From the NCBI GenBank assembly GCA_018402345.1, contig JAGYIV010000012.1, positions 62,001 through 126,000 on the forward strand: a DNA stretch of 64,000 bases, given 5' to 3'. Positions 1 to 64,000 of the stretch are shown one piece after another; the stretch's first letter is position 1; every line of letters begins with the position of its first letter. Origin of the DNA: Terrimicrobiaceae bacterium (lineage in GTDB: Bacteria > Verrucomicrobiota > Verrucomicrobiia > Chthoniobacterales > Terrimicrobiaceae). The notes below the pieces were generated by a model that was given only the letters and a program-made list of their open reading frames with translations, ran no database searches and was not told the DNA's origin. Position numbers and translations under genes: made by a program.

Positions 1-1
1 G

Positions 2-79
2 GCGGGGGGCATTGATGGTGTGGGCGGCTACGGATCGTTCGTCTCCGTCTCGATCGGTGCATTGGTGTTTTACGTTTAA
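2..79 (+). CDS. C-terminal tail of an unidentified gene entering the window (partial)
   Basis: Frame 2 is open from the window edge to a TAA at 77-79. The readable tail is glycine- and valine-rich and ends in ALVFYV. It is too short to assign to a family. The last four codons (TTT TAC GTT TAA) lie inside the conserved motif at 68-80, so the stop may simply be a by-product of that motif. Whether this is a real gene end cannot be decided from the window. Confidence 0.25.
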   Translation, partial: AGGIDGVGGYGSFVSVSIGALVFYV

Positions 80-80
80 C
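68..80 (+). promoter_or_regulatory. Putative operator/activator motif TTTTACGTTTAAC upstream of pseudopilin B
   Basis: Exact copy of the 12-base motif found across the window, pointing toward the gene that starts at 129 or 156. GTTGAGGGA follows at 90-98, at the same spacing as after the copy at 39418. The centre is the palindrome ACGT within TTxxACGTxxAA, which suits a dimeric regulator, but the flanks are asymmetric. The binding protein is unknown. Confidence 0.6.
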
Positions 81-128
81 ATTAGGAGAGTTGAGGGACG
101 ACTCATAAAGTGTCACATTTAAAAATTC

Positions 129-551
129 ATGGTTTTCCTCCCTCAATACCGCAAGATGCGGCAGGCATTCAGCCTCGTCGAAGTGGTGATGGCGCTTGGA
201 TTGATTTCGTTCGTCCTTGTCGGGCTTTTAGGTTTGATGTCGGTCGGCTTGGGTGGAATTCGAAATGCGAGCGATGAATCATCGTCGGTCATGATTGCCA
301 AGAAACTGGTCGCGGAGATTGGGCAAAATTCGCTCGACGACATTTTGGTGTCCACATTTTCCGATCGCTGGTTTGATGCGGAAGGGCAGGAGGTCCCGGC
401 CACAGATCCGTTTGTCGTTTACAGGGCAACAGCCAGCGCGGAACTCAACCCCGGCCCGCCGGAGAACCTCGGGAAAATTGTTGTCAGCGTCCAGCATCAC
501 GCTGGAGTTGAGCCTCCAAGGATATGGGTGTCCTATGTTGCGGGGAATTAA
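129..551 (+). CDS. Verru_Chthon cassette protein B (type IV pilin-like pseudopilin)
   Basis: Small protein (140 aa) with a class III, prepilin-type N-terminus: a short basic leader, then AFSLVEVVMALG at about residues 13-24 and a hydrophobic helix running to about residue 38. The Glu five residues after the cleavage site, typical of pilins, is present (FSLVE). The Verru_Chthon cassette is a set of pseudopilin-like genes (A-D) known from Verrucomicrobia; its function is not established. An alternative start at 156 (MRQAFSLVE) gives the more usual short leader. The gene overlaps the protein C gene by 17 nt, so the two are translationally coupled. The motif at 68-80 lies just upstream. Confidence 0.75.
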   Translation: MVFLPQYRKMRQAFSLVEVVMALGLISFVLVGLLGLMSVGLGGIRNASDESSSVMIAKKLVAEIGQNSLDDILVSTFSDRWFDAEGQEVPATDPFVVYRATASAELNPGPPENLGKIVVSVQHHAGVEPPRIWVSYVAGN

Positions 552-1635
552 GCGCAGAAGTCTCTCAGCTTTCACGATTCTCGAGGTGCTTGTCGCGAGC
601 GTCGTGCTTGCACTGATTCTTGTCGTTATGGTCGGGGTCATTGATTCCGTTCAAAACACCCACCAGCGCTCCATGGCCCAGATCAAGGCGTTCCGGGAGG
701 GGAGGCAGGCGGTGGATGTGATTTCCACCGCCCTTTCGCAAGCCACCCTGAATTCCTACCTCGACTATGTGGACGCAAGCGGGCGTTATCGGTTTCGTGC
801 TGGAGGCAACGCGGCTTCGTTTGTTCCGGCCTCCTACAAGCGCACCTCGGAGCTTCGTTTCCGGAGCGGCAATCTACCAGAGGTCTCCACGGTCCGGCGT
901 CCGTCCCATGCGGTCTTTTTTCAGGCGCCACTGGGTCTGGTCGGCTCGGGCTCCGCTGACACCGGACTCGAAAACCTGCTCAACTCGCTGGGTTTTTTCA
1001 TTGAGTTTGGCGATGACGTGGGGCAACGGCCGGATTTTTTTGGCAACCTCCCGAGCCAGCCGCCTTTTTCCTATCGCTATCGGTTGGTCCAGGCCATTCA
1101 ACCGGCTGAAAGTTTAACCCTCTACAATGAAACCGCTGCGAACCCCGGCTTGAAAAGTTCGGACGCCAACGGATTGCGCTGGCTTACCGACACGCTCGGC
1201 AGCGTCCGGCGCGTCGTCGCGGAGAACATCATCGCGCTTGTCGTCCTTCCGAAGCTCGGTGCTGCGGACCAGCAGAAGGGAGGCTACTCCGACGGGTCGC
1301 TCGCCCCGGATTATCTCTACGACTCGACTGTCGGGCGCTCCGACCCCATGCTCAACTCCAGCAGCCAACTCCCCCCGGTCGTCGAGATCACCTTGGTGGC
1401 GGTCGATGAAAAATCGTATGCCCGGTTTCAGGGGGATTCAACCACTCCCCGCGACCTCGGGCTTGACACGCTTTTCCAAACCGTCGGAGACACGATCAAT
1501 CCTGCCAATCCCGGCTACGCACAAGACTTCAAAACCCTTGAAGAGACCCTGACGCAAAACCGTATCGATTACCGGATTTTCAAGGTGTCTGTTCCAATAA
1601 AATCTGCGCGATGGAGCCGAGACCAAAAAGATTAG
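535..1635 (+). CDS. Verru_Chthon cassette protein C (pseudopilin)
   Basis: A 366-aa protein with a pilin-like N-terminus (KRRSLSAFTILEVLVASVV, residues about 7-25) and one hydrophobic helix. The rest is soluble, probably periplasmic. FREGRQAVDVISTALSQATLNSYLDY, read in two halves around residues 45-72, matches the family pattern for protein C, in which an 'SQATLN..LDY' stretch follows the pilin helix, and the end KSARWS is also family-like. The ATG at 535 lies inside the end of the B gene. Pseudopilins of this kind are normally processed by a prepilin peptidase and assembled in the cell envelope. No peptidase or assembly ATPase gene lies in this window. Confidence 0.75.
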   Translation: MLRGIKRRSLSAFTILEVLVASVVLALILVVMVGVIDSVQNTHQRSMAQIKAFREGRQAVDVISTALSQATLNSYLDYVDASGRYRFRAGGNAASFVPASYKRTSELRFRSGNLPEVSTVRRPSHAVFFQAPLGLVGSGSADTGLENLLNSLGFFIEFGDDVGQRPDFFGNLPSQPPFSYRYRLVQAIQPAESLTLYNETAANPGLKSSDANGLRWLTDTLGSVRRVVAENIIALVVLPKLGAADQQKGGYSDGSLAPDYLYDSTVGRSDPMLNSSSQLPPVVEITLVAVDEKSYARFQGDSTTPRDLGLDTLFQTVGDTINPANPGYAQDFKTLEETLTQNRIDYRIFKVSVPIKSARWSRDQKD

Positions 1636-1665
1636 CCGCGACCGTCCCCTGCGCTGGAGTGGCAG

Positions 1666-1678
1666 TTTTACGTTTAAC
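1666..1678 (+). promoter_or_regulatory. Putative operator motif TTTTACGTTTAAC upstream of the GH110-like gene
   Basis: Exact copy in the 90-bp gap between pseudopilin C and the GH110-like gene, 48 bp before the ATG at 1727, pointing downstream. Confidence 0.6.
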
Positions 1679-1726
1679 GATGAACTGGTGGAAGCTGCGG
1701 CCAAGCCTCCCTATGCTCGGTGCATT

Positions 1727-3598
1727 ATGTTGCAAATCCAAACAATTTTCCAACTTCTCCCCCAATCGCTATCCCGGCACATCGCCGACAACCCATTTAA
1801 GCGGACTCTTCGCAAGCTGAGCGCCATTCGGATGATGACTTTCATGTTCCTGAGTGCGGGTTGTCTGGAGGCAGGAACCCAGACAGAAAGCTCCGTCTCG
1901 ATTCTTGACTTTGGAGTGAAGCCCGGCTCCGGGCAGGATGCCACGCCTGCGATTCGCCAGGCGATCGAGGAATGCCGGGCGAAAGGGATCAAGCGATTGG
2001 TGCTTCCTGCCGGCCAATATGATATGTGGCCGGATCGCGCGGCGGAAATGCAGATCTTCGTCAGCAATAACGATTCCGGGTTGAAGCGGATCGGATTTCC
2101 TTTGGTGGGGGTCGATGGCCTCGAGATCGACGGGTCGGGGGCCTCGATCCTGTTTCACGGGCCGATGGTCCCATTTTTCATCAGCGACTCGCAGGACATC
2201 ACAATTCGCAATCTCGCATTCGATTTTGTGAGGCCGATTCACTCGGAGGGGAAAGTGTTGGCAATCACTCCCGAGTCGGTGGATGTGGAGTTTTCCGAGG
2301 AGTTCCCATTTGAGATTCGGAACGGGGTGCTCGTCTTCACGGGACCAAAGCCTTCGCCGGAAGCGACGACGACGGTGAAAACGGGCGAGGTGATCTATCC
2401 ATACGGCAACCTGTTGGCCTTCGATGCCGAAAAGCGCGAGACCGCCTATATGGCGAAGGACCGGTATGGTCTCTCAGAAGGAGTCCACGCCAAGGAGATT
2501 GGGAAGCGGCAGGCGCGCTTGTTTGTGGATCGTGTCACCGCCGAGCCCGGTGATATCTTGGTCTTCGGTCCCAATCGCGACTACCCTGGGATCATCATCG
2601 AGGATAGCAAAAATGTCCTCTTGGAAAAAGTCGATATTCACCACTGCGGTGGCATGGGGGTGATTGCCCAGCGGAGTGCCGATGTGTTCGTTCACAAAGT
2701 GAATGTTGTTCCGCCTGAGGGAAGCGAGCGGGTGCTCAGCATCACTGCGGATGCCACGCACTTTGTGAACATGACAGGCAAGATCGAGCTGGTGGACTGC
2801 GTTTTCGAAAATCAGAAGGATGATGCGACAAATGTCCACGGTCTCTATGCACGAGTGACCCGCAGGATCGCACCCGATGAAATCGAGGTAAAACTCGTCC
2901 ACCCGCAACAATTTGGTGTCGATTTCATCAAGCCGGGAATGCGGCTCGAACTCACCAAAGGGCCGACGCTGGAGCCCCTCGGCTACGCAATTGCCAAAGA
3001 AGTGACCCGGATCAACAGCGAATACACACTCGTCAAAACCGAGGCACCGATGCCCAAGGAATTCGTCGAAGGCGATGCTGTGGCGGATGCGGATGCCAAC
3101 ACGGCCGAGGTTCTCATTAAAAATTGCATCATCGCCAAAAATCGCGCTCGGGGAATCCTGCTGGGTTCCCGCGGGAAAATGGTGATCGAGGGAAACACCT
3201 TCCACACGCCTGGTGCAGCCATCCTCTTCGAGGGCGATGCCAGGTATTGGTATGAGCAGGCGGGAGTGCGCGACGTGGTGATCCGCAACAATGTTTTTGA
3301 CAACTGCAACTTCGGCGTTTGGGGCAACTCGGTCATCCAAGTCGGCACGGGCATGGACAAGGAGGCCCGCAAAACCAGCGCCTACAACAAGAACATCGTG
3401 ATCGAGGACAATCTCTTCCGCGTCTTTGATTCGATTCCCCTGCTTAATATCTATGCGGTGGACGGATTGAAATTCCGCAACAACAGGCTCGAGCGCACGA
3501 GCGCGTATCCTGCACGCCAGAAGTCCACCCCGGAAATGTTTGTGGTTGAGGGATGCGCCAATCTGCAACTCGAGAAACCCACGGAAGTCGCCAAGTGA
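1727..3598 (+). CDS. Right-handed beta-helix glycosidase, GH110-like (alpha-1,3-galactosidase family)
   Basis: Exported protein of about 620 aa. After a hydrophobic N-terminus ([15 protein letters not shown]; possible imperfect lipobox) comes the [16 protein letters not shown] opening of parallel beta-helix glycosidases. [11 protein letters not shown] and [12 protein letters not shown] follow, both of which resemble GH110 enzymes. An Asp pair (about residues 365-366) in [10 protein letters not shown] matches the region where the catalytic aspartates of GH110 have been placed. GH110 enzymes release terminal alpha-1,3-galactose, as in blood group B or linear alpha-Gal epitopes. The start is uncertain: ATG 1727, or 1832/1835 directly before the signal-like segment, or GTG 1688. 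The stop overlaps the ATG of the next gene by one base, so this is the first gene of a (+) operon that runs to 9837. Confidence 0.72.
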
Positions 3599-4377
3599 TG
3601 GGCGCTCAAGACTTGACCCAATCGGGATTCCGCCTCGACGGAGAGGTGGCATTGATCACGGGCGGCGGCACCGGACTCGGGCTCGGAATCGCCCGCGCGT
3701 TTGTGCAGGCAGGCGCGAAGGTCGTGCTCGCCGGGCGCCGCCAGTCCGAACTCGAGCAGGCCGCAGGCAGCCTCGGCAGCGCCGCCTTTACGGCCGTGCA
3801 TGATGTCACCGCCACCGGCGGAGCGTCGCATCTCGTGGCCCGGGCGGCGGAGCTCGCTGGAGCGCCTGTCAGCATTTTGGTGAACAATGCCGGCATTCAT
3901 CTGAAGAAGGATGCGGTGGACACGAGCGTGGAGGAATTTTCCGCCGTTCTCCAAACCCATGTGCTCGGCGCCCACGCCCTCGCGGCGGCCGTGCTTCCCG
4001 GCATGATGGATCGCCGCCACGGCAGCATTCTTTTTATCGCCTCGATGGCCTCGCTCTTTGGCATTCCCAAAGTGGTGGCCTACAGTGCCGCGAAGAGCGC
4101 CCATCTCGGCATGGTGCGCACCCTTGCGGTCGAAACCGGCGCGCATGGAGTGCGCGTGAACGCGATTGCACCGGGTTGGATCGACTCGGCGATGTCGCGC
4201 AAGGCGCTGGATGACGACCCTGCGCGCAAGGCAAAAATTCTTGGCCGAACCCCGCTGGGCCGCCTCGGAGAGTCCGAAGACATCGGCCTCGCGGCGGTGT
4301 ATCTGAGCTCACCTGCCGCCAAGTTCATCACCGGCGTCGTGCTGCCGGTGGATGGTGGAATCAGCATCGGATTCTAA
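3598..4377 (+). CDS. SDR-family NAD(P)-dependent oxidoreductase (D-mannonate/gluconate oxidoreductase type)
   Basis: Classical short-chain dehydrogenase of 259 aa. It has a glycine-rich cofactor loop ([11 protein letters not shown]), NNAG, a catalytic Ser in FIASMASL followed by YSAAK, and a C-terminal [10 protein letters not shown]. It lies between the GH110-like gene (1-nt TGATG overlap) and a mannonate dehydratase gene 14 nt downstream. The pairing suggests it interconverts a keto-uronate and D-mannonate, as SDR-type UxuB/YjmF proteins do, but many SDRs end this way and the substrate is inferred only from context. The ATG at 3598 is chosen for translational coupling. Confidence 0.7.
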
Positions 4378-4390
4378 AGTTTATCAAACG

Positions 4391-5467
4391 ATGAAACTCG
4401 CCCTCGGTCTTTATCGTCACCAACTCGACTCCGACCACTACCGGTTTGCACGCCAGTGTGGGTGCACGCATCTTGTCATCCATCTCGTGGATTATTTCAA
4501 ATCCTCGCGAACCAATCGCCCGGGCGACCAACCGCTTGGCGACGACTCCGGGTGGGGCTTGGCGGGTGATCCCGACACGCTTTGGACGGTGGAGGAAATC
4601 CGGGCCATCTGCGACGGTGCGGCGGCAGAGGGGCTGGAAATCGCGGCCATCGAGAACTTCGATCCCGCACATTGGCACGACATCCTGCTCGACGGCCCGC
4701 AGCGCGCGAAACACGTCGAAAATGTGAAATCTATCATCCGCGCGATCGGCGAGGCCGGTGTTCCTGTGCTGGGATACAACTTCTCCATCGCCGGCGTGGC
4801 GGGCCGTATCAAAGGCCCGTTTGCCCGTGGCGGAGCCGAGGCGGTCGGCATGGACGGCCCGAACGATGTGCCGATTCCGAATGGCATGGCATGGAATATG
4901 GTCGTGAATCCGAACGCCCCGGCGGGGGTGCTTCCCTCGGCCACGCACGAGCAGCTCTGGGATCGCTTCTCCCGATTTTTGAACGATGTGCTGCCTGTCG
5001 CCGAGGAGTCCGGCGTGATCCTGGCCCTGCACCCCGACGACCCGCCGATGCCATTTGTGCGCCAGCAACCCCGCTTGGTCTATCAACCGAGCCTTTACCA
5101 GCGCGTGGTGGAGGTAAATCCCAGCCCGAACAACCAGTTCGAGCTGTGTGTCGGCACGCTCGCGGAGACAACCGAGGGGCATTTCCACGAGGCAGTCGAG
5201 AGCTATGCTGCCCAAAACCGGATCGGCTATGTCCACCTCCGCAATGTGCGAGGCACGGTGCCGAACTACCGCGAGACGTTCATCGATGAGGGAGAGGTCG
5301 ATGTTTTCCGCATCCTCCGCTCGCTCCACAAACACAACTACCAAGGCGTCATCATTCCCGATCACGCGCCGCAAATGACCTGCGATGCCCCATGGCATGC
5401 GGGAATGGCATTTGCCCTCGGCTATTTGAAAGCCGCCATTCAAAGCATCACCGAATCTACCCACTGA
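4391..5467 (+). CDS. uxuA: Mannonate dehydratase (UxuA family)
   Basis: 358-aa cytoplasmic TIM-barrel enzyme converting D-mannonate to 2-keto-3-deoxy-D-gluconate in hexuronate catabolism. Family features seen: AIENFDPAHWHDILLDG, an LALHPDDPP metal/active-site segment, YVHLRNVRG, and the C-terminal IIPDHAPQM stretch. Length is close to other bacterial UxuA proteins. It sits 13 nt after the SDR gene and 3 nt before the GH2 gene, so it is co-transcribed with them. Its presence suggests the cell also recovers uronic acids from the same glycan, or uses a related acid sugar. Members of this family can differ in substrate. Confidence 0.82.
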   Translation: MKLALGLYRHQLDSDHYRFARQCGCTHLVIHLVDYFKSSRTNRPGDQPLGDDSGWGLAGDPDTLWTVEEIRAICDGAAAEGLEIAAIENFDPAHWHDILLDGPQRAKHVENVKSIIRAIGEAGVPVLGYNFSIAGVAGRIKGPFARGGAEAVGMDGPNDVPIPNGMAWNMVVNPNAPAGVLPSATHEQLWDRFSRFLNDVLPVAEESGVILALHPDDPPMPFVRQQPRLVYQPSLYQRVVEVNPSPNNQFELCVGTLAETTEGHFHEAVESYAAQNRIGYVHLRNVRGTVPNYRETFIDEGEVDVFRILRSLHKHNYQGVIIPDHAPQMTCDAPWHAGMAFALGYLKAAIQSITESTH

Positions 5468-5470
5468 ACC

Positions 5471-8400
5471 ATGCTCAAAAAACTCGTCGCCCTCCTCGCC
5501 ATCATGGCCGTTCCCGCCTCTTCGATCGCCCAGTCTGCGAAATACCAACCGCCCGCGACCCCGGCGCTGAAGCTCAATTTCAATCCCGGTTGGCAGTTGG
5601 CGAAGGGGAGTTTCCCTGTCCAAGGAACCGATGACAGCCAGTGGGAGCGAGTGTCAACTCCGCATACCTACCACGAGAGGTATGGCTACCAAGGCCTCAA
5701 GAGTGGACTCAAGGATCTCGGACCCCACACCTATCGCAAGCACTTCTTTGTGCCGGAGGACTATGAAGGTCGGCGTCTCATTCTCGAGTTCGAGGGCATC
5801 CGCCAGCGTGGACAGTTTTACCTGAATGGCCAGTTGCTGGGACGCAGCTCGCACGGCGTCACCCCGCTGGGTTTCGACATCACTCCCTATGTAAAGTTCG
5901 GCGGCGAAAATACCCTGCATGTCGAGATTGATTGTGACGACAAGGAGTTCGAGACCGGCACGCCCATGTGCTGGTTCTTCCCCGGTTTCAACTCGCTCTA
6001 CGGGGGCATCATTCGCAACGTCTTCCTCCACGTCGTGCCAGAGGTTCACGCCACCTTCCCGCTCTACACCTACCTGAAGACCGAGGGCACATACATCTAT
6101 GCCGAAAACATCTCGACAGAAAAACGCACAGCCGACATCGGAATCGAGGTCCAGGTGCGCAATGACGGCACCCAGGCCCGGCAGACCACCTGCAAGGCGG
6201 TGCTCGTGGACCATGAAGGCCGGGCGGTTGCCAGCTTTGAAGGCAAACCGAAGGAGGTGAAGCCAGGCGAGAATGTGAAGTTCGAGCTCGCCGGCAAGGT
6301 TGGCGATCTGCATTTCTGGCAACCTGGCCACCCGTTTCTCTACGAGCGTTTACACGATTGTCGGCACAGGCGAGGGCGAGCCCGATGTCCGCAAGATCAC
6401 CACTGGCTTTCGCAAGATCGAAGTGCGCGGTGCGGAGTTTTATCTAAACAACCGCGTGCTCATGACCCACGGCTATACTCCGCGCAGCCAGAACGAATGG
6501 GCCGCCGTGGGCGCGGCCTTTCCCGACTGGCTTCACGATTTTTCCAACGGTTACATGGTCGAAGGGAATGCCCGCCTCGTTCGCTGGGAACACACCATGC
6601 CGTCCCCGCAGACCATTTCCTCCTGCGACCGCGTGGGCCTCCCGCAGATCATGCCTGGAGCGGACCGCGAGCAGGACTCAGTTGGGCGCGAGTGGGAGAT
6701 GCGCGTCGAAATCATGCGCGACACCATCATCTACTGCCGCAACAACCCCAGCATCATCCTCTGGGAGGCCGCCAATAATGTGCTCACGCCGGAGCACACG
6801 CAGGAAATGATTGCCCTGCGCGACACGTGGGATCCCCGCGGTTACCAGCGGCCCATGGGTGGGCGTTCGGAAGGTCCGGAGTGGGTTTCCTGGATGTATG
6901 GCGTGAGGAAGGAAAAACACCGCCTCTCGGTGGATACCGAATTCATGCGCGACGAGTCGCCGCGACGCTGGTGGGACCAATGGTCGCCTCCGTATTTCCA
7001 TAAAGCCGGGGAATGGAAGCTCACCGACAACGCAGGCGGCTGGAACCGCAACCAGGACAACATGTGCGTCATGCAGTCCATCGTCCACGAACAATATTAC
7101 AATGCCAGGCCCGGCACCGGGGAGGCTGTCTGTAACGGCGGCACCCAGATTTTTTTCGCCGACTCGGACAGTTTCACCCGCAGTGTTGACACCTTCCGCC
7201 GCAGCGGGCCGACCGACGCCATGCGGGTTCCGAAGGACTCTTTCTTCTGCAACCAAACCATGTGGAGCAACACACCGGAACTCTGGACGGATGGCAAACC
7301 CTCGATCTTCCTGCCCGGCCACTGGAACTACCCGGCCGGCACGGTGAAGCCGATGTATGTGTTTGTGAGCCCCGGCATCGAGAAAGTGGAACTCCTCCTC
7401 AATGGCAAGCCCCTTGCCGGTGGCGAGCGCACCAACACCTTTCTCTTCACCTTTCCCGATGTGAAATGGGAGGCCGGCAAGATCGAGGCGCTCGGTTACG
7501 ATGAATCCGGAAAAGTCGTGGCACGCTCTGGCCGCGAAACTGTCGGTGAGCCTGCCAAGGTGCGCATGAAGGTGATCGCCCAGCCGGACGGTCTGCGGGC
7601 CGATGGTTCGGACCTGTTCCTGATCGAAACCGAAGTCCTCGATGCGGAGGGACGCCGGTGTCCTCTGGCGATGAATATCATCAACTACCAGGTCGAAGGA
7701 CCCGCCACTTGGCGCGGTGGAATCTGGGAGGAGGATGTCGCCAAATACGCCAACGCCAAAGTCCTGCCGGTCATCAACGGCATCCACCGCGTGATTGTTC
7801 GCTCCACCGAAGAGCCCGGCACCATCAAGATCACCGCCACGGCCGAGGGACTCCAACCCGCCACGCTGGAAGTGCGATCGCAAGAAGTGGGCGTGAAGCA
7901 CGGCGTCACCACCGCGCTGCCCGCCGTGTTGCCAGTCGCCTTCTCCACTCAGCCTGTTTACGGCCCCGACCTCGGCCCCGCACCCACACCACCGCCGGGA
8001 GCATTCGATACCGACAACTTGGGCTCCTCCGCCACCGGGGAAATCATTTACGACCTCAGCACCGCATTTCCGCAAGGCGCGACACTTGTGAAAGGTGTGA
8101 ATGACGGCTCGGTGATCTATAAGGATCGCCCCTGGAAGTTTGAAGGCTTGCCCGATTATCTCGTCGGAGCCTACTTCCTGCAGGTCGCCAACGACGACGC
8201 GACGGCATCGGCAGGCGAAGGGGTCGTCTTCAAGATCGGCACCGCGGGGCGCGTCTATATCGCCTACGACGATGGCAATGTCGATTTTCCGGTCCGTAGC
8301 AGCCCGACTGGATTCAACAAGACCGAGGACAAAATCCTCATCGGCGGCCGCCCCCACACGATCTATCGGAGCGGCGCGATGAACGGCGGCGAACTCACCT

Positions 8401-8501
8401 ACCTCGGCACCAACAGTTGGACCGAACAGCCGCCACCGGGCGTCAACAACTACGTCGTCTTTATCAAGGCGGAAGTCGATGAGCCAGGGAAGGCACCGTG
8501 A
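5471..8501 (+). CDS. Exported GH2-family glycosidase (beta-galactosidase-like), frameshifted at about 6347
   Basis: Two reading frames join to one protein of about 1010 aa: signal peptide (MLKKLVALLAIMAVPASSIAQ), GH2 sugar-binding jelly roll with the LILEFEGIRQRGQFYLNG pattern, immunoglobulin-like domain, TIM barrel, and C-terminal domains of the DUF4982 or Ig type. The shift falls where LYE should continue into VYTIVGTG; one extra base near 6347 (or two lost) explains it, and the total length is 3n+1. In the barrel, NNPSIILWEAANN occupies the place where GH2 enzymes have the catalytic NE pair, so the acid/base Glu reads Asn (6777-6779). The gene starts 3 nt after uxuA. Galactose removal is inferred from the family only; activity is uncertain. 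Confidence 0.7.
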
Positions 8502-8532
8502 GTTCCATCGCACCCTCCACCAGCCTCATTTC

Positions 8533-9837
8533 ATGAAAAGCGTATCCCTTCTCCCCCGCCAGTTCATCCTGCCGTTTCTCCTCGTTACCACTCTCTTCAG
8601 CCTCTGGGGGTTCGCCAACGACATCACCAATCCGATGGTGGCGGGGTTCAAAAATGTCCTGCTGCTCACCCATTTCCAGAGTTCCCTTGTCCAGGCCGCC
8701 TTCTACGGAGGCTACTGTGTGATGGCTTTCCCCGCAGCCCTGTTCATTCGAAGGTTCACCTACAAGAGTGGAATTCTGGCGGGGCTGGCCCTCTACGCGA
8801 TCGGGTGCCTGCTTTTTATCCCGGCAGGTGGCGCGAAGGAATTCGGTTTTTTTCTGGCTGCGTATTTTATCATGACGAGCGGGCTCGCCTTTTTGGAGAC
8901 CACCGCGAACCCCTACATCCTTTCCATGGGACCCCAGGAAACCGCCGCGCGGAGGTTGAACTTTGCCCAGGCCTTCAACCCGGTCGGATCGCTGCTTGGC
9001 ATGTTCGTGGCAAAGGACTTCATTCTTGCCAGGCTTGACCAGACCACAGAGGCCGAAAGGCGCGCACTGGCCGATACAGCCCCCTCCGCTCTTGAGAAAA
9101 TCCAAGTCGCCGATCTGGCCGTGATCGTCTGGCCGTATGCGATTCTTGGCGGCGTCGTGCTTTTGGTGCTCGCGGTTTTTGCGTTTGCCCGCCTGCCGGA
9201 TTCGACGACGCACGAGGCGAGGAACTCCGGTATCGCCTCGTCGTTTGGAAGGTTGCTCCGGAAACCGGACTACATCCTCGGTGTCGTTGCCCAAGCCTTC
9301 TACGTCGGTGTCCAAATCATGGTCTGGACTTTCATCATCCAATACGGAGTGAATGAACTTGGACTCGCGCCCGAACAGGCGCAGGGCTGGAATATCGTTG
9401 CGATGGTCATCTTCGTTTCCAGCCGATTCGTTTGCACCTACCTGTTGAAATTTTTCAATCCCGGACGCCTCCTCGCTGTGCTTGCCGTCGCCGGCGGAGT
9501 GCTCGTGCTGGGTGCCATTTTCCTCCAAGGCATGGCCGGTCTCTACAGCCTCGTCGGCGTCTCTGCCTGCATGTCCCTGATGTTCCCGACCATTTATGGC
9601 ATCGCCCTCGGCGGTCTCGGTGACGATGCCAAGCTCGGCTCAGCCGGTCTCATCTTTGCGATCGGCGGCGGTTGCCTCATGCCACCACTCCAAGCTCTCA
9701 TCATGGATGGGGCCGGCCTCGTCCTTGGTCCGCTCGCCCTTTCAGCGACCCGCGCCTCGTTTTTTCTGCCGTTCCTGTGCTTTGTCGTGATCACGCTCTA
9801 CGGCCTCTTCGCCGCCCGCACGCGGCAAAAGGAATGA
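8533..9837 (+). CDS. fucP: FucP-type sugar:H+ symporter (MFS), probable L-fucose permease
   Basis: 434-aa inner-membrane MFS protein with 12 predicted helices. The N-terminus FILPFLLVTTLFSLWGFAND is characteristic of the FucP subfamily, as are the AAFYGGYCVMAFPAAL helix and the 'LETTANPYILSMGP' segment with the ARRLNFAQAFNPVGS loop that follows. FucP imports L-fucose, and related members take galactose or glucose. The ATG at 8533 is preferred over the in-frame 8479, because the extra N-terminus would be hydrophilic and would overlap the GH2 gene. It is the last gene of the operon starting with the GH110-like enzyme, and would import sugar released outside the cytoplasm. Specificity for fucose fits the fucosidases nearby but is not proven. 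Confidence 0.78.
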   Translation: MKSVSLLPRQFILPFLLVTTLFSLWGFANDITNPMVAGFKNVLLLTHFQSSLVQAAFYGGYCVMAFPAALFIRRFTYKSGILAGLALYAIGCLLFIPAGGAKEFGFFLAAYFIMTSGLAFLETTANPYILSMGPQETAARRLNFAQAFNPVGSLLGMFVAKDFILARLDQTTEAERRALADTAPSALEKIQVADLAVIVWPYAILGGVVLLVLAVFAFARLPDSTTHEARNSGIASSFGRLLRKPDYILGVVAQAFYVGVQIMVWTFIIQYGVNELGLAPEQAQGWNIVAMVIFVSSRFVCTYLLKFFNPGRLLAVLAVAGGVLVLGAIFLQGMAGLYSLVGVSACMSLMFPTIYGIALGGLGDDAKLGSAGLIFAIGGGCLMPPLQALIMDGAGLVLGPLALSATRASFFLPFLCFVVITLYGLFAARTRQKE

Positions 9838-9960
9838 TTCGGGTTTCCTAATCCCGCCGCCTTGGGATCCTGGCCGCTGAAAATAGACACGCTCGGCATT
9901 GCCAGAGACCTCGAGGCTATCGCTCAACCCCGCAGGCGTCTCGCTGCAGCTCAGGAAAAT

Positions 9961-11190
9961 TCAACCTGTGGTCGAACTGGTGCGGATCTTCAGGTAGAAA
10001 ATCCCGCCTGCGACGAGGTGGAGAACGGTCAGCGAACCCCAGAAAATCATCCATGATCCGTCGCTCTGGTCCCCAGCCAAGATGGTCCTTGCGGCCAGCA
10101 AGCCCGCCATGATCATGCCGGCAAGCGGCCCCAGTCCGCTTCCAAACATGCTCACCAGCGCCTGGGAACGATTCCGGGCATCCAAGGGCAGATGTTTCTC
10201 CATGAAGATCTGCATGGCGACAAAGGTGAAAGCTGTGACCGGTCCGTGCATGGCCAATCCCACCACCGCCAGAGCCACATGCCCGCCGGCGGCAAAAGCA
10301 GTGAAGCTGAGGGCCCGAATGCCGCTGCAGGCAAGACCGATGAGCATGAGCCAGCGCGGAGGGATTCTGTGCATAATGAACGGCAGCAGGGCGATAAAGA
10401 CGATCTCCGACCATTGTCCCAGCGTCATCCAGGCCGAGGGATGCTCGACCCCTCTGGCATGCAGCAGCTGGGGGGCATAGGGAAAGAATGCCGCCGAGAA
10501 ACACATGGTTGTTGTCAGCAATACGAGCAATGTTGCCGCGAGCCCGCCCGGAAATCGCAGGACCGCCTCAATGCCGAGCAAGCGTTTCCAGCCCCCTTCC
10601 CGCAGGGAAAGGTTGGGGGCGGGAGACCGCGGCAGGAGGAACGTGAAAAGGGCGAGTGCCAGCTCCGCCGCACCGGCAGCCACCATGGCGGTGGGCGAAA
10701 AATCCGCCTTCATCACGAAGCTGATGAGGTAGCCTGCGGCGATGTAGGAGACGGTTGACCAGAGGCGAAAGAACGGAAAATCGCGGGCCGGATCCTTCGA
10801 GTTGGCGAGGACAATGGCTGTTGCGAGGGTTCCTGTCGGCGCGAAGAGGATCGCATGCGCAGCCATGAACACGAAGACACCCACCCCGGAACCCTCTTTC
10901 ACGGCCAAGGCAGCGGCAAACATCATGGCGGAGCTGCCGAGCAGCAGGTAGCGGAGCACAGTCTGCGACGCCATCTTGTGATCGGCGACCACGGCGGCCA
11001 GCAAAGGAGCAAAAAGCGCCGCGAAGGGCGGAAAGGCAAATACGACCGGCACCAGCCACTCCCATCCGCGCGAAGCGAGAATATTTCCGAATGGCAGCAT
11101 CCACAACGCGCTCGAGAGCGGCTGCAGAAAGAAAAGCAGCGCCAGCCGTAGACGCGGCGTTGTCGTCGGAGTGAATGGTTCGCTGGACAT
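9961..11190 (-). CDS. MFS permease (nucleoside/sugar:H+ symporter-like)
   Basis: 409-aa integral membrane protein with 12 hydrophobic helices. FPPFAALFAPLLAAVVADHK near residues 50-70 and a repeated half in the C-terminal six helices fit the MFS_1-like or NupG-like group that imports nucleosides or sugars. It is convergent with fucP, with 123 bp between them in which no clear gene or strong terminator is seen. It lies 109 bp downstream of the SSS symporter gene on the same strand and is probably co-transcribed with it. The substrate is unknown; the setting suggests a sugar or oligosaccharide. Confidence 0.65.
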   Translation of the reverse strand: MSSEPFTPTTTPRLRLALLFFLQPLSSALWMLPFGNILASRGWEWLVPVVFAFPPFAALFAPLLAAVVADHKMASQTVLRYLLLGSSAMMFAAALAVKEGSGVGVFVFMAAHAILFAPTGTLATAIVLANSKDPARDFPFFRLWSTVSYIAAGYLISFVMKADFSPTAMVAAGAAELALALFTFLLPRSPAPNLSLREGGWKRLLGIEAVLRFPGGLAATLLVLLTTTMCFSAAFFPYAPQLLHARGVEHPSAWMTLGQWSEIVFIALLPFIMHRIPPRWLMLIGLACSGIRALSFTAFAAGGHVALAVVGLAMHGPVTAFTFVAMQIFMEKHLPLDARNRSQALVSMFGSGLGPLAGMIMAGLLAARTILAGDQSDGSWMIFWGSLTVLHLVAGGIFYLKIRTSSTTG

Positions 11191-11299
11191 AAGAGACAGT
11201 CAGGTTCTCCCAACAAGCAGCGGCACCTCTTCCACCATGTGCTCCGTCAGGGCCACAATGCTTGGAATGCGCTGCCCAACGTGTCGGGAAAGTCTAAAA

Positions 11300-13315
11300 T
11301 CACCAGAAGATTACGTAAAGGACGAGTGTGCAAACCACGACCACGACACCCCAGATTTTGGCCGATTTGGAGGATTCCAAGGCGATGAGGTCGGTGGTGG
11401 GTAGGACGACCGGTTTGGCCATGGGTTTGATGAGCGTGACCAGAGCCAGAGTGGCCATCACGACACCGAAGCAGACGGCCATGCGGTTGAGGAACGGCAT
11501 CTCGGGAGCGATGAACCACTTGAGCGCCCCGTAGAGCACAACGTTGAGCAGGATGCCCACCCAGCCCATGTAGCGCGGCGTGCGGGGAACAAGAAATCCG
11601 AAAAGATAAACGCTCAAAATCCCCGCGCTGATGAAGCCCTGGAACTCTTGGATGAAGGTGAAGATGCCGCCGAACTTCGGATTGCCGAGACCGGGAGCAA
11701 TAAGGCAGGCGATCAACACGAAGGCTACGACAAAGCCGCGACCGGAACGGATGAGTGCGCGATCGGAGAGTTCGTGGCCGCGGATTCGATGGCCGAGTTT
11801 GGCGACAATATCCATGGTGGCGATGGTCGAGGCGGAGTTGAGCATCGAGGCCAGCGACGAGACAACCGCGCCGAAGATGGCTGCAAGCACGAACCATGCG
11901 AATCCGGGTTGCAGCAGGTTGCGAAGCAGTGTGGGAAAGGCGGCATCATAATCGTAGCCGATGAGCTTGGTGCCTTGCGCAACTCCCGCCCCGGCGGCCT
12001 TGCTGAGCAGCGCGGTATTGACGGCGAGCAGTTCGGCGGGAGCCGCCTGCGGGTCGATGTCCACCGACTCGCCCGCCAATCGGGCATTGTGGTTGAGCAC
12101 CTCGCGGGCCTTGTTCGGGTCGGTGAGCGCGAAATTTTCTGTGAAGGGATAAACGCTCGTGCTGCCGGCGGCCATCGCGTCCAGCGTGATCTGGTTTTTC
12201 CGCACCGCCTCGCTTCGTAGGTCGTTGTTGTAAAGATTGAAACAAAGGATTCCTGGGATCACTACGATGAACGGAATGATCAGCTTGAGGGCGGCCGCAA
12301 AGACGATGCCTTTCTGTCCCTCCGCCAGCGACTTCGACCCGAGCGTGCGCTGCACGATGTATTGATTGAGCCCCCAGTAGAAGAAATTCGGAATCCACAG
12401 GCCAATAATGAGCGCGGTCCATGGGATGCTGGGATCGTCTTTGGGTCGGACCATGTGCATCTTGCCGCCGGAAAGGTTCTCGCCAGTGACAGCAGTAGCC
12501 TCGCCATCGCGACCGTCATTGAGCAGTTTGAAGCGCTCCCATCCGCCGGCATCACGCAAGTCCTCGACCGTGGCCAGGGAATTGGCGACCTTGGTTTGGA
12601 TTAGGTCGGCAGGATCCGCATCCCGCAACGCGGAGAACGCCAGCCACATCACGACGGCCCCGCCAACGATGAGCGAGGCGCCCCAGATCAGGTCGGTCCA
12701 TGCGCACGCTTTGAGGCCGCCGACGAATACATACAACGCAGCCGAGAGGCCGATGATCCAGCACCCGGTGGTGATGTCGCCCAGATCGAGGCCCAGGACG
12801 GAGTATCCGGCGAAGAACACCGACACCACCTTGGCCCCGGAATAGATGACCGATGCCGTCGGCACGCCGACGAGGATCACCAGCGTCGCCACCGCCATGA
12901 CCGTCCGCGCGAAGACGCCGTAGCGGTATTCGAGGAACTCGGGAATGGTGTAGATGCCGCAGCGCAGAAGTTTCGGCAGAAAGACAAACGCCACCACCAC
13001 AAGAGTGATGGCCGCCATCCACTCGTAGGAGGCGATGGCCATGCCGAGCCAGTCGGCCGCTTGCCCGGACATGCCGACAAACTGCTCGGTTGAGATATTT
13101 GCGGCGATCAACGAAAACCCGACCAGCCACCACGTCAGGCCGCGCCCGGCGAGGAAATACCCCGCGGTGCCACCGTGACCGGCTTCATCCTTGCCTTTGT
13201 TTCCCTGCCAGATTCCAAATGCGATCACGCCGATCACGGCGACAAAAAACAGGATGACATCGAGGGTTCCAAGGGAAGCCGATGGAGCGGCCTGGGCCAG
13301 CAAGAAATGGTTCAT
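11300..13315 (-). CDS. Sodium:solute symporter (SSS/SLC5 family), probable Na+/sugar symporter
   Basis: 671-aa inner-membrane protein with about 14 helices. It has the SSS signature region (NISTEQFVGMSGQAADWLG, then YEWMAAITLVVVAFVFLP), a GVPTASVIYSGAKVVSVFF segment and the LASMLNSASTIATMDIV pattern found near the Na+ site of SGLT-like carriers. A hydrophilic loop of roughly 100 residues sits between the central helices. The motif at 13475-13487 lies 160 bp upstream in the matching orientation. It is the first gene of a two-gene (-) unit with the MFS permease. A paralogue is encoded at 54230. Confidence 0.8.
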   Translation of the reverse strand: MNHFLLAQAAPSASLGTLDVILFFVAVIGVIAFGIWQGNKGKDEAGHGGTAGYFLAGRGLTWWLVGFSLIAANISTEQFVGMSGQAADWLGMAIASYEWMAAITLVVVAFVFLPKLLRCGIYTIPEFLEYRYGVFARTVMAVATLVILVGVPTASVIYSGAKVVSVFFAGYSVLGLDLGDITTGCWIIGLSAALYVFVGGLKACAWTDLIWGASLIVGGAVVMWLAFSALRDADPADLIQTKVANSLATVEDLRDAGGWERFKLLNDGRDGEATAVTGENLSGGKMHMVRPKDDPSIPWTALIIGLWIPNFFYWGLNQYIVQRTLGSKSLAEGQKGIVFAAALKLIIPFIVVIPGILCFNLYNNDLRSEAVRKNQITLDAMAAGSTSVYPFTENFALTDPNKAREVLNHNARLAGESVDIDPQAAPAELLAVNTALLSKAAGAGVAQGTKLIGYDYDAAFPTLLRNLLQPGFAWFVLAAIFGAVVSSLASMLNSASTIATMDIVAKLGHRIRGHELSDRALIRSGRGFVVAFVLIACLIAPGLGNPKFGGIFTFIQEFQGFISAGILSVYLFGFLVPRTPRYMGWVGILLNVVLYGALKWFIAPEMPFLNRMAVCFGVVMATLALVTLIKPMAKPVVLPTTDLIALESSKSAKIWGVVVVVCTLVLYVIFW

Positions 13316-13474
13316 AGGTGGTGACGATCAGGTTTGATGATTCTGGGAAATGCTCTCGGCCGCCGCGAACCAGCACCGACGGAAGGCGAAGATGGGGGAA
13401 GTCACAGCCGAGGACAATATCGCAGATTCTGCATTTCCGGGGTTTGGATGGAAAGGCGGAGAACAGCGGATTTT

Positions 13475-13487
13475 GTTAAACGTAAAA
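13475..13487 (-). promoter_or_regulatory. Putative operator motif (TTTTACGTTTAAC on the minus strand) upstream of the SSS symporter
   Basis: Exact copy on the minus strand in the 259-bp gap between the ATPase gene end and the symporter start, 160 bp before the symporter ATG and pointing toward it. Confidence 0.6.
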
Positions 13488-13574
13488 CTTCAGCATTCAA
13501 CAATCATCAATCGCAAATTGCTCACTTAACATGCGCTTTGAAGGGTGGACTACACGAGAGAAGGCAATCCACTG

Positions 13575-14897
13575 CTACAGGGCCGCAAGCGCAAGAAACC
13601 GCGGAAGACTTTGAAACGCATAGAGCGGAATATTCAACACCCGCCCATCGATTTTTAGGTTGCGCAGCGATGTCCGGACGGCCAGGGAGGGATCATATTT
13701 CGCAAGATAGAATGCCAGACTCTTGGCTCGAACATTTATTCCGGATTTGGCTTCGATCGGTAATATCTCTGAGCCGTGCTGAAGGAGAAAATCGACTTCG
13801 GCATCGCGACCCACGTTCTTCCAATAGTGGAGCGGGCCATCCGTCATGGCCGCCAGATGCTGCGCGATATGGTTTTCGACGAAGGCTCCCTGATATTCCG
13901 TGAGGATCGACAGGTCGCTGTGGACGGCATCGGGCGGCACGCGCGCAAGGGCACCCAGGAGGCCCACATCGCAGGAATACACTTTGAAGCTGGCTCCGTC
14001 CGCATGGGCTTTGAGAGGGGGGCGGGGTGTGGTCACAAGCGAGCACCGATGAATCAAGCCCGCGTTGACCAGCCATGTCAGCGCGTTTTCATATTCGCGC
14101 GCCCGCGCCCCTTCCTTGGCCAGCGAAAACAGAAACTTCTTGTTTTCACGGGCGAGTTGGGATGGCAGCGACTCCCACACCAGCGATAACTTGGGAATAT
14201 CCGAAGCCGGAGCGTGCTTGGCGAAGTCGAGTGAATATGAGTCCAGAATCGCCCGCTGGACGGAGCGGCAATCCGCCCCGCTGGAATCCGCAGAGTGCCG
14301 CAGCACCACTTCGGGCATGCCGCCCACATAGTAGTAGCGCCGCAGCAGGCCAATCAGCTCATGGTGCAGTGCATCGGGAAGTGGTGCGATTCGGTCGATG
14401 CCTTCGAGGTAGGTCCGGTAGGAGGATTGGCCCACGGCGTCCAGGAACTCATAGAATGTCATCGGATGCAGATCGAGGAAATCCACCTTGCCGACGGGAA
14501 AAGACTTCGGCTGGGACATCGAAACCCCCAGCAATGATCCGGCTGCGGCAATGTGATACTCGTTGGCCTGTTCCTGAAAGTATTTCAGAGCATTGAGGGC
14601 ATCGTTACACGCCTGAATCTCATCGAAAATGACCAGATCTTCTGAGCGATGGATCTCGTTCCCGCCATAGAGAGCCAGATCCCGAATGATCCGATCCGGA
14701 GAAAGGGCACCGGTAAATAGCGAGCCGAGCCGGGGGTCCTGTTCGAAATTGAAGTAATGGCAATGTCGATATTCGCATTTCCCCAACTCGCGGAGAATAT
14801 ACGTCTTTCCGGTCTGGCGGGCACCACGAAGAATGAGCGGTTTGCGATAGGTGGAACTCCTCCAATTCAGGAGTTCCTTGTAAATATCGCGTTTCAT
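13575..14897 (-). CDS. AAA ATPase with DUF4143 C-terminal domain
   Basis: 440-aa protein. N-terminal P-loop: Walker A GARQTGKT at residues 25-32 and a Walker B/DEAH-like DLVIFDEIQ near residue 88. The sensor region AAGSLLGVS and the DFLDLHPMTFYEFL segment follow, and then a DUF4143 domain with GGMPEVVLR. The C-terminus YWKNVGRDAEVDFLL with IEAKSG is the PD-(D/E)XK-like end typical of this family. Such ATPases are common, mobile, accessory genes of unknown function. It interrupts the glycan genes and is probably unrelated cargo. A weak variant of the window motif (minus strand, 14938-14949) lies upstream. Confidence 0.8.
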   Translation of the reverse strand: MKRDIYKELLNWRSSTYRKPLILRGARQTGKTYILRELGKCEYRHCHYFNFEQDPRLGSLFTGALSPDRIIRDLALYGGNEIHRSEDLVIFDEIQACNDALNALKYFQEQANEYHIAAAGSLLGVSMSQPKSFPVGKVDFLDLHPMTFYEFLDAVGQSSYRTYLEGIDRIAPLPDALHHELIGLLRRYYYVGGMPEVVLRHSADSSGADCRSVQRAILDSYSLDFAKHAPASDIPKLSLVWESLPSQLARENKKFLFSLAKEGARAREYENALTWLVNAGLIHRCSLVTTPRPPLKAHADGASFKVYSCDVGLLGALARVPPDAVHSDLSILTEYQGAFVENHIAQHLAAMTDGPLHYWKNVGRDAEVDFLLQHGSEILPIEAKSGINVRAKSLAFYLAKYDPSLAVRTSLRNLKIDGRVLNIPLYAFQSLPRFLALAAL

Positions 14898-15212
14898 TCC
14901 GGAAAACTATCCCCGTCACAGCACGGGCAGGTCAACAGAAAACGTAAAGCTCGTGACAAATCACCATTATTACCCCGTGTATTACGTGAGAAACATCACG
15001 AAAACAGCCTCTCCTTTGCCCGCATTTGCACTTGAGGGCGCTTCTTTGGCAGTTGTCCAGTTCGTGCAGATCCGTGAAGATAAACGTCCTGCCAATGACG
15101 GCTTTCAACACGGATTTTGGCAGGATCATGGCACGGGCCGGGCTGCGCAGGGTGGCAGACTTTGCCAGAGGAGCGCCAAAAGGATCGTGCGCGCGGGTTT
15201 TACAATTGATCC
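14898..15212 (+). other. Intergenic stretch, no gene recognised
   Basis: About 315 bp between the ATPase start and the GH95 stop. Open frames exist on both strands, but they are short and I recognise nothing in them. A weak copy of the window motif (GCTTTACGTTTTC on the minus strand, 14938-14950) is the only signal noted. Confidence 0.4.
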
Positions 15213-17516
15213 CTATCGTTTTGTCGTCTGCTGCGGTGGGATGTGTTCCGAGCGGATCGTCTTGGTTTCCCCATTGACGCGGACCTTGACCTCGCGGGGC
15301 TCGGGCGAAGCGATGCGGTAATCCGTGACCTTTCCGTCCTTCCACTCCATATCCACGGTGAAGCCGTCCCTTGCCCGCAGGCCGGTGACCTTGCCATCAG
15401 GCCAGGCGTCGGGCAGCGCGGGCAGGAGAGAAAGGATGAAGGGTGAAGGGTGAGGTATGAAGGCCTGCCCATTCATTCGGGATTCTGACTTCTGACTTCT
15501 GACTTCTGGCTTCTCCTCGTGGCTTTGCAGGAGCATCTCGGAGACTCCGGCGGCGTAGCCGAAGTTGGCGTCGATTTGGAACGGCGGATGGGTGGCGAGG
15601 AGGTTGGGCGTGAGGGAGGTGCGGATGAGGCCTGAGAGGATTCTGTAGGCGCGGTTGCCGTCCTGGAGGCGGGCCCAGACGCTGATTTTCCAGGCGCGGC
15701 TCCAGCCGGTCGAGGCGTCGCCACGGGCGTTCATGGACACTTTCGCGGCTTCGGCGAGTTCGGGCGTTGTCGAGGGAGCGATTTGCCGCCCGGGGAAGAC
15801 GGCGATCATGTGGGAGAAGTGGCGGTGGGTGTCCTTGGGATCATCGATGTCCTCGGCCCATTCCTGGAGCTGTCCCCACTTGCCGATCTTCGGGCCGAGG
15901 AGGCGGGAGCGCAGCGATTCCACCTTCGCGCGGAAGTCCGGGTCCACGCCAAGGTCTTTCGAGGCTTCGATGGTGTTGGTGAAAAGATCATACGCCAGTT
16001 GTTGGTCGTAGGAATTCCCGGCGGCGATGGGGCCGTGCTCGGGCGACTTGCCGGGAGGGGCCACGAGTTTGCCATCGGCATTTTCCTTGAGGATGTCCTC
16101 CCAGAATTCGCAGAGTTCCTTGAGGATCGGATAGGCCTGGGTGCGGAGGTATTCCTTGTCGCCGGTGAAGGCGTAGTGATCCCAGAGGTTCTGGGCCAGC
16201 CAGGCGGCATCGCCCATGCTCCAGGGGCAGGTGGCACCGCCGAAGATGCCGTTCTCCCAGCGGGTCGCCCAGCCGCGCACGCCGAGTTCGCGCTTGGTCT
16301 CCTCGCGCCGCACGGGGGTAATCGAATTCAACCACTCGCTGAAGGGGAGAAAGCACTCACCCAGATTCGCCGGGCCGGTGAACCAGTAGTTCATCTGGAG
16401 GTTCACATTGGCGTGGTAATCACATCGCCACATCGGGTTGTTGCTGTTGTTCCAGATGCCTTGGAGATTCGCTGGCAAGTCACCTGTGCGGGAACAGGCG
16501 ATCATGAGGTAGCGGGCATATTGATAAACAAGGGCCTCAAGTTCCGGATCGGGCTTGCCCTTGAGATCGGGAGCATCGTTTTGTCCGTCGTAAATCGAGT
16601 CCTTAGCTTTGGTCATTTCACCGCCGCGATAAGAATTGAGGCGTTGGTTGGTGGGGAGGTTGGCAATGTCGAGAGGGGTCTTGCCGAGGTCGATCGCGAG
16701 GCGGTTGAAGAGGGATTGGTAGTCCGCCACATGGGCGGCGACGAGGTCGGGGTAGGGGACCGCTGCGGCTTTTTCCAAGCGGGCGGCGATGGCACGCGAA
16801 GGATGCTCGCCACGCCAGTTTTTATCACGCTGGTTGATGTAGTCTGTTCCGGCGTCAAGATAAACCGTGAGGGTATCGACATTTTGGAAGGCCAGGTTGC
16901 CGTCCTTTGCCTCCACCGTGCCGCCTTCGTGGCGGACGAGCGCGCGGGCCTCGTAATCAAGGGCGATGTCGTAGGCGGATTTGTTCTTCGTTTGGGAGTG
17001 GATGAACCCCGCGAGATTGCCTTGGAAGGCGAGTCCGCTGGCATCCGCTGTCGCGGTGCCGTTGTGGGCATCCGCGAGGGAAATCGTGCCGCTGAGCGCA
17101 CCGGGCTTGTCGGCGGTGAAGTGGAAGACCATCACCCCGGCCGGGTGGCTTGCGAAATACTCCCGGCGAAAGTTCACTCCGCCCTTTGTGTAGCTGACCG
17201 TCTGCACAGCGCGGGCGATATCGAGTTCCCGCCGGTAGTTTGTTGTTTCGCCCTTGCCGTCGAAATCGATGAAAAGGTCGCCGAAAGCCTGGTAGGCGCC
17301 GGTGTCGGTCTCGTCGCCGATCCAGAGGCTGTCCTCGTTAAACTGGATGCGCTCGCGCTCGATCCCGCCAAAGGTCATCGCACCGAGGCGGCCATTGCCT
17401 ATCGGTAGCGCCTCGGTTTCCCATTCTTCGGCAGGCTTGTCATACCAGAGGGTGTTTTCCGAGGCAAAAGTCATGGTGGCAGTGAGAAGGAGCGGAATGA
17501 GAATGGTCTGCTTCAT
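15213..17516 (-). CDS. GH95 alpha-L-fucosidase (exported)
   Basis: 767-aa enzyme with a Sec signal (MKQTILIPLLLTATMTFASE). The start of the mature protein, LWYDKPAEEWETEALPIGNG, is the GH95 opening. CDYHANVNLQMNYWF carries the asparagines that serve as base in GH95 inverting 1,2-alpha-fucosidases, and the SPEHGPI segment lies in the region of the catalytic acid. LLPALPDAWPDGKVTGLRAR near the C-terminus is also family-like. A short low-complexity insertion (about residues 667-694) precedes that segment. The gene is the last of a (-) unit GH29 - SGNH esterase - GH95, and would remove 1,2-linked fucose, or L-galactose in some members, after deacetylation. Confidence 0.88.
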   Translation of the reverse strand: MKQTILIPLLLTATMTFASENTLWYDKPAEEWETEALPIGNGRLGAMTFGGIERERIQFNEDSLWIGDETDTGAYQAFGDLFIDFDGKGETTNYRRELDIARAVQTVSYTKGGVNFRREYFASHPAGVMVFHFTADKPGALSGTISLADAHNGTATADASGLAFQGNLAGFIHSQTKNKSAYDIALDYEARALVRHEGGTVEAKDGNLAFQNVDTLTVYLDAGTDYINQRDKNWRGEHPSRAIAARLEKAAAVPYPDLVAAHVADYQSLFNRLAIDLGKTPLDIANLPTNQRLNSYRGGEMTKAKDSIYDGQNDAPDLKGKPDPELEALVYQYARYLMIACSRTGDLPANLQGIWNNSNNPMWRCDYHANVNLQMNYWFTGPANLGECFLPFSEWLNSITPVRREETKRELGVRGWATRWENGIFGGATCPWSMGDAAWLAQNLWDHYAFTGDKEYLRTQAYPILKELCEFWEDILKENADGKLVAPPGKSPEHGPIAAGNSYDQQLAYDLFTNTIEASKDLGVDPDFRAKVESLRSRLLGPKIGKWGQLQEWAEDIDDPKDTHRHFSHMIAVFPGRQIAPSTTPELAEAAKVSMNARGDASTGWSRAWKISVWARLQDGNRAYRILSGLIRTSLTPNLLATHPPFQIDANFGYAAGVSEMLLQSHEEKPEVRSQKSESRMNGQAFIPHPSPFILSLLPALPDAWPDGKVTGLRARDGFTVDMEWKDGKVTDYRIASPEPREVKVRVNGETKTIRSEHIPPQQTTKR
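15435..15518 (-). repeat. Simple-sequence insertion inside the GH95 coding frame
   Basis: The plus strand shows TTCTGAC-type units (about three copies of TGACTTC) and GAAGGGTGA-type units. They encode EVRSQKSES and IPHPSPFI (around residues 667-694) between the conserved MLLQSH and LLPALP blocks. The frame stays open, so the insertion is a multiple of three. Confidence 0.65.
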
Positions 17517-17591
17517 GGGTCGGTTGGTTTGCGCGGCGCGTAGTGAGATTTCTATTTTGATTCCGATCCGGGGATCATTGTAAGAGCGTCC

Positions 17592-18659
17592 TCAAAGTTT
17601 CGTGGTAGTAAGTATTATGGCTTCGAGCTGATTCGCCAGCAGGCGGGCGAGTTTGAGGTGGCCGGTCCCGCCAGGATGGACGCCGTCGGCAAAATCCTCT
17701 TTGACGAGCCAGCCTGTGGTGTCCACGTGGTGGACATTCGGATCCGTTTCGTGAATCTCCTCCCAAGCCTGACGGATCTCCTTCTCGTAGGGTCCGCCCA
17801 AGGTTCTCAGCATCACGATGGGAGCCTTGGGGAACTTCTCCCGGATTCCTGAAACAAGCCGCTTGTAGGCTGCAACAAACGCATCCGGCGTGGCCTTGCC
17901 GCACTGGTCGTTTTGGCCAAGGAGGATAACCACCATTTCTGGCGTGTAGGCGCTGAAGTCCCAGGGAACCGTGAATTCCTCGGGGGATTTCTCGTGGCTG
18001 TAGCTATGCTTGCGGAAGTATTGCACCTCCATTCCGGTCTTGCTGGTGCATCCGTAGCCGTCGGTGAGCGCGACCCCGCTGAAGGCGATCTGGGTGTGAT
18101 CGCGCCCGAGCATTTCGGCAGCCATCCACGCATAGTTGGCGTTTGTGCCCGTCGTGATGGAGTCGCCGATGAATTCGATGAGCGGTCGCTCCAAAGGAGG
18201 CAGGGTCTGCGCTCCGTCTTCCAATGTCAGACCCTTGAATGCCACGCGGTAGTTTTGCCCTGCGGATCCGACTTGCAGGGTGTGTTCCTTTCCTTTCAAT
18301 TGTTTATCATGGAGTTCCACGATTTTTCCCGGGACCGCGCTGACTGTGCGGAAGGGTTCTCCGTTGATGCTGACCGCGAGAAGTGTTGGAGCGTCCACGC
18401 GGATGCCAACTTTTGAGCCGGTGAATTTCGTTCGGAAATAGTGGCCGTTCCAATTCCCTTGAGCGATCGCCGGATTTGTTCGATCCCATCGGCCGATGTA
18501 GAGAATGTTGGGATCCCCATGCGGCACTTCAACCGGTGGACCGGCGGGTGTCGGCGACGCGGTGGGTGCTGGCGTTTGCGCGAGAGCGGCGGACAGGCAA
18601 ACACCGAGCAGGAGAGTGGAGACGATGAGGGCGGGCTGAAGTGTTGATCGAGCTTCCAT
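17592..18659 (-). CDS. Exported SGNH/GDSL carbohydrate esterase (CE2-like acetyl esterase)
   Basis: 355 aa with a signal peptide ending near SAALAQ and a Pro/Thr-rich linker (TPAPTASPTPAG). The N-terminal half (ILYIGRWD through LKGKEHTLQVG) looks like the beta-sandwich of CE2 esterases. The SGNH hydrolase follows: block I FIGDSITTG (nucleophile Ser), block III GQND, and block V DGVHPGGTGH with the catalytic Asp/His. CE2-type enzymes remove O-acetyl groups from polysaccharides. It lies between the GH29 and GH95 genes (26 and 75 nt gaps) and probably deacetylates fucose- or galactose-containing chains so that the two fucosidases can act. The acetyl substrate is inferred. Confidence 0.78.
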   Translation of the reverse strand: MEARSTLQPALIVSTLLLGVCLSAALAQTPAPTASPTPAGPPVEVPHGDPNILYIGRWDRTNPAIAQGNWNGHYFRTKFTGSKVGIRVDAPTLLAVSINGEPFRTVSAVPGKIVELHDKQLKGKEHTLQVGSAGQNYRVAFKGLTLEDGAQTLPPLERPLIEFIGDSITTGTNANYAWMAAEMLGRDHTQIAFSGVALTDGYGCTSKTGMEVQYFRKHSYSHEKSPEEFTVPWDFSAYTPEMVVILLGQNDQCGKATPDAFVAAYKRLVSGIREKFPKAPIVMLRTLGGPYEKEIRQAWEEIHETDPNVHHVDTTGWLVKEDFADGVHPGGTGHLKLARLLANQLEAIILTTTKL

Positions 18660-18685
18660 GCCGGTATTGCGAGGAGGTGGGGATT

Positions 18686-20569
18686 TTACGGCGTTGCTGC
18701 AGGGCTCTCGTCGCCATAGACAGTAATGCGCTTGAGCAGCAGGCCGCGCGGACCTTCACCCGGAAGTTCGAGTTTGAGGTATCGCACGGGGCGGCCCAAA
18801 ACATCGATTCCCGAGTGGAAGCGGGTTACAGGCACGAACCATTTGTTGTTCCAATCCTCATCCTGCCAGAGCTTCGTCCATTCTTGGCCGTCTTCCGAAA
18901 CGGACATGATGAGCCCCTGGCTACGCTGATCGCCAAAGCGGTTTTCGATCATGATTCCTTTCACATTTTTCACCGCGCCGAGATCGACCTTTGCCCAGGG
19001 ATTCTTCTCGTTCTTGGTGTGGAAGGCATAATCGACCGGATTGCCCCGGAAGAAGCGTTCATGGTTTTCCTTCCGATCGGCACCGGGATTTGAACTGCTG
19101 GTCTCCAATGTCGCATTTTCGCTCAGGATCTGACCGTATTGGGCCATCATGTTCTCAGGCACCGAACGGTTCTCGCCGACGATTTTTCCTTCCGGGATGG
19201 ATTGGTCGAGCGTGAGTTCCACCACCGTCACCGGTGTGTCGCGGTCATTCGCTGCAACCTCGATGGAAAATTCGGAATCCGACTGGGTGTAGGTGGCCGG
19301 TGCACCGGTGAGCGTGCGGGCCGAGAGAACCTTGTAGGGCAGCGGGTCAAAGGCGAGCGGGCCCTTCTCGGGCCATTTGTAAACATGCAGGAACAGCTTG
19401 TTGCCCTTGTGGCAACTGCCGCCCCAGGAGCCGTTCTTGTAGGGACCGCCGCGCGTGCCATAAATGGCTTCGCCGTATTTCTTGAGCCACTCGCCCATCG
19501 CGCGTGCCACCGCCGCCTCGCCATCGGCAAAGGTGCCGTCCGGCCGCGGGCCGAAATTGAGCAGGAGATTGCCGCCACCGGTCGTGCAACTCACGAGCAT
19601 CTTGATGCAATCCTCAGGCCCCTTGAATCCATCCTCGCCGGCGTAGGACCACTGCCTGCCCACATGGATACACGATTCCCAATCGCGTGCGATGTCCATG
19701 GCGCCGATCACTCCCTCGGGGGTGTAGAAATCCCCAGCGGCCAATTTCTTGATGTCCGGAGTCGCCGGCCCGCGGTCCTCGGGAGTTTTTGCGCCGATGA
19801 ATTTCGCGGCGCGATCGTTCACGAGCATCTGTGGTTGCAGGCGATACATCATCGAAAAAAGCTCGTCGATGCGCCACTTGCCCCAGTCTTGTCCGCCGAC
19901 ATGGTCGAACCAGAACATATCGACCTTGCCGTAGTTCGTGAGCAACTCCTCGATCTGGTCGCGATACCATTTGTCGTATTTCGCATTGTCGCCCACGAGG
20001 TAGTCCGGGTGATACCAGTCCCGCGTCGAGTAGTAGATGCCCGCCTTCAGCCCGTATTTGTGGCAGGCTTCGACGAATGGCTTGATGATGTCCTTGCCGT
20101 AGGGCGAGGCCATGATGTCGTAATCCGTGAGCTTCGAGTCATACATGGAAAAGCCATCATGGTGTTTGGCGATGAGCACCATGTAGGTCATGCCGGATTC
20201 CTTGGCGAACTTCGCCCAGGCATCCGGGTCGTATTTCACCGGATTGAATTCCTTGTAGTAATTGTCGTAAACGGGATCGTCGCTGCGGTCGGCGGGAGCG
20301 TTTCCAATATCCCACGGGCGCTTCGCCTTGCGCCCCCAGCCGATCTCCTTTTGACCGATCGAGCACGGGCCCCAGTGGATGAACATCCCGAACTTCCCGT
20401 CGCGGAACCACTGCATCCGCGCGTCGCGCTGTTCCTTGGTCTCGGTGAGTTGTGGCACATGGCTCAGGTCCGCCAGTTTGTCGGAAGTGGTTTGAGCGTT
20501 GGCCGGATCAGCAATTGTGATCATGGCCAGCGTAGCCAGCAGAAGGAGGGCGAGTGGAGGAAAATTCAT
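18686..20569 (-). CDS. GH29 alpha-L-fucosidase (exported)
   Basis: 627-aa enzyme with a Sec signal (cleavage near ANAQ). The GH29 barrel has FGMFIHWGPCS near residue 60, IAKHHDGFSMYDSK, KAGIYYSTRDWY and the nucleophile region VDMFWFDH, whose Asp matches the GH29 catalytic nucleophile. A C-terminal discoidin-like region with KVDLGAVKNVKGI is probably sugar-binding. First gene of a (-) operon with the SGNH esterase and GH95. The window motif lies 48 bp upstream (20617-20629). A distant GH29 paralogue is encoded at 39530; the two differ around the nucleophile (WFDH versus WWDY), suggesting different linkage preference. Confidence 0.9.
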   Translation of the reverse strand: MNFPPLALLLLATLAMITIADPANAQTTSDKLADLSHVPQLTETKEQRDARMQWFRDGKFGMFIHWGPCSIGQKEIGWGRKAKRPWDIGNAPADRSDDPVYDNYYKEFNPVKYDPDAWAKFAKESGMTYMVLIAKHHDGFSMYDSKLTDYDIMASPYGKDIIKPFVEACHKYGLKAGIYYSTRDWYHPDYLVGDNAKYDKWYRDQIEELLTNYGKVDMFWFDHVGGQDWGKWRIDELFSMMYRLQPQMLVNDRAAKFIGAKTPEDRGPATPDIKKLAAGDFYTPEGVIGAMDIARDWESCIHVGRQWSYAGEDGFKGPEDCIKMLVSCTTGGGNLLLNFGPRPDGTFADGEAAVARAMGEWLKKYGEAIYGTRGGPYKNGSWGGSCHKGNKLFLHVYKWPEKGPLAFDPLPYKVLSARTLTGAPATYTQSDSEFSIEVAANDRDTPVTVVELTLDQSIPEGKIVGENRSVPENMMAQYGQILSENATLETSSSNPGADRKENHERFFRGNPVDYAFHTKNEKNPWAKVDLGAVKNVKGIMIENRFGDQRSQGLIMSVSEDGQEWTKLWQDEDWNNKWFVPVTRFHSGIDVLGRPVRYLKLELPGEGPRGLLLKRITVYGDESPAATP

Positions 20570-20616
20570 TAGAACCTGAGCCTAACTTTCCCACCACGCG
20601 GAGCAACGGTGGAAAA

Positions 20617-20629
20617 GTTAAACGTAGAA
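20617..20629 (-). promoter_or_regulatory. Putative operator motif TTCTACGTTTAAC (minus strand) upstream of GH29
   Basis: One mismatch from the consensus, 48 bp before the GH29 start and pointing toward it. GTTG follows 9 nt after the motif, as at the copies at 68 and 39418. Confidence 0.58.
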
Positions 20630-20695
20630 CTCCCGAGGCCGCGTGAATAAGGCCTCGCAGGCACTTTTGCCGGTTTTATCTCGAGGCCGGGAGAA

Positions 20696-20983
20696 TCAAT
20701 TTGAAAACGCCTCGTGGTAGGCGGACTCAATGTCTGTCATCTCTTGCTCAGTAAGCTCGGAGAACTCACCCTCTCTTCGTTTGCGGGCCAGTTTCCCTCC
20801 ATTTTTATGGAGCCTCATCAAGAGCTGTTCCCGCTTGCGGTCGGGCAGATCCACAACCTCCGCAATGGCGGAGCGGGCGCGATCAAACTTTTGAAGGAAA
20901 TGAATTTCCTGCGGAACCGCCTGCCGGATCGTTTTCTCCAACATCTGCGCCAAAAACTCGCACTGTCCGGTGAGATTCCTCAT
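20696..20983 (-). pseudogene. C-terminal remnant of a Fic-family gene
   Basis: The 96-codon frame aligns with the last part of the Fic protein encoded at 35562-37104. Matching positions include CEFL...LEKT..Q.VP.E..FL.KFDR here against AEFL...VEKTLPEEVAYLERHDR there, then D.PD+..E.L+..L...GGKL.++.R..E.SELT, and the end AFSN against IFGE. The catalytic HPFxDGNGR half is absent. It is therefore a decayed copy rather than an active gene. It lies in the gap between the GH29 promoter and the dctM end. I see nothing recognisable in the remaining 21000-21219. Confidence 0.7.
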
Positions 20984-21219
20984 GCCAAAACCTAATTTTG
21001 CGGGCGAATTGGGCTTTGATCCTGCGATGATTGCCCAGCCGTAGGACATCTGCCCTGCAAGGCCGTTGCTCCGCCAGCGAAGGAACGACGGTGACGAGCA
21101 ACAAGCGAGGCGGCAAATAAATTCAGAGGAGGGAAGAATTTCATAATGGATAGCCTAAATGGCAAACCGCCATCCGCTGAACCAACCCGTTGTGAGAGGT
21201 AAAACACCGGCCCCCGGCA

Positions 21220-22549
21220 TTAATCGAGTCCCAGCAGCCGGGGGAGGGCGAGGGTAAGCGGGGGCCAGAAGGTGATGATCAGCAGAGCGATGATCATGGC
21301 CAGAAAAAAAGGCAGGGTCGAGGGAACCACTTTGGCGATGGTGGTTCGTCCGACCCCGCAGGCCACAAAGAGGCAAGTGCCCACCGGAGGGGTGCAGAGG
21401 CCGATGCAAAGGTTGGCGATCATGATGATGCCAAAATGAACCGGGTCCACGCCCAGTTCGATGACCACGGGCAGGAAAATCGGGGTGAAAATCAGAACCG
21501 CCGGTGTCATATCCATGAAAAATCCAACCACCAAAAGGAGCAGATTGATGAGCAGCAGGAGAACGATAGGGTTTGCCGAGAGGGCCAACAACGCCTGGCT
21601 GACGAGTATGGGCACTTGCTCATAGGCGAGCACCCAACTCATGGCTTGGCTGGCCCCGACGAGGAACATGACCACCGAAGTCGTCAGCGCAGCCCGCAGC
21701 AGAATGGGCGGCAGGTCGGTCGGTTTGATTTCGCCGTAGAAGAACATGCCCAGCACCAGGCAATACGCGACGGCGACGGCCGAGGCCTCTGTCGCCGAGC
21801 ACACGCCTCCGAGGATGCCGCCCAGCACGATGATGACGAGCAGCAGACTCGGTGCCGCACCGAGAAAAGCGCGCCACGGCGGGACCGGCGTGGCGGCGGG
21901 CACTCCGCTTTCGCCGCAGACGGGTGTGTCACGCAAAGTGATGCCCCGCAGAAAACGCAGGGAGACAAACGCGGCCGCCATGATGGATAAGCCGACAAGA
22001 ATGCCCGGCAGAATGCCAGCCACGAACAGCGCCGCGACGGAGACGCTGCCGGAGACCACCGCGTAGACGATCATGATGTTGCTCGGCGGGATGAGCAGTC
22101 CAGTGGTGGCCGAGGTGGCGGTCAGGGCCACGGCGAACTCGCGACGGTAGCCTTTTTCTTCCATCTGCGGGATCATGAAACCGCCGATCGAAGACACGGC
22201 AGCCGCGGCGGAACCCGACACCGAGCCAAAGAGCATGCAGCTCACGGTGTTCACGTAGGCCAGGCCGCCCGGAAAGCGTCCGACCAAGGCAAAGGCGAGA
22301 TCCATGATGCGGCGCGCCATGCCGCCTTCGCCCATGAGCACGCCGGCGAGGACGAAAAACGGGATGGCCAGCAGCGGGAAACTGGCGATGCCGTTGCTGA
22401 GGCGTTGCGCCACCACGTAAGCGGCCGGCACATCGGACAGCGTGGCCAGCTGTCGCTAGCGTGGCCAGACCGACGCAGACGGCGACCGGGACATTGAGCA
22501 CCAGCAACCCGCCGAAGACGAAGAGTAGAACGAGGATTTGCGCGGTCAT
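21220..22549 (-). pseudogene. dctM: TRAP transporter large permease (DctM), frameshifted by a 19-bp duplication
   Basis: The N-terminal frame (MTAQILVLLFVFGGLLVLNVPVA, split here by description) continues in another frame from VPAAYVVAQRLSNGIASFP to the end. The DctM features LAIPFFVLAGVLMGEGGMARR, GSVSGSAAAAVSSIG, LLIPPSNIMI and CTPPVGTCLFV are all present. Between the two frames AGCGTGGCCAG occurs twice, 19 bp apart (22439 and 22458). Removing 19 bp makes the total 1311 nt, a multiple of three, and restores ...GLATLSDVPAAY. This is the Na+-coupled channel subunit of the tripartite importer. As sequenced the transporter lacks an intact large subunit. The gene lies 6 nt after dctQ. Confidence 0.8.
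22439..22468 (-). repeat. Short tandem duplication disrupting dctM
   Basis: Two copies of an 11-bp unit (AGCGTGGCCAG) start 19 bp apart. A duplication of 19 bp is not a multiple of three and accounts for the change of frame. Confidence 0.7.
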
Positions 22550-22555
22550 GGTTGG

Positions 22556-23086
22556 TCAAAGGTCCGTCGCGTGCGAATTCTCCTCGGGGAAGGCGGAGCG
22601 GCGCAGCAAATGCTCGACGGCGAACGCGCAAAAGAACACCCCGCTCAACGGGGCGGCAAGATAGAGGTAACCGGCGGCCCACTGCAGCACGGGTGTCGTT
22701 TGGTTGGTGGCCAGGGTCTCGGCGACCAATCGCCATCCGCCCAGCACCAAAGCGAAAGCGGAAAATCCGAAAACCACCAACTCCACGACGACGGCGGCCA
22801 CCCGGCGCGCCCCCGCGTCGAGTCGGCCGACGAAGTAATCCACCCCGAGGTGGGCATGGCTGCGGAAGGCCAGCGCCGCGCCGAGCAGCGAGAGCCACAC
22901 CAGTAGATAGATGGCGAGTTCTTCCGTCCAGTCACTCGGCCGGACACCGGGCAGATACCGCGACACAACGCCCCAGAGGACGACGAAAACCAACGCGGCC
23001 ATGAGCAGGATGACCACGGCCTCGAGCAGGCGGACCACCCCCGACCACCAGCGCAAAACCAGAACGGAGAGGGAAGAGGGATTCAT
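22556..23086 (-). CDS. dctQ: TRAP transporter small permease (DctQ)
   Basis: 176-aa membrane protein with four hydrophobic helices. Family features seen: VVSRYLPGVRPSDWTEELAIYLLVWLSLLGAALA (described as the central helix 2-3 region with the WTEE motif) and HLGVDYFVGRL. The ATG at 23086 overlaps the dctP stop by 4 nt (ATGA), so the two are coupled. A longer upstream frame exists but is out of register with the family. DctQ joins DctM in the inner membrane to take up substrates delivered by DctP. Confidence 0.85.
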   Translation of the reverse strand: MNPSSLSVLVLRWWSGVVRLLEAVVILLMAALVFVVLWGVVSRYLPGVRPSDWTEELAIYLLVWLSLLGAALAFRSHAHLGVDYFVGRLDAGARRVAAVVVELVVFGFSAFALVLGGWRLVAETLATNQTTPVLQWAAGYLYLAAPLSGVFFCAFAVEHLLRRSAFPEENSHATDL

Positions 23087-24123
23087 GGGGTTTCGCGGAT
23101 GCGCTGGATGATGTCGCCCACCGGCGTGCCCTCCTGTTCGCGGGCCAGCGGGGACATCGCCTCGACGAACGGCCCGCGGTCCGGTCGGTGAACCGTCACC
23201 CCTGCCGCCTCCACCTCGGCGATCGCTTCGGCTGTTTTCCGGCGCCACAAATCGCGCTGGAAAACAACGGATTCCGCAGCCGCCTGCTCGATCCAGGACT
23301 TTTGCGGCGGGGTCAGGCTGTCCCAGATCGACTGGCTGAAAACGACGATATCGGGGATGCGCGTGTGCTCGGTGAGCGAGAATTGGTCGGCCACTTCGTA
23401 GTGCCGGCTGGAGAGGTAGCTTGGCGGATTATTCTCCGCTCCGTCGACCATGCGTTGCTGGAGCGCGGTGTAGAGTTCGCCCCAGGGGATGGGCGTCGGA
23501 CCCGCCCCTAACAAGGTGATCATGTCGCGCGCCATTTTGCTGGGGAGCACCCTCAGCTTCAGTCCTCGGGCATCCGGCGGTTCGAGGATCGGCGCCCCGA
23601 TGGTGTAAAAACTGCGGGCCCCGGCGTCGTAGTAGCAGAGCCCGTGGATCCCCACCGGGGCGCCGGCCGCGAGCAGTTCTTGGCCGATGGGACCTTCCAA
23701 CACCTTCCAGTAGTGGTCTTCGTCGCGGAACAAGTAAGGCACAGCAAAGGCGGCCATGGTGGGCACAAAGCTTTCCATCGGTCCCGCCGAGGTTTTCACC
23801 ATGGCCAAGGCCCCGCGCTGCAACTGCTCCACGCACTCCGGCTCGGAACCCAGTTGGCCGTTGGGGTAGACCTGCACCGCCAACTGGCCGCCGGAAAGTT
23901 CTTTCACGCGGTCGGCAAAATGGACGATCGCCGCGTGCACGGGATGACCCTGATCAAGACCATGCGCGAACTTCAGCACGGTCTGGCCCGCAGCTGCTGG
24001 CCCGTCGCCGCTGTGCCGGATCACGGCCACGAAAATGCCGGTGGTCAGCAGGCCGCCCAGCAGCAGGCCGAGGAGCAGGAACGACCAATTGGATCTGGAG
24101 GGTGACTGCGGGTGGGGCATCAT
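23083..24123 (-). CDS. dctP: TRAP transporter substrate-binding protein (DctP)
   Basis: 346-aa periplasmic binding protein, membrane-anchored or with an uncleaved signal (LLLGLLLGGLLTTGIFVAV near residues 16-34). Family blocks: LKFAHGLDQGHPVH, GGQLAVQVYPNGQLGSE, the LKLRVLPSKM block carrying the Arg that normally binds a carboxylate, and PIPWGELYTALQQRMVDGAENN. The substrate is therefore expected to be an organic or sugar acid. With a mannonate dehydratase gene in the locus, a hexuronate or aldonate is plausible (inference). Gene order dctP-dctQ-dctM with short overlaps. Confidence 0.88.
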   Translation of the reverse strand: MMPHPQSPSRSNWSFLLLGLLLGGLLTTGIFVAVIRHSGDGPAAAGQTVLKFAHGLDQGHPVHAAIVHFADRVKELSGGQLAVQVYPNGQLGSEPECVEQLQRGALAMVKTSAGPMESFVPTMAAFAVPYLFRDEDHYWKVLEGPIGQELLAAGAPVGIHGLCYYDAGARSFYTIGAPILEPPDARGLKLRVLPSKMARDMITLLGAGPTPIPWGELYTALQQRMVDGAENNPPSYLSSRHYEVADQFSLTEHTRIPDIVVFSQSIWDSLTPPQKSWIEQAAAESVVFQRDLWRRKTAEAIAEVEAAGVTVHRPDRGPFVEAMSPLAREQEGTPVGDIIQRIRETP

Positions 24124-24131
24124 TGAGACTG

Positions 24132-24240
24132 TTAGAATATGTAGCCGGAACCGGCGCGAAGAATTCCGCCAAAATCAATACTGAGACCCGGCGAGGTCTT
24201 GATGCCGATGAAAGCCTGGCGGTCTGTGGCGGTTGGCGGA
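24132..24240 (-). pseudogene. Remnant repeating the C-terminus of the adjacent unknown secreted protein
   Basis: Minus-strand reading gives TATDRQAFIGIKTSPG and then about 17 further residues to TAA at 24132-24134. The intact gene just upstream ends with NRQAFIGIKTTPAP. The DNA of both copies shares GATGCCGATGAA and CTTGGCGGT-like stretches. No start or N-terminal part is visible, so this is a partial duplicate or a displaced tail. The rest of the 24124-24334 gap shows nothing else. Confidence 0.5.
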
Positions 24241-24334
24241 CTTTGGCATGGGTCTACCAGGCAAAGGGAATGGGGATTTCGTTCAATTTCGTTCATTCTG
24301 TCTTAAGTCCGTTTTCGCTTGATGCAGCCTCTCC

Positions 24335-25063
24335 TCAAGGTGCGGGTGTGGTTTTGATGCCGATGAACGCTTGGCGGTTTTTGATAACCATCCGGGGATC
24401 GTTGATGGTGCTGGTGGCGGTCGAGGGGACACAAAAGACCGGCGAGTTGGGCAACTCGACGCCCACATCCAGGGCCCGGAGCCATGTGAAGGAGGCGGTG
24501 GGCGAGGATCCGGGATCCAACACCAGCTCGAAGGAGTAGGTGTGCCCTTTTTTGAGTCGGACTCGGTCTTCCCCCTCAAAATTAAAGCCCGTGATCATCT
24601 GAATGCCGGACACATTGACCCTCGGATCAATCTGGAACTCCGGGTTACTTTTTAAAAGATTTTCGCCCGGCTCGTATTGTTCGAGGTTCGGTTTTTCTCC
24701 CAAATCCACCAAGCGGGCGTTGAGTTTGATCGAGGTGTTTCTGGGGAAATTCGAAGTTGAGGTAATAAAGATTTTTTCCAAAATCTGGTCGCCGTCACCG
24801 GGAGGAATATGAAACACCTGACCCACGACCCGGCTGTTGGTAAATTTCATATTTGCCTCCATCGTGGGAGCGGGAGTGTTGCAAAGCATCGTGCCCGCCA
24901 GTTGGAGTGAGCCTCGTTGAACTCCGGAGGAATATTGGACATCCTCGGGCCATCTGGGCGGAAGGGCGCCGGTTATCCAGGTTTGGGCTGCAATCCGGCC
25001 CAGCGAGAGCATGAAAAGAACGGTGAAAAAGAGGGGAATGGCGGGAACGAGGGTTTTTTTCAT
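24335..25063 (-). CDS. Secreted protein of unknown function
   Basis: 242 aa, not recognised. A clear Sec signal (KKTLVPAIPLFFTVLFMLSL, then AAQ) leads into a predicted beta-rich domain. FTNSRVVGQVFHIPPGDGDQI and a KGHTYSFELVLDPGSSPTAS stretch suggest a sandwich fold comparing 'standard errors of effects' style beta strands, but no catalytic motif is evident. It follows pseudopilin D by 66 nt on the same strand. A degenerate copy of the window motif lies between them (25109-25120). Part of its C-terminus is repeated just downstream. A link to the pseudopilin cassette, for example as a cargo or envelope component, is only contextual. Confidence 0.5.
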   Translation of the reverse strand: MKKTLVPAIPLFFTVLFMLSLGRIAAQTWITGALPPRWPEDVQYSSGVQRGSLQLAGTMLCNTPAPTMEANMKFTNSRVVGQVFHIPPGDGDQILEKIFITSTSNFPRNTSIKLNARLVDLGEKPNLEQYEPGENLLKSNPEFQIDPRVNVSGIQMITGFNFEGEDRVRLKKGHTYSFELVLDPGSSPTASFTWLRALDVGVELPNSPVFCVPSTATSTINDPRMVIKNRQAFIGIKTTPAP

Positions 25064-25108
25064 GGTAGAAGAATCCTGTAAAGCAAGGAGGGATCAATAC
25101 GGGCATTG

Positions 25109-25120
25109 TTGAATGTAAAA
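25109..25120 (-). promoter_or_regulatory. Degenerate copy of the window motif (TTTTACATTCAA, minus strand)
   Basis: Two mismatches from TTTTACGTTTAA. It lies between the pseudopilin D stop and the unknown secreted protein start, 46 bp before the latter and in the matching orientation. It could be a weak site or chance. Confidence 0.3.
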
Positions 25121-25129
25121 CAAAGTTTC

Positions 25130-25759
25130 TTAGGGTCTCAGGATTTTAACGGCACCGGTGGCGGGCTCGATCCAAACAGTGGCGAAGTTGTCCGGCGGTT
25201 GCGCGGCGGAGCCCGGCTTTTTGGCGTCGACGACGGTGAGATGCCACTTGGCATCGACCGGCAGGTCAGTGGTGCCGTTCGGGCGGAACCGGAACGCGCG
25301 GCATTCGTAGGTGGTGCCGGCCCGGGGCAGGGCAACTTGCGGATCTTTCACCGTCCAGACTTTGGTCTGCGCATTGTCAAGCAATGTCGAAAGGCCTATG
25401 TCGCGGGAGATGATCGCCGGCAGCCTGAGGGTGACCACCTTCGTCAGCGCCGTGGCCTCGCCAGAGTCGCCGATTTCAAAAAGTTGGAAGGCGCGAAAGT
25501 CGTTCGGCCACCCCTCGGCGGGAACCTCGTAGAATCGGACTTCCACAGACCTGTTCTTCGAGACGGCCGTCTGGCGCGCCAGCCCGCAGGCTCCAGCGAT
25601 CTGATCTGCGGAGTGTTCGATGGAGCCTGCGTTAGTGATGGCGTTGAAGGCGGGGACCGCCAGCGTGGCGAGCAGAGCAATCACGGCCACCACCACCAGC
25701 AGCTCGATGAGAGAAAAGCCGGTGGCCGATCGGTTGGTGTGGAGTGTCTGGGGAGGCAT
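25130..25759 (-). CDS. Verru_Chthon cassette protein D (pseudopilin)
   Basis: 209 aa from the ATG at 25759. After a short leader, GFSLIELLVVVAVIALLA (about residues 15-32) is a textbook prepilin cleavage site (G^FSLIE) and helix. The following AGACGLARQTAVSKNRSVEV and FYEVPAEGWPNDFRAFQL match the protein D pattern, in which an 'NR.VEVRFY' stretch follows the helix. The soluble part is about 170 aa. It lies 22 nt downstream of the sialate O-acetylesterase gene on the same strand and so appears to be co-transcribed with it, 23.5 kb from the B and C genes. Confidence 0.75.
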   Translation of the reverse strand: MPPQTLHTNRSATGFSLIELLVVVAVIALLATLAVPAFNAITNAGSIEHSADQIAGACGLARQTAVSKNRSVEVRFYEVPAEGWPNDFRAFQLFEIGDSGEATALTKVVTLRLPAIISRDIGLSTLLDNAQTKVWTVKDPQVALPRAGTTYECRAFRFRPNGTTDLPVDAKWHLTVVDAKKPGSAAQPPDNFATVWIEPATGAVKILRP

Positions 25760-25781
25760 GGTTTGTGCGTGCGGGGAGGAG

Positions 25782-27818
25782 TTAATCCACATTCTTCGGC
25801 AAGGTGCGAAACGGCGATGCGGGGAGACCGGCTTTGCTGTAGAGGTTGCATCCTTCCGGGTTGGTAGCCCATGCATAGCGGACTTGCGTCGGCGCCGGCA
25901 CGCCCGGTGAGGAAACAACGACGCTGTTGTCCCCATCGATGACCGCGTCGGCCCACACGAATTTTCCATCGGCCCCGGCGATCTCGAACCATTCGAGCTT
26001 GGCTTGTGGAGTCTCCTTGGCGGGATCCAGCCCCGCCTTGGTTGCCACGATGAGCGGGGAGCCTCCGGTATCGAACCGCACGCGGATCTTTCCCGCCTCG
26101 ACGGAGTGCGATTGGTAGAGCGGCGATTGAAACACCAGAGCCTTTTCGCCATAGGTCCTGGCTCGTGCCCAGAGGGCGAGGCGTTTGCCGACGTCCTGCT
26201 TGTTGAGCGGATGAATGGTAACATCGCTGCCGAGGTCGATGATGACTGCCATCCCGGTATTGGGCGTGTTGGCGAGAGTCTCGCTCTGGGCTTCCCGAAG
26301 CACAGCCCAGGAAGAGTCCCGGTGGTCACGGAAAACGGAGCCGTTGTTGGCGAGTTGGACAAAATAGAATGGGAAATCACCCTGCGCCCAGCGGGTGCGC
26401 CAGTCGCCGATCATCAGCGGGAAGAGCTTTTTGTAGAGGTCCGCAAGCTTGGCCGGGTTGGTATTGCTTTCCCCCTGATACCAAATCGCTCCCCGGAGGC
26501 CGTAGGGGATCAGCGGATTGATCATCGCGCTAAAAAGTGCGGTTGGCGTATTTTGGATTTTCATCGTTGCCAGCTTGGGCCGCTGGGAGAGCGCCTCGGC
26601 GGAAACCGGGGGAAATTCACGCTCGAAGGCGATTTTCCATGTGTTGTCCACCGATTTCGGGTCCGCCACGGGGAGTTGCATCCTTGAGCCCGACTCATAA
26701 AAGCCGCCCTTTTCCGTGTGCGCGACGTAGCGCACGGCGATCACATTGCGTCCGGCCTGCACGAGGTCGCCGGGGACATTGTAGGCGCGCCCGCAGGTGT
26801 AGAAATCGGGGGGTGCTTTTCCGAGGCTGCCGATCTCGACGCCATTGAAGTAGACCGTGTCGTATTGTTCACTCAGGTGGCCGAGCGACAGTCGAAACGG
26901 TTTGCCGGCACTCTCGGCCGGGAGGTCGACCTCCTTGCGCAGCCAGAAGACGCCGCCGGTCTTCGCTTTAAGCGCGCTGGAAAGGGTGAAGCCTGCGGTT
27001 GCGGTGGTCCATCCCGAGTCGTCGAATTCCGGGGCGGCCCAGCCATTTTTGAATCCTTCGTTGGAGGTGTCCACCAGCTCGTTTTCGGCCTCCCACGCCG
27101 CCAGCGCTTTGGGAAACGCCTCAATCGCAGCGGGGGTCTTCTCCATGAGCTCAATCTGCTCTGCGGCTTGGGCCTTGAACTCCGGGTCACCGTCGAGTGC
27201 CTCGCGACTGGTCCAGGCCTCCGCCGGAGTGCCGCCAAAACTCGAGTGGATAATGCCGATGGGCACGCCCATTTTCTGATAGAGGTCGCGCGCAAAAAAA
27301 TACGCGGCCCCGCTGAAACGGCCGACTGTTTCCGGGGTGCAAACAGCCCACTTCCCTTGGACGGTTTCCAAGGGGCTCAGAGAGCCTTTGCGCGGCACGG
27401 CGAACTCCCGGATCAAAGGGAAATTTGCAACGGCGATTTCCTCCGGAGCGTCACTGCAGCCCGCGACGCCCATTTCCATGTTGGACTGCCCGGAGGCGAG
27501 CCAGACCTCGCCGACCACGATGTCTTTTAATAGGACGGTATCGGCTTCGGCTGCGCCGCGAATCACCAGTTCACGCGGTTCGGCCGTGGCCGTCAAAGAG
27601 TCCAGCGCGACCTGCCATTTGCCGTCCGCACCCGCTGTGGTGGCATAGGTCTTTCCGCCGAAGTCTACGGAGATTTTCTCGCCGGCGTCAGCGGTGCCCC
27701 AAATCGGCACCGGGCGGCCCTGTTGCAGCACCGCGTGGTCGGTGAAAAGCCCCGCGGGAACAGGCTTTGCAATCGCCGTTTGAAGAAGAAGGGGAAGGAG
27801 GAAAAAGAGTCGTTTCAT
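25782..27818 (-). CDS. Sialate O-acetylesterase-family carbohydrate esterase (exported)
   Basis: 678-aa SASA-type SGNH esterase with a signal peptide (FFLLPLLLQTAIA). Features in order: GLFTDHAVLQQGRPVPIWG opening, nucleophile block LASGQSNMEMG, IHSSFGGTPAEAW, an inserted jelly-roll domain (FWLRKEVDLPAESAGKPFRL) in the middle, GAIWYQGESN, and the catalytic Asp/His region IHPLNKQDVGKRLA. Family members remove O-acetyl esters from sialic acids and from plant glycans. First gene of a (-) unit with pseudopilin D and the unknown secreted protein. The motif at 27912-27923 lies 94 bp upstream. The paralogue at 41411 shares every block. Confidence 0.85.
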   Translation of the reverse strand: MKRLFFLLPLLLQTAIAKPVPAGLFTDHAVLQQGRPVPIWGTADAGEKISVDFGGKTYATTAGADGKWQVALDSLTATAEPRELVIRGAAEADTVLLKDIVVGEVWLASGQSNMEMGVAGCSDAPEEIAVANFPLIREFAVPRKGSLSPLETVQGKWAVCTPETVGRFSGAAYFFARDLYQKMGVPIGIIHSSFGGTPAEAWTSREALDGDPEFKAQAAEQIELMEKTPAAIEAFPKALAAWEAENELVDTSNEGFKNGWAAPEFDDSGWTTATAGFTLSSALKAKTGGVFWLRKEVDLPAESAGKPFRLSLGHLSEQYDTVYFNGVEIGSLGKAPPDFYTCGRAYNVPGDLVQAGRNVIAVRYVAHTEKGGFYESGSRMQLPVADPKSVDNTWKIAFEREFPPVSAEALSQRPKLATMKIQNTPTALFSAMINPLIPYGLRGAIWYQGESNTNPAKLADLYKKLFPLMIGDWRTRWAQGDFPFYFVQLANNGSVFRDHRDSSWAVLREAQSETLANTPNTGMAVIIDLGSDVTIHPLNKQDVGKRLALWARARTYGEKALVFQSPLYQSHSVEAGKIRVRFDTGGSPLIVATKAGLDPAKETPQAKLEWFEIAGADGKFVWADAVIDGDNSVVVSSPGVPAPTQVRYAWATNPEGCNLYSKAGLPASPFRTLPKNVD

Positions 27819-27911
27819 GAATGAAGAAAATAGTGATTTCCCTTACCCACGAGGGGAGGGGGAAAGTTCCAATTCTATCCGAATGTGGAGCCCTCAGGCA
27901 GGTCAAAAGCT

Positions 27912-27923
27912 TTAAACGTAAAA
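27912..27923 (-). promoter_or_regulatory. Putative operator, minus-strand member of the divergent pair
   Basis: TTTTACGTTTAA on the minus strand, exact, 94 bp upstream of the sialate O-acetylesterase. It forms an inverted repeat with the plus-strand copy at 27936-27947, with a 12-bp spacer and 24 bp between the ACGT centres. Confidence 0.65.
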
Positions 27924-27935
27924 CTGTGATCGATG

Positions 27936-27947
27936 TTTTACGTTTAA
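27936..27947 (+). promoter_or_regulatory. Putative operator, plus-strand member of the divergent pair
   Basis: TTTTACGTTTAA, exact, 45 bp before the ATG at 27993 of the PATR/beta-helix gene. Each member of the pair faces its own gene. Confidence 0.65.
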
Positions 27948-27992
27948 GATTGGCCGATTGTGATGTTGCTGATGGTCGATAGGTTCCTCCGG

Positions 27993-30900
27993 ATGCGTTT
28001 ACTGCCCTCCCTTCTCATCGTGTTGTTTCTTCTCGCCTGCGCTGATTCGTCCCTCGGTTCGGAGCGGCTCTATTGGGATCTGTCCGACGAACCGGGACTG
28101 CAAGGCGGGAATGGCGCTTGGAGTGCGGAGGCAAAGAACTGGAACGCGTCTGCCGACGGATCGGGAGCACGCGTGGGTTGGCGGCCGGGCGCCGTGGCGG
28201 TGTTTGGTTCAACAGACAAAAATCTCGTTCTCGTCGCAAGGCCCCGTTGAGGTCTCGGGAATCGAGGGGCAGTCGGTGGATGTCGCAGGCGGGGCAATTG
28301 GTTTTCCGGCGGACGGGCTGAGCATTCAAACGGATGGTGAGATTGTGCTCTCATCGGCCGTGCGAGGTGAGGGAGCGGTGGTCAAAAGCGGCAAAGGTAT
28401 TCTTTCGCTGACGGGCGTGAATTCTCTGCCCGGCGGGTTTGCGATCCAAGCCGGCAAGGTGCGCTTTTTCAGTGCCGAGGGGCTTGGACAAGGCCCTCTG
28501 CGCGTGGAGGGCACGGCTTCGCTGGTTCCTGCCGCAGCGAATATGGCTGTGGGGAATGCGATTTCGATCCCGCCCGGCGTGCGTTTGGTGGTAGAGAGCG
28601 ATATCCCCGAGTTCACGCTCTCGGGCACTATTTCCGGCGGTGGTGAATTGGAAAAAGCTGCTCGTGGCAAACTGGTGCTCACGGGTTCATTCGACCCGGC
28701 GGTGAAGTTGTTCGGCACGCTGGGCGAGGTGGATTTCCGTTCCTCGCAGCCTGTGAAGCTGGATGCGACGATCAAGGCGGGCTCCTTCGCACAGCGGCGG
28801 GATCATTGGCCGAGGGCACGAAACTGCTCGTCACTCAAGCCGGTGCACTGGCCGCCTCGGGGGCCCGCGATGGCGTCCAATCCTGGGTGGAGAGCGGGTG
28901 GATCGCTCCGGAATCCAACGGCACGCTGGCATGGGATGGCGAAGAGGAAATCGGCGGCACCGTCGATTTGAAGCCATTCGTTGGGAAATACCCCGCCATG
29001 TCGCTCGGTTCGTGCGGCAAGATTGTTGTCACCGCCCGGTTGGAACTTCCCGGTTCGGTCCTGCGCATCGGTGGCGGTGGCGGAGATATCGACCTTCGCA
29101 CGCCGCTCACGGGTCCGCTCCAGATTCTCATCGGCGCGCCATCGACCTCGGGCAATGTGACCCTCTCGGCGGAAAACACCTTTACGGGCGGACTCCGCAT
29201 CGATGGGGGCACGCTGCGCGTGGGGAATGCCCGGGCGATTCCCTCCGGCGAGATCGTGATGGGCGCTCGGTTCAGCGGATTGGATAATTGCCAACTCGAT
29301 CTGAATAATTTCGACCTGCCAAACCCGGTGAAACTTGAAGGCGCTGCCACCATCAAAAATTCCGGCGGCAAGACTGCTGCACTTTCGGGAACAGTGACTG
29401 CGGGCGCCTACCGGATTCGGTTCGCGTCGGACAATGGGTCGTCCTTGAAACACAGCGGGGTGCTCATTTCAGCAGAGATCGTCATTGTCGGATCCGACAA
29501 GGCCGCCGCCCCGGAAAGAGCGAATCTCGTCGAGCTTGCCCCGCCATCTCCCAATACAGCCCGGCGCGTTCAGGTCGAGCGCGGGGCTGTGCTGCGTGCT
29601 ATCGACGGTGTGGGCCTTCCCTCCGGAGCGCGCTTGGTTCTCGCCGCTGGCGTCTTCGAAAGCCGTGGCGAGTTCACCCGTCCGCTCGTTCTTCACAAGG
29701 GCGCTCGGGATGGGGAGGGAGGCCTCTCCTTTTTCTGGGATCCCCATGCGGGCAGCGGATTCAGCGCCCATGGCGGGCCTCTCACCGTGCGTTTGTCGGG
29801 AGGAGCCCCCTTGGTCTGGGGAACCCAGAGCGACGGGTCGGTCAAGCCGGGCAACTATCTGCTCGTGCTGAACGCCCCGTCCGCCGATTCGACGCTCACA
29901 TTGGATGTGCCGCTTGATCTTGCGGGCGAAGAAGTGGACCGAAAAAACGTTCCCACCCCGCTCCACCGCGTCAGCGTCCAAGCCGCCGCGGCGACACTGG
30001 CCCAACCGGTCACCAACTCCGGAGCAAAACCTGCCGGTCTGCTGAAGCTGGGAAGCGGAACCCTTACGCTCAACGCGGCCAATTCCTACAACGGAAACAC
30101 GGTGGTCCGCGAAGGCACTCTCGCCTTTGGTTCGCCCGCTGCAATCGCCGGCACCGGCCGCACGATCACCCCCGAGAATGGCTCGGTGGTGGCGGCGAAT
30201 TTCCCGATCGACAATGCCTTCCTGCAACGACTGGAAAGCCCGAACGCGATGGCATTCACCGTGGCACTCGGAGCCGACAGCTCCGCCCCGCTGGACTTCA
30301 ACACAAACGCCGGAGCCATCCTGCGCGCCGCCACACTTGGTGCAACCAGGCAGGCGACCTACTCGGGAATCCTCACCCCGTGCGACAAGTTGCTGCGACT
30401 TGGCGGCGGAGGAGGCGCGCTCACCGTCACGAATCCCGCCAATGTGCCTGCGGTGGTCGGCGGTGCCCTCACCTCGGCCAGCGTCATCCTGCCCGAAGGC
30501 ACCAGCCTGCCGAAGGATTTTGTGCTGCTCGACGGTTCGCTCACGATTGGCTCGAAGCCCTACGAAGCACCGAAATTCTCCCGCACGCTCACGCCCCCAC
30601 CCGTGCCTACCGAGCCGCCGACCGTCACCGCCTCAGCCACCGACCGCTGGGTGGATGCGATCTGGTCGTTCCCGGTCAATCCCGCAGGTGGCTTCGCAGT
30701 CGAATGGTCGCGGGACGGAAAAAAATTCGAGCCGGCCGGCACCGCATGGCCCGAGGAGCGGCGGTTTCCGATCTTTTTGGACAATCCACCAAAGACTTGG
30801 CTCGGTGCCCCCGGCGAGGTTTTTGTTCGCGTTGCCGCCATCGATAGCAAAGGAGCGCCCGGAGCATGGTCGAGCGTTGCAAAAACGGTCTGCGCAAAAC

Positions 30901-32822
30901 CCTTCGACGTGGAAAAGGAAATTCCCGCACGGTTCGCCGGCAGCGCCGACCAGCGCAACTACAACGCGAACGACCCGGAGCGCCTCACCACCTATACCGC
31001 CGAGGAGAAGGAGGCCCAGCGCACCCGGGCCAAGGAGCTTGCGGCATCGCTCAAGGCCCTCTCGAAAACAGACGGACAGCAATTCACCATCCCGCCGGGC
31101 ATCTATCGCGTGAGCGTCGGTTTGCTTGCCGTCGAAGGGGCAAAGAACCTCTCGATCCATGCCCCGGATGTGGAGATCATTGTCGATGACGAAAAGAGCG
31201 GTAGCGCGTTTTCATTCATAAATTGCGAAGACATCGTGCTCACGGGCCGGGCACCGCAGCAAACGCCCCCCAAGAGCCCGGGTGTTTTGGAAAAACTGGC
31301 CTCCCTTTTCGGCTCGACCCCGCTGGAGCCCGCAAAGCCGGTCCTCACGATCGACTCCGAGCAACTCGCCTTCTCGCTTGCCCGCATCGTCGGGATCAAC
31401 ACGGCCGATATGACGCTCGATGTCGAGGTTCTGCCGGGCTACGACATGGCCCTTCCCGACAAGGAACGCATGCTGGCCTACCGCCCGGATGGCAGCCTCG
31501 CCAACATCCAGCAGATGGGCTGGGAAAAATACCAGTCTCTCGGCGGCCGGATGCTTCGCTTGACCGTCCCAGCTCTGCGCAATCCCCTGATCCAAAACGA
31601 ATCCCTTGCGCCGGGCAACCTGCTGGCCCTGCACAACGCCGAGGCCCACAAGACCCGCACCCACCATCTCGCCTCCACCCGGAACTGCGGCAACATGACT
31701 TACGAGTCCATCCGCATCGTGAACGGCAGCGGATCCCCCGCCGATCACCGCACGGCCGGCCATACCATCTACCGCGACTGGCGGAACTCGCCGCGGCCCG
31801 GCACAAACCGGCTCGAAATCTGCGCGGGCCTCGGGCAGTTTTCCAAAGATGGCGGCACCTTCCTTTTTGAGGACTGCGAATTCGGCCCCCACCTCGACGA
31901 TGGCATCAATCTGCTCTCGATCATCGGCATGACCCTGCGCCAGACAGGCACCAACACGCTCATCGTCGCCGGGGCGGAACCAAAGCCCGGCGAATCCCTC
32001 ACGTTTTATGACTTCTATTCGTGGGAGAAGCTCGGCGAAGCGAAGATCCTCTCCTCGAAACCGCTCAAGGAGGCGGAGTCCGCCCAGGCCACCGAGGCAT
32101 GGTGTGTGCAGAACCGCATCACCAACCACGCCTTGCGGAGCCTTTGGAGCGTGATTCTGGAGAGCCCGGTGCGCCTCACGCCCTTCGCCCCGGTGGTGTA
32201 TTCCAACTACCGCTGCGACAACATCACCGTCCGCGGCTGCCTCTTCCGCGACCAGGTCGCCCAGATCATGCTCATTCAGGGTGCCCGGAGCGGTCTCATC
32301 GAAAACAACCTTCTTCTGCGCTCGACCGGGCCGGCCATCAGCATGCAGTTTGCCCAGTATTGGTGGGAAGGCCCGCAACCTTCGAATTTCATCATCCGCA
32401 ACAACGTCATCCGCGACAACCCCGTGCATGCTCCGGTGAGCGGCGAGGGCGGCTCCGGTTCCATCAGCGTCTGGGCCAATACCGTGCGCTCGGGCGACAG
32501 CGGACGCTTCCCACTCTCCGAAACCAAGCCCGTCACCGAGCGCCTCTTTTCGGGATTCCGCATCGAGGGCAACACGATCATCAACCCTGGCGGCTACGGC
32601 ATCGTCCTGCGCAACACCAGGAACGCCGTCATCCGCCACAACAAGATCGTCAACCCCGGCACCGTCCCCACAACCTACCCCGTCGCCGCCATCGGCCTCG
32701 ACCAGGTCTCCGACACAGTCGTCTCGGACAACGAGGTCGTGCTCGGCAAAAGAAGCGCCCCCGAGGCGGTAAGTTTGCTTCGCGGTTGCGATCCGAAGAC
32801 GATTCGAGTCGAGGACAATTAG
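27993..32822 (+). CDS. PATR-repeat/beta-helix fusion protein (exported), two compensating frameshifts
   Basis: About 1610 codons. N-terminal signal MRLLPSLLIVLFLLACADSS has a lipobox-like LLAC. Next come autotransporter-associated beta-strand (PATR) repeats, best seen at LGSGTLTLNAANSYNGNT followed by VVREGTLAFG, with weaker copies at GKGILSLTGVNSL and NVTLSAENTFTGG. An Ig/FN3-like domain follows (TVTASATDRWVDAIWSF), and then a C-terminal right-handed beta-helix with EDCEFGPHLDDGINL and IIRNNVI/IEGNTII coils. That Asp pair matches the one in the GH110-like protein at 1727. The frame changes at a C4 run (28242-28245) and at a G3 run (about 28799-28801); the indels are opposite in sign and the total length stays a multiple of three. 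No autotransporter barrel or PEP-CTERM tail is seen. The catalytic role is unproven. Confidence 0.65.
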
Positions 32823-32836
32823 ACCACCTTCGGGCC

Positions 32837-34370
32837 ATGATGCCAAAAATCAGTCCCCGCTCTCTCCCTTTCGCCCTGCTGCTCGTGTCGCTCGCTCCAC
32901 TGTGCGCCGCCGATCCAGACAAAAGCCCTGCAAGAACCTTCACCAACCCGATCCTCGCCGGCGACTATCCCGATCCCACAATCGTCAAAGCCGGAGAGGA
33001 TTTTTTTATGACGCATACCTCCGGGCGCTACTCGCCGGGATTGCTGATCTGGAAATCGCGCGACCTCGTCCACTGGACCCCGGTGACCCGCGCGTTGAAT
33101 GTGACCTACGGAGACATCTGGGCGCCGGAGATCGTCCATCACAACGGGAAATTCTACATCTACAGCCACAGCACCACGCTGGGGAATTTCGTCATCTCCG
33201 CGCCTGCCATCGAAGGCCCGTGGAGCGATCCGGTGAAGCTCGACGTCGGAGAAATCGATCCCGGCCATGTCGTGGGCCCCGACGGCAAGCGCTACCTGCA
33301 CTATTCCAAAGGCAAGGCGATCGGGCTCTCGGACGACGGGCTCTCGGTCACGGGAAAACTCGAAAAGGTCTATGATGGCTGGCCGTTCCCAAAGGAATGG
33401 CGCACCGAGGGCTATCTCTGCCTGGAAAGCCCGAAGTTGTTCTTCAAGGATGGTTACTACCATCTCATCTCGGCACAAGGCGGAACCGCGGGAGCGTCCA
33501 CGAGCCACATGGTCGTGCAGGCCCGTTCGCGCTCTCCGCTGGGGCCATGGGAAAACTCTCCCTACAATCCGGTCATCCGCACCGAGAGCCGCGATGAAAC
33601 CTGGTGGTCGCGCGGTCATGGAACCGTCTTTGAAGCCTCGCCGGGGGATTGGTGGATGATTTATCACGCCTATCGCAAGGACGCACGCGCTCTGGGCCGC
33701 CAAACCCTGCTCGAACCGATGGAGTGGACGGCTAACGGTTGGCTGAAATCCAAAGCCGGGAAGGATCCGTCCGTCCCGATCCCCTCGCCAAAGCTTCCAA
33801 GCGCCCCGCTGCCGACCATGCAGTTCTCGGATGATTTCGCCGGGCCGAAACTCGGCATCCAATGGCAGTTCTGGGATGAATACGATCCCGCCCGCTTCGA
33901 ATTCCGTGACAATTCACTGATCCTGAAAGGCAAAGGCACATCGCCTGCGGATTGCAATCCCATGGCGATCAATCCCGGTGACCTCGCCTATGAAGTGACA
34001 GTCGATGTGGAGGTGGAGGGCAAGGCCGAGGCGGGTCTCCTGCTTTTCTACAATCCCACGACCTACTGCGGGCATGGGCATCGGCGACAGGGCCCTCTGG
34101 CAGGGAGCCATGGGCAATCTCCGCAAGACCAGAATCGCCGCGCCTGGAAACAAAATGACCCTGCGCATCCTCTTCGACCACAACGAGGTCGAGTTCTTCG
34201 CCGGACCGGATGAAAACTCCCTCGAGAAATTCGCCAATTCCGAGGACCTCGAAGGCTACAACCACTGCACCTTCGGCGGTTACCTCTCGCTGCGCCCAGC
34301 GCTCTATGCCGCCGGCGATGGAAGCGCGATGTTCAAAAACTTCCGCTACCGCAAGATGGACGGGAAATAA
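32837..34370 (+). CDS. GH43-like glycosidase with C-terminal concanavalin-like domain, frameshifted at about 34070
   Basis: About 510 aa after joining two frames. Signal peptide FALLLVSLAPLCAA. Five-bladed propeller features: NPILAGDYPDPTIVKAGEDF (general base Asp in YPDP), GDIWAPEIVHHNGKFYIY, VGEIDPGHVVGPDGKRYLHY (the pKa-modulating Asp) and the YLCLESPKLFFKDGYYHL region of the acid Glu. The C-terminal part (MQFSDDFAGPKLGIQWQFWD) resembles GH43_C2 beta-sandwich domains. One extra G in GGG at 34070-34072 shifts the frame; the length 1534 is 3n+1. It starts 14 nt after the fusion protein's stop. GH43 acts on arabinosides, xylosides or beta-1,3-galactans; the specificity here is unknown. Confidence 0.75.
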
Positions 34371-34382
34371 TCAGCGCACAGG

Positions 34383-34595
34383 CCGTTGAGTCGTGAACCA
34401 CGAATAGCACGAATAGACACGAATAAGACCGACGCGAAGCACCTGCGGCGAAGCCGCTCACCATTCGTGAAAACTCGTGCTATTCGTGGTAGAACATTTG
34501 AACCACGAATATCTCGAATAGACACGAATAATACCGACTTGGATAACCCGCGGCGAAGCCGCTCCCAATTCGTGAAAATTCGTGCTATTCGTGGT
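34383..34595 (+). repeat. Tandem pair of hairpin repeats (left of the GxxExxY gene)
   Basis: Two about 95-bp copies at 34396-34490 and 34501-34595, 105 bp apart. Each has outer arms beginning ACCACGAATAGCACGAAT (or a variant) and ending in its complement ATTCGTGCTATTCGTGGT, and a central GC-rich mini-hairpin GCGGCGAAGCCGC. The pair is preceded by CCGTTGAGTCGTGA, almost the same as the sequence preceding the right-hand pair. Confidence 0.8.
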
Positions 34596-34621
34596 CAAAC
34601 TCACCAGTTTTTCAAAAAGCA

Positions 34622-35047
34622 ATGACCCCGGATACTTTCGATGAAGCGCCAACCAATATGTCCTTTCGGGCTCTGCGTAAGGAAGTGCTGTATCCCGAAC
34701 TTTCGCATTCAATCGTCGGAGCGGCCATCAAGGTGCTGAACACATTGAAGCCGGGTCTCAGCGAGAAGGCGTATGAGAACGCGCTGTTGATCGAGTTGAA
34801 GAATCAGGGTCATACCATTGAGCAGCAGCGACGCTTTGATGTTTTCTACGAGGGCATCCTGGTGGATACTCTGATCCCGGATCTGCTTGTGGATGGCCTT
34901 GTTCTGGTAGATCCAAAGGTCGTCACCGAGTTTAATGATACTCATGTTGCTCAAATGATGGGCTACTTGGCCATTACAGGTTTCAGGTTGGCCATTTTGC
35001 TCAATTTCAAATACGTCGACCTTCGTCAAAAACGTGTTGTCCGTTGA
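34622..35047 (+). CDS. GxxExxY protein (PD-(D/E)XK nuclease superfamily)
   Basis: 141-aa protein with the diagnostic G-L-S-E-K-A-Y (GxxExxY) segment in KPGLSEKAYENALLIELK. The catalytic-like stretches DTLIPDLLVDGLVLVDPKVV and MMGYLAITGFRLAILLNF, with a hydrophobic C-terminus, follow. This family belongs to the PDDEXK_3 group; its function is unknown. The gene is bracketed by two pairs of hairpin repeats with the same 105-bp period, and its stop codon (TGA in CCGTTGA) lies at the left edge of the downstream pair. Starts at 34622 and 34658 are both possible. Confidence 0.8.
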   Translation: MTPDTFDEAPTNMSFRALRKEVLYPELSHSIVGAAIKVLNTLKPGLSEKAYENALLIELKNQGHTIEQQRRFDVFYEGILVDTLIPDLLVDGLVLVDPKVVTEFNDTHVAQMMGYLAITGFRLAILLNFKYVDLRQKRVVR

Positions 35048-35253
35048 GTCTTGAACCACGAATGGCACGAATGGACACGAATAATGCCAACACGGATAAC
35101 CCGCTGCGAAGCCGCTCCCCATTCGTGAAAATTCGTGTTATTCGTGGCGAAAGATACGGACCACGAATGGCACGAATAGGCACGAATAATGCCGACGTGG
35201 ATAACCTGCGGCGAAGCCGCTCCCCATTCGTGAAGATTCGTAATATTCGTGGT
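35041..35253 (+). repeat. Tandem pair of hairpin repeats (right of the GxxExxY gene)
   Basis: Copies at 35054-35148 and 35159-35253, again 105 bp apart, with the same arm and mini-hairpin structure (GCGGCGAAGCCGC or GCTGCGAAGCCGC). The left edge CCGTTGAGTC is shared with the pair at 34383. Confidence 0.8.
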
Positions 35254-35553
35254 TAAAGAATTTCCGGTGCTCTATCGGTGAATTTCGAATGACCGTGGAT
35301 TGCAGGGCAAAAGGGGATCATCCGGTTTCCCCGCGAGTCGGAAGCCAATGGCCTGAGGGCAGGAGGGCTGAACTTATACCAATCACACATCGTGATAGGT
35401 ATAAAAAGTCGGGCACCTCGGCGATGTGCCCCTACCGATTTTTGGTAGGGATGGCTCGCCGAGCGGTTCGTCGATTCCACCCGTTTCGGTCAAATTGTTG
35501 TTAGTCGCAGGCTTTCATTGTGCCGACGGTGCTGAACACACAAGGAACGTCCA
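35254..35553 (+). repeat. Repeat-rich intergenic region with two further hairpins
   Basis: 300 bp without a gene. It starts with the repeat tail (TTTCCGGTGCTC..., shared with 61430 and 62848). Then comes a 13-bp-arm palindrome at 35374-35404 (TTATACCAATCAC against GTGATAGGTATAA), a long imperfect hairpin at 35417-35463 with CTCGGCGA/TCGCCGAG ends and a CCCTACC/GGTAGGG core, and the left copy (35507-35536) of a 30-bp direct repeat whose other copy is at 37422-37451. Confidence 0.55.
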
Positions 35554-35565
35554 TTTTACGTTTAT
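35554..35565 (+). promoter_or_regulatory. Copy of the window motif (TTTTACGTTTAT) overlapping the Fic stop codon
   Basis: One mismatch. It is the only copy with no downstream gene on its own strand nearby. It lies 18 nt after the 30-bp direct repeat, at nearly the same offset as the functional-looking copy at 37471, so it is best explained as a duplicated promoter fragment. Confidence 0.4.
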
Positions 35566-37104
35566 TCACCGAAGATCTCGCAGAATTTTTCTTCGAGCAG
35601 GGCCGACTCCTTCCCGGTCAGTTCGCTGAGTTCTTTGGAGCGCGCACGCTTGGAAAGTTTGCCTTTGCCCTGCCGCAGAAAGGCGATCAAGGTTTCGGCG
35701 ACCTTGTCTGGCATGTCGAAATGCTCATCGATAAAGCCCTTCATGCGGTCGTGCCGCTCAAGATAAGCGACCTCTTCGGGCAGCGTCTTCTCGACAGTCT
35801 GTTGGACGCATTCGTAGAGAAATTCCGCCTGCCGCGTCGCATCAAAGTAGCGGTAGAGGTCGATCGTTTCATTGAGGATATGGACGTTGCCTCGCGGCGT
35901 GGGCTCCCATTCGATCAGATCCAGCCGGGGCTTTGAACAGGCTTCGAGCGTTCGCCGATAGTCGGCAATCCGGTCCAGTATGACGGCGGAAACAGGAAAG
36001 ACGATGCCAGTAGGGGCAAACCCTTTTTCCGCCAGGACGTGATGAATCAGATAGCGGTGAATCCGTCCGTTGCCGTCCTCGAAGGGGTGGATGAAGACAA
36101 AGCCGAAGGCGATCACGGCGGCGGCAAGGACAGGGTCATACGGACTTTCCGCGAGAATCCGGCTGGCCACGACAAGGCCATCGATCAATGCCGGGATGTC
36201 TTCCCATCGGGCAGAGACGTGATCGGGAATCGGGGAACCGGTCGAGCGGTCGTGGATGCCGATAAAGCCGCCTTCCTTCCTCCATCCCATCGAAATGAAA
36301 CGCTTGTCGCCGATCACGACTTCTTGCAACCGGAGCAATTCGTCCGCTGTGAGCTTCCGCTGGCCCGCCTCGCCAATCGCGCGTCCCCAGCGCTCGGCAC
36401 GGGTATAGGGCGGTCTTTCGCCTTCGATGGCGTAGGAGGCCTTCGAGTCTTTCAGAAGCAGGAAGGCGGCGGCGCGACGCCAGAATGTCCGCGTGGATTG
36501 CGCCGATGGACTTCCTGGCTTTGGCTCCGAGGTCCGTCGCGATCAGGGCTTCGAGTTTCGGTGTGCGCCGAACCAGCGGGCAGAAGTTGCGGGTGCCCGG
36601 CAGGTTATTGCGGACGCGGTGACGCCGGGAGACAGACGGCGCGCAACCATATTGAAAGGCGGAATCCAAGGCGTCGACATAGTTGCCGGCCTTCGCGTCG
36701 GGAATGTCCAGCGTTTTCCCTGTCAGCCATTCGTAAAAGAACCAGAGGCGGCGCGCATAGGCTCCGGTCGGCTCATCTCTGATCATTCGCTCAATCCCGG
36801 CAGACGGAGCGGTGTCGAACAGCGCCTTGAGAACCGCCAGGTCGATGCCTTCGTGCTTGAATGCGAACCTCAGGTGGCCCGCGAGTGTGTTCTCTGGCTT
36901 GTGCTTCGGAGTAAAGACGAGCCAGGGGGCTTTCTCATACCGGCGATGTTTCGCGCTAATCGCAGAGATGTGGTCGGGTAAGGGCGAACGCAGGCCGAAG
37001 TGAGCGATGAGGGCACTGTAGCCCGCCAGCGACATTTCTGCTTCCGGCAGTGCGAGACCGTGAAAACTGCTGACATTCTGTGCAAAAGAGTTCCCCAGAG
37101 CCAT
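35562..37104 (-). CDS. Fic-family protein (probable AMP-transferase), frameshifted near 36475
   Basis: About 514 aa after joining frames. The N-terminal half (SLAGYSALIAHFGLRSPLPD to HADILA) is a helical domain. After the shift, SYAIEGERPP and the core motif HPFEDGNGR are intact; this motif transfers AMP, or another NMP, to target proteins. The IEGE-like segment may correspond to the inhibitory helix motif of Fic proteins. The C-terminus matches the remnant at 20696. One extra base in the GC-rich run GGCGGCGGCGCG on the plus strand (about 36466-36478) explains the shift, and the length 1543 is 3n+1. Hairpin repeats and a 30-bp direct repeat flank the gene. It looks like accessory cargo rather than glycan machinery. 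Confidence 0.72.
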
Positions 37105-37271
37105 ATTTCTAAAAATTGATTACCGCTGCTTCTGGGAAGGCTATCGTGAAAATCGGTTAGATTCCATGAAAAAGGATTACAAACTGCTTTCTTTCATGAA
37201 AAATGATTTCTGCACTGCCGAGAAAGCGAACGAACCCGTCCTGCTTGGATGCCCAAGCAATGAACATTTGA

Positions 37272-37388
37272 GCCACGAATTTGAGAGCCTGGCCGTTGTT
37301 GCAGCACGAATAGACACGAATAAAGCAGAGCATCAGAACCTGCGGCGAAGCCGCTCCCCATTCGTGAAGATTCGTTCCATTCGTGGTG
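37272..37388 (+). repeat. Hairpin repeat copy with an internal insertion
   Basis: Left arm begins GCCACGAAT and is interrupted by about 22 bp before GCACGAATAGACACGAATAA. The mini-hairpin GCGGCGAAGCCGC and the right arm ending ATTCGTGGT are complete. Confidence 0.65.
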
Positions 37389-37421
37389 AAAAAATTTCCG
37401 GTGGTCTGGATCGCTATTGTT

Positions 37422-37451
37422 GCAGGCTTTCCTTGTGCCGACGGTGCTGAA
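37422..37451 (+). repeat. Right copy of the 30-bp direct repeat flanking the Fic locus
   Basis: Matches 35507-35536 at 29 of 30 positions. It begins GCAGGCTTTC and ends CCGACGGTGCTGAA. Both copies are followed 18-20 nt later by a window motif. Confidence 0.65.
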
Positions 37452-37470
37452 GCAAATGCTGAGCGGGTCG

Positions 37471-37482
37471 TTCTACGTTTAA
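37471..37482 (+). promoter_or_regulatory. Putative operator motif TTCTACGTTTAA upstream of the beta-helix gene
   Basis: One mismatch, 79 bp before the ATG at 37562 and oriented toward it. Confidence 0.55.
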
Positions 37483-37561
37483 GAAATGATTCCGATGCTC
37501 CTTTTGCGCCCTCTCTTGCATTTGGGCATGATGAGGTAGCCAATCCTGCCACATCCAAACC

Positions 37562-39250
37562 ATGAGACTTCTCCTCCCATCCATCCTTTGCCTTATTTCC
37601 TTGAGCCATTCAGCCTTAGCGGCTTTTCCGCTTGAACCCCGCGAGGATGGCACCGTGGATCTGCAAGGCTTCATCCAGTCCCATCTCGACCACGGCAACA
37701 AAACAATTGTGGTCCCGCCGGGACGTTACCGGGTGGTGCCACAAGGGAGGGTCCATCTTCGCTTCAAAAATCTCGAAGATGTTGAGGTGATCATGAAGGG
37801 CGTCGAAATGGTCTGCACGGAGACCACGCAAGCCGTGGAAATCGCGGATTGCACGCGATTGAAAATCTCGGGGCTCACGATCGACTATGACCCGCTCCCG
37901 TTCACCCAAGGCCGGATCACCGCATTGGGCCCGGAGAAGGAATGGCTCGAGTTCGAACTCCTTGAGGGCTATCCGGAGAATCAACTCGAGCGGCGCATCG
38001 AGATTTTTGATGCCGCGACTGGCGAACTCAAGGTCGGGACCCGCTGGGACTGGCAACCCTTCGAGAAGATCGGCAATCGCAAATACCGCGTGTGGCGGGG
38101 TCCGGGTTACCAATTCAACCCGATTGCCGTTTCGGAGCAGGTCGGAGACTTTCTGGTGACCAACAACAACTTTGCCCCGGGCGGGCAGATCCCGCACACA
38201 ATCGTCAGCCACCGCAACACCGAGGTCGTGCTCGAGGACATCACCGTCTATGGCTCCAACTGCTTCAGTTTTCTGGAGTATCAATGCGATAAAACCACTT
38301 ATCTCCGCTGCCGCCTGGACCGGCGTTCCCCGGAGGACGATCCCGTCGAGCGTGAATGGATGCGCCTGCGCTCGGGCAATGCCGATGCCTTCCACAGCGT
38401 TGCCGCCAAACGCGGCCCGCAGATCCTCTCCTGCAAGGCTTCCTACATGGGCGATGATGGCGTGAACATCCGTGGCTATTACGCGATGGTGGCTTCAGCC
38501 GAAGGCAACACCATCCGCCTTCTCGGCAACAAAAAGCCGGATTTTCGTAAGGGCGATCCGCTCGAACTCATGACCTATGATGGCGTGCGTTTGCCCGACG
38601 GGGAGTTGGTCGGCGAACCGGAGCCCGATGGCAAGAGCACGCCCGAGATCGCGGAGTTTTTCCGCAAGCAGCGCATGACTGAAGGCATCAAAGCTGCACT
38701 GTCGGATCCTGAGTTGGCGGTTTGGAAGATCGCCGTGCGCGACCCGATCAGCATGCCTGTGGGTTCGGTCGTCTGCGCGAAGAACCGCATCGGCAGCGGC
38801 TTCGTGGTCAAGGATTCCATCTTCGGCCCCAACCGATCCCGTGGGATTCTCATCAAGGGCTCGAATGGTGAGGTTTCCGGCAATACCTGCCGCGGAAACT
38901 GGGGCTGCGGCATCCTGATCACTCCAGAGTGGTGGTGGCTGGAAGCCGGGAGCAGTGACGATCTCATGGTCTCGGGAAATCGGATCGAAGACTGCCGCGA
39001 CACCTCAATCAAAATCATCGCTCATGCCGGGAGCGGAAAACCTGCGCCAGCCGGTGCCCACAACCGGATCGCGGTGCTTGACAATATCATCAAGACAGAT
39101 CGTCTCCCCGCGATCCATGTGAGCTCCGTGAAGGACGGAAGCATCAAAGGCAACACCCTCACTTCGACGATCGCCGGGGAGGTCATTTCCCTGGGCAATA
39201 ATGAAGATGTCGCAGTCAGCGACAACACAATCATCCAGCCGAATCCTTGA
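37562..39250 (+). CDS. Exported right-handed beta-helix protein (putative glycosidase or lyase)
   Basis: 562 aa with a Sec signal (MRLLLPSILCLISLSHSALA). KTIVVPPGRYRVVPQG and the later coils (SRGILIKGSNGEVSGNTC, LMVSGNRIEDCRDTSIKI, LDNIIKTDRLPAIHVS) form a parallel beta-helix. The central MGDDGVNIRGYYAMV carries an Asp pair at the place equivalent to the catalytic-region pair of the GH110-like protein at 1727 and of the fusion at 27993. This suggests a third, diverged member of the same enzyme class. I cannot assign a CAZy family. It is the first gene after the repeats, with its own motif. Hairpin half-copies follow immediately downstream. Confidence 0.65.
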   Translation: MRLLLPSILCLISLSHSALAAFPLEPREDGTVDLQGFIQSHLDHGNKTIVVPPGRYRVVPQGRVHLRFKNLEDVEVIMKGVEMVCTETTQAVEIADCTRLKISGLTIDYDPLPFTQGRITALGPEKEWLEFELLEGYPENQLERRIEIFDAATGELKVGTRWDWQPFEKIGNRKYRVWRGPGYQFNPIAVSEQVGDFLVTNNNFAPGGQIPHTIVSHRNTEVVLEDITVYGSNCFSFLEYQCDKTTYLRCRLDRRSPEDDPVEREWMRLRSGNADAFHSVAAKRGPQILSCKASYMGDDGVNIRGYYAMVASAEGNTIRLLGNKKPDFRKGDPLELMTYDGVRLPDGELVGEPEPDGKSTPEIAEFFRKQRMTEGIKAALSDPELAVWKIAVRDPISMPVGSVVCAKNRIGSGFVVKDSIFGPNRSRGILIKGSNGEVSGNTCRGNWGCGILITPEWWWLEAGSSDDLMVSGNRIEDCRDTSIKIIAHAGSGKPAPAGAHNRIAVLDNIIKTDRLPAIHVSSVKDGSIKGNTLTSTIAGEVISLGNNEDVAVSDNTIIQPNP

Positions 39251-39261
39251 ATGAACGAGGC

Positions 39262-39362
39262 GCAGCCGCTCCCCATTCGTGAAGATTCGTTCCATTCGTG
39301 GTTAAAAATTCGAACCACGAATAGCACGAATGGACACGAATAATTCTGACGCGGATAACCCT
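39262..39362 (+). repeat. Rearranged hairpin repeat: right half followed by left half
   Basis: A right-half segment (GCAGCCGCTCCCC to ATTCGTGGTT, 39262-39303) is followed by a left-half segment (ACCACGAATAGCACGAAT to GCGGATAACC, about 39314-39360). This is the order expected if one unit was lost between two tandem copies. Confidence 0.65.
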
Positions 39363-39417
39363 GCGCACAAAATTCGACGATGAACCTATTTCCCCGCTCA
39401 ACAGGCTGAGCGACTCA

Positions 39418-39430
39418 TTTTACGTTTAAC
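39418..39430 (+). promoter_or_regulatory. Putative operator motif TTTTACGTTTAAC upstream of the second GH29 gene
   Basis: Exact copy, 100 bp before the ATG at 39530. GTTGAGGGA follows at 39440-39448, as after the copy at 68. Confidence 0.62.
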
Positions 39431-39499
39431 TTTTGGAACGTTGAGGGAGATGCGCGTGAGCGATAGCGTCAACCAGTCCGGTCCTCCCGCCAAAAGGCG

Positions 39500-39607
39500 A
39501 CCACATTCCATTACTCAAATATCCCCACCATGAAAAAAGCCGTTCTTCTTCTCACCGCATGCATCGCCTCCGTTGCGGCCCTGTCCGCCGCCGATCCCGC
39601 CGCCAAG
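39500..39607 (+). repeat. Duplicated 5' leader plus signal-peptide segment (copy 1)
   Basis: About 108 bp covering the untranslated leader (CAAATATCCCCACC), the start codon and the signal peptide of the GH29 gene. It is nearly identical to 47691-47798, in front of the DUF5703 gene. Confidence 0.75.
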
Positions 39608-41377
39608 GGCGATGGATCGATCGTTGTTCCCTCCGGGAGCACAGACGCTGCTGCCAAGTATGAAACCGCAGCCGGCAAGCCGGAAACCAAAGCGGAGCAC
39701 GATGCGCGCATGGCATGGTGGCGCGAGGCGCGATATGGCCTCTTCATCCACTGGAGCCTGAGTTCGGTCTATGCCGGCGAGTGGAAGGGCAAACCCTCGG
39801 GCGGTGACTGGATCATGCAGCGGGTGAAAGCTCCCGTGGCGGAATACGCCGAGGGAGCCAAGCGCTTCACCGCCGAAAACTTCAATGCGGACGAGTGGGT
39901 CGCACTCGCGAAGGCGGGCGGCATGAAATATATCGTCATCACCGCCAAGCACCACGACGGCTTCACGATGTTTCCCTCGAAGGCGAGCAAGTTCAACATC
40001 TACGACGCCACGCCTTTCAAACGCGATCCGATGGCGGAACTCGCCGCAGCCTGCCGCAGGGAAGGGATCAAATTCGGAATCTATTATTCCCAGGCTCAGG
40101 ACTGGCATCACGCAGGCGGTTACAAGCCGACGGGAAAATGGGGTCCGAATCAGATCGGCTGCGAACCCGGCGAATCGTGGGACCCCGCGCAGGATGGCGA
40201 TCCGGATGCCTATGTGAAAAACATCGCCGCCGTCCATATCCGCGAGATCGTCGAGAACTACAAACCCGACATTTTCTGGTGGGATTATCCGACGCAAATG
40301 CCCGAGGAAAGTGTGAACGCGCTGCGCGCACCGCTGGCCGATCTGCCGAATGTGATTGTCAACTGCCGGCTCGGCAACGGTGTGAAAGGGGACTTTTCCA
40401 CCTTCGAATTTGACATTCCCGAGGAGAAAACCGTCGGGCGCGACTGGGAGACCTGCACGAACATGAACAAGAGCTGGGGTTACCGTCGCCTGGACCTCGC
40501 TTACCGCCCCGCGAGCGAACTCCTGCGAGAGTTCATCGAGATCATGAGCCGGGGCGGCAACTACCTGCTCAACATCGGGCCGGACTCGACCGGCACCATT
40601 CCGGAACCGCAGATCGAGCGGATCACCCAGATTGGCGAATGGATGAAACAAAATGCCGACTTCGTTTATGGGACCGAAGCCGTGAAGATCGGCTGGCAGC
40701 CGAAGAACCAGTGGCTCGTCTCCAAGGATGGGGCCTACTATCTCCATGTGACAGGATGGGGCAGGCAGGCCGCCCGCCTCCCCGGCCTGAGCACCGAGGT
40801 CGTCTCCGCCACCACCACCACAGGAGAATCCCTTGTGGTCGAAAAAGACGGAGAGGGCATCACCACCATCGCCCCACCGGCGAGGCCCGATCCGCTCGGA
40901 ACGGTTGTGATCCTCAAGCTCGCGGGCCCGGTGGAGACCAGGCCGGCCCAGGCCGAATGTTCCCCGCGTCCAGACGGCTCCCTGTTGTTGCGCGCCAAGG
41001 ACGCTGAATTGGCTGAGAAAATGCGGCTGGGTTCTGCCGGAGGCCAGCCCGTGTTTCGTGGCTGGGCGGACCCTTCCCAGATTCCCACCTGGAAACTGAT
41101 GGTGCCGCCGGAAGCCGCGGGAGAATATAGGGTGACTCTTGTTTACTCGTGCGAAGAGGCCGAGGCGGGATCCACCTTCGAGTTGACAACCGGCACATCG
41201 AAAGTCGCCGGAACCGTTGAATCCACCGGCGATGTTCAAACCGTGAAACGCTTCGATCTCCCCGGTCTGCTCCGACTCGAAGCCGGTCCACAAATCCTCT
41301 CCATCGCTCCCCTGAAAATCGCAAAAAATTCGGTGGTTAACCTCCGCGATATCACGCTCACGCCCGTGAAGAAATAA
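39530..41377 (+). CDS. GH29 alpha-L-fucosidase (exported), second copy
   Basis: 615 aa. Signal peptide MKKAVLLLTACIASVAALSA followed by an Ala/Asp-rich linker. GH29 features: YGLFIHWSLSSVYAGEW, ITAKHHDGFTMFPSK, IKFGIYYSQAQDW, and the nucleophile segment PDIFWWDYPTQMP. A GGNYLLNIGPDSTGTIP block closes the barrel, and a C-terminal beta-sandwich (about residues 480-610) follows. It heads a long (+) unit: esterase, GH116-like, DUF5703, GH116-like. The motif at 39418 is its only copy until 53876, so the whole unit probably shares this promoter. Only modest similarity to the GH29 protein at 18686, so the two are not recent duplicates. Confidence 0.88.
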   Translation: MKKAVLLLTACIASVAALSAADPAAKGDGSIVVPSGSTDAAAKYETAAGKPETKAEHDARMAWWREARYGLFIHWSLSSVYAGEWKGKPSGGDWIMQRVKAPVAEYAEGAKRFTAENFNADEWVALAKAGGMKYIVITAKHHDGFTMFPSKASKFNIYDATPFKRDPMAELAAACRREGIKFGIYYSQAQDWHHAGGYKPTGKWGPNQIGCEPGESWDPAQDGDPDAYVKNIAAVHIREIVENYKPDIFWWDYPTQMPEESVNALRAPLADLPNVIVNCRLGNGVKGDFSTFEFDIPEEKTVGRDWETCTNMNKSWGYRRLDLAYRPASELLREFIEIMSRGGNYLLNIGPDSTGTIPEPQIERITQIGEWMKQNADFVYGTEAVKIGWQPKNQWLVSKDGAYYLHVTGWGRQAARLPGLSTEVVSATTTTGESLVVEKDGEGITTIAPPARPDPLGTVVILKLAGPVETRPAQAECSPRPDGSLLLRAKDAELAEKMRLGSAGGQPVFRGWADPSQIPTWKLMVPPEAAGEYRVTLVYSCEEAEAGSTFELTTGTSKVAGTVESTGDVQTVKRFDLPGLLRLEAGPQILSIAPLKIAKNSVVNLRDITLTPVKK

Positions 41378-41410
41378 CCGCAGCCCCGCCTTCTGGAAAA
41401 CGCCAATACT

Positions 41411-44046
41411 ATGACCCCAATCAAACTCATCCTTGCCGCCGGCCTGGCCCTTTTCAGCGTCTCGAATCTTTTGGCGGACACTGGGCAGACGAAGGTCTCG
41501 CCCACCGCACCTACTGACGAGTCAATGATCGTCCTCGAGGATTTCGAGTCCGGGAGTTGGGGGGATTGGACGGTGGAAGGCAGTGCCTTTGGCAGCCAAC
41601 CGTTCACCGGCTCCAAGGCTCCGCAAGTTTTGCTCGGACGCAAGGGCGAGGGCGCGGTCAATTCCTGGGCGGTGGGCGGCGACGGAGCCACGGGCAAGCT
41701 GACCAGCAAGCCGTTTGAAATCTCGAGACCGTTCATCGGCTTCCTGCTCGGCGGCGGCAAAGAAGCTGGGAATGCCGCGCTGGGCGTTCGTCTCGAGGTG
41801 GACGGCCAGGTGGTTCGCCGCGCGACGGGTAGAAATTCCGATGCCATGGAGTGGGTGAATTGGGATGTCTCCGAATCTGTTGGGCAAAACGGGTCGCATC
41901 ATCATCGAAGATGCCTCGAAAGAACCCCTGGGGACATGTGGTTGCGGATCAGATTGTTTTAGCGCCGATCCCCATGCCGGGATTTGCCGTGGCTTCACCC
42001 TTTGGCGATCACATGGTGCTGCAGCGTGACAAGCCGGTGAATGTCTGGGGCCGCGGCCTTCCGGGCGATACGGTTCGCGTGACCTTTGCGGGACAGACGA
42101 AGGAAGCGCAAGCGGATGCCTCGCGCCAGTGGCGGGTGGAACTCGATCCGATGCCGGCTTCCGCCGAAGGCCGCGACCTTGCCATCGAGCAGGTGGGTGG
42201 CGAAAAGGTTGTCTTTACCGATGTGCTGGTCGGCGAGGTCTGGCTGGCCGGGGGACAGAGCAACATGGGCTTCGCCGTGAACGGCGTGTTGCAGGCGGAA
42301 AAGGAATTGGCCTCCGCCAACCTTCCCACGCTGCGCATCATGCAGATGCCCTATCGCGGGTCGGCTGAACCGCTCGACATGGCGGCTTGCAAGTGGGAGG
42401 TCGCCACGCCTCAGACCATTGCGAGGTTCAGCGGAGTGGCATTCGTCTTCGCCCGGAGCCTCATCGAAAAACTCGGTGTCCCGGTGGGTGTCATCAAATC
42501 CTCGGTGGGCGGCACGGCCGCCGAGCAATGGACGCCTGCCGAAGTCCTCGCCAACGATCCCGAGTGGAACAAAACCATGGTTGAGGAACTCACCGAAGTG
42601 GAAAGAAACGCCAGGCTCGTGGAAACATTCCAGAAGGACCTGACGGCTTGGCGCAACGCGAACGGCTGTCCGGAAGAAGCCACCACGGACCATTCAAGGG
42701 CGGATCCCGCGTTGGAAACTTCCGACTGGAAGCCAGCCACCGTTCCCTTCGTTTTTGGAACGGCTCTCGACGCTCCCGGTGGAGGCAATTTCTGGATGCG
42801 CAAGGACTTCGACGTTCCAGCGGACAAGGCCGGCAAGCCCGCTTCTGTCGTTATTGGCAATCTGGATCGGCAGTTCATGCAGGTCTTCCTCAACGGGGAA
42901 CATATCGGAACCCTCGGTGACAAGGCACCGATGTTTTATCAGGCCCAGGGCAACCGGATCACGCTGCCGGGCAATCTGCTGAAACCCGGACGCAACGTGC
43001 TCGCCATCCGCTGCACCGCGTTCGCCCCGGGCGCTGCATTCCGTCAGCCCGCCAACAAGATGGAGCTGCCCGTGGCCGACCCTGCGACCTTGGACGGAAC
43101 CTGGCTGCTGAAGGCGGAGACCCGCTTTCCCGCGGTCTCCCGCGAAGCCATCGCCGCGCTGCCGAATTTCGGGAAAGTCACCCTGATGAATGCGTCCACC
43201 GGCCTTTATAACGCGATGATCCACCCGCTTGTCCCGTTCACGCTGCGCGGCGTGATCTGGTATCAGGGCGAGTCCAACGCCTTCAAAGCCGACCGCTACA
43301 AGGATCTCCTCACCGCGATGATCTCCGAGTGGCGGGCCCGCTTCGGGCAGGGCGATTTTCCGTTCTACCAAGTCCAGTTGGCCAACTATTATGATCCCGT
43401 CACCGAGCCCGTGGTCACCGATCGTAGGACGACGGACGACTGGGTCGCACGCGTGCGGGAGGCCCAGCTCCAAGTGGTCCAATCCGTCCCGGAGACCGGC
43501 ATGGCCGTTGCGATCGATGTTGGCGAGAAAAACATCCACCCGCTGAACAAGCAGGACGTGGGAGACCGGCTCGCACGACTGGCCTTGGCCAAAACCTACG
43601 ACCTGAAGGATGTCGAGCACGCCAGCCCCGTCTATGCATCCATGAGCCGGGAAGGTGCGGCGATTCGCGTCAAGTTCGCAGTCGGCACCGGCGGACTCAT
43701 GATCGCTTCCAAATCCGGTTTGGAGCCCGCCAAGGAGACGCCGGATGCAAAGCTCGCACAGTTCGCGATCGCCGGTGCTGATCGGAAGTTTGTCTGGGCC
43801 GATGCCACCATCGACGGCAGCGACTCCGTGGTCGTATCCAGCCCGGCCGTGCCCGAGCCGGTCGCCGTGCGCTACGCCTGGTCGCTCAATCCCGAAGGCT
43901 GCAACCTCTACGGCCGCAACGGCCTGCCTGCCTCGCCGTTCCGGACCGACGACTGGCCGCTGCCCCCAAGTAATCACAAAGTGTTAACACGCCTATCCAA
44001 AGAATCACCATGCACAGGTTGCAAATCCCGAAGACCCATTCCTTGA
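41411..44046 (+). CDS. Sialate O-acetylesterase-family esterase with N-terminal beta-sandwich module, frameshifted
   Basis: About 878 codons once frames are joined. Signal peptide LILAAGLALFSVSNLLA. A levanase-type beta-sandwich module follows (EDFESGSWGDWTVEGSAFGS... to GHVVADQIVL, about residues 40-180), almost the same as a module in the next gene product. The SASA esterase comes after it: FGDHMVLQRDKPVNVWG, nucleophile block LAGGQSNMGFAV, SSVGGTAAEQW, jelly-roll insertion (FWMRKDFDVPADKAGKPAS), GVIWYQGESN and IHPLNKQDVGDRLA. Two +1 indels lie in short runs (GGG 41882-41884, CCCC 41925-41928), and the length 2636 fits two extra bases. The stop at 44046 overlaps the next gene by 37 nt; a further indel in the C run near 43963 is possible. 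Confidence 0.75.
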
Positions 44047-47000
44047 CCGTCCTCGCTTCGCTCTCGCTCGCCATGATCGCCAGCGGCAATCCGAACTTAC
44101 CTGCGCGACGGCTCCAAAGCCAGACACCCCGACCGTGGAGTTCAAAAAGCTCCCCACCGAAAAATGGGGAGAGATCATTCCTGCCGACAAAAATCTCCCC
44201 GCCGATTGGGTGAAATCGCTCACCGAGCGTGGCGAACCCAAACACTATTCCGGCGAGGCGTTGATGAAGATCGGCATGCCGGTGGGCGGCATCACGACTG
44301 GTCTCGTGTATCTCGGCGGAGACGGCAAGCTTTGGTGGTGGGATGTTTTTAACCGTCCGCTGATGGGTGTCCTCCCGCGCGACATTCCCTACAAGGGCCG
44401 CGGTTGGTTTTTCAAACCCGCATCCACCATCGTGTGGTGGGGTGGCAACTATGTCGAACCCGTGACCACCCAGCCGAGCCCGCTCCAGCAGGGCTTTGCC
44501 ATGCAGATCACCTCGGGCGGGAAAACGCAGACGCGCACGATGGATCGGCACGGCTGGAAGGATGTGGTGTTCACCGGCAGCTATCCGGTGGGCACGGTTC
44601 TCTTCTCCGACCCCGAAACTCCGGTGAAGGTGACACTCACCGCGTTCTCGCCTTTTGTGCCGCTCGATTACGACAACTCGAGTTATCCGGCCACCATCCT
44701 CCGCTACACGATCGAGAATACGGGAGCCGATGAAGTCAAAGTGAATGTCGGCGGCTGGCTCGAGAATGTCACCATGCTCGATTCCTGGAAAATTTTTCCC
44801 GGATTGGTTCGTGAGAACTCCGTCACTTCAGGGAATGACGCCACCATCATGACCGCATCCTCGGTCGTCTCCGCACCCATGCGACCGGACATCATGTTCG
44901 AAGATTGGACACGACCCGGTTTTGAAGGGTGGACGGTGGAAGGAAGCGCCTTCGGCCCGGGACCGCTTGCCAGCAGCGACTTGCCGCCTCACCTGAACAC
45001 CGGCCTCTACGAAGGGCGGCTGGTTCATTCGCATGCCACCGCCCCCGGCGCGGATCCGAAGGAGAAAGACGCCGCCACCGGCAAGCTCATCAGCCCGGAG
45101 TTCACCATTGACCGGAATTTCGCGGCCTTCGCGATCGGCGGCAGCAAAACCCCCGATGCCTGCCTCTTCAATGTGGTGGTGGATGGCAAGGTGATCCGTA
45201 AACAGGCCGGCACCGGAAATCGAAAGATGGTGGAAGTCACAGTGGATCTGCGTGACTTTCAAGGGAAGACGGCCCGCATCGAGATCGAAGATGCAGATAC
45301 CGTCCCGGGAGGATTTATCGCTCTCGGGCCCATCCGCTTGACGGACAAGGATCCCCTCAAGCAAAAGGATTGGGGAAGCATGGCGATTGCCGTGCTCGGC
45401 GCGAATGGCACCGGCAATGCGGACCTGAAGGAATCGACAAGTGGAGCGGAGGTTCTCGGCGATTTCGAAGGCGGCTCCTGGGGCGATTGGACTGTCGAAG
45501 GCACTGCGTTCGGGAGCCAGCCATTTACCGGCAACAAGCCACCACAGAACCTTGTCGGGCGCAAGGGCGAGGGCGCGGCCAATTCCTGGGCGGCCGGCGG
45601 CGATGGAGCCACGGGGAAATTGACCAGTCCGACATTCAAAATATCCAAGCCTTACCTCTGCTTTTTATTCGGTGGCGGCAAGGCGCCTGAGAATGTCGAA
45701 CTCGGCGTTCGCCTCGAAGTGGACGGCCAGGTGGTGCGCCGGGCGACGGGTTATAACTCCGACTCCATGGAATGGGTCAACTGGGAGGTCTCGGAATTCG
45801 AAGGGAAGACCGGACGCATCATCGTGGAGGATGCCGCGTCAGGCGGTTGGGGACACGTGGTTGCGGACCATTTCGTGTTGTCGCAATCACCGATGCCCAC
45901 CTTCGCCGACTCGCTCTTCATTGCGGATCCAAAGAAAGCCGCATCGTCCGCACCCGACTCACCGTTGGTCGGAGGAGTTGCCAGGTCTCTCACCCTTGCT
46001 CCCGGGCAGAGCACGGATGTCGATTTTGTCGTCGCCTGGCATTTTGTCAACGAACCGGTCCCCGACGCGAAGGGCCATGAAACCGGCTGGTATTACGGAA
46101 AGCGATTCCCGGACGCCACCGCGGTGGTCGAGCATATTGCCAAGAATAAAAATCAACTGATCGATACCTCGCTGCTCTGGCGCGAGACGTGGAACGACTC
46201 GACCCTGCCACACTACTTCCTTGATCGGACGTTTATCCCGATCAATTCCCTTGCTTCAACCACCTGCTATCGCTTCGGCGATGGACGGTTTTACACCTAC
46301 GAAGGGATCCGCAGTTGTCACGGACATCCGAATCATGTCTGGCATTATGCGCAAGGCCATGCCCGGATATTTCCGGAACTGGAGCGCGATGTCCTTGAGC
46401 GGGTCTGGTATGGATTCAGCTACAAAGAAGACGGTTCGATGGACTACCGCGGCGAGTTGGGTGCCGGCAGCGCGATCGATGGACATCTTGGGGTGATCCT
46501 TTGCGTTTACCGCGATTACCTGACAAGTCCCGACGGCGCTGCTCTCAAGCGGATCTGGCCCAAGGTGAAAAATCCCTCGAATACGCGATGGCCCGGGACA
46601 CGGACAACAACGGGCTGCTCGACAAGCCCGGCCTGACCACGCTCGACGAACCGTGGTTCGGCGAAATCCCCTGGATCAACAGCCTCTACGCCGCCGCCCT
46701 CAAAGCCGGCGAAAAGATGGGCACGATCATGGGCGACACCGCATTCGCCGAAGAGTGCCGGAAGAAGGCGGAAGTCACCCGCGCGGCGATGGATACCAAC
46801 CTCTTCAATGGCGAGTGGTTTGTGCAAAAGGGCGACCCGGCAAATCCCGATAAACTCGGGGCCTACGACACCGTCCACATCGACCAGGTCCTCGGCCAGT
46901 TTTGGGCCGGTCAAGTAGGCCTCGGCCGCGTGCTCAACGAGGACACCACCAACTCCGCCCTGCGCTCACTCTGGAAATACAACTTCGCCAGAAACCTCGA

Positions 47001-47676
47001 CGTGTTTGATGCCCAAGCCCACCCCAAGGGGCGCCCTTATTATACAGACGGCGAGGGCGGCCTGCTGATGACCGCCAACGCGCTCAGTCAGGAGAACCCG
47101 TATCGCCACCTCTCGAACTTCGCCTACTACGTCAATGAGACGATGCACGGCTTCGAATATCAAGCTGCCGCCCACATGATCGCCGAAGGCATGGTGCAAG
47201 AGGGACTCGCCATCATCAAAAACATCGACGACCGCTATGACGGCAACAAGCGCAACCCGTTCAACGAGGTCGAATGCGGCGACCACTACGCGCGCTCGAT
47301 GGCCAGCTACGGTGCCTTTATTGCCATCTGCGGCTTCGAATACGATGGCCCCGCCGGTCACATCGGCTTCGCGCCGAAGCTCACGCCGGAAAACTTCAAG
47401 GCCGCCTTCACCGGGGCCGAGGGGTGGGGGAGCTTCAGTCAAAAAGCCGAAGGCGGAAAGCTGAACGCAGAAATCGCCCTGAAATGGGGCAAGCTCCGCC
47501 TGCGCTCGATCAGCCTCGCCACGGACTCGAAGCCGACGTCAGCCACCGTCGAAGTGAATGGGAAGGCCGTCCCCGCCGAACTGGCCTTTGCTGATGGTAA
47601 AAGCACTCTCTCCCTAACCGAGGAAATCACTCTCGTGCCGAACCAAGCCGTTAGCGTTGTCCTAACACAAGACTGA
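44010..47676 (+). CDS. GH116-like (DUF608 superfamily) glycosidase with two beta-sandwich modules, frameshifted
   Basis: About 1220 aa. Signal peptide MHRLQIPKTHSLTVLASLSL, then a GH116 N-terminal domain (MKIGMPVGGITTGLVYLGGDG with WDVFNRP). Two inserted levanase-type modules follow (EDWTRPGFEGWTVEGSAF and GDFEGGSWGDWTVEGTAFGS), then the (alpha/alpha)6 catalytic domain with CYRFGDGRFYTYEGIRSCHG, DTDNNGLLDKPGLTTLDEPW and NPFNEVECGDHYARSM. GH116 members are beta-glucosidases, beta-xylosidases or glucosylceramidases; the target here is unknown. Two single-base losses explain the frames: near 44096, and in the A5 run 46568-46572. A close paralogue of its C-terminal half is encoded at 50441. Confidence 0.7.
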
Positions 47677-47690
47677 TTCCGTTGCCTGCA

Positions 47691-47798
47691 ACCACCCTCC
47701 ATTAATCAAATATCCCCACCTTGAAAAAATCCGTTATTCCTCTTGCCGCATGCGTCGCGTCCGTTGCTGCCCTGTCCGCCGCCGATCCCGCCGCCAAA
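47691..47798 (+). repeat. Duplicated 5' leader plus signal-peptide segment (copy 2)
   Basis: Nearly identical to 39500-39607, including the untranslated CAAATATCCCCACC. The start codon is TTG here, where copy 1 has ATG. Confidence 0.75.
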
Positions 47799-50435
47799 GC
47801 GCAGTCGGGCCAGCATTGGACCAAACCATACAATACTGTCTGGACCGAGCCGGGCACAAAGGGCTACGACTCGATGCCTGCAGGGGGCGGGAACATCAGC
47901 TTGAATGTCTGGGCGGAGAAGGACGCGGTGGTCTTCTACATCGGCTCATCCGACAGTTTCGACGCCAATGAGCTGCTGACCAAACTGGCACGCCTCCGCA
48001 TCAAGGTTATGCCGAACCCGTTCGCATCGCATCTGCGCCAGGAACTCGATCTGGAATCCAATACCGTCCTGATCAGCGGCCGCGCCGAGGATGGCACGCA
48101 GGTCGCCTTGAGCATCCGTGCGGATGCCCACCAACCAGTCGTGCATGTGGACGGCTCGGCCACCCAACCGGTTACGGTCGAAGCGACTCTGGAACTGGAT
48201 GAAGGCTGGAGAATGACTGCCACGAACCGGACGGACGGCATTCTGTGGAGTCGGCGCAACCCCTCGCCGTCCGCACACCGGGCCAAAATGATCGAGGCAT
48301 GGGGGCTCGAGGCGATTGGCAATCTGGTTCCTGATCCGCTCGCCAATCTGACCTCCGGCGGACTGCTTGTCGGTGCAGGTTTCATTCCCGGCGGGGAGGG
48401 AAGCGGTCAGCACGAGGGGCGCAACTTCCGCTCAGCCACGATCCGGAGTCAGGCCCCGGTCACGACCTTCGCTCTACGCGCCGTTCTTCGCATCGCCCAA
48501 GACCCGACGCCAGAGGCATGGGATGCCGCAGTGGATCAGCTCGCCGAAGCTACGAAAGACACTCAGGAGGCCGATCGCCGCAAATCAGCGGCTTGGTGGC
48601 GCGAGTTCTGGGACCGGAGCTGGATTGTGATCAATCCCGAAGCGAAGAATCCCGACGACGAGCCATGGCAGGTCGGCCGCAACTATCAGCTTTTCCGCGC
48701 AATGCTGGCGGCCAATACGAACGGAAAATTCCCGACGTTCTTCAACGGCGGCCATTTCACGTGCGGCCCCAACCCGGACCGGCGCGCATGGGGCGGCTGC
48801 AAGTTCATGGCGCAGAACCAGCGCCACCTCTACTGGCCGCTGTTGAAATCGGGCGACGCAGACCTGCTCCGCGTCGGCACCGGCTTCTATGCGCGCACGG
48901 CCGAACTCCAACGGGCGCGGGTCCGGGAGAAATTCGGCGCGGAAGGCGTGATCTACGATGAGAGCCTGAACACGCTGGGCCTCGGCTGCTTCCCGAACAA
49001 GGACGGGTTCAATAACTACAAGCACCTCCGCTACCACTTCACCTCGGGGATGGAGTTCGTGTTCATGATGCTGGAGGCGCACCGGTTCTTCGGCGAAGAC
49101 CTGACCCCGCATCTGCCGGCCATCGAGGGCGCGCTCCGCTTTTTCGACTCGTTCTACCGCAAGGAGAACAAGGCGCGCACGGGCAGCGAACTCGATGCGG
49201 AGGGGCGGCTGGTGATCTATCCCGGCAGTGCGCTCGAACTCTACGACGACACCCGGAATGCCACAGACGCGCTCTCCGGCCTCATGGCGATCAGCGACGG
49301 CCTGCTGGCCCTGCCCGCCGGAGCGCTTCCCGCCGAGTCGCGCGCTTGGGTGGAGGCCTTCCGCAAAACGTTGCCGCCGATCGCCACGCGCCAACTGCGC
49401 GGCCACACAGTCATCGCACCGGCGGCCTCGTGGGGGCACGAAGGCAGCCAAGGCAATGCCGAATTGCCACAGCTCTACCCGGTCTTCCCCTTCCGCATTT
49501 ATGGCGTTGGCAAGCCAGACCTCCAACTGGCCCGCGACACATGGTGGTATGGCGGCCGCGATGAATCCCTCAAGACGGTCTATTGTTGGTTCCAGGGCAA
49601 CATTTTCGTCGCCGGTCTCGGCCTCACCGAGGAAGCCCGCCTCTACGCCCTCTCCAAGTTCCTCTTTCCGAAGGATTGCGGAATCACGCACAACCCGTGG
49701 AAGACCCCGATCGCGCCACCGGACACCCGATACCCCGCTTTTTGGGATGCACCTAAGAGTTTCTGCGAAATTCCCGACATGGACCACGGCGGCAGCGCGA
49801 TGGTAGGGCTTCAGGAAATGCTGCTCCAGACCGACGGAAAGAAGATTTTGCTCTTCCCGGCCTGGCCGAAGGACTGGGACGTGGACTTCAAACTCCACGC
49901 ACCCGAGCAGACCACGGTCGAAGCGAGATTCCGCAAAGGCAAGATCGAGAAGCTCGTCGTCACGCCCGCATCGCGCACCGCCGACGTCATCGACCTCAGC
50001 GGCGTCGAACCGCCGCCGTTGCCACCCAAGCCGCTCAATCCGAAGGATGGCCTGTGCGTCGGTAAAACCCCCACCGCCTCCAGCATCTACTCAGAAGACT
50101 ACGGCCCTGCGAACGCTGTGGACGGCAATCTGCAAACCCGGTGGGCGGCGAAACAGGGCACTACCGATGCCTGGCTCGAAGTGGATCTCGGCCAACCGAC
50201 GCTCATCGGCCGAGCCTTGATCAGCGAAATCGAATGGAAGGAGACGCGTGAGTTTGTGCTCGAAGCCCGGGACGGTGAGACGTGGAAAGAGCTGGCCCGC
50301 GGCACCACAATTGGCAGCGACTTTCAACTTGAGTTCCCCGCAATCAAGACCCGCTTCGTCCGCCTGCGGATCGTCAAGTCCGAGCGCGCCGCAAATATCA
50401 ATGAGTTCCAACTTTTCCCCCCTCTCAACCTATAA
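47721..50435 (+). CDS. DUF5703 protein with C-terminal F5/8 type C (discoidin) domain, exported
   Basis: 904 aa. The TTG start at 47721 is chosen by alignment with the GH29 leader at 39530. Signal peptide with AACVASVAALSAADPAAK. The DUF5703 N-terminus follows (YNTVWTEPGTKGYDSMPAGG, NISLNVWAEKDAVVFYIGSS), then a large (alpha/alpha)6-type catalytic-like region of the GH95/GH65 general shape (FFNGGHFTCGPNPDRRAWGG, IAPAASWGHEGSQGN, LLFPAWPKDWDVDFKL). A discoidin domain (DYGPANAVDGNLQTRWAAK to FVRLRIVKS, about residues 795-900) is the likely sugar-binding end. It sits between the two GH116-like genes. Glycosidase activity is likely by fold; the substrate is unknown. Confidence 0.75.
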   Translation: MKKSVIPLAACVASVAALSAADPAAKAQSGQHWTKPYNTVWTEPGTKGYDSMPAGGGNISLNVWAEKDAVVFYIGSSDSFDANELLTKLARLRIKVMPNPFASHLRQELDLESNTVLISGRAEDGTQVALSIRADAHQPVVHVDGSATQPVTVEATLELDEGWRMTATNRTDGILWSRRNPSPSAHRAKMIEAWGLEAIGNLVPDPLANLTSGGLLVGAGFIPGGEGSGQHEGRNFRSATIRSQAPVTTFALRAVLRIAQDPTPEAWDAAVDQLAEATKDTQEADRRKSAAWWREFWDRSWIVINPEAKNPDDEPWQVGRNYQLFRAMLAANTNGKFPTFFNGGHFTCGPNPDRRAWGGCKFMAQNQRHLYWPLLKSGDADLLRVGTGFYARTAELQRARVREKFGAEGVIYDESLNTLGLGCFPNKDGFNNYKHLRYHFTSGMEFVFMMLEAHRFFGEDLTPHLPAIEGALRFFDSFYRKENKARTGSELDAEGRLVIYPGSALELYDDTRNATDALSGLMAISDGLLALPAGALPAESRAWVEAFRKTLPPIATRQLRGHTVIAPAASWGHEGSQGNAELPQLYPVFPFRIYGVGKPDLQLARDTWWYGGRDESLKTVYCWFQGNIFVAGLGLTEEARLYALSKFLFPKDCGITHNPWKTPIAPPDTRYPAFWDAPKSFCEIPDMDHGGSAMVGLQEMLLQTDGKKILLFPAWPKDWDVDFKLHAPEQTTVEARFRKGKIEKLVVTPASRTADVIDLSGVEPPPLPPKPLNPKDGLCVGKTPTASSIYSEDYGPANAVDGNLQTRWAAKQGTTDAWLEVDLGQPTLIGRALISEIEWKETREFVLEARDGETWKELARGTTIGSDFQLEFPAIKTRFVRLRIVKSERAANINEFQLFPPLNL

Positions 50436-50440
50436 CATCG

Positions 50441-53400
50441 ATGAAAACCCAAATACTGCGCACGGTGGCAACCCGACTCATGATGAGCACCAGCTTTCTA
50501 TCTCTAACCGCTTCAGGGTTGTCCGAACCTGCCGACGAACCAAGGCAATACAGTGGCGACGCCCTGTCGCGAATTGCCATGCCGGTCGGCGGGATCACCG
50601 CCGGCCAGCTCTACTTCCATGGCGATGGCGGGCTGGGCCTGTGGGATATCATGAATGTGCGCTCGTTCGGCAACAGCCCGGTGTTGCGGCAGTTCCCGGA
50701 CCGCCAGCGCATGCTCCAGCAGGGGGTTGCCCTGCGTGTGCGGGATGGGGACAACATCCGGAACCTTCCACTGGATCTGAAAACATTTCCGGCAACGACA
50801 TTCACGCCGGAGTTTCCCGCCGGCATCGTCCGCTATGCGGGAGCCAATGACCTCCCAATGGATGTCACGCTCGAGGGCATCGCGCCATTTGTGCCGTTGG
50901 ACGCCAAAGCCTCCAGCATTCCAGCCGCTTTTCTCCGCGTGACGATCAAGAATACCGGGACGGCGGAGTTGAATGGCGATCTCCTCGGGTGGCTCGAGAA
51001 TGGGGTCGTGGCCCACTCGGGCAATCCCGGCGAAGGCTTCCGCACTGCATCCGTTCGCACCCAACCCAGCGCACTTGCTGTCGAGTTCACAGCGAAAGCC
51101 CCCGAAGGGTTGAAAGCCAAAGAGTCCCGTCCCTCCCTCCTTCTGGCGGACTTCGAAACCACCGACTATATGGGTTGGAAGGCGTCCGGCGAAGGGTTTG
51201 GCATACGCCCCACACTTCACAGCGAGTTCGCCAGGGATGAGGCGTCCGAGGCACTTCATAACGCCTCCGGCACGGCGAGCGCCTGCTCGGCAACGGGAGG
51301 CCCGACGGCGGTCGGAGTTTTGGAATCCCCGGAGTTCACAATCGACCGTGATATGTTGCGGTTCAATACGGCTTGGGGCCGGGACGAAAAAAAGCTGCGC
51401 GTGGAGCTTGTGGTGGACGGCAAGGTGGTCCGCAGCGCCACCGGAAGAGGCGGTCCCCACTTTAGCGCCACCCAGTGGGATGTTCGTGAGTTTATGGGGC
51501 AGACCGGTCGTCTCGTGATCACCGACGAAAGCGAGACGAGCTACATCCTTGTTGATATGGTGGAAATGGCGGACGCCGATCTTGGCCCCTTGGAAAAGCG
51601 CGCTGACTTTGGCGGGATGGCCCTTGTTCTCCTCAACCCCGCCGCCGATGCGACAGCCACGCCTTCCGTGACGGGCAATGCGTCCGCCGGATTCGCAGCC
51701 GGAGCGGCGGAGGTGCCGTTTGGCGAAAGCCAGATTGGAGCGATCACCGCTCCATGGAGCCTCAAGCCCGGAGAGTCCCGCACGCTCACCTTCGCCGTCG
51801 CATGGCATTTCCCGAACCTCGAACTGATCGACTGGGGCAAGCTCCAAGGCAGCGGCCGCTGGTATGCCTCCCGCTTCCCCACCCTGCCTGCCGTCGTTGA
51901 TGAACTGGCCGCCAAGGGGCCCGACATCCTGCGCCTCACCGATCTCTGGCGCTCGACGTGGTATGCATCCACGCTGCCACGCTGGGTGCTCGACCGCGTG
52001 ATGGCCAATGCCTCCACGCTCGCGACGAATACCTGCTATCGATTCAAAGACGGCCGCTTCTACGGCTTCGAGGGGGTGCATTCGTTCATCGGCACGTGCA
52101 ACCATGTCTGGCACTACGAGGAAACGGTCGGCCGGCTCTTTCCCGAACTCGAAATGTCCCTCCGCACCCAGGCCGACTTCGTGCCCGGCGTGGGGATCAA
52201 GTCCGATGGCAGCATTCCCATGCGCATCGACGGCCAGCCGGGCTCCCTCGACCCGCTGCCAGAGCAACCGATTCTCTTTGGGAGCGGATACCAACACTGG
52301 GCCTCGATCGACGGCCAGTGCGGCATTCTTCTCAGGACCTACCGGAACCATCTCACATCCAGCGATGACTCGTTTGTGAAACAATACTGGCCCCAGATCA
52401 AATTGGCCACCCAATGGCTTTTCGCCCAGGACAGCGATGGCGACAACCTCCCCGACCGCGTGACCCACCACACGCTCGACGAGGATATTGCCGGCCCCAG
52501 CCCATGGATCTCCAGCCTTTGGCTGGCCGCGGTTTCCGCCGCCGAAAGAATGGCAACCATTGCCGGCGACGAAGATTTCGCCCAAGAATGTCGGCAGCGC
52601 GTGGCCGAAGGACAAAAGAACTTTGTCGCCAAGCTTTGGAATGGCGACCGGTTCGTCCACCTCTCCCCGGACTCCGAAAAATGGCGTCCCGGCTCCTACG
52701 ATGGCAGCCACATCGACCAGTTGCTCGGCCAGCAGTGGGCATGGCGCACCGGGCTCAACCGCATCGTTCCCGAAAAAGAAACCCGGACCGCGCTCGACAA
52801 TGTCTTCCGTCACAACTTCAAGGAGGATGTCGGCCCCTACTATGCCGCAGACCCCGCGAACAAACCCGCAAGACCCTTTGCCGTCGCGGGAGAAGCTGGA
52901 ACACTCGTCGCCACCTTCCCGGAAGGCTCCTACCGTCCGGACGGCAAAACGCCGGGCCACGAGTGGAATTCGGGCAATACATTCCATCAGGGCTTCTACA
53001 ACGAAACGATGACCGGCTTCGAACACGCGTTCGCGTCCCACCTCATCTACGAAGGCATGGTGGAGGAAGGGCTGCGCGTGTTCCGCGCGGTCCACGACAG
53101 GCACCAGCCCTCTTCGGCCAAGCCTCGCAATCCCTTCAATGAACCCGAGGCTGGGGAACACTATTCCCGGCGATGTCGGCCTACGCCGTCTTCCTCGCGC
53201 TTTGCGGATTCGATTACGACGGGCCTGCGGGTCACATCGGCTTCGCGCCGAAGCTCACGCCGGAAAACTTCAAGGCCGCCTTCACCGCGTCAGAGGGGTG
53301 GGGGAGCTTCAGCCAGAAGAAGGAAGGCGAAAACTTGAAGGCGGAAATCGCCCTGAAATGGGGACAGCTCCGCCTGCGCACGATCAGCCTCGCCACGGAT

Positions 53401-53550
53401 TCGCAACCGGCATCCGCGACCGTCGAAGTGAACGGAAAACCGATTGCCGCCGAACTCGCCTTCGCCGATGGCAGAAGCTTTCTCTCCCTAAGCGAGGAAA
53501 TCACTCTCTTGCCGAACCAATCCGTTAACGTCGTCCTAACGCAACACTGA
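50441..53550 (+). CDS. GH116-like (DUF608 superfamily) glycosidase, second copy, frameshifted near 53169
   Basis: About 1036 aa, starting 5 nt after the DUF5703 stop. Signal-like N-terminus (LMMSTSFLSLTASGLS). GH116 N-terminal domain (RIAMPVGGITAGQLYFHGDG), one levanase-type module (ADFETTDYMGWKASGEGFG), then the catalytic domain with CYRFKDGRFYGFEGVHSFIG, QDSDGDNLPDRVTHHTLDED and NPFNEPEAGEHYSR. One missing G at 53169-53170 breaks the frame before MSAYAVFLALCGF; the length 3110 fits one lost base. The last 110 residues are about three-quarters identical to those of the paralogue at 44010, and the similarity continues a short way past the stop codon. Confidence 0.72.
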
Positions 53551-53562
53551 TTCCGTTGCCTT

Positions 53563-53627
53563 CAACCATGAATGTCCCGACTGAACACGAATAATGCCGA
53601 CACGGATAACTGCGGCGAAGCCGCCTC
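53563..53627 (+). repeat. Partial hairpin repeat after the second GH116-like gene
   Basis: Degenerate left arm (ACCATGAATGTC...ACACGAATAATGCCGACACG) and the mini-hairpin GCGGCGAAGCCGC; no right arm. Confidence 0.55.
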
Positions 53628-53875
53628 AACCCTGTAGCGGAACTCGGAACGAGTTTCGACGGCGTTTGGTGGGGCCTCGCGGGCAGCGGTCGAAATTTCA
53701 AATGCCGCGCTTTTCGTGCTGGGCGGGCCCATCCGGTTTCCCGGCGAGTCAGGATGTCTGTGGTTGGTGAAAATTGACCGTTCCGGAAAACAGCAAATCG
53801 GCAGTTCTCAAGCACGGTCTGTCAGACGCATTTCGCAGCAATGTCCCGGCCACTCGCCTATTCCTGCGGATCCCG
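53628..53875 (+). other. Intergenic stretch without a recognisable gene
   Basis: About 250 bp following the partial repeat. A CATCCGGTTTCCCGG segment near 53730 recurs near 35320 and 61490, so part of this is repeat tail. No coding signal is recognised. Confidence 0.4.
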
Positions 53876-53887
53876 TTCTACGTTTAA
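53876..53887 (+). promoter_or_regulatory. Putative operator motif TTCTACGTTTAA upstream of the fucose operon
   Basis: One mismatch. It lies 49 bp before a short open frame (53937) and 342 bp before the SSS symporter gene, oriented toward both. It is the only copy ahead of the L-fucose catabolic genes. Confidence 0.5.
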
Positions 53888-53936
53888 TTAAAACCCTCGT
53901 GCTCCTCACCACCGCATTATCTAACGTCATCGGTTG

Positions 53937-54137
53937 ATGGAAATTCCCTTTAGATCTGTTTGGCACGGCCTGCTGCAGGTTGATCTTTCGGCCCTACCCC
54001 AGGGAGCAAAAGATCAAAAGGCAACGCTCGCATTGACCCTGCAGCGCGAGAACTCCGCGAACCCCGTCTCCATTTCGAAGATGGAAGCTCCGAGAAGAGT
54101 TTCTCGTTATAAAAATACTTTTGGAAGAATTGCTTAG
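53937..54137 (+). pseudogene. Short frame resembling a DNRLRE/CBM96-type domain fragment
   Basis: 66 codons. SVWHGLLQVDLSALPQGAKD followed by QKATLALTLQ resembles the strand pattern 'FDLS.LP.GA.I..A.L.L' of DNRLRE (CBM96-like) domains. There is no signal peptide and the frame is far shorter than such a domain, so this looks like debris of an exported gene that once followed the motif at 53876. The assignment is weak. Confidence 0.3.
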
Positions 54138-54229
54138 CTTCAAGCCAGCGCCTTTCCGGGTGCCTGCTCCAGCGATTCCTTCCAAACACGGCCTCACAAT
54201 CTGAATTTAGCAAATCACGCATACCAACC

Positions 54230-56149
54230 ATGAACATCACTATTATCGATTGGGCAGTCATTGTCATTTACCTCCTCGGAGTCGTCGGCCTCGGCTGCTG
54301 GGCTGGATGGAACGCGCGTCGGCTGGGAGCGCAACACGGCGAGTCGGTCGCAGGCGATTACTTCTTGGCCGCGCACACGCTCCGCTGGCCTGTGATCGGC
54401 ATGGCGCTGTTTGCGACAAACATTTCCTGCGTCCACCTCATCAGCCTGGCCCAGTCGGGCTACGACTCCGGTCTGTTGAATGGAAATTTCGAGTGGATGG
54501 CTGCGTTCACGCTCATTCTTTTGGGTTTTTTCTTCGCGCCTTTTTACCTCAAGTCAAAGGTAGCGACGCTGCCGGATTTTCTGGAGCGCCGATACTGCAG
54601 GGAATGCCGTGACTGGCTGGCGGTGATTTCGATTCTCGCGGCGATTATTTTCCACATCGCGTTCCCGTTGGCGGCGGGTTGGCTGATCCTCCACGACATT
54701 CTAGGTATCGGAAAATGGGAGTGCATTTTTCTTATGTGCCTGCTCACCGGCATCTACACGGTTGCCGGCGGTCTCGCGGCCGTGGCGATCACGGAAACCA
54801 TCCAGACCATCGTGCTTCTCCTCGGGGCGATCATCCTCACAGCATTCGCCTGGATGAAGACGGGTGGCTGGACTGGCATGCTTGCCGCCTTGGAGCCTGT
54901 TGCCGGTGCCGCCCCGGGCTGCACGGATTCGCAAATGATGAGCATGCTCCGCCCGCACGACGATGCGAGCGGGATGCCGTGGTATGCCATTCTTCTCGGC
55001 TATCCGGTGCTGGGAATCTGGTATTGGTGCGCGGACCAGACCATTGTGCAGCGCGTGCTTGGCGCGGAGAGCGAGAACGACGCCCGCGTGGGGGCCATCT
55101 TCTGCGGCCTTCTGAAAATCCTGCCCGTCTTCATTTTCATCGTGCCGGGAATCATGCTCTACACCGGCATCAAGCAGGGTCATCTGGATGGCGTTTACCA
55201 AGCGCGCGTCACCCATTCCGTTCCGGACGGCAATGGCGGCACGCTTCGCACGGTGGCGATCACGGGTGATAATCTTAAATCCGACTCGATTCCTCCAGTC
55301 ACCTTGAAAACCGGCGAGTCGCTCAACCTCGCCAACCTCGCCTTCCCTGCTGGAAAATCTGAACTCGTCCTCGGTCCCGGCGTGTCGGTGGAAAAAGATG
55401 CTTCAGGGGAAACTCTCAAGCCGGATGGTGTGGTGGTGCTCCAATCCAAGGAGGTCTACGCCGTCATGATCCGGAAATTCCTCCCCATCGGCGTTCTCGG
55501 GGTCATCGCTGCGGCGCTCATGGCCGCGCTCATGGGCAACCTCTCCAGCGCGTCGAATTCCATCGCCACCATGGTGAGCTACGATGTGGTGAAACGCTTC
55601 CGCCCGCAGACCTCGGACAAGCATCTCGTTGCCGTGGGTCGCATGGCCACGGTCGGTTCGATCGCGCTCGGCATCGCCCTGGTTCCCCTGCTGGACCGCT
55701 ATGAAAGCATTTTCAACGGGCTGAACGACATCATCGCCCACATGGCACCGCCGATCACCTGCGTTTTCCTGCTTGGCATTTTTGTGCCCGCCGCCTCCGC
55801 CGCCAGTGCCAAGTGGACCATGTGGATCGGATCCTCGATGGGTGCCGTCCTCTTCGGCCTGAAAACCCTCCACTCCTGGCAACCTACACTCTTCGGTTGG
55901 GTGCCGTCCTTCGTGGTCAACACGCCATTTATGATGATGGCGTTTTATATGTTTGCCGCCTGTGTCGTGCTCCAGTTGGCTCTCATGGCCGCCTTCCCGA
56001 AGCAGGCGGACGAGGATGCCCAGCGGCTTTACTGGCCGAAGCCGTTGGACGCTCTGAAGCACCCCGGTTGGCCGGGCCTGGGCAACTACAAAGTGCTCGC
56101 CGCAATCGTCGTGGCCGCCATGTCCGGCCTCTATTTCATTTTCCGTTAA
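54230..56149 (+). CDS. Sodium:solute symporter (SSS/SLC5 family), probable fucose or fuco-oligosaccharide importer
   Basis: 639-aa membrane protein with about 14 helices. AGDYFLAAHTLRWPVIGMALFATNIS, read as the first two helices, and the LVTGLYTVAGG-like stretch (LLTGIYTVAGGLAAVAITE) are typical of SGLT-type carriers. GNLSSASNSIATMVSYD matches the Na+-site helix seen in the paralogue at 11300. A soluble loop of about 80 residues with VAITGDNLKSDSIPP lies between helices. First intact gene of the L-fucose catabolic operon, 13 nt before the mutarotase gene; this spacing is the main reason to propose fucose as cargo. Confidence 0.8.
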   Translation: MNITIIDWAVIVIYLLGVVGLGCWAGWNARRLGAQHGESVAGDYFLAAHTLRWPVIGMALFATNISCVHLISLAQSGYDSGLLNGNFEWMAAFTLILLGFFFAPFYLKSKVATLPDFLERRYCRECRDWLAVISILAAIIFHIAFPLAAGWLILHDILGIGKWECIFLMCLLTGIYTVAGGLAAVAITETIQTIVLLLGAIILTAFAWMKTGGWTGMLAALEPVAGAAPGCTDSQMMSMLRPHDDASGMPWYAILLGYPVLGIWYWCADQTIVQRVLGAESENDARVGAIFCGLLKILPVFIFIVPGIMLYTGIKQGHLDGVYQARVTHSVPDGNGGTLRTVAITGDNLKSDSIPPVTLKTGESLNLANLAFPAGKSELVLGPGVSVEKDASGETLKPDGVVVLQSKEVYAVMIRKFLPIGVLGVIAAALMAALMGNLSSASNSIATMVSYDVVKRFRPQTSDKHLVAVGRMATVGSIALGIALVPLLDRYESIFNGLNDIIAHMAPPITCVFLLGIFVPAASAASAKWTMWIGSSMGAVLFGLKTLHSWQPTLFGWVPSFVVNTPFMMMAFYMFAACVVLQLALMAAFPKQADEDAQRLYWPKPLDALKHPGWPGLGNYKVLAAIVVAAMSGLYFIFR

Positions 56150-56162
56150 CCCCAGCACAAAA

Positions 56163-56627
56163 ATGAAAAAAACCACCCTGCCACTCATCGCCCTCGGCCT
56201 TGCTCTCGGCGCTTGTCAAACCATGCCCAAAGTCAACCCCATCTATGGTCCGACCAATCCCACTCCCGAAGCCGCCGCCAAGGAGAAAGTGAAATACTAC
56301 GGCTCCATCATCGAACTCCGCCCAGAGAAGGAAAAGGAATACCGCGAACTCCACGCCAATGTCTGGCCCGAGGTCCGCGCCGCCATCGCGAAGGCGAATA
56401 TCCGTAACTACAATATCTATGTCACCGAGATTGCTGGGAGGCGTCTTCTCGTGAGCCATTTCGAATACATTGGCACCAATCCGGACTCCGACTTCGCCTC
56501 CATCGCGAAAAATCTCACCACCAAGAACAAGTGGTGGCCGCTCACCGACGCCTGCCAGATTCGTTTGCCCGGCACACCCAAGGGCAGCCAGTGGCTCTCC
56601 ATGGAGCAGGTGATGCACATCGATTGA
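56163..56627 (+). CDS. L-rhamnose/L-fucose mutarotase family protein, predicted lipoprotein
   Basis: 154 aa. The N-terminus KKTTLPLIALGLALGACQTM is a lipoprotein signal with lipobox LGAC, predicting a mature protein anchored from about residue 19. The rest is a RhaM-type mutarotase: a YYGSIIELRPEKEKEYRELH opening, HANVWPEVRAAIAKANIRNY carrying the conserved His and Trp, and the end SQWLSMEQVMHID. These enzymes interconvert alpha and beta anomers of 6-deoxy sugars and are usually cytoplasmic. Here it would act in the periplasm or on the outer membrane, before transport. It is encoded with fucose dehydrogenase-like and fuconate dehydratase genes, so L-fucose is the likely substrate. Confidence 0.78.
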   Translation: MKKTTLPLIALGLALGACQTMPKVNPIYGPTNPTPEAAAKEKVKYYGSIIELRPEKEKEYRELHANVWPEVRAAIAKANIRNYNIYVTEIAGRRLLVSHFEYIGTNPDSDFASIAKNLTTKNKWWPLTDACQIRLPGTPKGSQWLSMEQVMHID

Positions 56628-56655
56628 GATCGGGGGCACTCTTCACGCCAATTCC

Positions 56656-57426
56656 ATGAGTGGTTTACTGGACGGTAAAATCGTTTTCTTGACGGGAGGG
56701 TCCGCGGGGATCGGGTTCGAGTGCGCCAAAGCCTATGCCCGCGAGGGCGCGAGTGTGGCCTTGTGCTGTCCCGACACGGATGAGGCCCGCAAGGCCGCAT
56801 CGTCCCTCGGCGCCGGGAGGCACATGGGCCTCGGGTGCGATGTTTCCGACGGCGACCAGGTGGCCTCCGCTGTTGAAAACATCCTCTCCGCCTTTGGGCG
56901 TCTGGATGCCATCCACAACAATGCGGGAATCGCCACGCCCTCGTCCGCGCTTCATGACACCTCACCGGAGGAGTGGGACCGCCTTTTCCAGGTGAATTTG
57001 AAATCCGTTTACTGGACCACGAAGCACGGCTTCGAAGCGCTCAAAACCTCTCGCGGATGCATCCTCAACACCAGCAGCCTCGTCGGGGAGATCGGCCAGG
57101 AAATCCACGCCGCCTACTCGGCCACCAAAGGCGCCATGAACGCCCTCACCAAATCCATGGCCCTTGATTACGCCAAGCACGGCATCCGGGTGAATGCCGT
57201 TTGCCCGGCCGGCATTTGGACCCCGATGCTCCGCCAATGGGCTTCCGAGCAACCCGATCCGGCGGCCATTGGACGCTACCTGGATGAAATCCATCCGCTC
57301 GGATTCTGCCCCGAGGGCGATGTGATAGCCGAGGCTTGCGTCTATCTCCTTTCCGACAAAGCCCGCTTTGTGACCGGCCATCTCATGCATGTCACCGGCG
57401 GGGCGGAGCTTGGCTACAAACGTTGA
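56656..57426 (+). CDS. SDR oxidoreductase, probable L-fucose dehydrogenase
   Basis: 256-aa cytoplasmic SDR: TGGSAGIGFECA cofactor loop, NNAGIATP, catalytic Ser in NTSSLVGEIG, and YSATKGAM. The C-terminal part (AGIWTPMLRQWASEQPDPAA, then HVTGGAELGY) resembles HSD17B14, a mammalian SDR reported to oxidise L-fucose. It would convert beta-L-fucose to L-fucono-1,5-lactone, the first step of the non-phosphorylative pathway. Position fits: after the mutarotase gene (28 nt) and before fuconate dehydratase (10 nt). A 2-keto-3-deoxy-L-fuconate dehydrogenase role is the alternative; the other SDR in this operon (59507) fits that role better. Confidence 0.7.
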   Translation: MSGLLDGKIVFLTGGSAGIGFECAKAYAREGASVALCCPDTDEARKAASSLGAGRHMGLGCDVSDGDQVASAVENILSAFGRLDAIHNNAGIATPSSALHDTSPEEWDRLFQVNLKSVYWTTKHGFEALKTSRGCILNTSSLVGEIGQEIHAAYSATKGAMNALTKSMALDYAKHGIRVNAVCPAGIWTPMLRQWASEQPDPAAIGRYLDEIHPLGFCPEGDVIAEACVYLLSDKARFVTGHLMHVTGGAELGYKR

Positions 57427-57436
57427 AACCTTTCCT

Positions 57437-58660
57437 ATGATTACAAATGCCACCACCCGCGACGCGCGCTACCCGATCGGCTCAGGCCACGGCAGCGATG
57501 CTATTCACCGCGATCCTGTTTATTCCTACGCCGCCACGTTCCTGCATGACGACTTGGGTCTAACCGGCACCGGCCTCGCCTTCACACTCGGAGAGGGAAA
57601 CGACCTCGTTTGCCGGGCCGCCGAATTTTACGCAAGGCAACTGGCAGGCCGGGACATCGAAGAGGTCATGGCCAACTTCGGGGAGTTTCAACGCAAGCTT
57701 TCCGACGAGCAGCAATTCCGCTGGCTCGGGCCGCACAAGGGCCTCGTGCACCTTGCGTTGGCCTCGGTGACCAATGCCTGCTGGGACCTCTGGGCACGCA
57801 AACGGGGCGTGCCACTCTGGAAACTTCTCCTGGACCTCGGCACGGAGGAACTCCTCGCGACGCTGGATTTTTCGTATGTCACGGATGCGCTCACCTTGGG
57901 GGAGGCCCGCGCGCTGATCGATTGCGCACGCGCCTCCCGCAGTTCCCGCGAACACATCTTGGATGCGGGCTACCCCGGCTACGACACTTCAATCGGTTGG
58001 TTCAATTACAGCGACGAACAAGTGGCCGCAAATGTTGCCAAATCCGCCGCCGAGGGCTTCACAGCCATGAAACTCAAAGTCGGCTCGCCGGATATCTCCC
58101 GCGATGTGCGCCGTGCGCGGCTGGTCCGTGAAGCGGCAGGGGACTCGGTGCGCCTCATGGTCGACGCGAACCAGCAATGGACGATCGACCAATCCATCGC
58201 CTTCTCTGAGGCCACTCGCGATTTGAACCTCTTTTGGCTCGAGGAACCCACGCATCCCGACGATGTGCTCGGCCATCGCACGATCGCTGAGGCCATCGCC
58301 CCCGTGAAGGTCGCCGCTGGCGAGCACGTGCCAAACCGGATTCTTTTCAAAAACTATCTCCAGGCGGGAGCCATGGCGATTTGCCAAGTCGATGCCGTGC
58401 GCGTTGCTGGTGTGAGCGAGTTTCTGGTCATCAGCCTTCTGGCAAAAAAATTCGGCGTTCCTGTGATCCCCCATGTCGGCGACATGGGTCAAATCCACCA
58501 GCACCTCGTGTTGTTCAATCACATCGCCCTCGACCACGAAGCCATCTTCCTCGAGCACATCCCGCACCTGCAGGAGCACTTCACGGAACCTGTCCGCATC
58601 GCTTCGGGGCGCTACTCCACGCCGCGACTGCCGGGAACTTCGTGCGAACTGAACCCCTGA
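57437..58660 (+). CDS. fucD: L-fuconate dehydratase (enolase superfamily, FucD)
   Basis: 407-aa member of the mandelate racemase subgroup. TGLAFTLGEGNDLVCRAAEF and WLGPHKGLVHLALASVTNACWDLWA (the capping/lid start) are FucD-like. KLKVG carries the catalytic Lys in the KxK position, LMVDANQQW the first metal Asp, LEEPTHPDD the second metal ligand, AGEHV the third, and PHVGDMGQIHQH the catalytic His. It dehydrates L-fuconate to 2-keto-3-deoxy-L-fuconate. The ATG at 57437 follows the SDR stop by 10 nt. Family members can accept several acid sugars, but the operon context supports L-fuconate. Confidence 0.87.
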   Translation: MITNATTRDARYPIGSGHGSDAIHRDPVYSYAATFLHDDLGLTGTGLAFTLGEGNDLVCRAAEFYARQLAGRDIEEVMANFGEFQRKLSDEQQFRWLGPHKGLVHLALASVTNACWDLWARKRGVPLWKLLLDLGTEELLATLDFSYVTDALTLGEARALIDCARASRSSREHILDAGYPGYDTSIGWFNYSDEQVAANVAKSAAEGFTAMKLKVGSPDISRDVRRARLVREAAGDSVRLMVDANQQWTIDQSIAFSEATRDLNLFWLEEPTHPDDVLGHRTIAEAIAPVKVAAGEHVPNRILFKNYLQAGAMAICQVDAVRVAGVSEFLVISLLAKKFGVPVIPHVGDMGQIHQHLVLFNHIALDHEAIFLEHIPHLQEHFTEPVRIASGRYSTPRLPGTSCELNP

Positions 58661-58670
58661 TAAACGCTCC

Positions 58671-59510
58671 ATGATCGATACCCACATCCATCTACTCGAG
58701 CCAGCGAGGTTCAGTTACCCGTGGACGGCGGGGCTTCCCGCTCTGGCAGGGCGATTCGACCATTCGGACTTCGTTGCAGCCAGCGAAGGTCTCGGTATCG
58801 AAGGGGGCATCTTCATGGAAGTCGATTGCGGCGAGATGGAACTCGAGGCGCGGCATTTCTGTGAAATGGCCGAAACGCCGGGTTGCGCTTTCAGCGCCGT
58901 TGTTGCCGCCGCCCGCCCCGAGCACATAGGCTTCGGGGAATACCTTGATGCCATCGCCCATCCGCGGCTTGCGGGTATCCGACGGGTTTTGCACACCCAA
59001 CCGGACGACCTCTCTCGCTCAACCCTCTTCCGCCGAAATGTCGCTTCACTCGGCACACGCGGGCTTTCTTTCGACCTCTGCGTGACCGAGAACCAATTGC
59101 CGATCGCTCAAGAATTGGCTTCATCCTGCCCGGAGAGCACCTTCATTCTCGACCACTGCGGATGCCCTGGCATCGCCTCCCACACGGACTCCGCGCTCTT
59201 CGACATCTGGAAAAAAAACCTCCTCCCTATCGCTGATTTGCCAAATGTGGTGGTGAAGTTCTCCGGCATCACCGCCTACGCCTCGCCCGACCAGCGCAAT
59301 GCCACTGCCCTGAGTCCCTACTTTGGGACCCTGCTGGATTTGTTCGGACCCGGCCGCATCCTTTGGGGCGGAGATTGGCCCGTGGTCAACCTCGGTGACG
59401 GCCTGCCCGCATGGGCTGGAATCACTCGCGAACTCGTTTCGAAGCTCTCTCCGGCCGAACAATCCCAAATCCTGACATCCAACGCCCGCCGCATTTACCG
59501 AATCCCATGA
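58671..59510 (+). CDS. L-fucono-1,5-lactonase (amidohydrolase family)
   Basis: 279-aa TIM-barrel hydrolase: N-terminal MIDTHIHLLEPARFSYPW with the HxH metal-site pattern, EGGIFMEVDCGEMELEARHF, ILDHCGCPGIA, VVVKFSGI and LWGGDWPVVNL with the terminal metal Asp. This subgroup opens aldonolactones; in fucose clusters it hydrolyses L-fucono-1,5-lactone to L-fuconate. Starts 10 nt after fucD. Its stop overlaps the next start (ATGA), indicating coupling. Confidence 0.82.
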   Translation: MIDTHIHLLEPARFSYPWTAGLPALAGRFDHSDFVAASEGLGIEGGIFMEVDCGEMELEARHFCEMAETPGCAFSAVVAAARPEHIGFGEYLDAIAHPRLAGIRRVLHTQPDDLSRSTLFRRNVASLGTRGLSFDLCVTENQLPIAQELASSCPESTFILDHCGCPGIASHTDSALFDIWKKNLLPIADLPNVVVKFSGITAYASPDQRNATALSPYFGTLLDLFGPGRILWGGDWPVVNLGDGLPAWAGITRELVSKLSPAEQSQILTSNARRIYRIP

Positions 59511-60271
59511 GCCATTCCGCAGAAAAACCCGTCGCGGCCGTCACCGGAGGAGGTTCCGGCATCGGACGCGCCACATCCCTCGCACTCGCCGCGCAAGGAT
59601 TCGACATCCGCATTTTTGACCTCTCGCCCGAAGGCGCCGAGGAGACACTTGGCCTCATTCGCGCGGCAGGCGGCACGGGCTCGTTCGAACGGGTCGATGT
59701 CTCGGATACCGATTCCGTGCAGGCCGCCTTTTCGCTGCTTCCCCGCCTCGATGCGCTTATCAACAATGCGGGCGTCGCCCATGTCGGCAATGTGCTGGAT
59801 GCCACACCCGACGACATCGACCGCCTCTATCGCATCAACATCCGGGGCGTTTACCACTGCCTGCATTTTGGCCTTCCTTTGATGCTAAAAAATGGCGGCG
59901 GCAGCATCGTGAACCTCGCCTCCATCGCCTCCAAGGTCGGCATCCCCGACCGCTTCGCCTACAGCATGACCAAAGGCGCCGTGCTTTCCATGACGCTCTC
60001 GGTGGCCCGCGATTTCGTGGACAAGGGAGTGCGCTGCAATTGCGTGTGCCCAGCCCGCGTCCACACACCATTCGTTGACGGTTTTTTGGCCAAAACCTAC
60101 CCCGGCCGCGAGGCTGAGATGTTTGCCAAGCTCTCCGAAGGCCAACCAATCGGCCGCATGGGAACCCCCGATGAGGTGGCATTCCTCATAGCCTACCTCT
60201 GCTCACCCCAGGCATCCTTTATCACCGGCTCCGCCTACGATATCGACGGCGGTTTCACCCTTCTGCGCTAA
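59507..60271 (+). CDS. SDR oxidoreductase, probable 2-keto-3-deoxy-L-fuconate dehydrogenase
   Basis: 254 aa. TGGGSGIGRATSLALAAQGF cofactor loop, NNAGVAHVGN, Ser in NLASIASKVG, YSMTKGAV, and GVRCNCVCPARVHTPF. The 'RCNCVCP' block is shared with the DHRS6/BDH2-like subgroup that includes KDF dehydrogenases of fucose pathways. It would oxidise 2-keto-3-deoxy-L-fuconate at C4 to the 2,4-diketo acid, the substrate of the FAH protein 7 nt downstream. The ATG at 59507 overlaps the lactonase stop. A longer in-frame extension exists but lies inside the lactonase gene. Confidence 0.72.
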   Translation: MSHSAEKPVAAVTGGGSGIGRATSLALAAQGFDIRIFDLSPEGAEETLGLIRAAGGTGSFERVDVSDTDSVQAAFSLLPRLDALINNAGVAHVGNVLDATPDDIDRLYRINIRGVYHCLHFGLPLMLKNGGGSIVNLASIASKVGIPDRFAYSMTKGAVLSMTLSVARDFVDKGVRCNCVCPARVHTPFVDGFLAKTYPGREAEMFAKLSEGQPIGRMGTPDEVAFLIAYLCSPQASFITGSAYDIDGGFTLLR

Positions 60272-60278
60272 CCACACC

Positions 60279-61133
60279 ATGAAACTCATCAAATTCGGCA
60301 CCCGAGGCTCGGAAAAACCGGGCGTCATCCTCTCAAACGGAACCCCCATCGATGTCTCGGCTTGCACGTCCGATTTCAATGAATCGTTCTTCCAATCCGG
60401 CGGCCTCGAGCGCCTGTCCGCCTGGCTGGAATCCCACGCCGACACCGCTCCGCAAGTGCCCGCAGGCACACGCCTGGGAAGTCCGATCGCACGCCCCAGC
60501 AAGATCATTTGCATCGGGCTCAACTACAGCGACCACGCCAAGGAAAGCGGCATGGCGGTGCCGGTCGAGCCGATCATTTTCTTCAAATCCACAACCGCTC
60601 TCACCGGCCCGAATGATGGACTCTCAATCCCGCTCGGCTCCGAGAAAACCGACTGGGAAGTCGAGCTCGCCGTGGTGATCGGTAAGGCCGCGCGCTCCGT
60701 TTCCGAGGCCGATGCCATGAACCATGTCGCCGGCTATGTCCTGCACAACGACTACAGCGAGCGCGCCTGGCAACTCGAGCGCGGCGGCCAATGGGTGAAA
60801 GGAAAAAGCGCCGATACCTTCGCCCCGCTCGGCCCATGGCTCGCCACCAAGCATGAAATCCCCGATCCACACGCGCTGCGACTCTGGCTCAAGGTCAATG
60901 GCGAGATGAAACAAGACGGCACCACGGCCAATCTCATTTTTAAAATTCCGTTTCTCGTGAGCTACCTGAGCGGATTCATGACGCTCCTGCCCGGCGATGT
61001 CATCTCCACTGGCACACCCGCCGGCGTTGGCCTCGGGTTCGAGCCACCTCAATACTTACAAGCCGGCGACACGGTCGAACTCGGTATCGACGGACTCGGC
61101 ACCCAAAAACAAGTGGCGACAGGCGCGATTTGA
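60279..61133 (+). CDS. FAH-family hydrolase, probable 2,4-diketo-3-deoxy-L-fuconate hydrolase
   Basis: 284-aa fumarylacetoacetate hydrolase superfamily protein. The fold signatures are ICIGLNYSDHAKESG, DWEVELAVVIGKAAR (metal Glu residues in the ExE pattern), YVLHNDYSERAWQ and LLPGDVISTGTPAGVG. In the non-phosphorylative fucose pathway this enzyme cleaves the 2,4-diketo-3-deoxy acid to pyruvate and L-lactate. It is the last gene of the operon. Related sequences are often annotated as ureidoglycolate lyase; the neighbours argue for the fucose role. Confidence 0.82.
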   Translation: MKLIKFGTRGSEKPGVILSNGTPIDVSACTSDFNESFFQSGGLERLSAWLESHADTAPQVPAGTRLGSPIARPSKIICIGLNYSDHAKESGMAVPVEPIIFFKSTTALTGPNDGLSIPLGSEKTDWEVELAVVIGKAARSVSEADAMNHVAGYVLHNDYSERAWQLERGGQWVKGKSADTFAPLGPWLATKHEIPDPHALRLWLKVNGEMKQDGTTANLIFKIPFLVSYLSGFMTLLPGDVISTGTPAGVGLGFEPPQYLQAGDTVELGIDGLGTQKQVATGAI

Positions 61134-61645
61134 GTCGAACACCCCGACCCGCATATCCACGAACAAAATTCCCGCTCCAACCCTATCCTATAAAAAAGCA
61201 CCCGCCTCGCTGATCCCAGTCTCTGCACGGCCGAGACGGCGACTTGCATCCATGGCGCCATGGGCCTCACACAGGCGGGGACGCCTCTGCCCCTCTCTTG
61301 TGTGTGCAAAGATGACAGCATTGGGTGAGACGCCCGCACACCATTCCAGAAGTCCAAAAGCGATCGTATGTTGGTATTATGTCGCCGCACGCCATTCGTG
61401 AATATTCGTTCCATTCGTGGTGAAAAAATTTCCGATGCTCTGGATCGGTGCATACTGCATGGCCGTGGTTTTCAGAGTGAAAGGGGATGATCCGGTTTCC
61501 CGGCTCTGCGGAGGCAGATGCATGGTCTCCAAGACTGGCGTTGGCTCCACGCATTCTCGGCACATCACCTCAAACAAGAATTTTCGGTCCGGCTAATTGC
61601 CCAAACCTACAGCATTTAAAACTGCTCAAGCAAAGCCCGCGACGC
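61134..61645 (+). other. Intergenic region with half a hairpin repeat and its tail
   Basis: 512 bp without a gene. The right half of a hairpin repeat (GCCATTCGTGAATATTCG to CATTCGTGG, about 61390-61421) is followed by the tail segment starting TTTCCGATGCTCTGG (61430 on). That segment recurs at 62848 and, in diverged form, at 35262. 61134-61380 shows nothing recognisable, and no clear terminator follows the fucose operon. Confidence 0.55.
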
Positions 61646-62647
61646 TCAGAGAGCTTTCACGAACGATTCCAAATCTGAGCACCGGATGGCTTCGCGGTGC
61701 AGGGCATGCAGGCGTGTGGGATCAATGATGTGACCGATTTCCTCGCGAAGTCCATCGGGAACCCGATCGAATCGAATTTCTAATGCTTCAACGACCGCTT
61801 GCTGCCGGGCGAGGAGCTGCCCTGCGTGCTGGCCCTCCTGTCTGCCTTCCTGTCTGCCCTCCTGTCTAAGAATGTCTGCGGTGCTCATGAATGCCTCCTT
61901 TTGTTCTGTTGGAATTGTGGAATTCACTATCTCGCAGACCTCGCGGCCTTGCAACTCGGAATGATGCAGCAGGTAACGCCAGAGGTGGTTGGCGATTTTG
62001 AGTGCCTCCGCTCGTTGGGGCTCAGCGAAGATTTCCCCAACGATGCGCTGAACCTCCTCAAATTTCATCCCTCCCGTGCGCTCGCTCTGCAACGCGCCGA
62101 ACACGGCCCGAGCCAGTCGTCCGTCCGCCAACTTCTCCAATGGCAGGCCCGCCAATTCCACAAGAAGAAATCCGCAATCCGGGACGAACCCTGCGGCCCA
62201 GTCGGAAATGTCCGCAGGGACCTCTACCAGATCTCGGAGACGGCGCACGGCACTCCAGTTTCCAGGTCCGGGGTGAATCACGACCGGAACCACGAGCGGG
62301 AGATTGCCGCCGGATTCGATTTCTCCCCGGTGCTTCTGCCAAATTAATCCGATGTATTCCAGCACGCGCAGAGGCATGATTCGCACCGGGCGGCTCTGGT
62401 GCTCGAAAAGGATGTAAAAGCAAACCGGCCTGCCAGCCACCTCGACCCGGTAAAGGAGATCCTCCCGGCGTTCCGCCAACGCCTCGCTGATCCCGGAAAT
62501 CTTCTCGACGCGAAGCGTGTCCCATTCGACCAGCGTCAGGAATTCCTTGGGCATCCACGTTTCGAGGAACTGCCGGGCAACCAGCGGCAGCGACATGGCA
62601 TGTCGGAAAATCCTGTCGTGGGAATGGGAAATCTCCTCCTCTGGCAT
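61646..62647 (-). CDS. Rpn-family recombination-promoting nuclease/putative transposase
   Basis: 333 aa. N-terminus HDRIFRHAMSLPLVARQFLE and the PD-(D/E)XK core (ERREDLLYRVEVAG with the catalytic Asp, then FYILFEHQSRPVRIMPLRVL with EHQ) define the PF04754/Rpn family, DNA nucleases that promote RecA-independent recombination. The C-terminal part has the usual variable EGRQEGRQEGQ repeat (about residues 268-280) and a helical end. It is bracketed by hairpin repeat segments: a right half at about 61390 downstream of its stop, and a half plus a full copy at 62697-62838 just upstream of its start. Confidence 0.85.
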   Translation of the reverse strand: MPEEEISHSHDRIFRHAMSLPLVARQFLETWMPKEFLTLVEWDTLRVEKISGISEALAERREDLLYRVEVAGRPVCFYILFEHQSRPVRIMPLRVLEYIGLIWQKHRGEIESGGNLPLVVPVVIHPGPGNWSAVRRLRDLVEVPADISDWAAGFVPDCGFLLVELAGLPLEKLADGRLARAVFGALQSERTGGMKFEEVQRIVGEIFAEPQRAEALKIANHLWRYLLHHSELQGREVCEIVNSTIPTEQKEAFMSTADILRQEGRQEGRQEGQHAGQLLARQQAVVEALEIRFDRVPDGLREEIGHIIDPTRLHALHREAIRCSDLESFVKAL

Positions 62648-62696
62648 GTAGGGAAGAATCGCGCCGGCAGTTGCCGTGAAACAAGCTCAATTATGT

Positions 62697-62881
62697 CGCC
62701 GCACCCCATTCGTGAAAACTCGTTCCATTCGTGGGGAAAGATACGAACCACGAATAGCACGAATAGACACGAATACTGCCGACGCGAAGCACCCGCGGCG
62801 AAGCCGCACCCATTCGTGAATACTCGTTCCATTCGTGGTGAAAGAATTTCCGATGCTCTGGATCGGTGCATACTGCATGGC
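62697..62881 (+). repeat. Hairpin repeat: right half, one full copy, and conserved tail
   Basis: Right half at about 62697-62733, complete copy at 62746-62838 (ACCACGAATAGCACGAAT arms, GCGGCGAAGCCGC core), then the tail TTTCCGATGCTCTGG... to 62881, shared almost base for base with 61430-61462. Confidence 0.75.
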
Positions 62882-62989
62882 CCTTGTGAGGCCCCGTAGG
62901 AACCACGGCGTCATGCGCCTCACACAGGCGGGACGCCTGGCCTACATAAACGCCCTCGAAAATCCACAACCTTGGAGACTCTGTTCTGT

Positions 62990-63239
62990 TACTCGAGTTG
63001 CTCGGCACTGAGATTGAAAAGGCGTTGAACGATCAAGGCGCCTTGAACATCAAAATCACATCCAAAGGCTTGCGCCCGGCAAGGCTTTTCCGCTCCGCAC
63101 TTCTAAGCGCCTCTCTACAAACAGGTCGAAACATCTCGCAATCAATAGGATTTTTCAACTCTTCCAACGGGTCTTTCAAGCGACTCAATACGGCAAGGCG
63201 CTGACTTTCATCAAAAAAGGAGGCTCGGTCTGATTTCAT
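62990..63239 (-). pseudogene. Truncated IS5-family transposase (N-terminal fragment)
   Basis: The start MKSDRASFFDESQRLAVLSR, then LKDPLEELKNPIDCEMFRP, AERKSLAGRKPLDVILMFK and, after a one-base shift, LIVQRLFNLSAEQLE, match the N-terminal domain of IS5-group transposases. The conserved continuation and the DDE catalytic domain are absent. The frame shifts near the GGCGCC at about 63037 and stops after about 80 codons. No terminal inverted repeats were identified. Confidence 0.7.
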
Positions 63240-63317
63240 CGATTACTCCACAGAAAATAATATTTTATTTAATTTATGGGAAGCTATTTGCTATTTATTA
63301 AAATGCGAATTTGAGTG

Positions 63318-63329
63318 TTTTACGTTTAA
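63318..63329 (+). promoter_or_regulatory. Putative operator motif TTTTACGTTTAA upstream of the terminal PATR-like gene
   Basis: Exact copy in an AT-rich stretch, 189 bp before the ATG at 63518 and oriented toward it. Confidence 0.6.
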
Positions 63330-63423
63330 TAAACATTTTGAACTGTGGCCTTGAGTCCGAGCAACCACGGCGTAAGGAATGACTCTGTGCCCGAGGTGTC
63401 GATTGCCAACGGTCACGTAGCAC

Positions 63424-63497
63424 AAAACCTCCCGAAACCTCCCGAAACCTCCCGAAACCTCCCGAAACCTCCCGAAACCTCCCGAAACCTCCCGAAA
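63424..63497 (+). repeat. Tandem array of a 10-bp unit (CCCGAAACCT)
   Basis: About seven perfect units between the motif at 63318 and the ATG at 63518. Ten bp is close to one turn of B-DNA. The minus strand reads as repeated GGGAGG, and an antisense frame through it is an artefact of the repeat. Confidence 0.9.
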
Positions 63498-63517
63498 TCA
63501 TCCCACCCAAACATTTT

Positions 63518-64000
63518 ATGAAAAAGCCACTGGCTATCCTCATGAAAAATCTACTCACATCCCTCGCCATTGTGGCTCTCGGAGCCAGCGGTGCCAATGC
63601 CGCAGACGGCACTTGGACGAACGATGGCTCCAGCAATTGGAGCACCACGACCAACTGGGCCGGCGGCACCGTGGCCGACGGAGCCGGCTTCCTCGCCGAC
63701 TTCAGCACGATCGACATCACGGCAAACCGTTTTGTGACCTTGGATACCAGCCGCACGATCGGCGGGCTCAGCTTTCGCGATACCTATTGGACGAATAGCG
63801 GATTCAATTGGAACCTGCAGAGCAGCGGGGGAAGCATCCTCACGCTGGATAACACGGGTGGCCCGGGCGGCAACCCGCCCACGATCACCCTCGCCACTGG
63901 CATAAGCTCGATCACCACGGTTTTGGCCGGCTCAAACGGGCTCAACCTCTCTCTTCCCTGGTCGAACTACGACAGCACGCGCGGCACCGCTTCGGGAGGA
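63518..64000 (+). CDS. Exported autotransporter-type beta-strand repeat protein, 5' part (runs off the window)
   Basis: 161 codons visible and open to the edge. Signal peptide from ATG 63518 (MKKPLAILMKNLLTSLAIVA, then GASGANAA); an internal ATG at 63542 also works. The mature start DGTWTNDGSSNWSTTTNWAG with VADGAGFLADFS and TIGGLSF is the standard opening of Verrucomicrobia and Planctomycetes proteins carrying autotransporter-associated beta-strand repeats, often with PEP-CTERM ends. The function is unknown; probably a large surface or matrix protein. Preceded by the window motif and the 10-bp tandem array. Confidence 0.75.
   Translation, partial: MKKPLAILMKNLLTSLAIVALGASGANAADGTWTNDGSSNWSTTTNWAGGTVADGAGFLADFSTIDITANRFVTLDTSRTIGGLSFRDTYWTNSGFNWNLQSSGGSILTLDNTGGPGGNPPTITLATGISSITTVLAGSNGLNLSLPWSNYDSTRGTASGG

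Follow-up and report, generated by a model that had tools for sequence, protein, structure and literature searches.

A GxxExxY nuclease gene and its triple-heptamer arms: a probable tiny mobile element of a kind not yet described, with gene-less offspring

The described systems closest to the locus reported here are the REP/REPIN repeats with their RAYT (TnpA_REP) genes, the "REPtrons." In both, a dedicated single gene has inverted copies of a short repeat on its flanks, this repeat is also scattered elsewhere, alone, in inverted pairs, or in tandem groups, the repeats sit tightly at the ends of open reading frames (ORFs), and the gene is mostly chromosomal and conserved. MITEs and their parent insertion sequences (ISs) offer a second likeness, in that terminal inverted repeats are common to the gene-bearing unit and to short gene-less derivatives. 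A third is the 23S rRNA intervening sequence with its S23/IVP four-helix protein, likewise a selfish unit, of ∼430 bp, that contains a small ORF (428 nucleotides [nt] in Coxiella [PMC4990558]). The enzymes differ. A RAYT is an HUH Y1 transposase, whereas the protein considered here is a PD-(D/E)XK nuclease with the RecB/Cas4/lambda-exonuclease fold; unlike in MITE/IS systems, this nuclease is the sole ORF of the unit, which has no DDE, serine, or tyrosine enzyme; and unlike the intervening sequence, the unit lies outside rRNA and encodes an unrelated protein (PF13366). To our knowledge, the GxxExxY proteins (TIGR04256/PF13366), which are widely annotated, have no known role. Our literature search by family names and arm sequences, with subscription papers and preprints outside its scope, found no description of the arms or of a mobile-unit organization in papers on this family.

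The window is a stretch of 64,000 nt from a Terrimicrobiaceae bacterium. The central locus has the following features.

34383 to 34392, + strand: left edge of pair A, the 10-bp CCGTTGAGTC, also found at pair B
34397 to 34490, no strand: hairpin A1 of the left pair (folding z, −6.5)
34502 to 34595, no strand: hairpin A2 of the left pair (folding z, −5.7)
34622 to 35047, + strand: gene for a GxxExxY protein of 141 amino acids, a RecB/Cas4-like PD-(D/E)XK nuclease (PF13366, TIGR04256, conserved residues, AlphaFold/Foldseek)
35041 to 35050, + strand: edge CCGTTGAGTC at pair B, holding the nuclease stop codon
35055 to 35148, no strand: hairpin B1 of the right pair (folding z, −6.1)
35160 to 35253, no strand: hairpin B2 of the right pair (folding z, −3.9)

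The original prediction placed a GxxExxY-like gene between two tandem pairs of 95-bp hairpins with an equal 105-bp period and a common left edge, and this layout was borne out, with units of 94 nt, a 105-nt period on both sides, folding z values of −3.9 to −6.5 for the four hairpins, and the stop codon TGA (35045 to 35047) inside the right copy of CCGTTGAGTC. The further suggestion, of a second such gene whose 3′ edge is retained in the left pair, was not supported. The edge common to the two pairs is only 10 bp, the alignment of pair A with pair B breaks off sharply at either end, and a third copy (∼37287) has only GGCCGTTG in common at its left edge. With ≤1 mismatch, CCGTTGAGTC occurs once more in the window beyond pairs A and B, distant from every hairpin. 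Each arm of the hairpins consists of three copies of CACGAAT spaced 9 to 10 nt apart; allowing ≤3 mismatches, this arm has 16 matches in the window versus none in 100 dinucleotide-preserving shuffles. The stretch matched no Rfam family, no PADLOC (antiphage defense) model, and no PHROG. Directly upstream of hairpin A, an ORF (32021 to 34370, + strand) seemingly shifts frame near 34050 to 34200, in a frameshift-like manner. On the other side, a Fic-family gene (35562 to 37104, − strand) runs across two overlapping frames (frameshift) and has hairpin B2 on one side and, at ∼37294, a solo hairpin on the other; on a Treponema plasmid, a Fic gene likewise follows a GxxExxY gene.

The window gene is a member of the GxxExxY/PDDEXK_3 family, with matches to PF13366 (E = 2e-32, 112 bits versus the Pfam cutoff of 22) and TIGR04256 (E = 1.6e-33, 115 bits versus the NCBIfam cutoff of 35). 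Its motifs GLSEKAY, PD, DPK, and QMMGY correspond to G-x-x-E-x-x-Y, D, (E/D)xK, and QxxxY. The active site is conserved in nearly all of the 138 proteins compared (E in 138, D in 137, K in 138, Q in 137, and Y in 136), the clade of the window gene having D-x-K in place of E-x-K. A sequence search found no relatives of solved structure. An AlphaFold model of the protein (pLDDT, 92) was closest by Foldseek to alkaline/lambda exonucleases, including LHK exonuclease, and to Cas4. The PDDEXK_3 profile alone matches the window gene, which contains no HUH Y1 tyrosine transposase; reading of the sequence found no GTAG or CGTC foot, the units starting with ACCACGAAT and finishing with ATTCGTGGT. The unit is therefore not a member of the REP/RAYT group, though it resembles that group with an unrelated enzyme, as the original prediction proposed. 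It differs also in its arms, which are three tandem heptamers (CRCNRAK) spanning 25 to 30 nt, and in that arm families vary among the loci of one genome.

This variation is evident in the window's own genome (3.1 Mb, 17 contigs), which has six GxxExxY genes. All six are bracketed, each by a different heptamer; those of the other five copies are CACGGAG/CACAGAG, ACAGAAT, CGCAGAT, ACAGGAT, and CGCAGAG. The arm design is the same throughout: heptamer copies follow one another at intervals of about one helical turn, in direct orientation on one side of the gene and inverted on the other. CACGAAT arms fall almost entirely within C6:96-125 kb, C2 having a single hairpin, and thus five of the six genes lack them. 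The idea that CACGAAT hairpins mark all GxxExxY genes was accordingly ruled out: the heptamer class differs from gene to gene, and CACGAAT belongs to this gene only in the genome.

We consider it rather probable that a GxxExxY gene and its arms make up one genetic unit that is mobile, has gene-less derivatives, and encodes a nuclease that probably recognizes and cuts its own arms, promoting their dispersal. The unit would be an arm, the nuclease gene, and an inverted arm, ∼450 to 550 bp in all, each arm having three heptamer copies about one helical turn apart. It would insert, at the one precisely resolved locus between two adjacent genes, and would give rise to single arms, to inverted pairs that fold as hairpins, and to tandem hairpins such as those in the window. 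Most likely, the nuclease recognizes its own heptamers and cuts at or beside the arms or hairpins, the probable substrate being folded single strands at replication forks; host repair would then copy arm-bounded DNA to new sites. DNA binding, cleavage, and dispersal by the nuclease are suggested by the co-variation of arms and protein, by their tight linkage, and by analogy with TnpA_REP (PMC8266576, PMC3733652).

The linkage was surveyed by scanning for relatives across 84,980 species genomes and analyzing the best 80 loci to one query, which are not a random sample; they come from organisms of many phyla, including archaea, and many are from metagenome-assembled genomes. A motif-free detector (three 7-mers with ≤1 mismatch, spacing 8 to 12) found 41 arrays to the left and 55 to the right within 200 bp of these 80 genes versus ∼2 in each 200-bp bin more than 1 kb away. 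An arm consensus (CRCNRAK three times, spacing 8 to 11) was framed mainly on loci from the window's own genome and recovered in the 80. By this consensus, 44 of 73 GxxExxY loci had a left arm (+) and a right arm (−) within 300 bp (33 of 73 without mismatch), whereas of the other ORFs from these contigs, taken as controls, 2 of 177 did (1 of 177 without mismatch). This is the test that the original prediction called for, and it supports a joint spread of gene and repeats. None of 25 four-helix 23S-IVP genes had arms, which rules out these genes as a second cargo. Among family-level GxxExxY loci, 28 of 55 had consensus arms, and the motif-free detector added several. Annotated examples place the unit between codirectional neighbor genes, such as fabD and fabG or radA and the gene for an FAD-dependent protein, and the consensus outer edge of units is TTTAACC. 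A distant GxxExxY clade (L188, L189, and L190) had no detected arms and is possibly a host-resident subfamily.

Another enzyme might move the arms. A RAYT/TIRYT, an IS200/IS605 TnpA, or a DDE transposase could do so, with GxxExxY genes as frequent passengers or as genes that prefer arm-rich places. Long terminal inverted repeats can flank RAYT genes, and REPs abound in Opitutus terrae (PMC3733652); in two genomes (G017 and G021) arms bracket a DUF433-like ORF that is not GxxExxY. We nevertheless judge this explanation quite unlikely, given the GxxExxY-specific association in the survey and two further results. First, the two arms match within a locus: the distance between left and right heptamers averaged 0.74 letters versus 1.71 when loci were shuffled (0 of 2,000 shuffles), and 0.69 versus 1.96 at the family level. 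Second, heptamer type tracks the GxxExxY phylogeny. On a tree of the 138 proteins, position 7 required 3 changes versus 12.4 after shuffling, position 2 required 18 versus 29.2, and the whole heptamer required 49 versus 68.5 (0 of 300 shuffles in each case). In the pan-phylum set alone, the whole heptamer did not correlate significantly with the tree (34 versus 35.9), and position 2 was still significant. The window gene falls in a clade of six with 100% support, drawn from several genera, whose arms are all CACG[G/A]AT and in most cases are present as whole hairpins beside the gene. Tandem hairpins likewise lie to the left and right of the closest relative of the window gene (L182, 75% identical and from another genus), there with another heptamer and a period of 111 bp, which supports the predicted joint spread of gene and repeats.

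If gene and arms do form a mobile unit, sites with and without it should be found, and one such site was (L173). It is filled in four genomes (G016, G020, G000, and G014) and empty in 10 congeneric genomes (G019, G012, G025, G017, G013, G011, G022, G015, G018, and G021), a pattern like that of MITEs and ISs. In nine of the 10 empty alleles, the flanking genes directly adjoin, and in the filled alleles ∼455 bp of arm-gene-arm lies there; the 10th (G022) has a short unrelated spacer. The sequence CATGATC is present once at several of the empty sites and on both sides of the unit in G020 and G000. It may be a 7-bp target duplication, but a stop codon and a start codon belonging to the neighbors lie within it, and retention of these codons could also explain it. 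Target duplication is thus uncertain here; the unit's ends of reiterated heptamers set it apart from MITEs and ISs. Genome-wide, the value for flanking repeats was 4.84 versus 4.29, a weak excess that may partly reflect composition. Clean empty alleles were found at this one locus, most other units in the genus being at conserved positions. L172 was ruled out as a second empty site since its flanking genes are nonadjacent in other genomes, and L178 does not give a clean insertion test; there a conserved gene end adjoins, but the left flanks differ. For the window element, a search for an orthologous empty site matched repeats only, the flanks not being conserved within the genus.

These sites bear on a different role for the nuclease, as a self-binding regulator or genome-maintenance enzyme. 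The arms would then be operators or processing sites, the protein would serve the host in repair or in processing of replication forks or fold-backs, and ordinary recombination would spread the arms. The values of dN/dS for GxxExxY genes were 0.04 to 0.24, which shows purifying selection, and were ∼0.05 in long-resident copies, where the selection is strong. The unit at the pur locus is such an old resident; it is common to many congeners, lies at synteny breakpoints, and is vertically inherited. Its far neighbor is purQ-, gatA-, or gnd-like depending on the species (L274 to L277 and L273; gene names by our own reading), which places rearrangement breakpoints at the arms. GxxExxY genes are also biased toward chromosomes, with copies on only 8 of 72,556 plasmids and none found on phages; of five plasmid-borne copies inspected, four were bracketed by arms and the remaining one had a shorter pair. 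The selection, the vertical inheritance, and the chromosomal bias fit a resident host function, but the filled and empty alleles of the whole unit, the dispersal of solo copies, and the occurrence of related genes in unlike contexts make this explanation unlikely. Examples of similar genes with unlike contexts or flanks are L083 and L172 (91% DNA identity), L179 and L180 (82%; different genera), and L005 and L182.

A small stand-alone PD-(D/E)XK nuclease inserted at a conserved intergenic site also recalls homing, in which the nuclease would cut empty sites, recombination would copy the unit in, and the arms would protect or terminate. This we regard as very unlikely: the sites of different units are unrelated, solo arms that lack the gene are plentiful, and heptamers co-vary with the protein. 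The last point suggests that the arms, rather than the target, are recognized.

If nuclease and arms do move as a unit, gene-less copies would be expected, and those in the window itself are as follows.

37294 to 37387, no strand: solo hairpin with truncated 5′ arm
39255 to 39360, no strand: right half plus left half of a hairpin, without a gene between
53560 to 53640, no strand: degenerate left half of a hairpin
61350 to 61421, no strand: right half only of a hairpin
62690 to 62839, no strand: right half, then a full hairpin (62747 to 62839)

None of these full or partial copies adjoins a GxxExxY gene. In three genomes, exact arms numbered 47, 71, and 65, with 0 for the reversed control. Independent occurrence of hairpins had been named beforehand as evidence against the link, and most arms are indeed not beside a GxxExxY gene, so hairpins are ruled out as a feature of GxxExxY genes only. 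The link itself stands: ∼21% (G000) and ∼8% (G012) of arms are beside such a gene, 57 to 118 times the expectation (P ∼2e-18 and ∼3e-8, respectively, with arms within one cluster not being independent), and solo arms fit non-autonomous copies. The commonest solo arm, CACAGAGGACACAGAGAGCACAGAG, is identical in every letter to an arm of the pur-locus unit of G012, and at L354 solo hairpins lie 1.2 to 2.4 kb from a gene-bearing unit whose arms are of the same type. Several congeners have solo CACGAAT hairpins in which the loop is conserved. CACGAAT hairpins also occur in genomes in which no gene of the window clade was found, a point against the proposed unit.

Repeats of the CCACAGAGACACAGAG type are scattered through many environmental genomes, and pairing them with GxxExxY genes gives both a testable function. 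The nuclease-repeat pair would be an analogue of RAYT/REP of independent origin, built on the RecB/Cas4/lambda exonuclease fold. Because the predicted binding site sits beside each protein's gene, the question of which enzyme spreads the repeats becomes directly testable, and the loci offer naturally occurring arm pairs, both matched and mismatched. The broader proposal is that these are pan-bacterial, and also archaeal, minimal mobile elements, whose lone mobility protein is a 13- to 16-kDa RecB/Cas4-fold PD-(D/E)XK nuclease recognizing triple-heptamer arms, and whose gene-less arm and hairpin derivatives make up many intergenic repeats of Verrucomicrobiota, Bacteroidota, Chloroflexota, Planctomycetota, and others; to us its chances of being right and wrong appear evenly balanced.

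Several smaller features of the repeats were also seen. Some window hairpins have a common tail of up to ∼120 bp, beginning with AATTTCCGATGCTCTGGATCGG (35254 to 35350, 37388 to 37450, 61422 to 61520, and 62840 to 62887), which makes some of the copies composite repeats of greater length. A 10-bp tandem repeat, AAACCTCCCG, is present in ∼8 copies at 63415 to 63507. On a 6.9-kb contig of G017 (C323; L206 and L213), CACGAAT hairpins repeat at ∼1.1-kb spacing. At L280 and L282 (∼2440 to 2900), inverted CACAGAG arms surround the DUF433-like ORF downstream of the neighbor gene of the pur-locus unit of G000, and in G024 (L279) arms are at the corresponding place and the DUF433-like ORF is absent.
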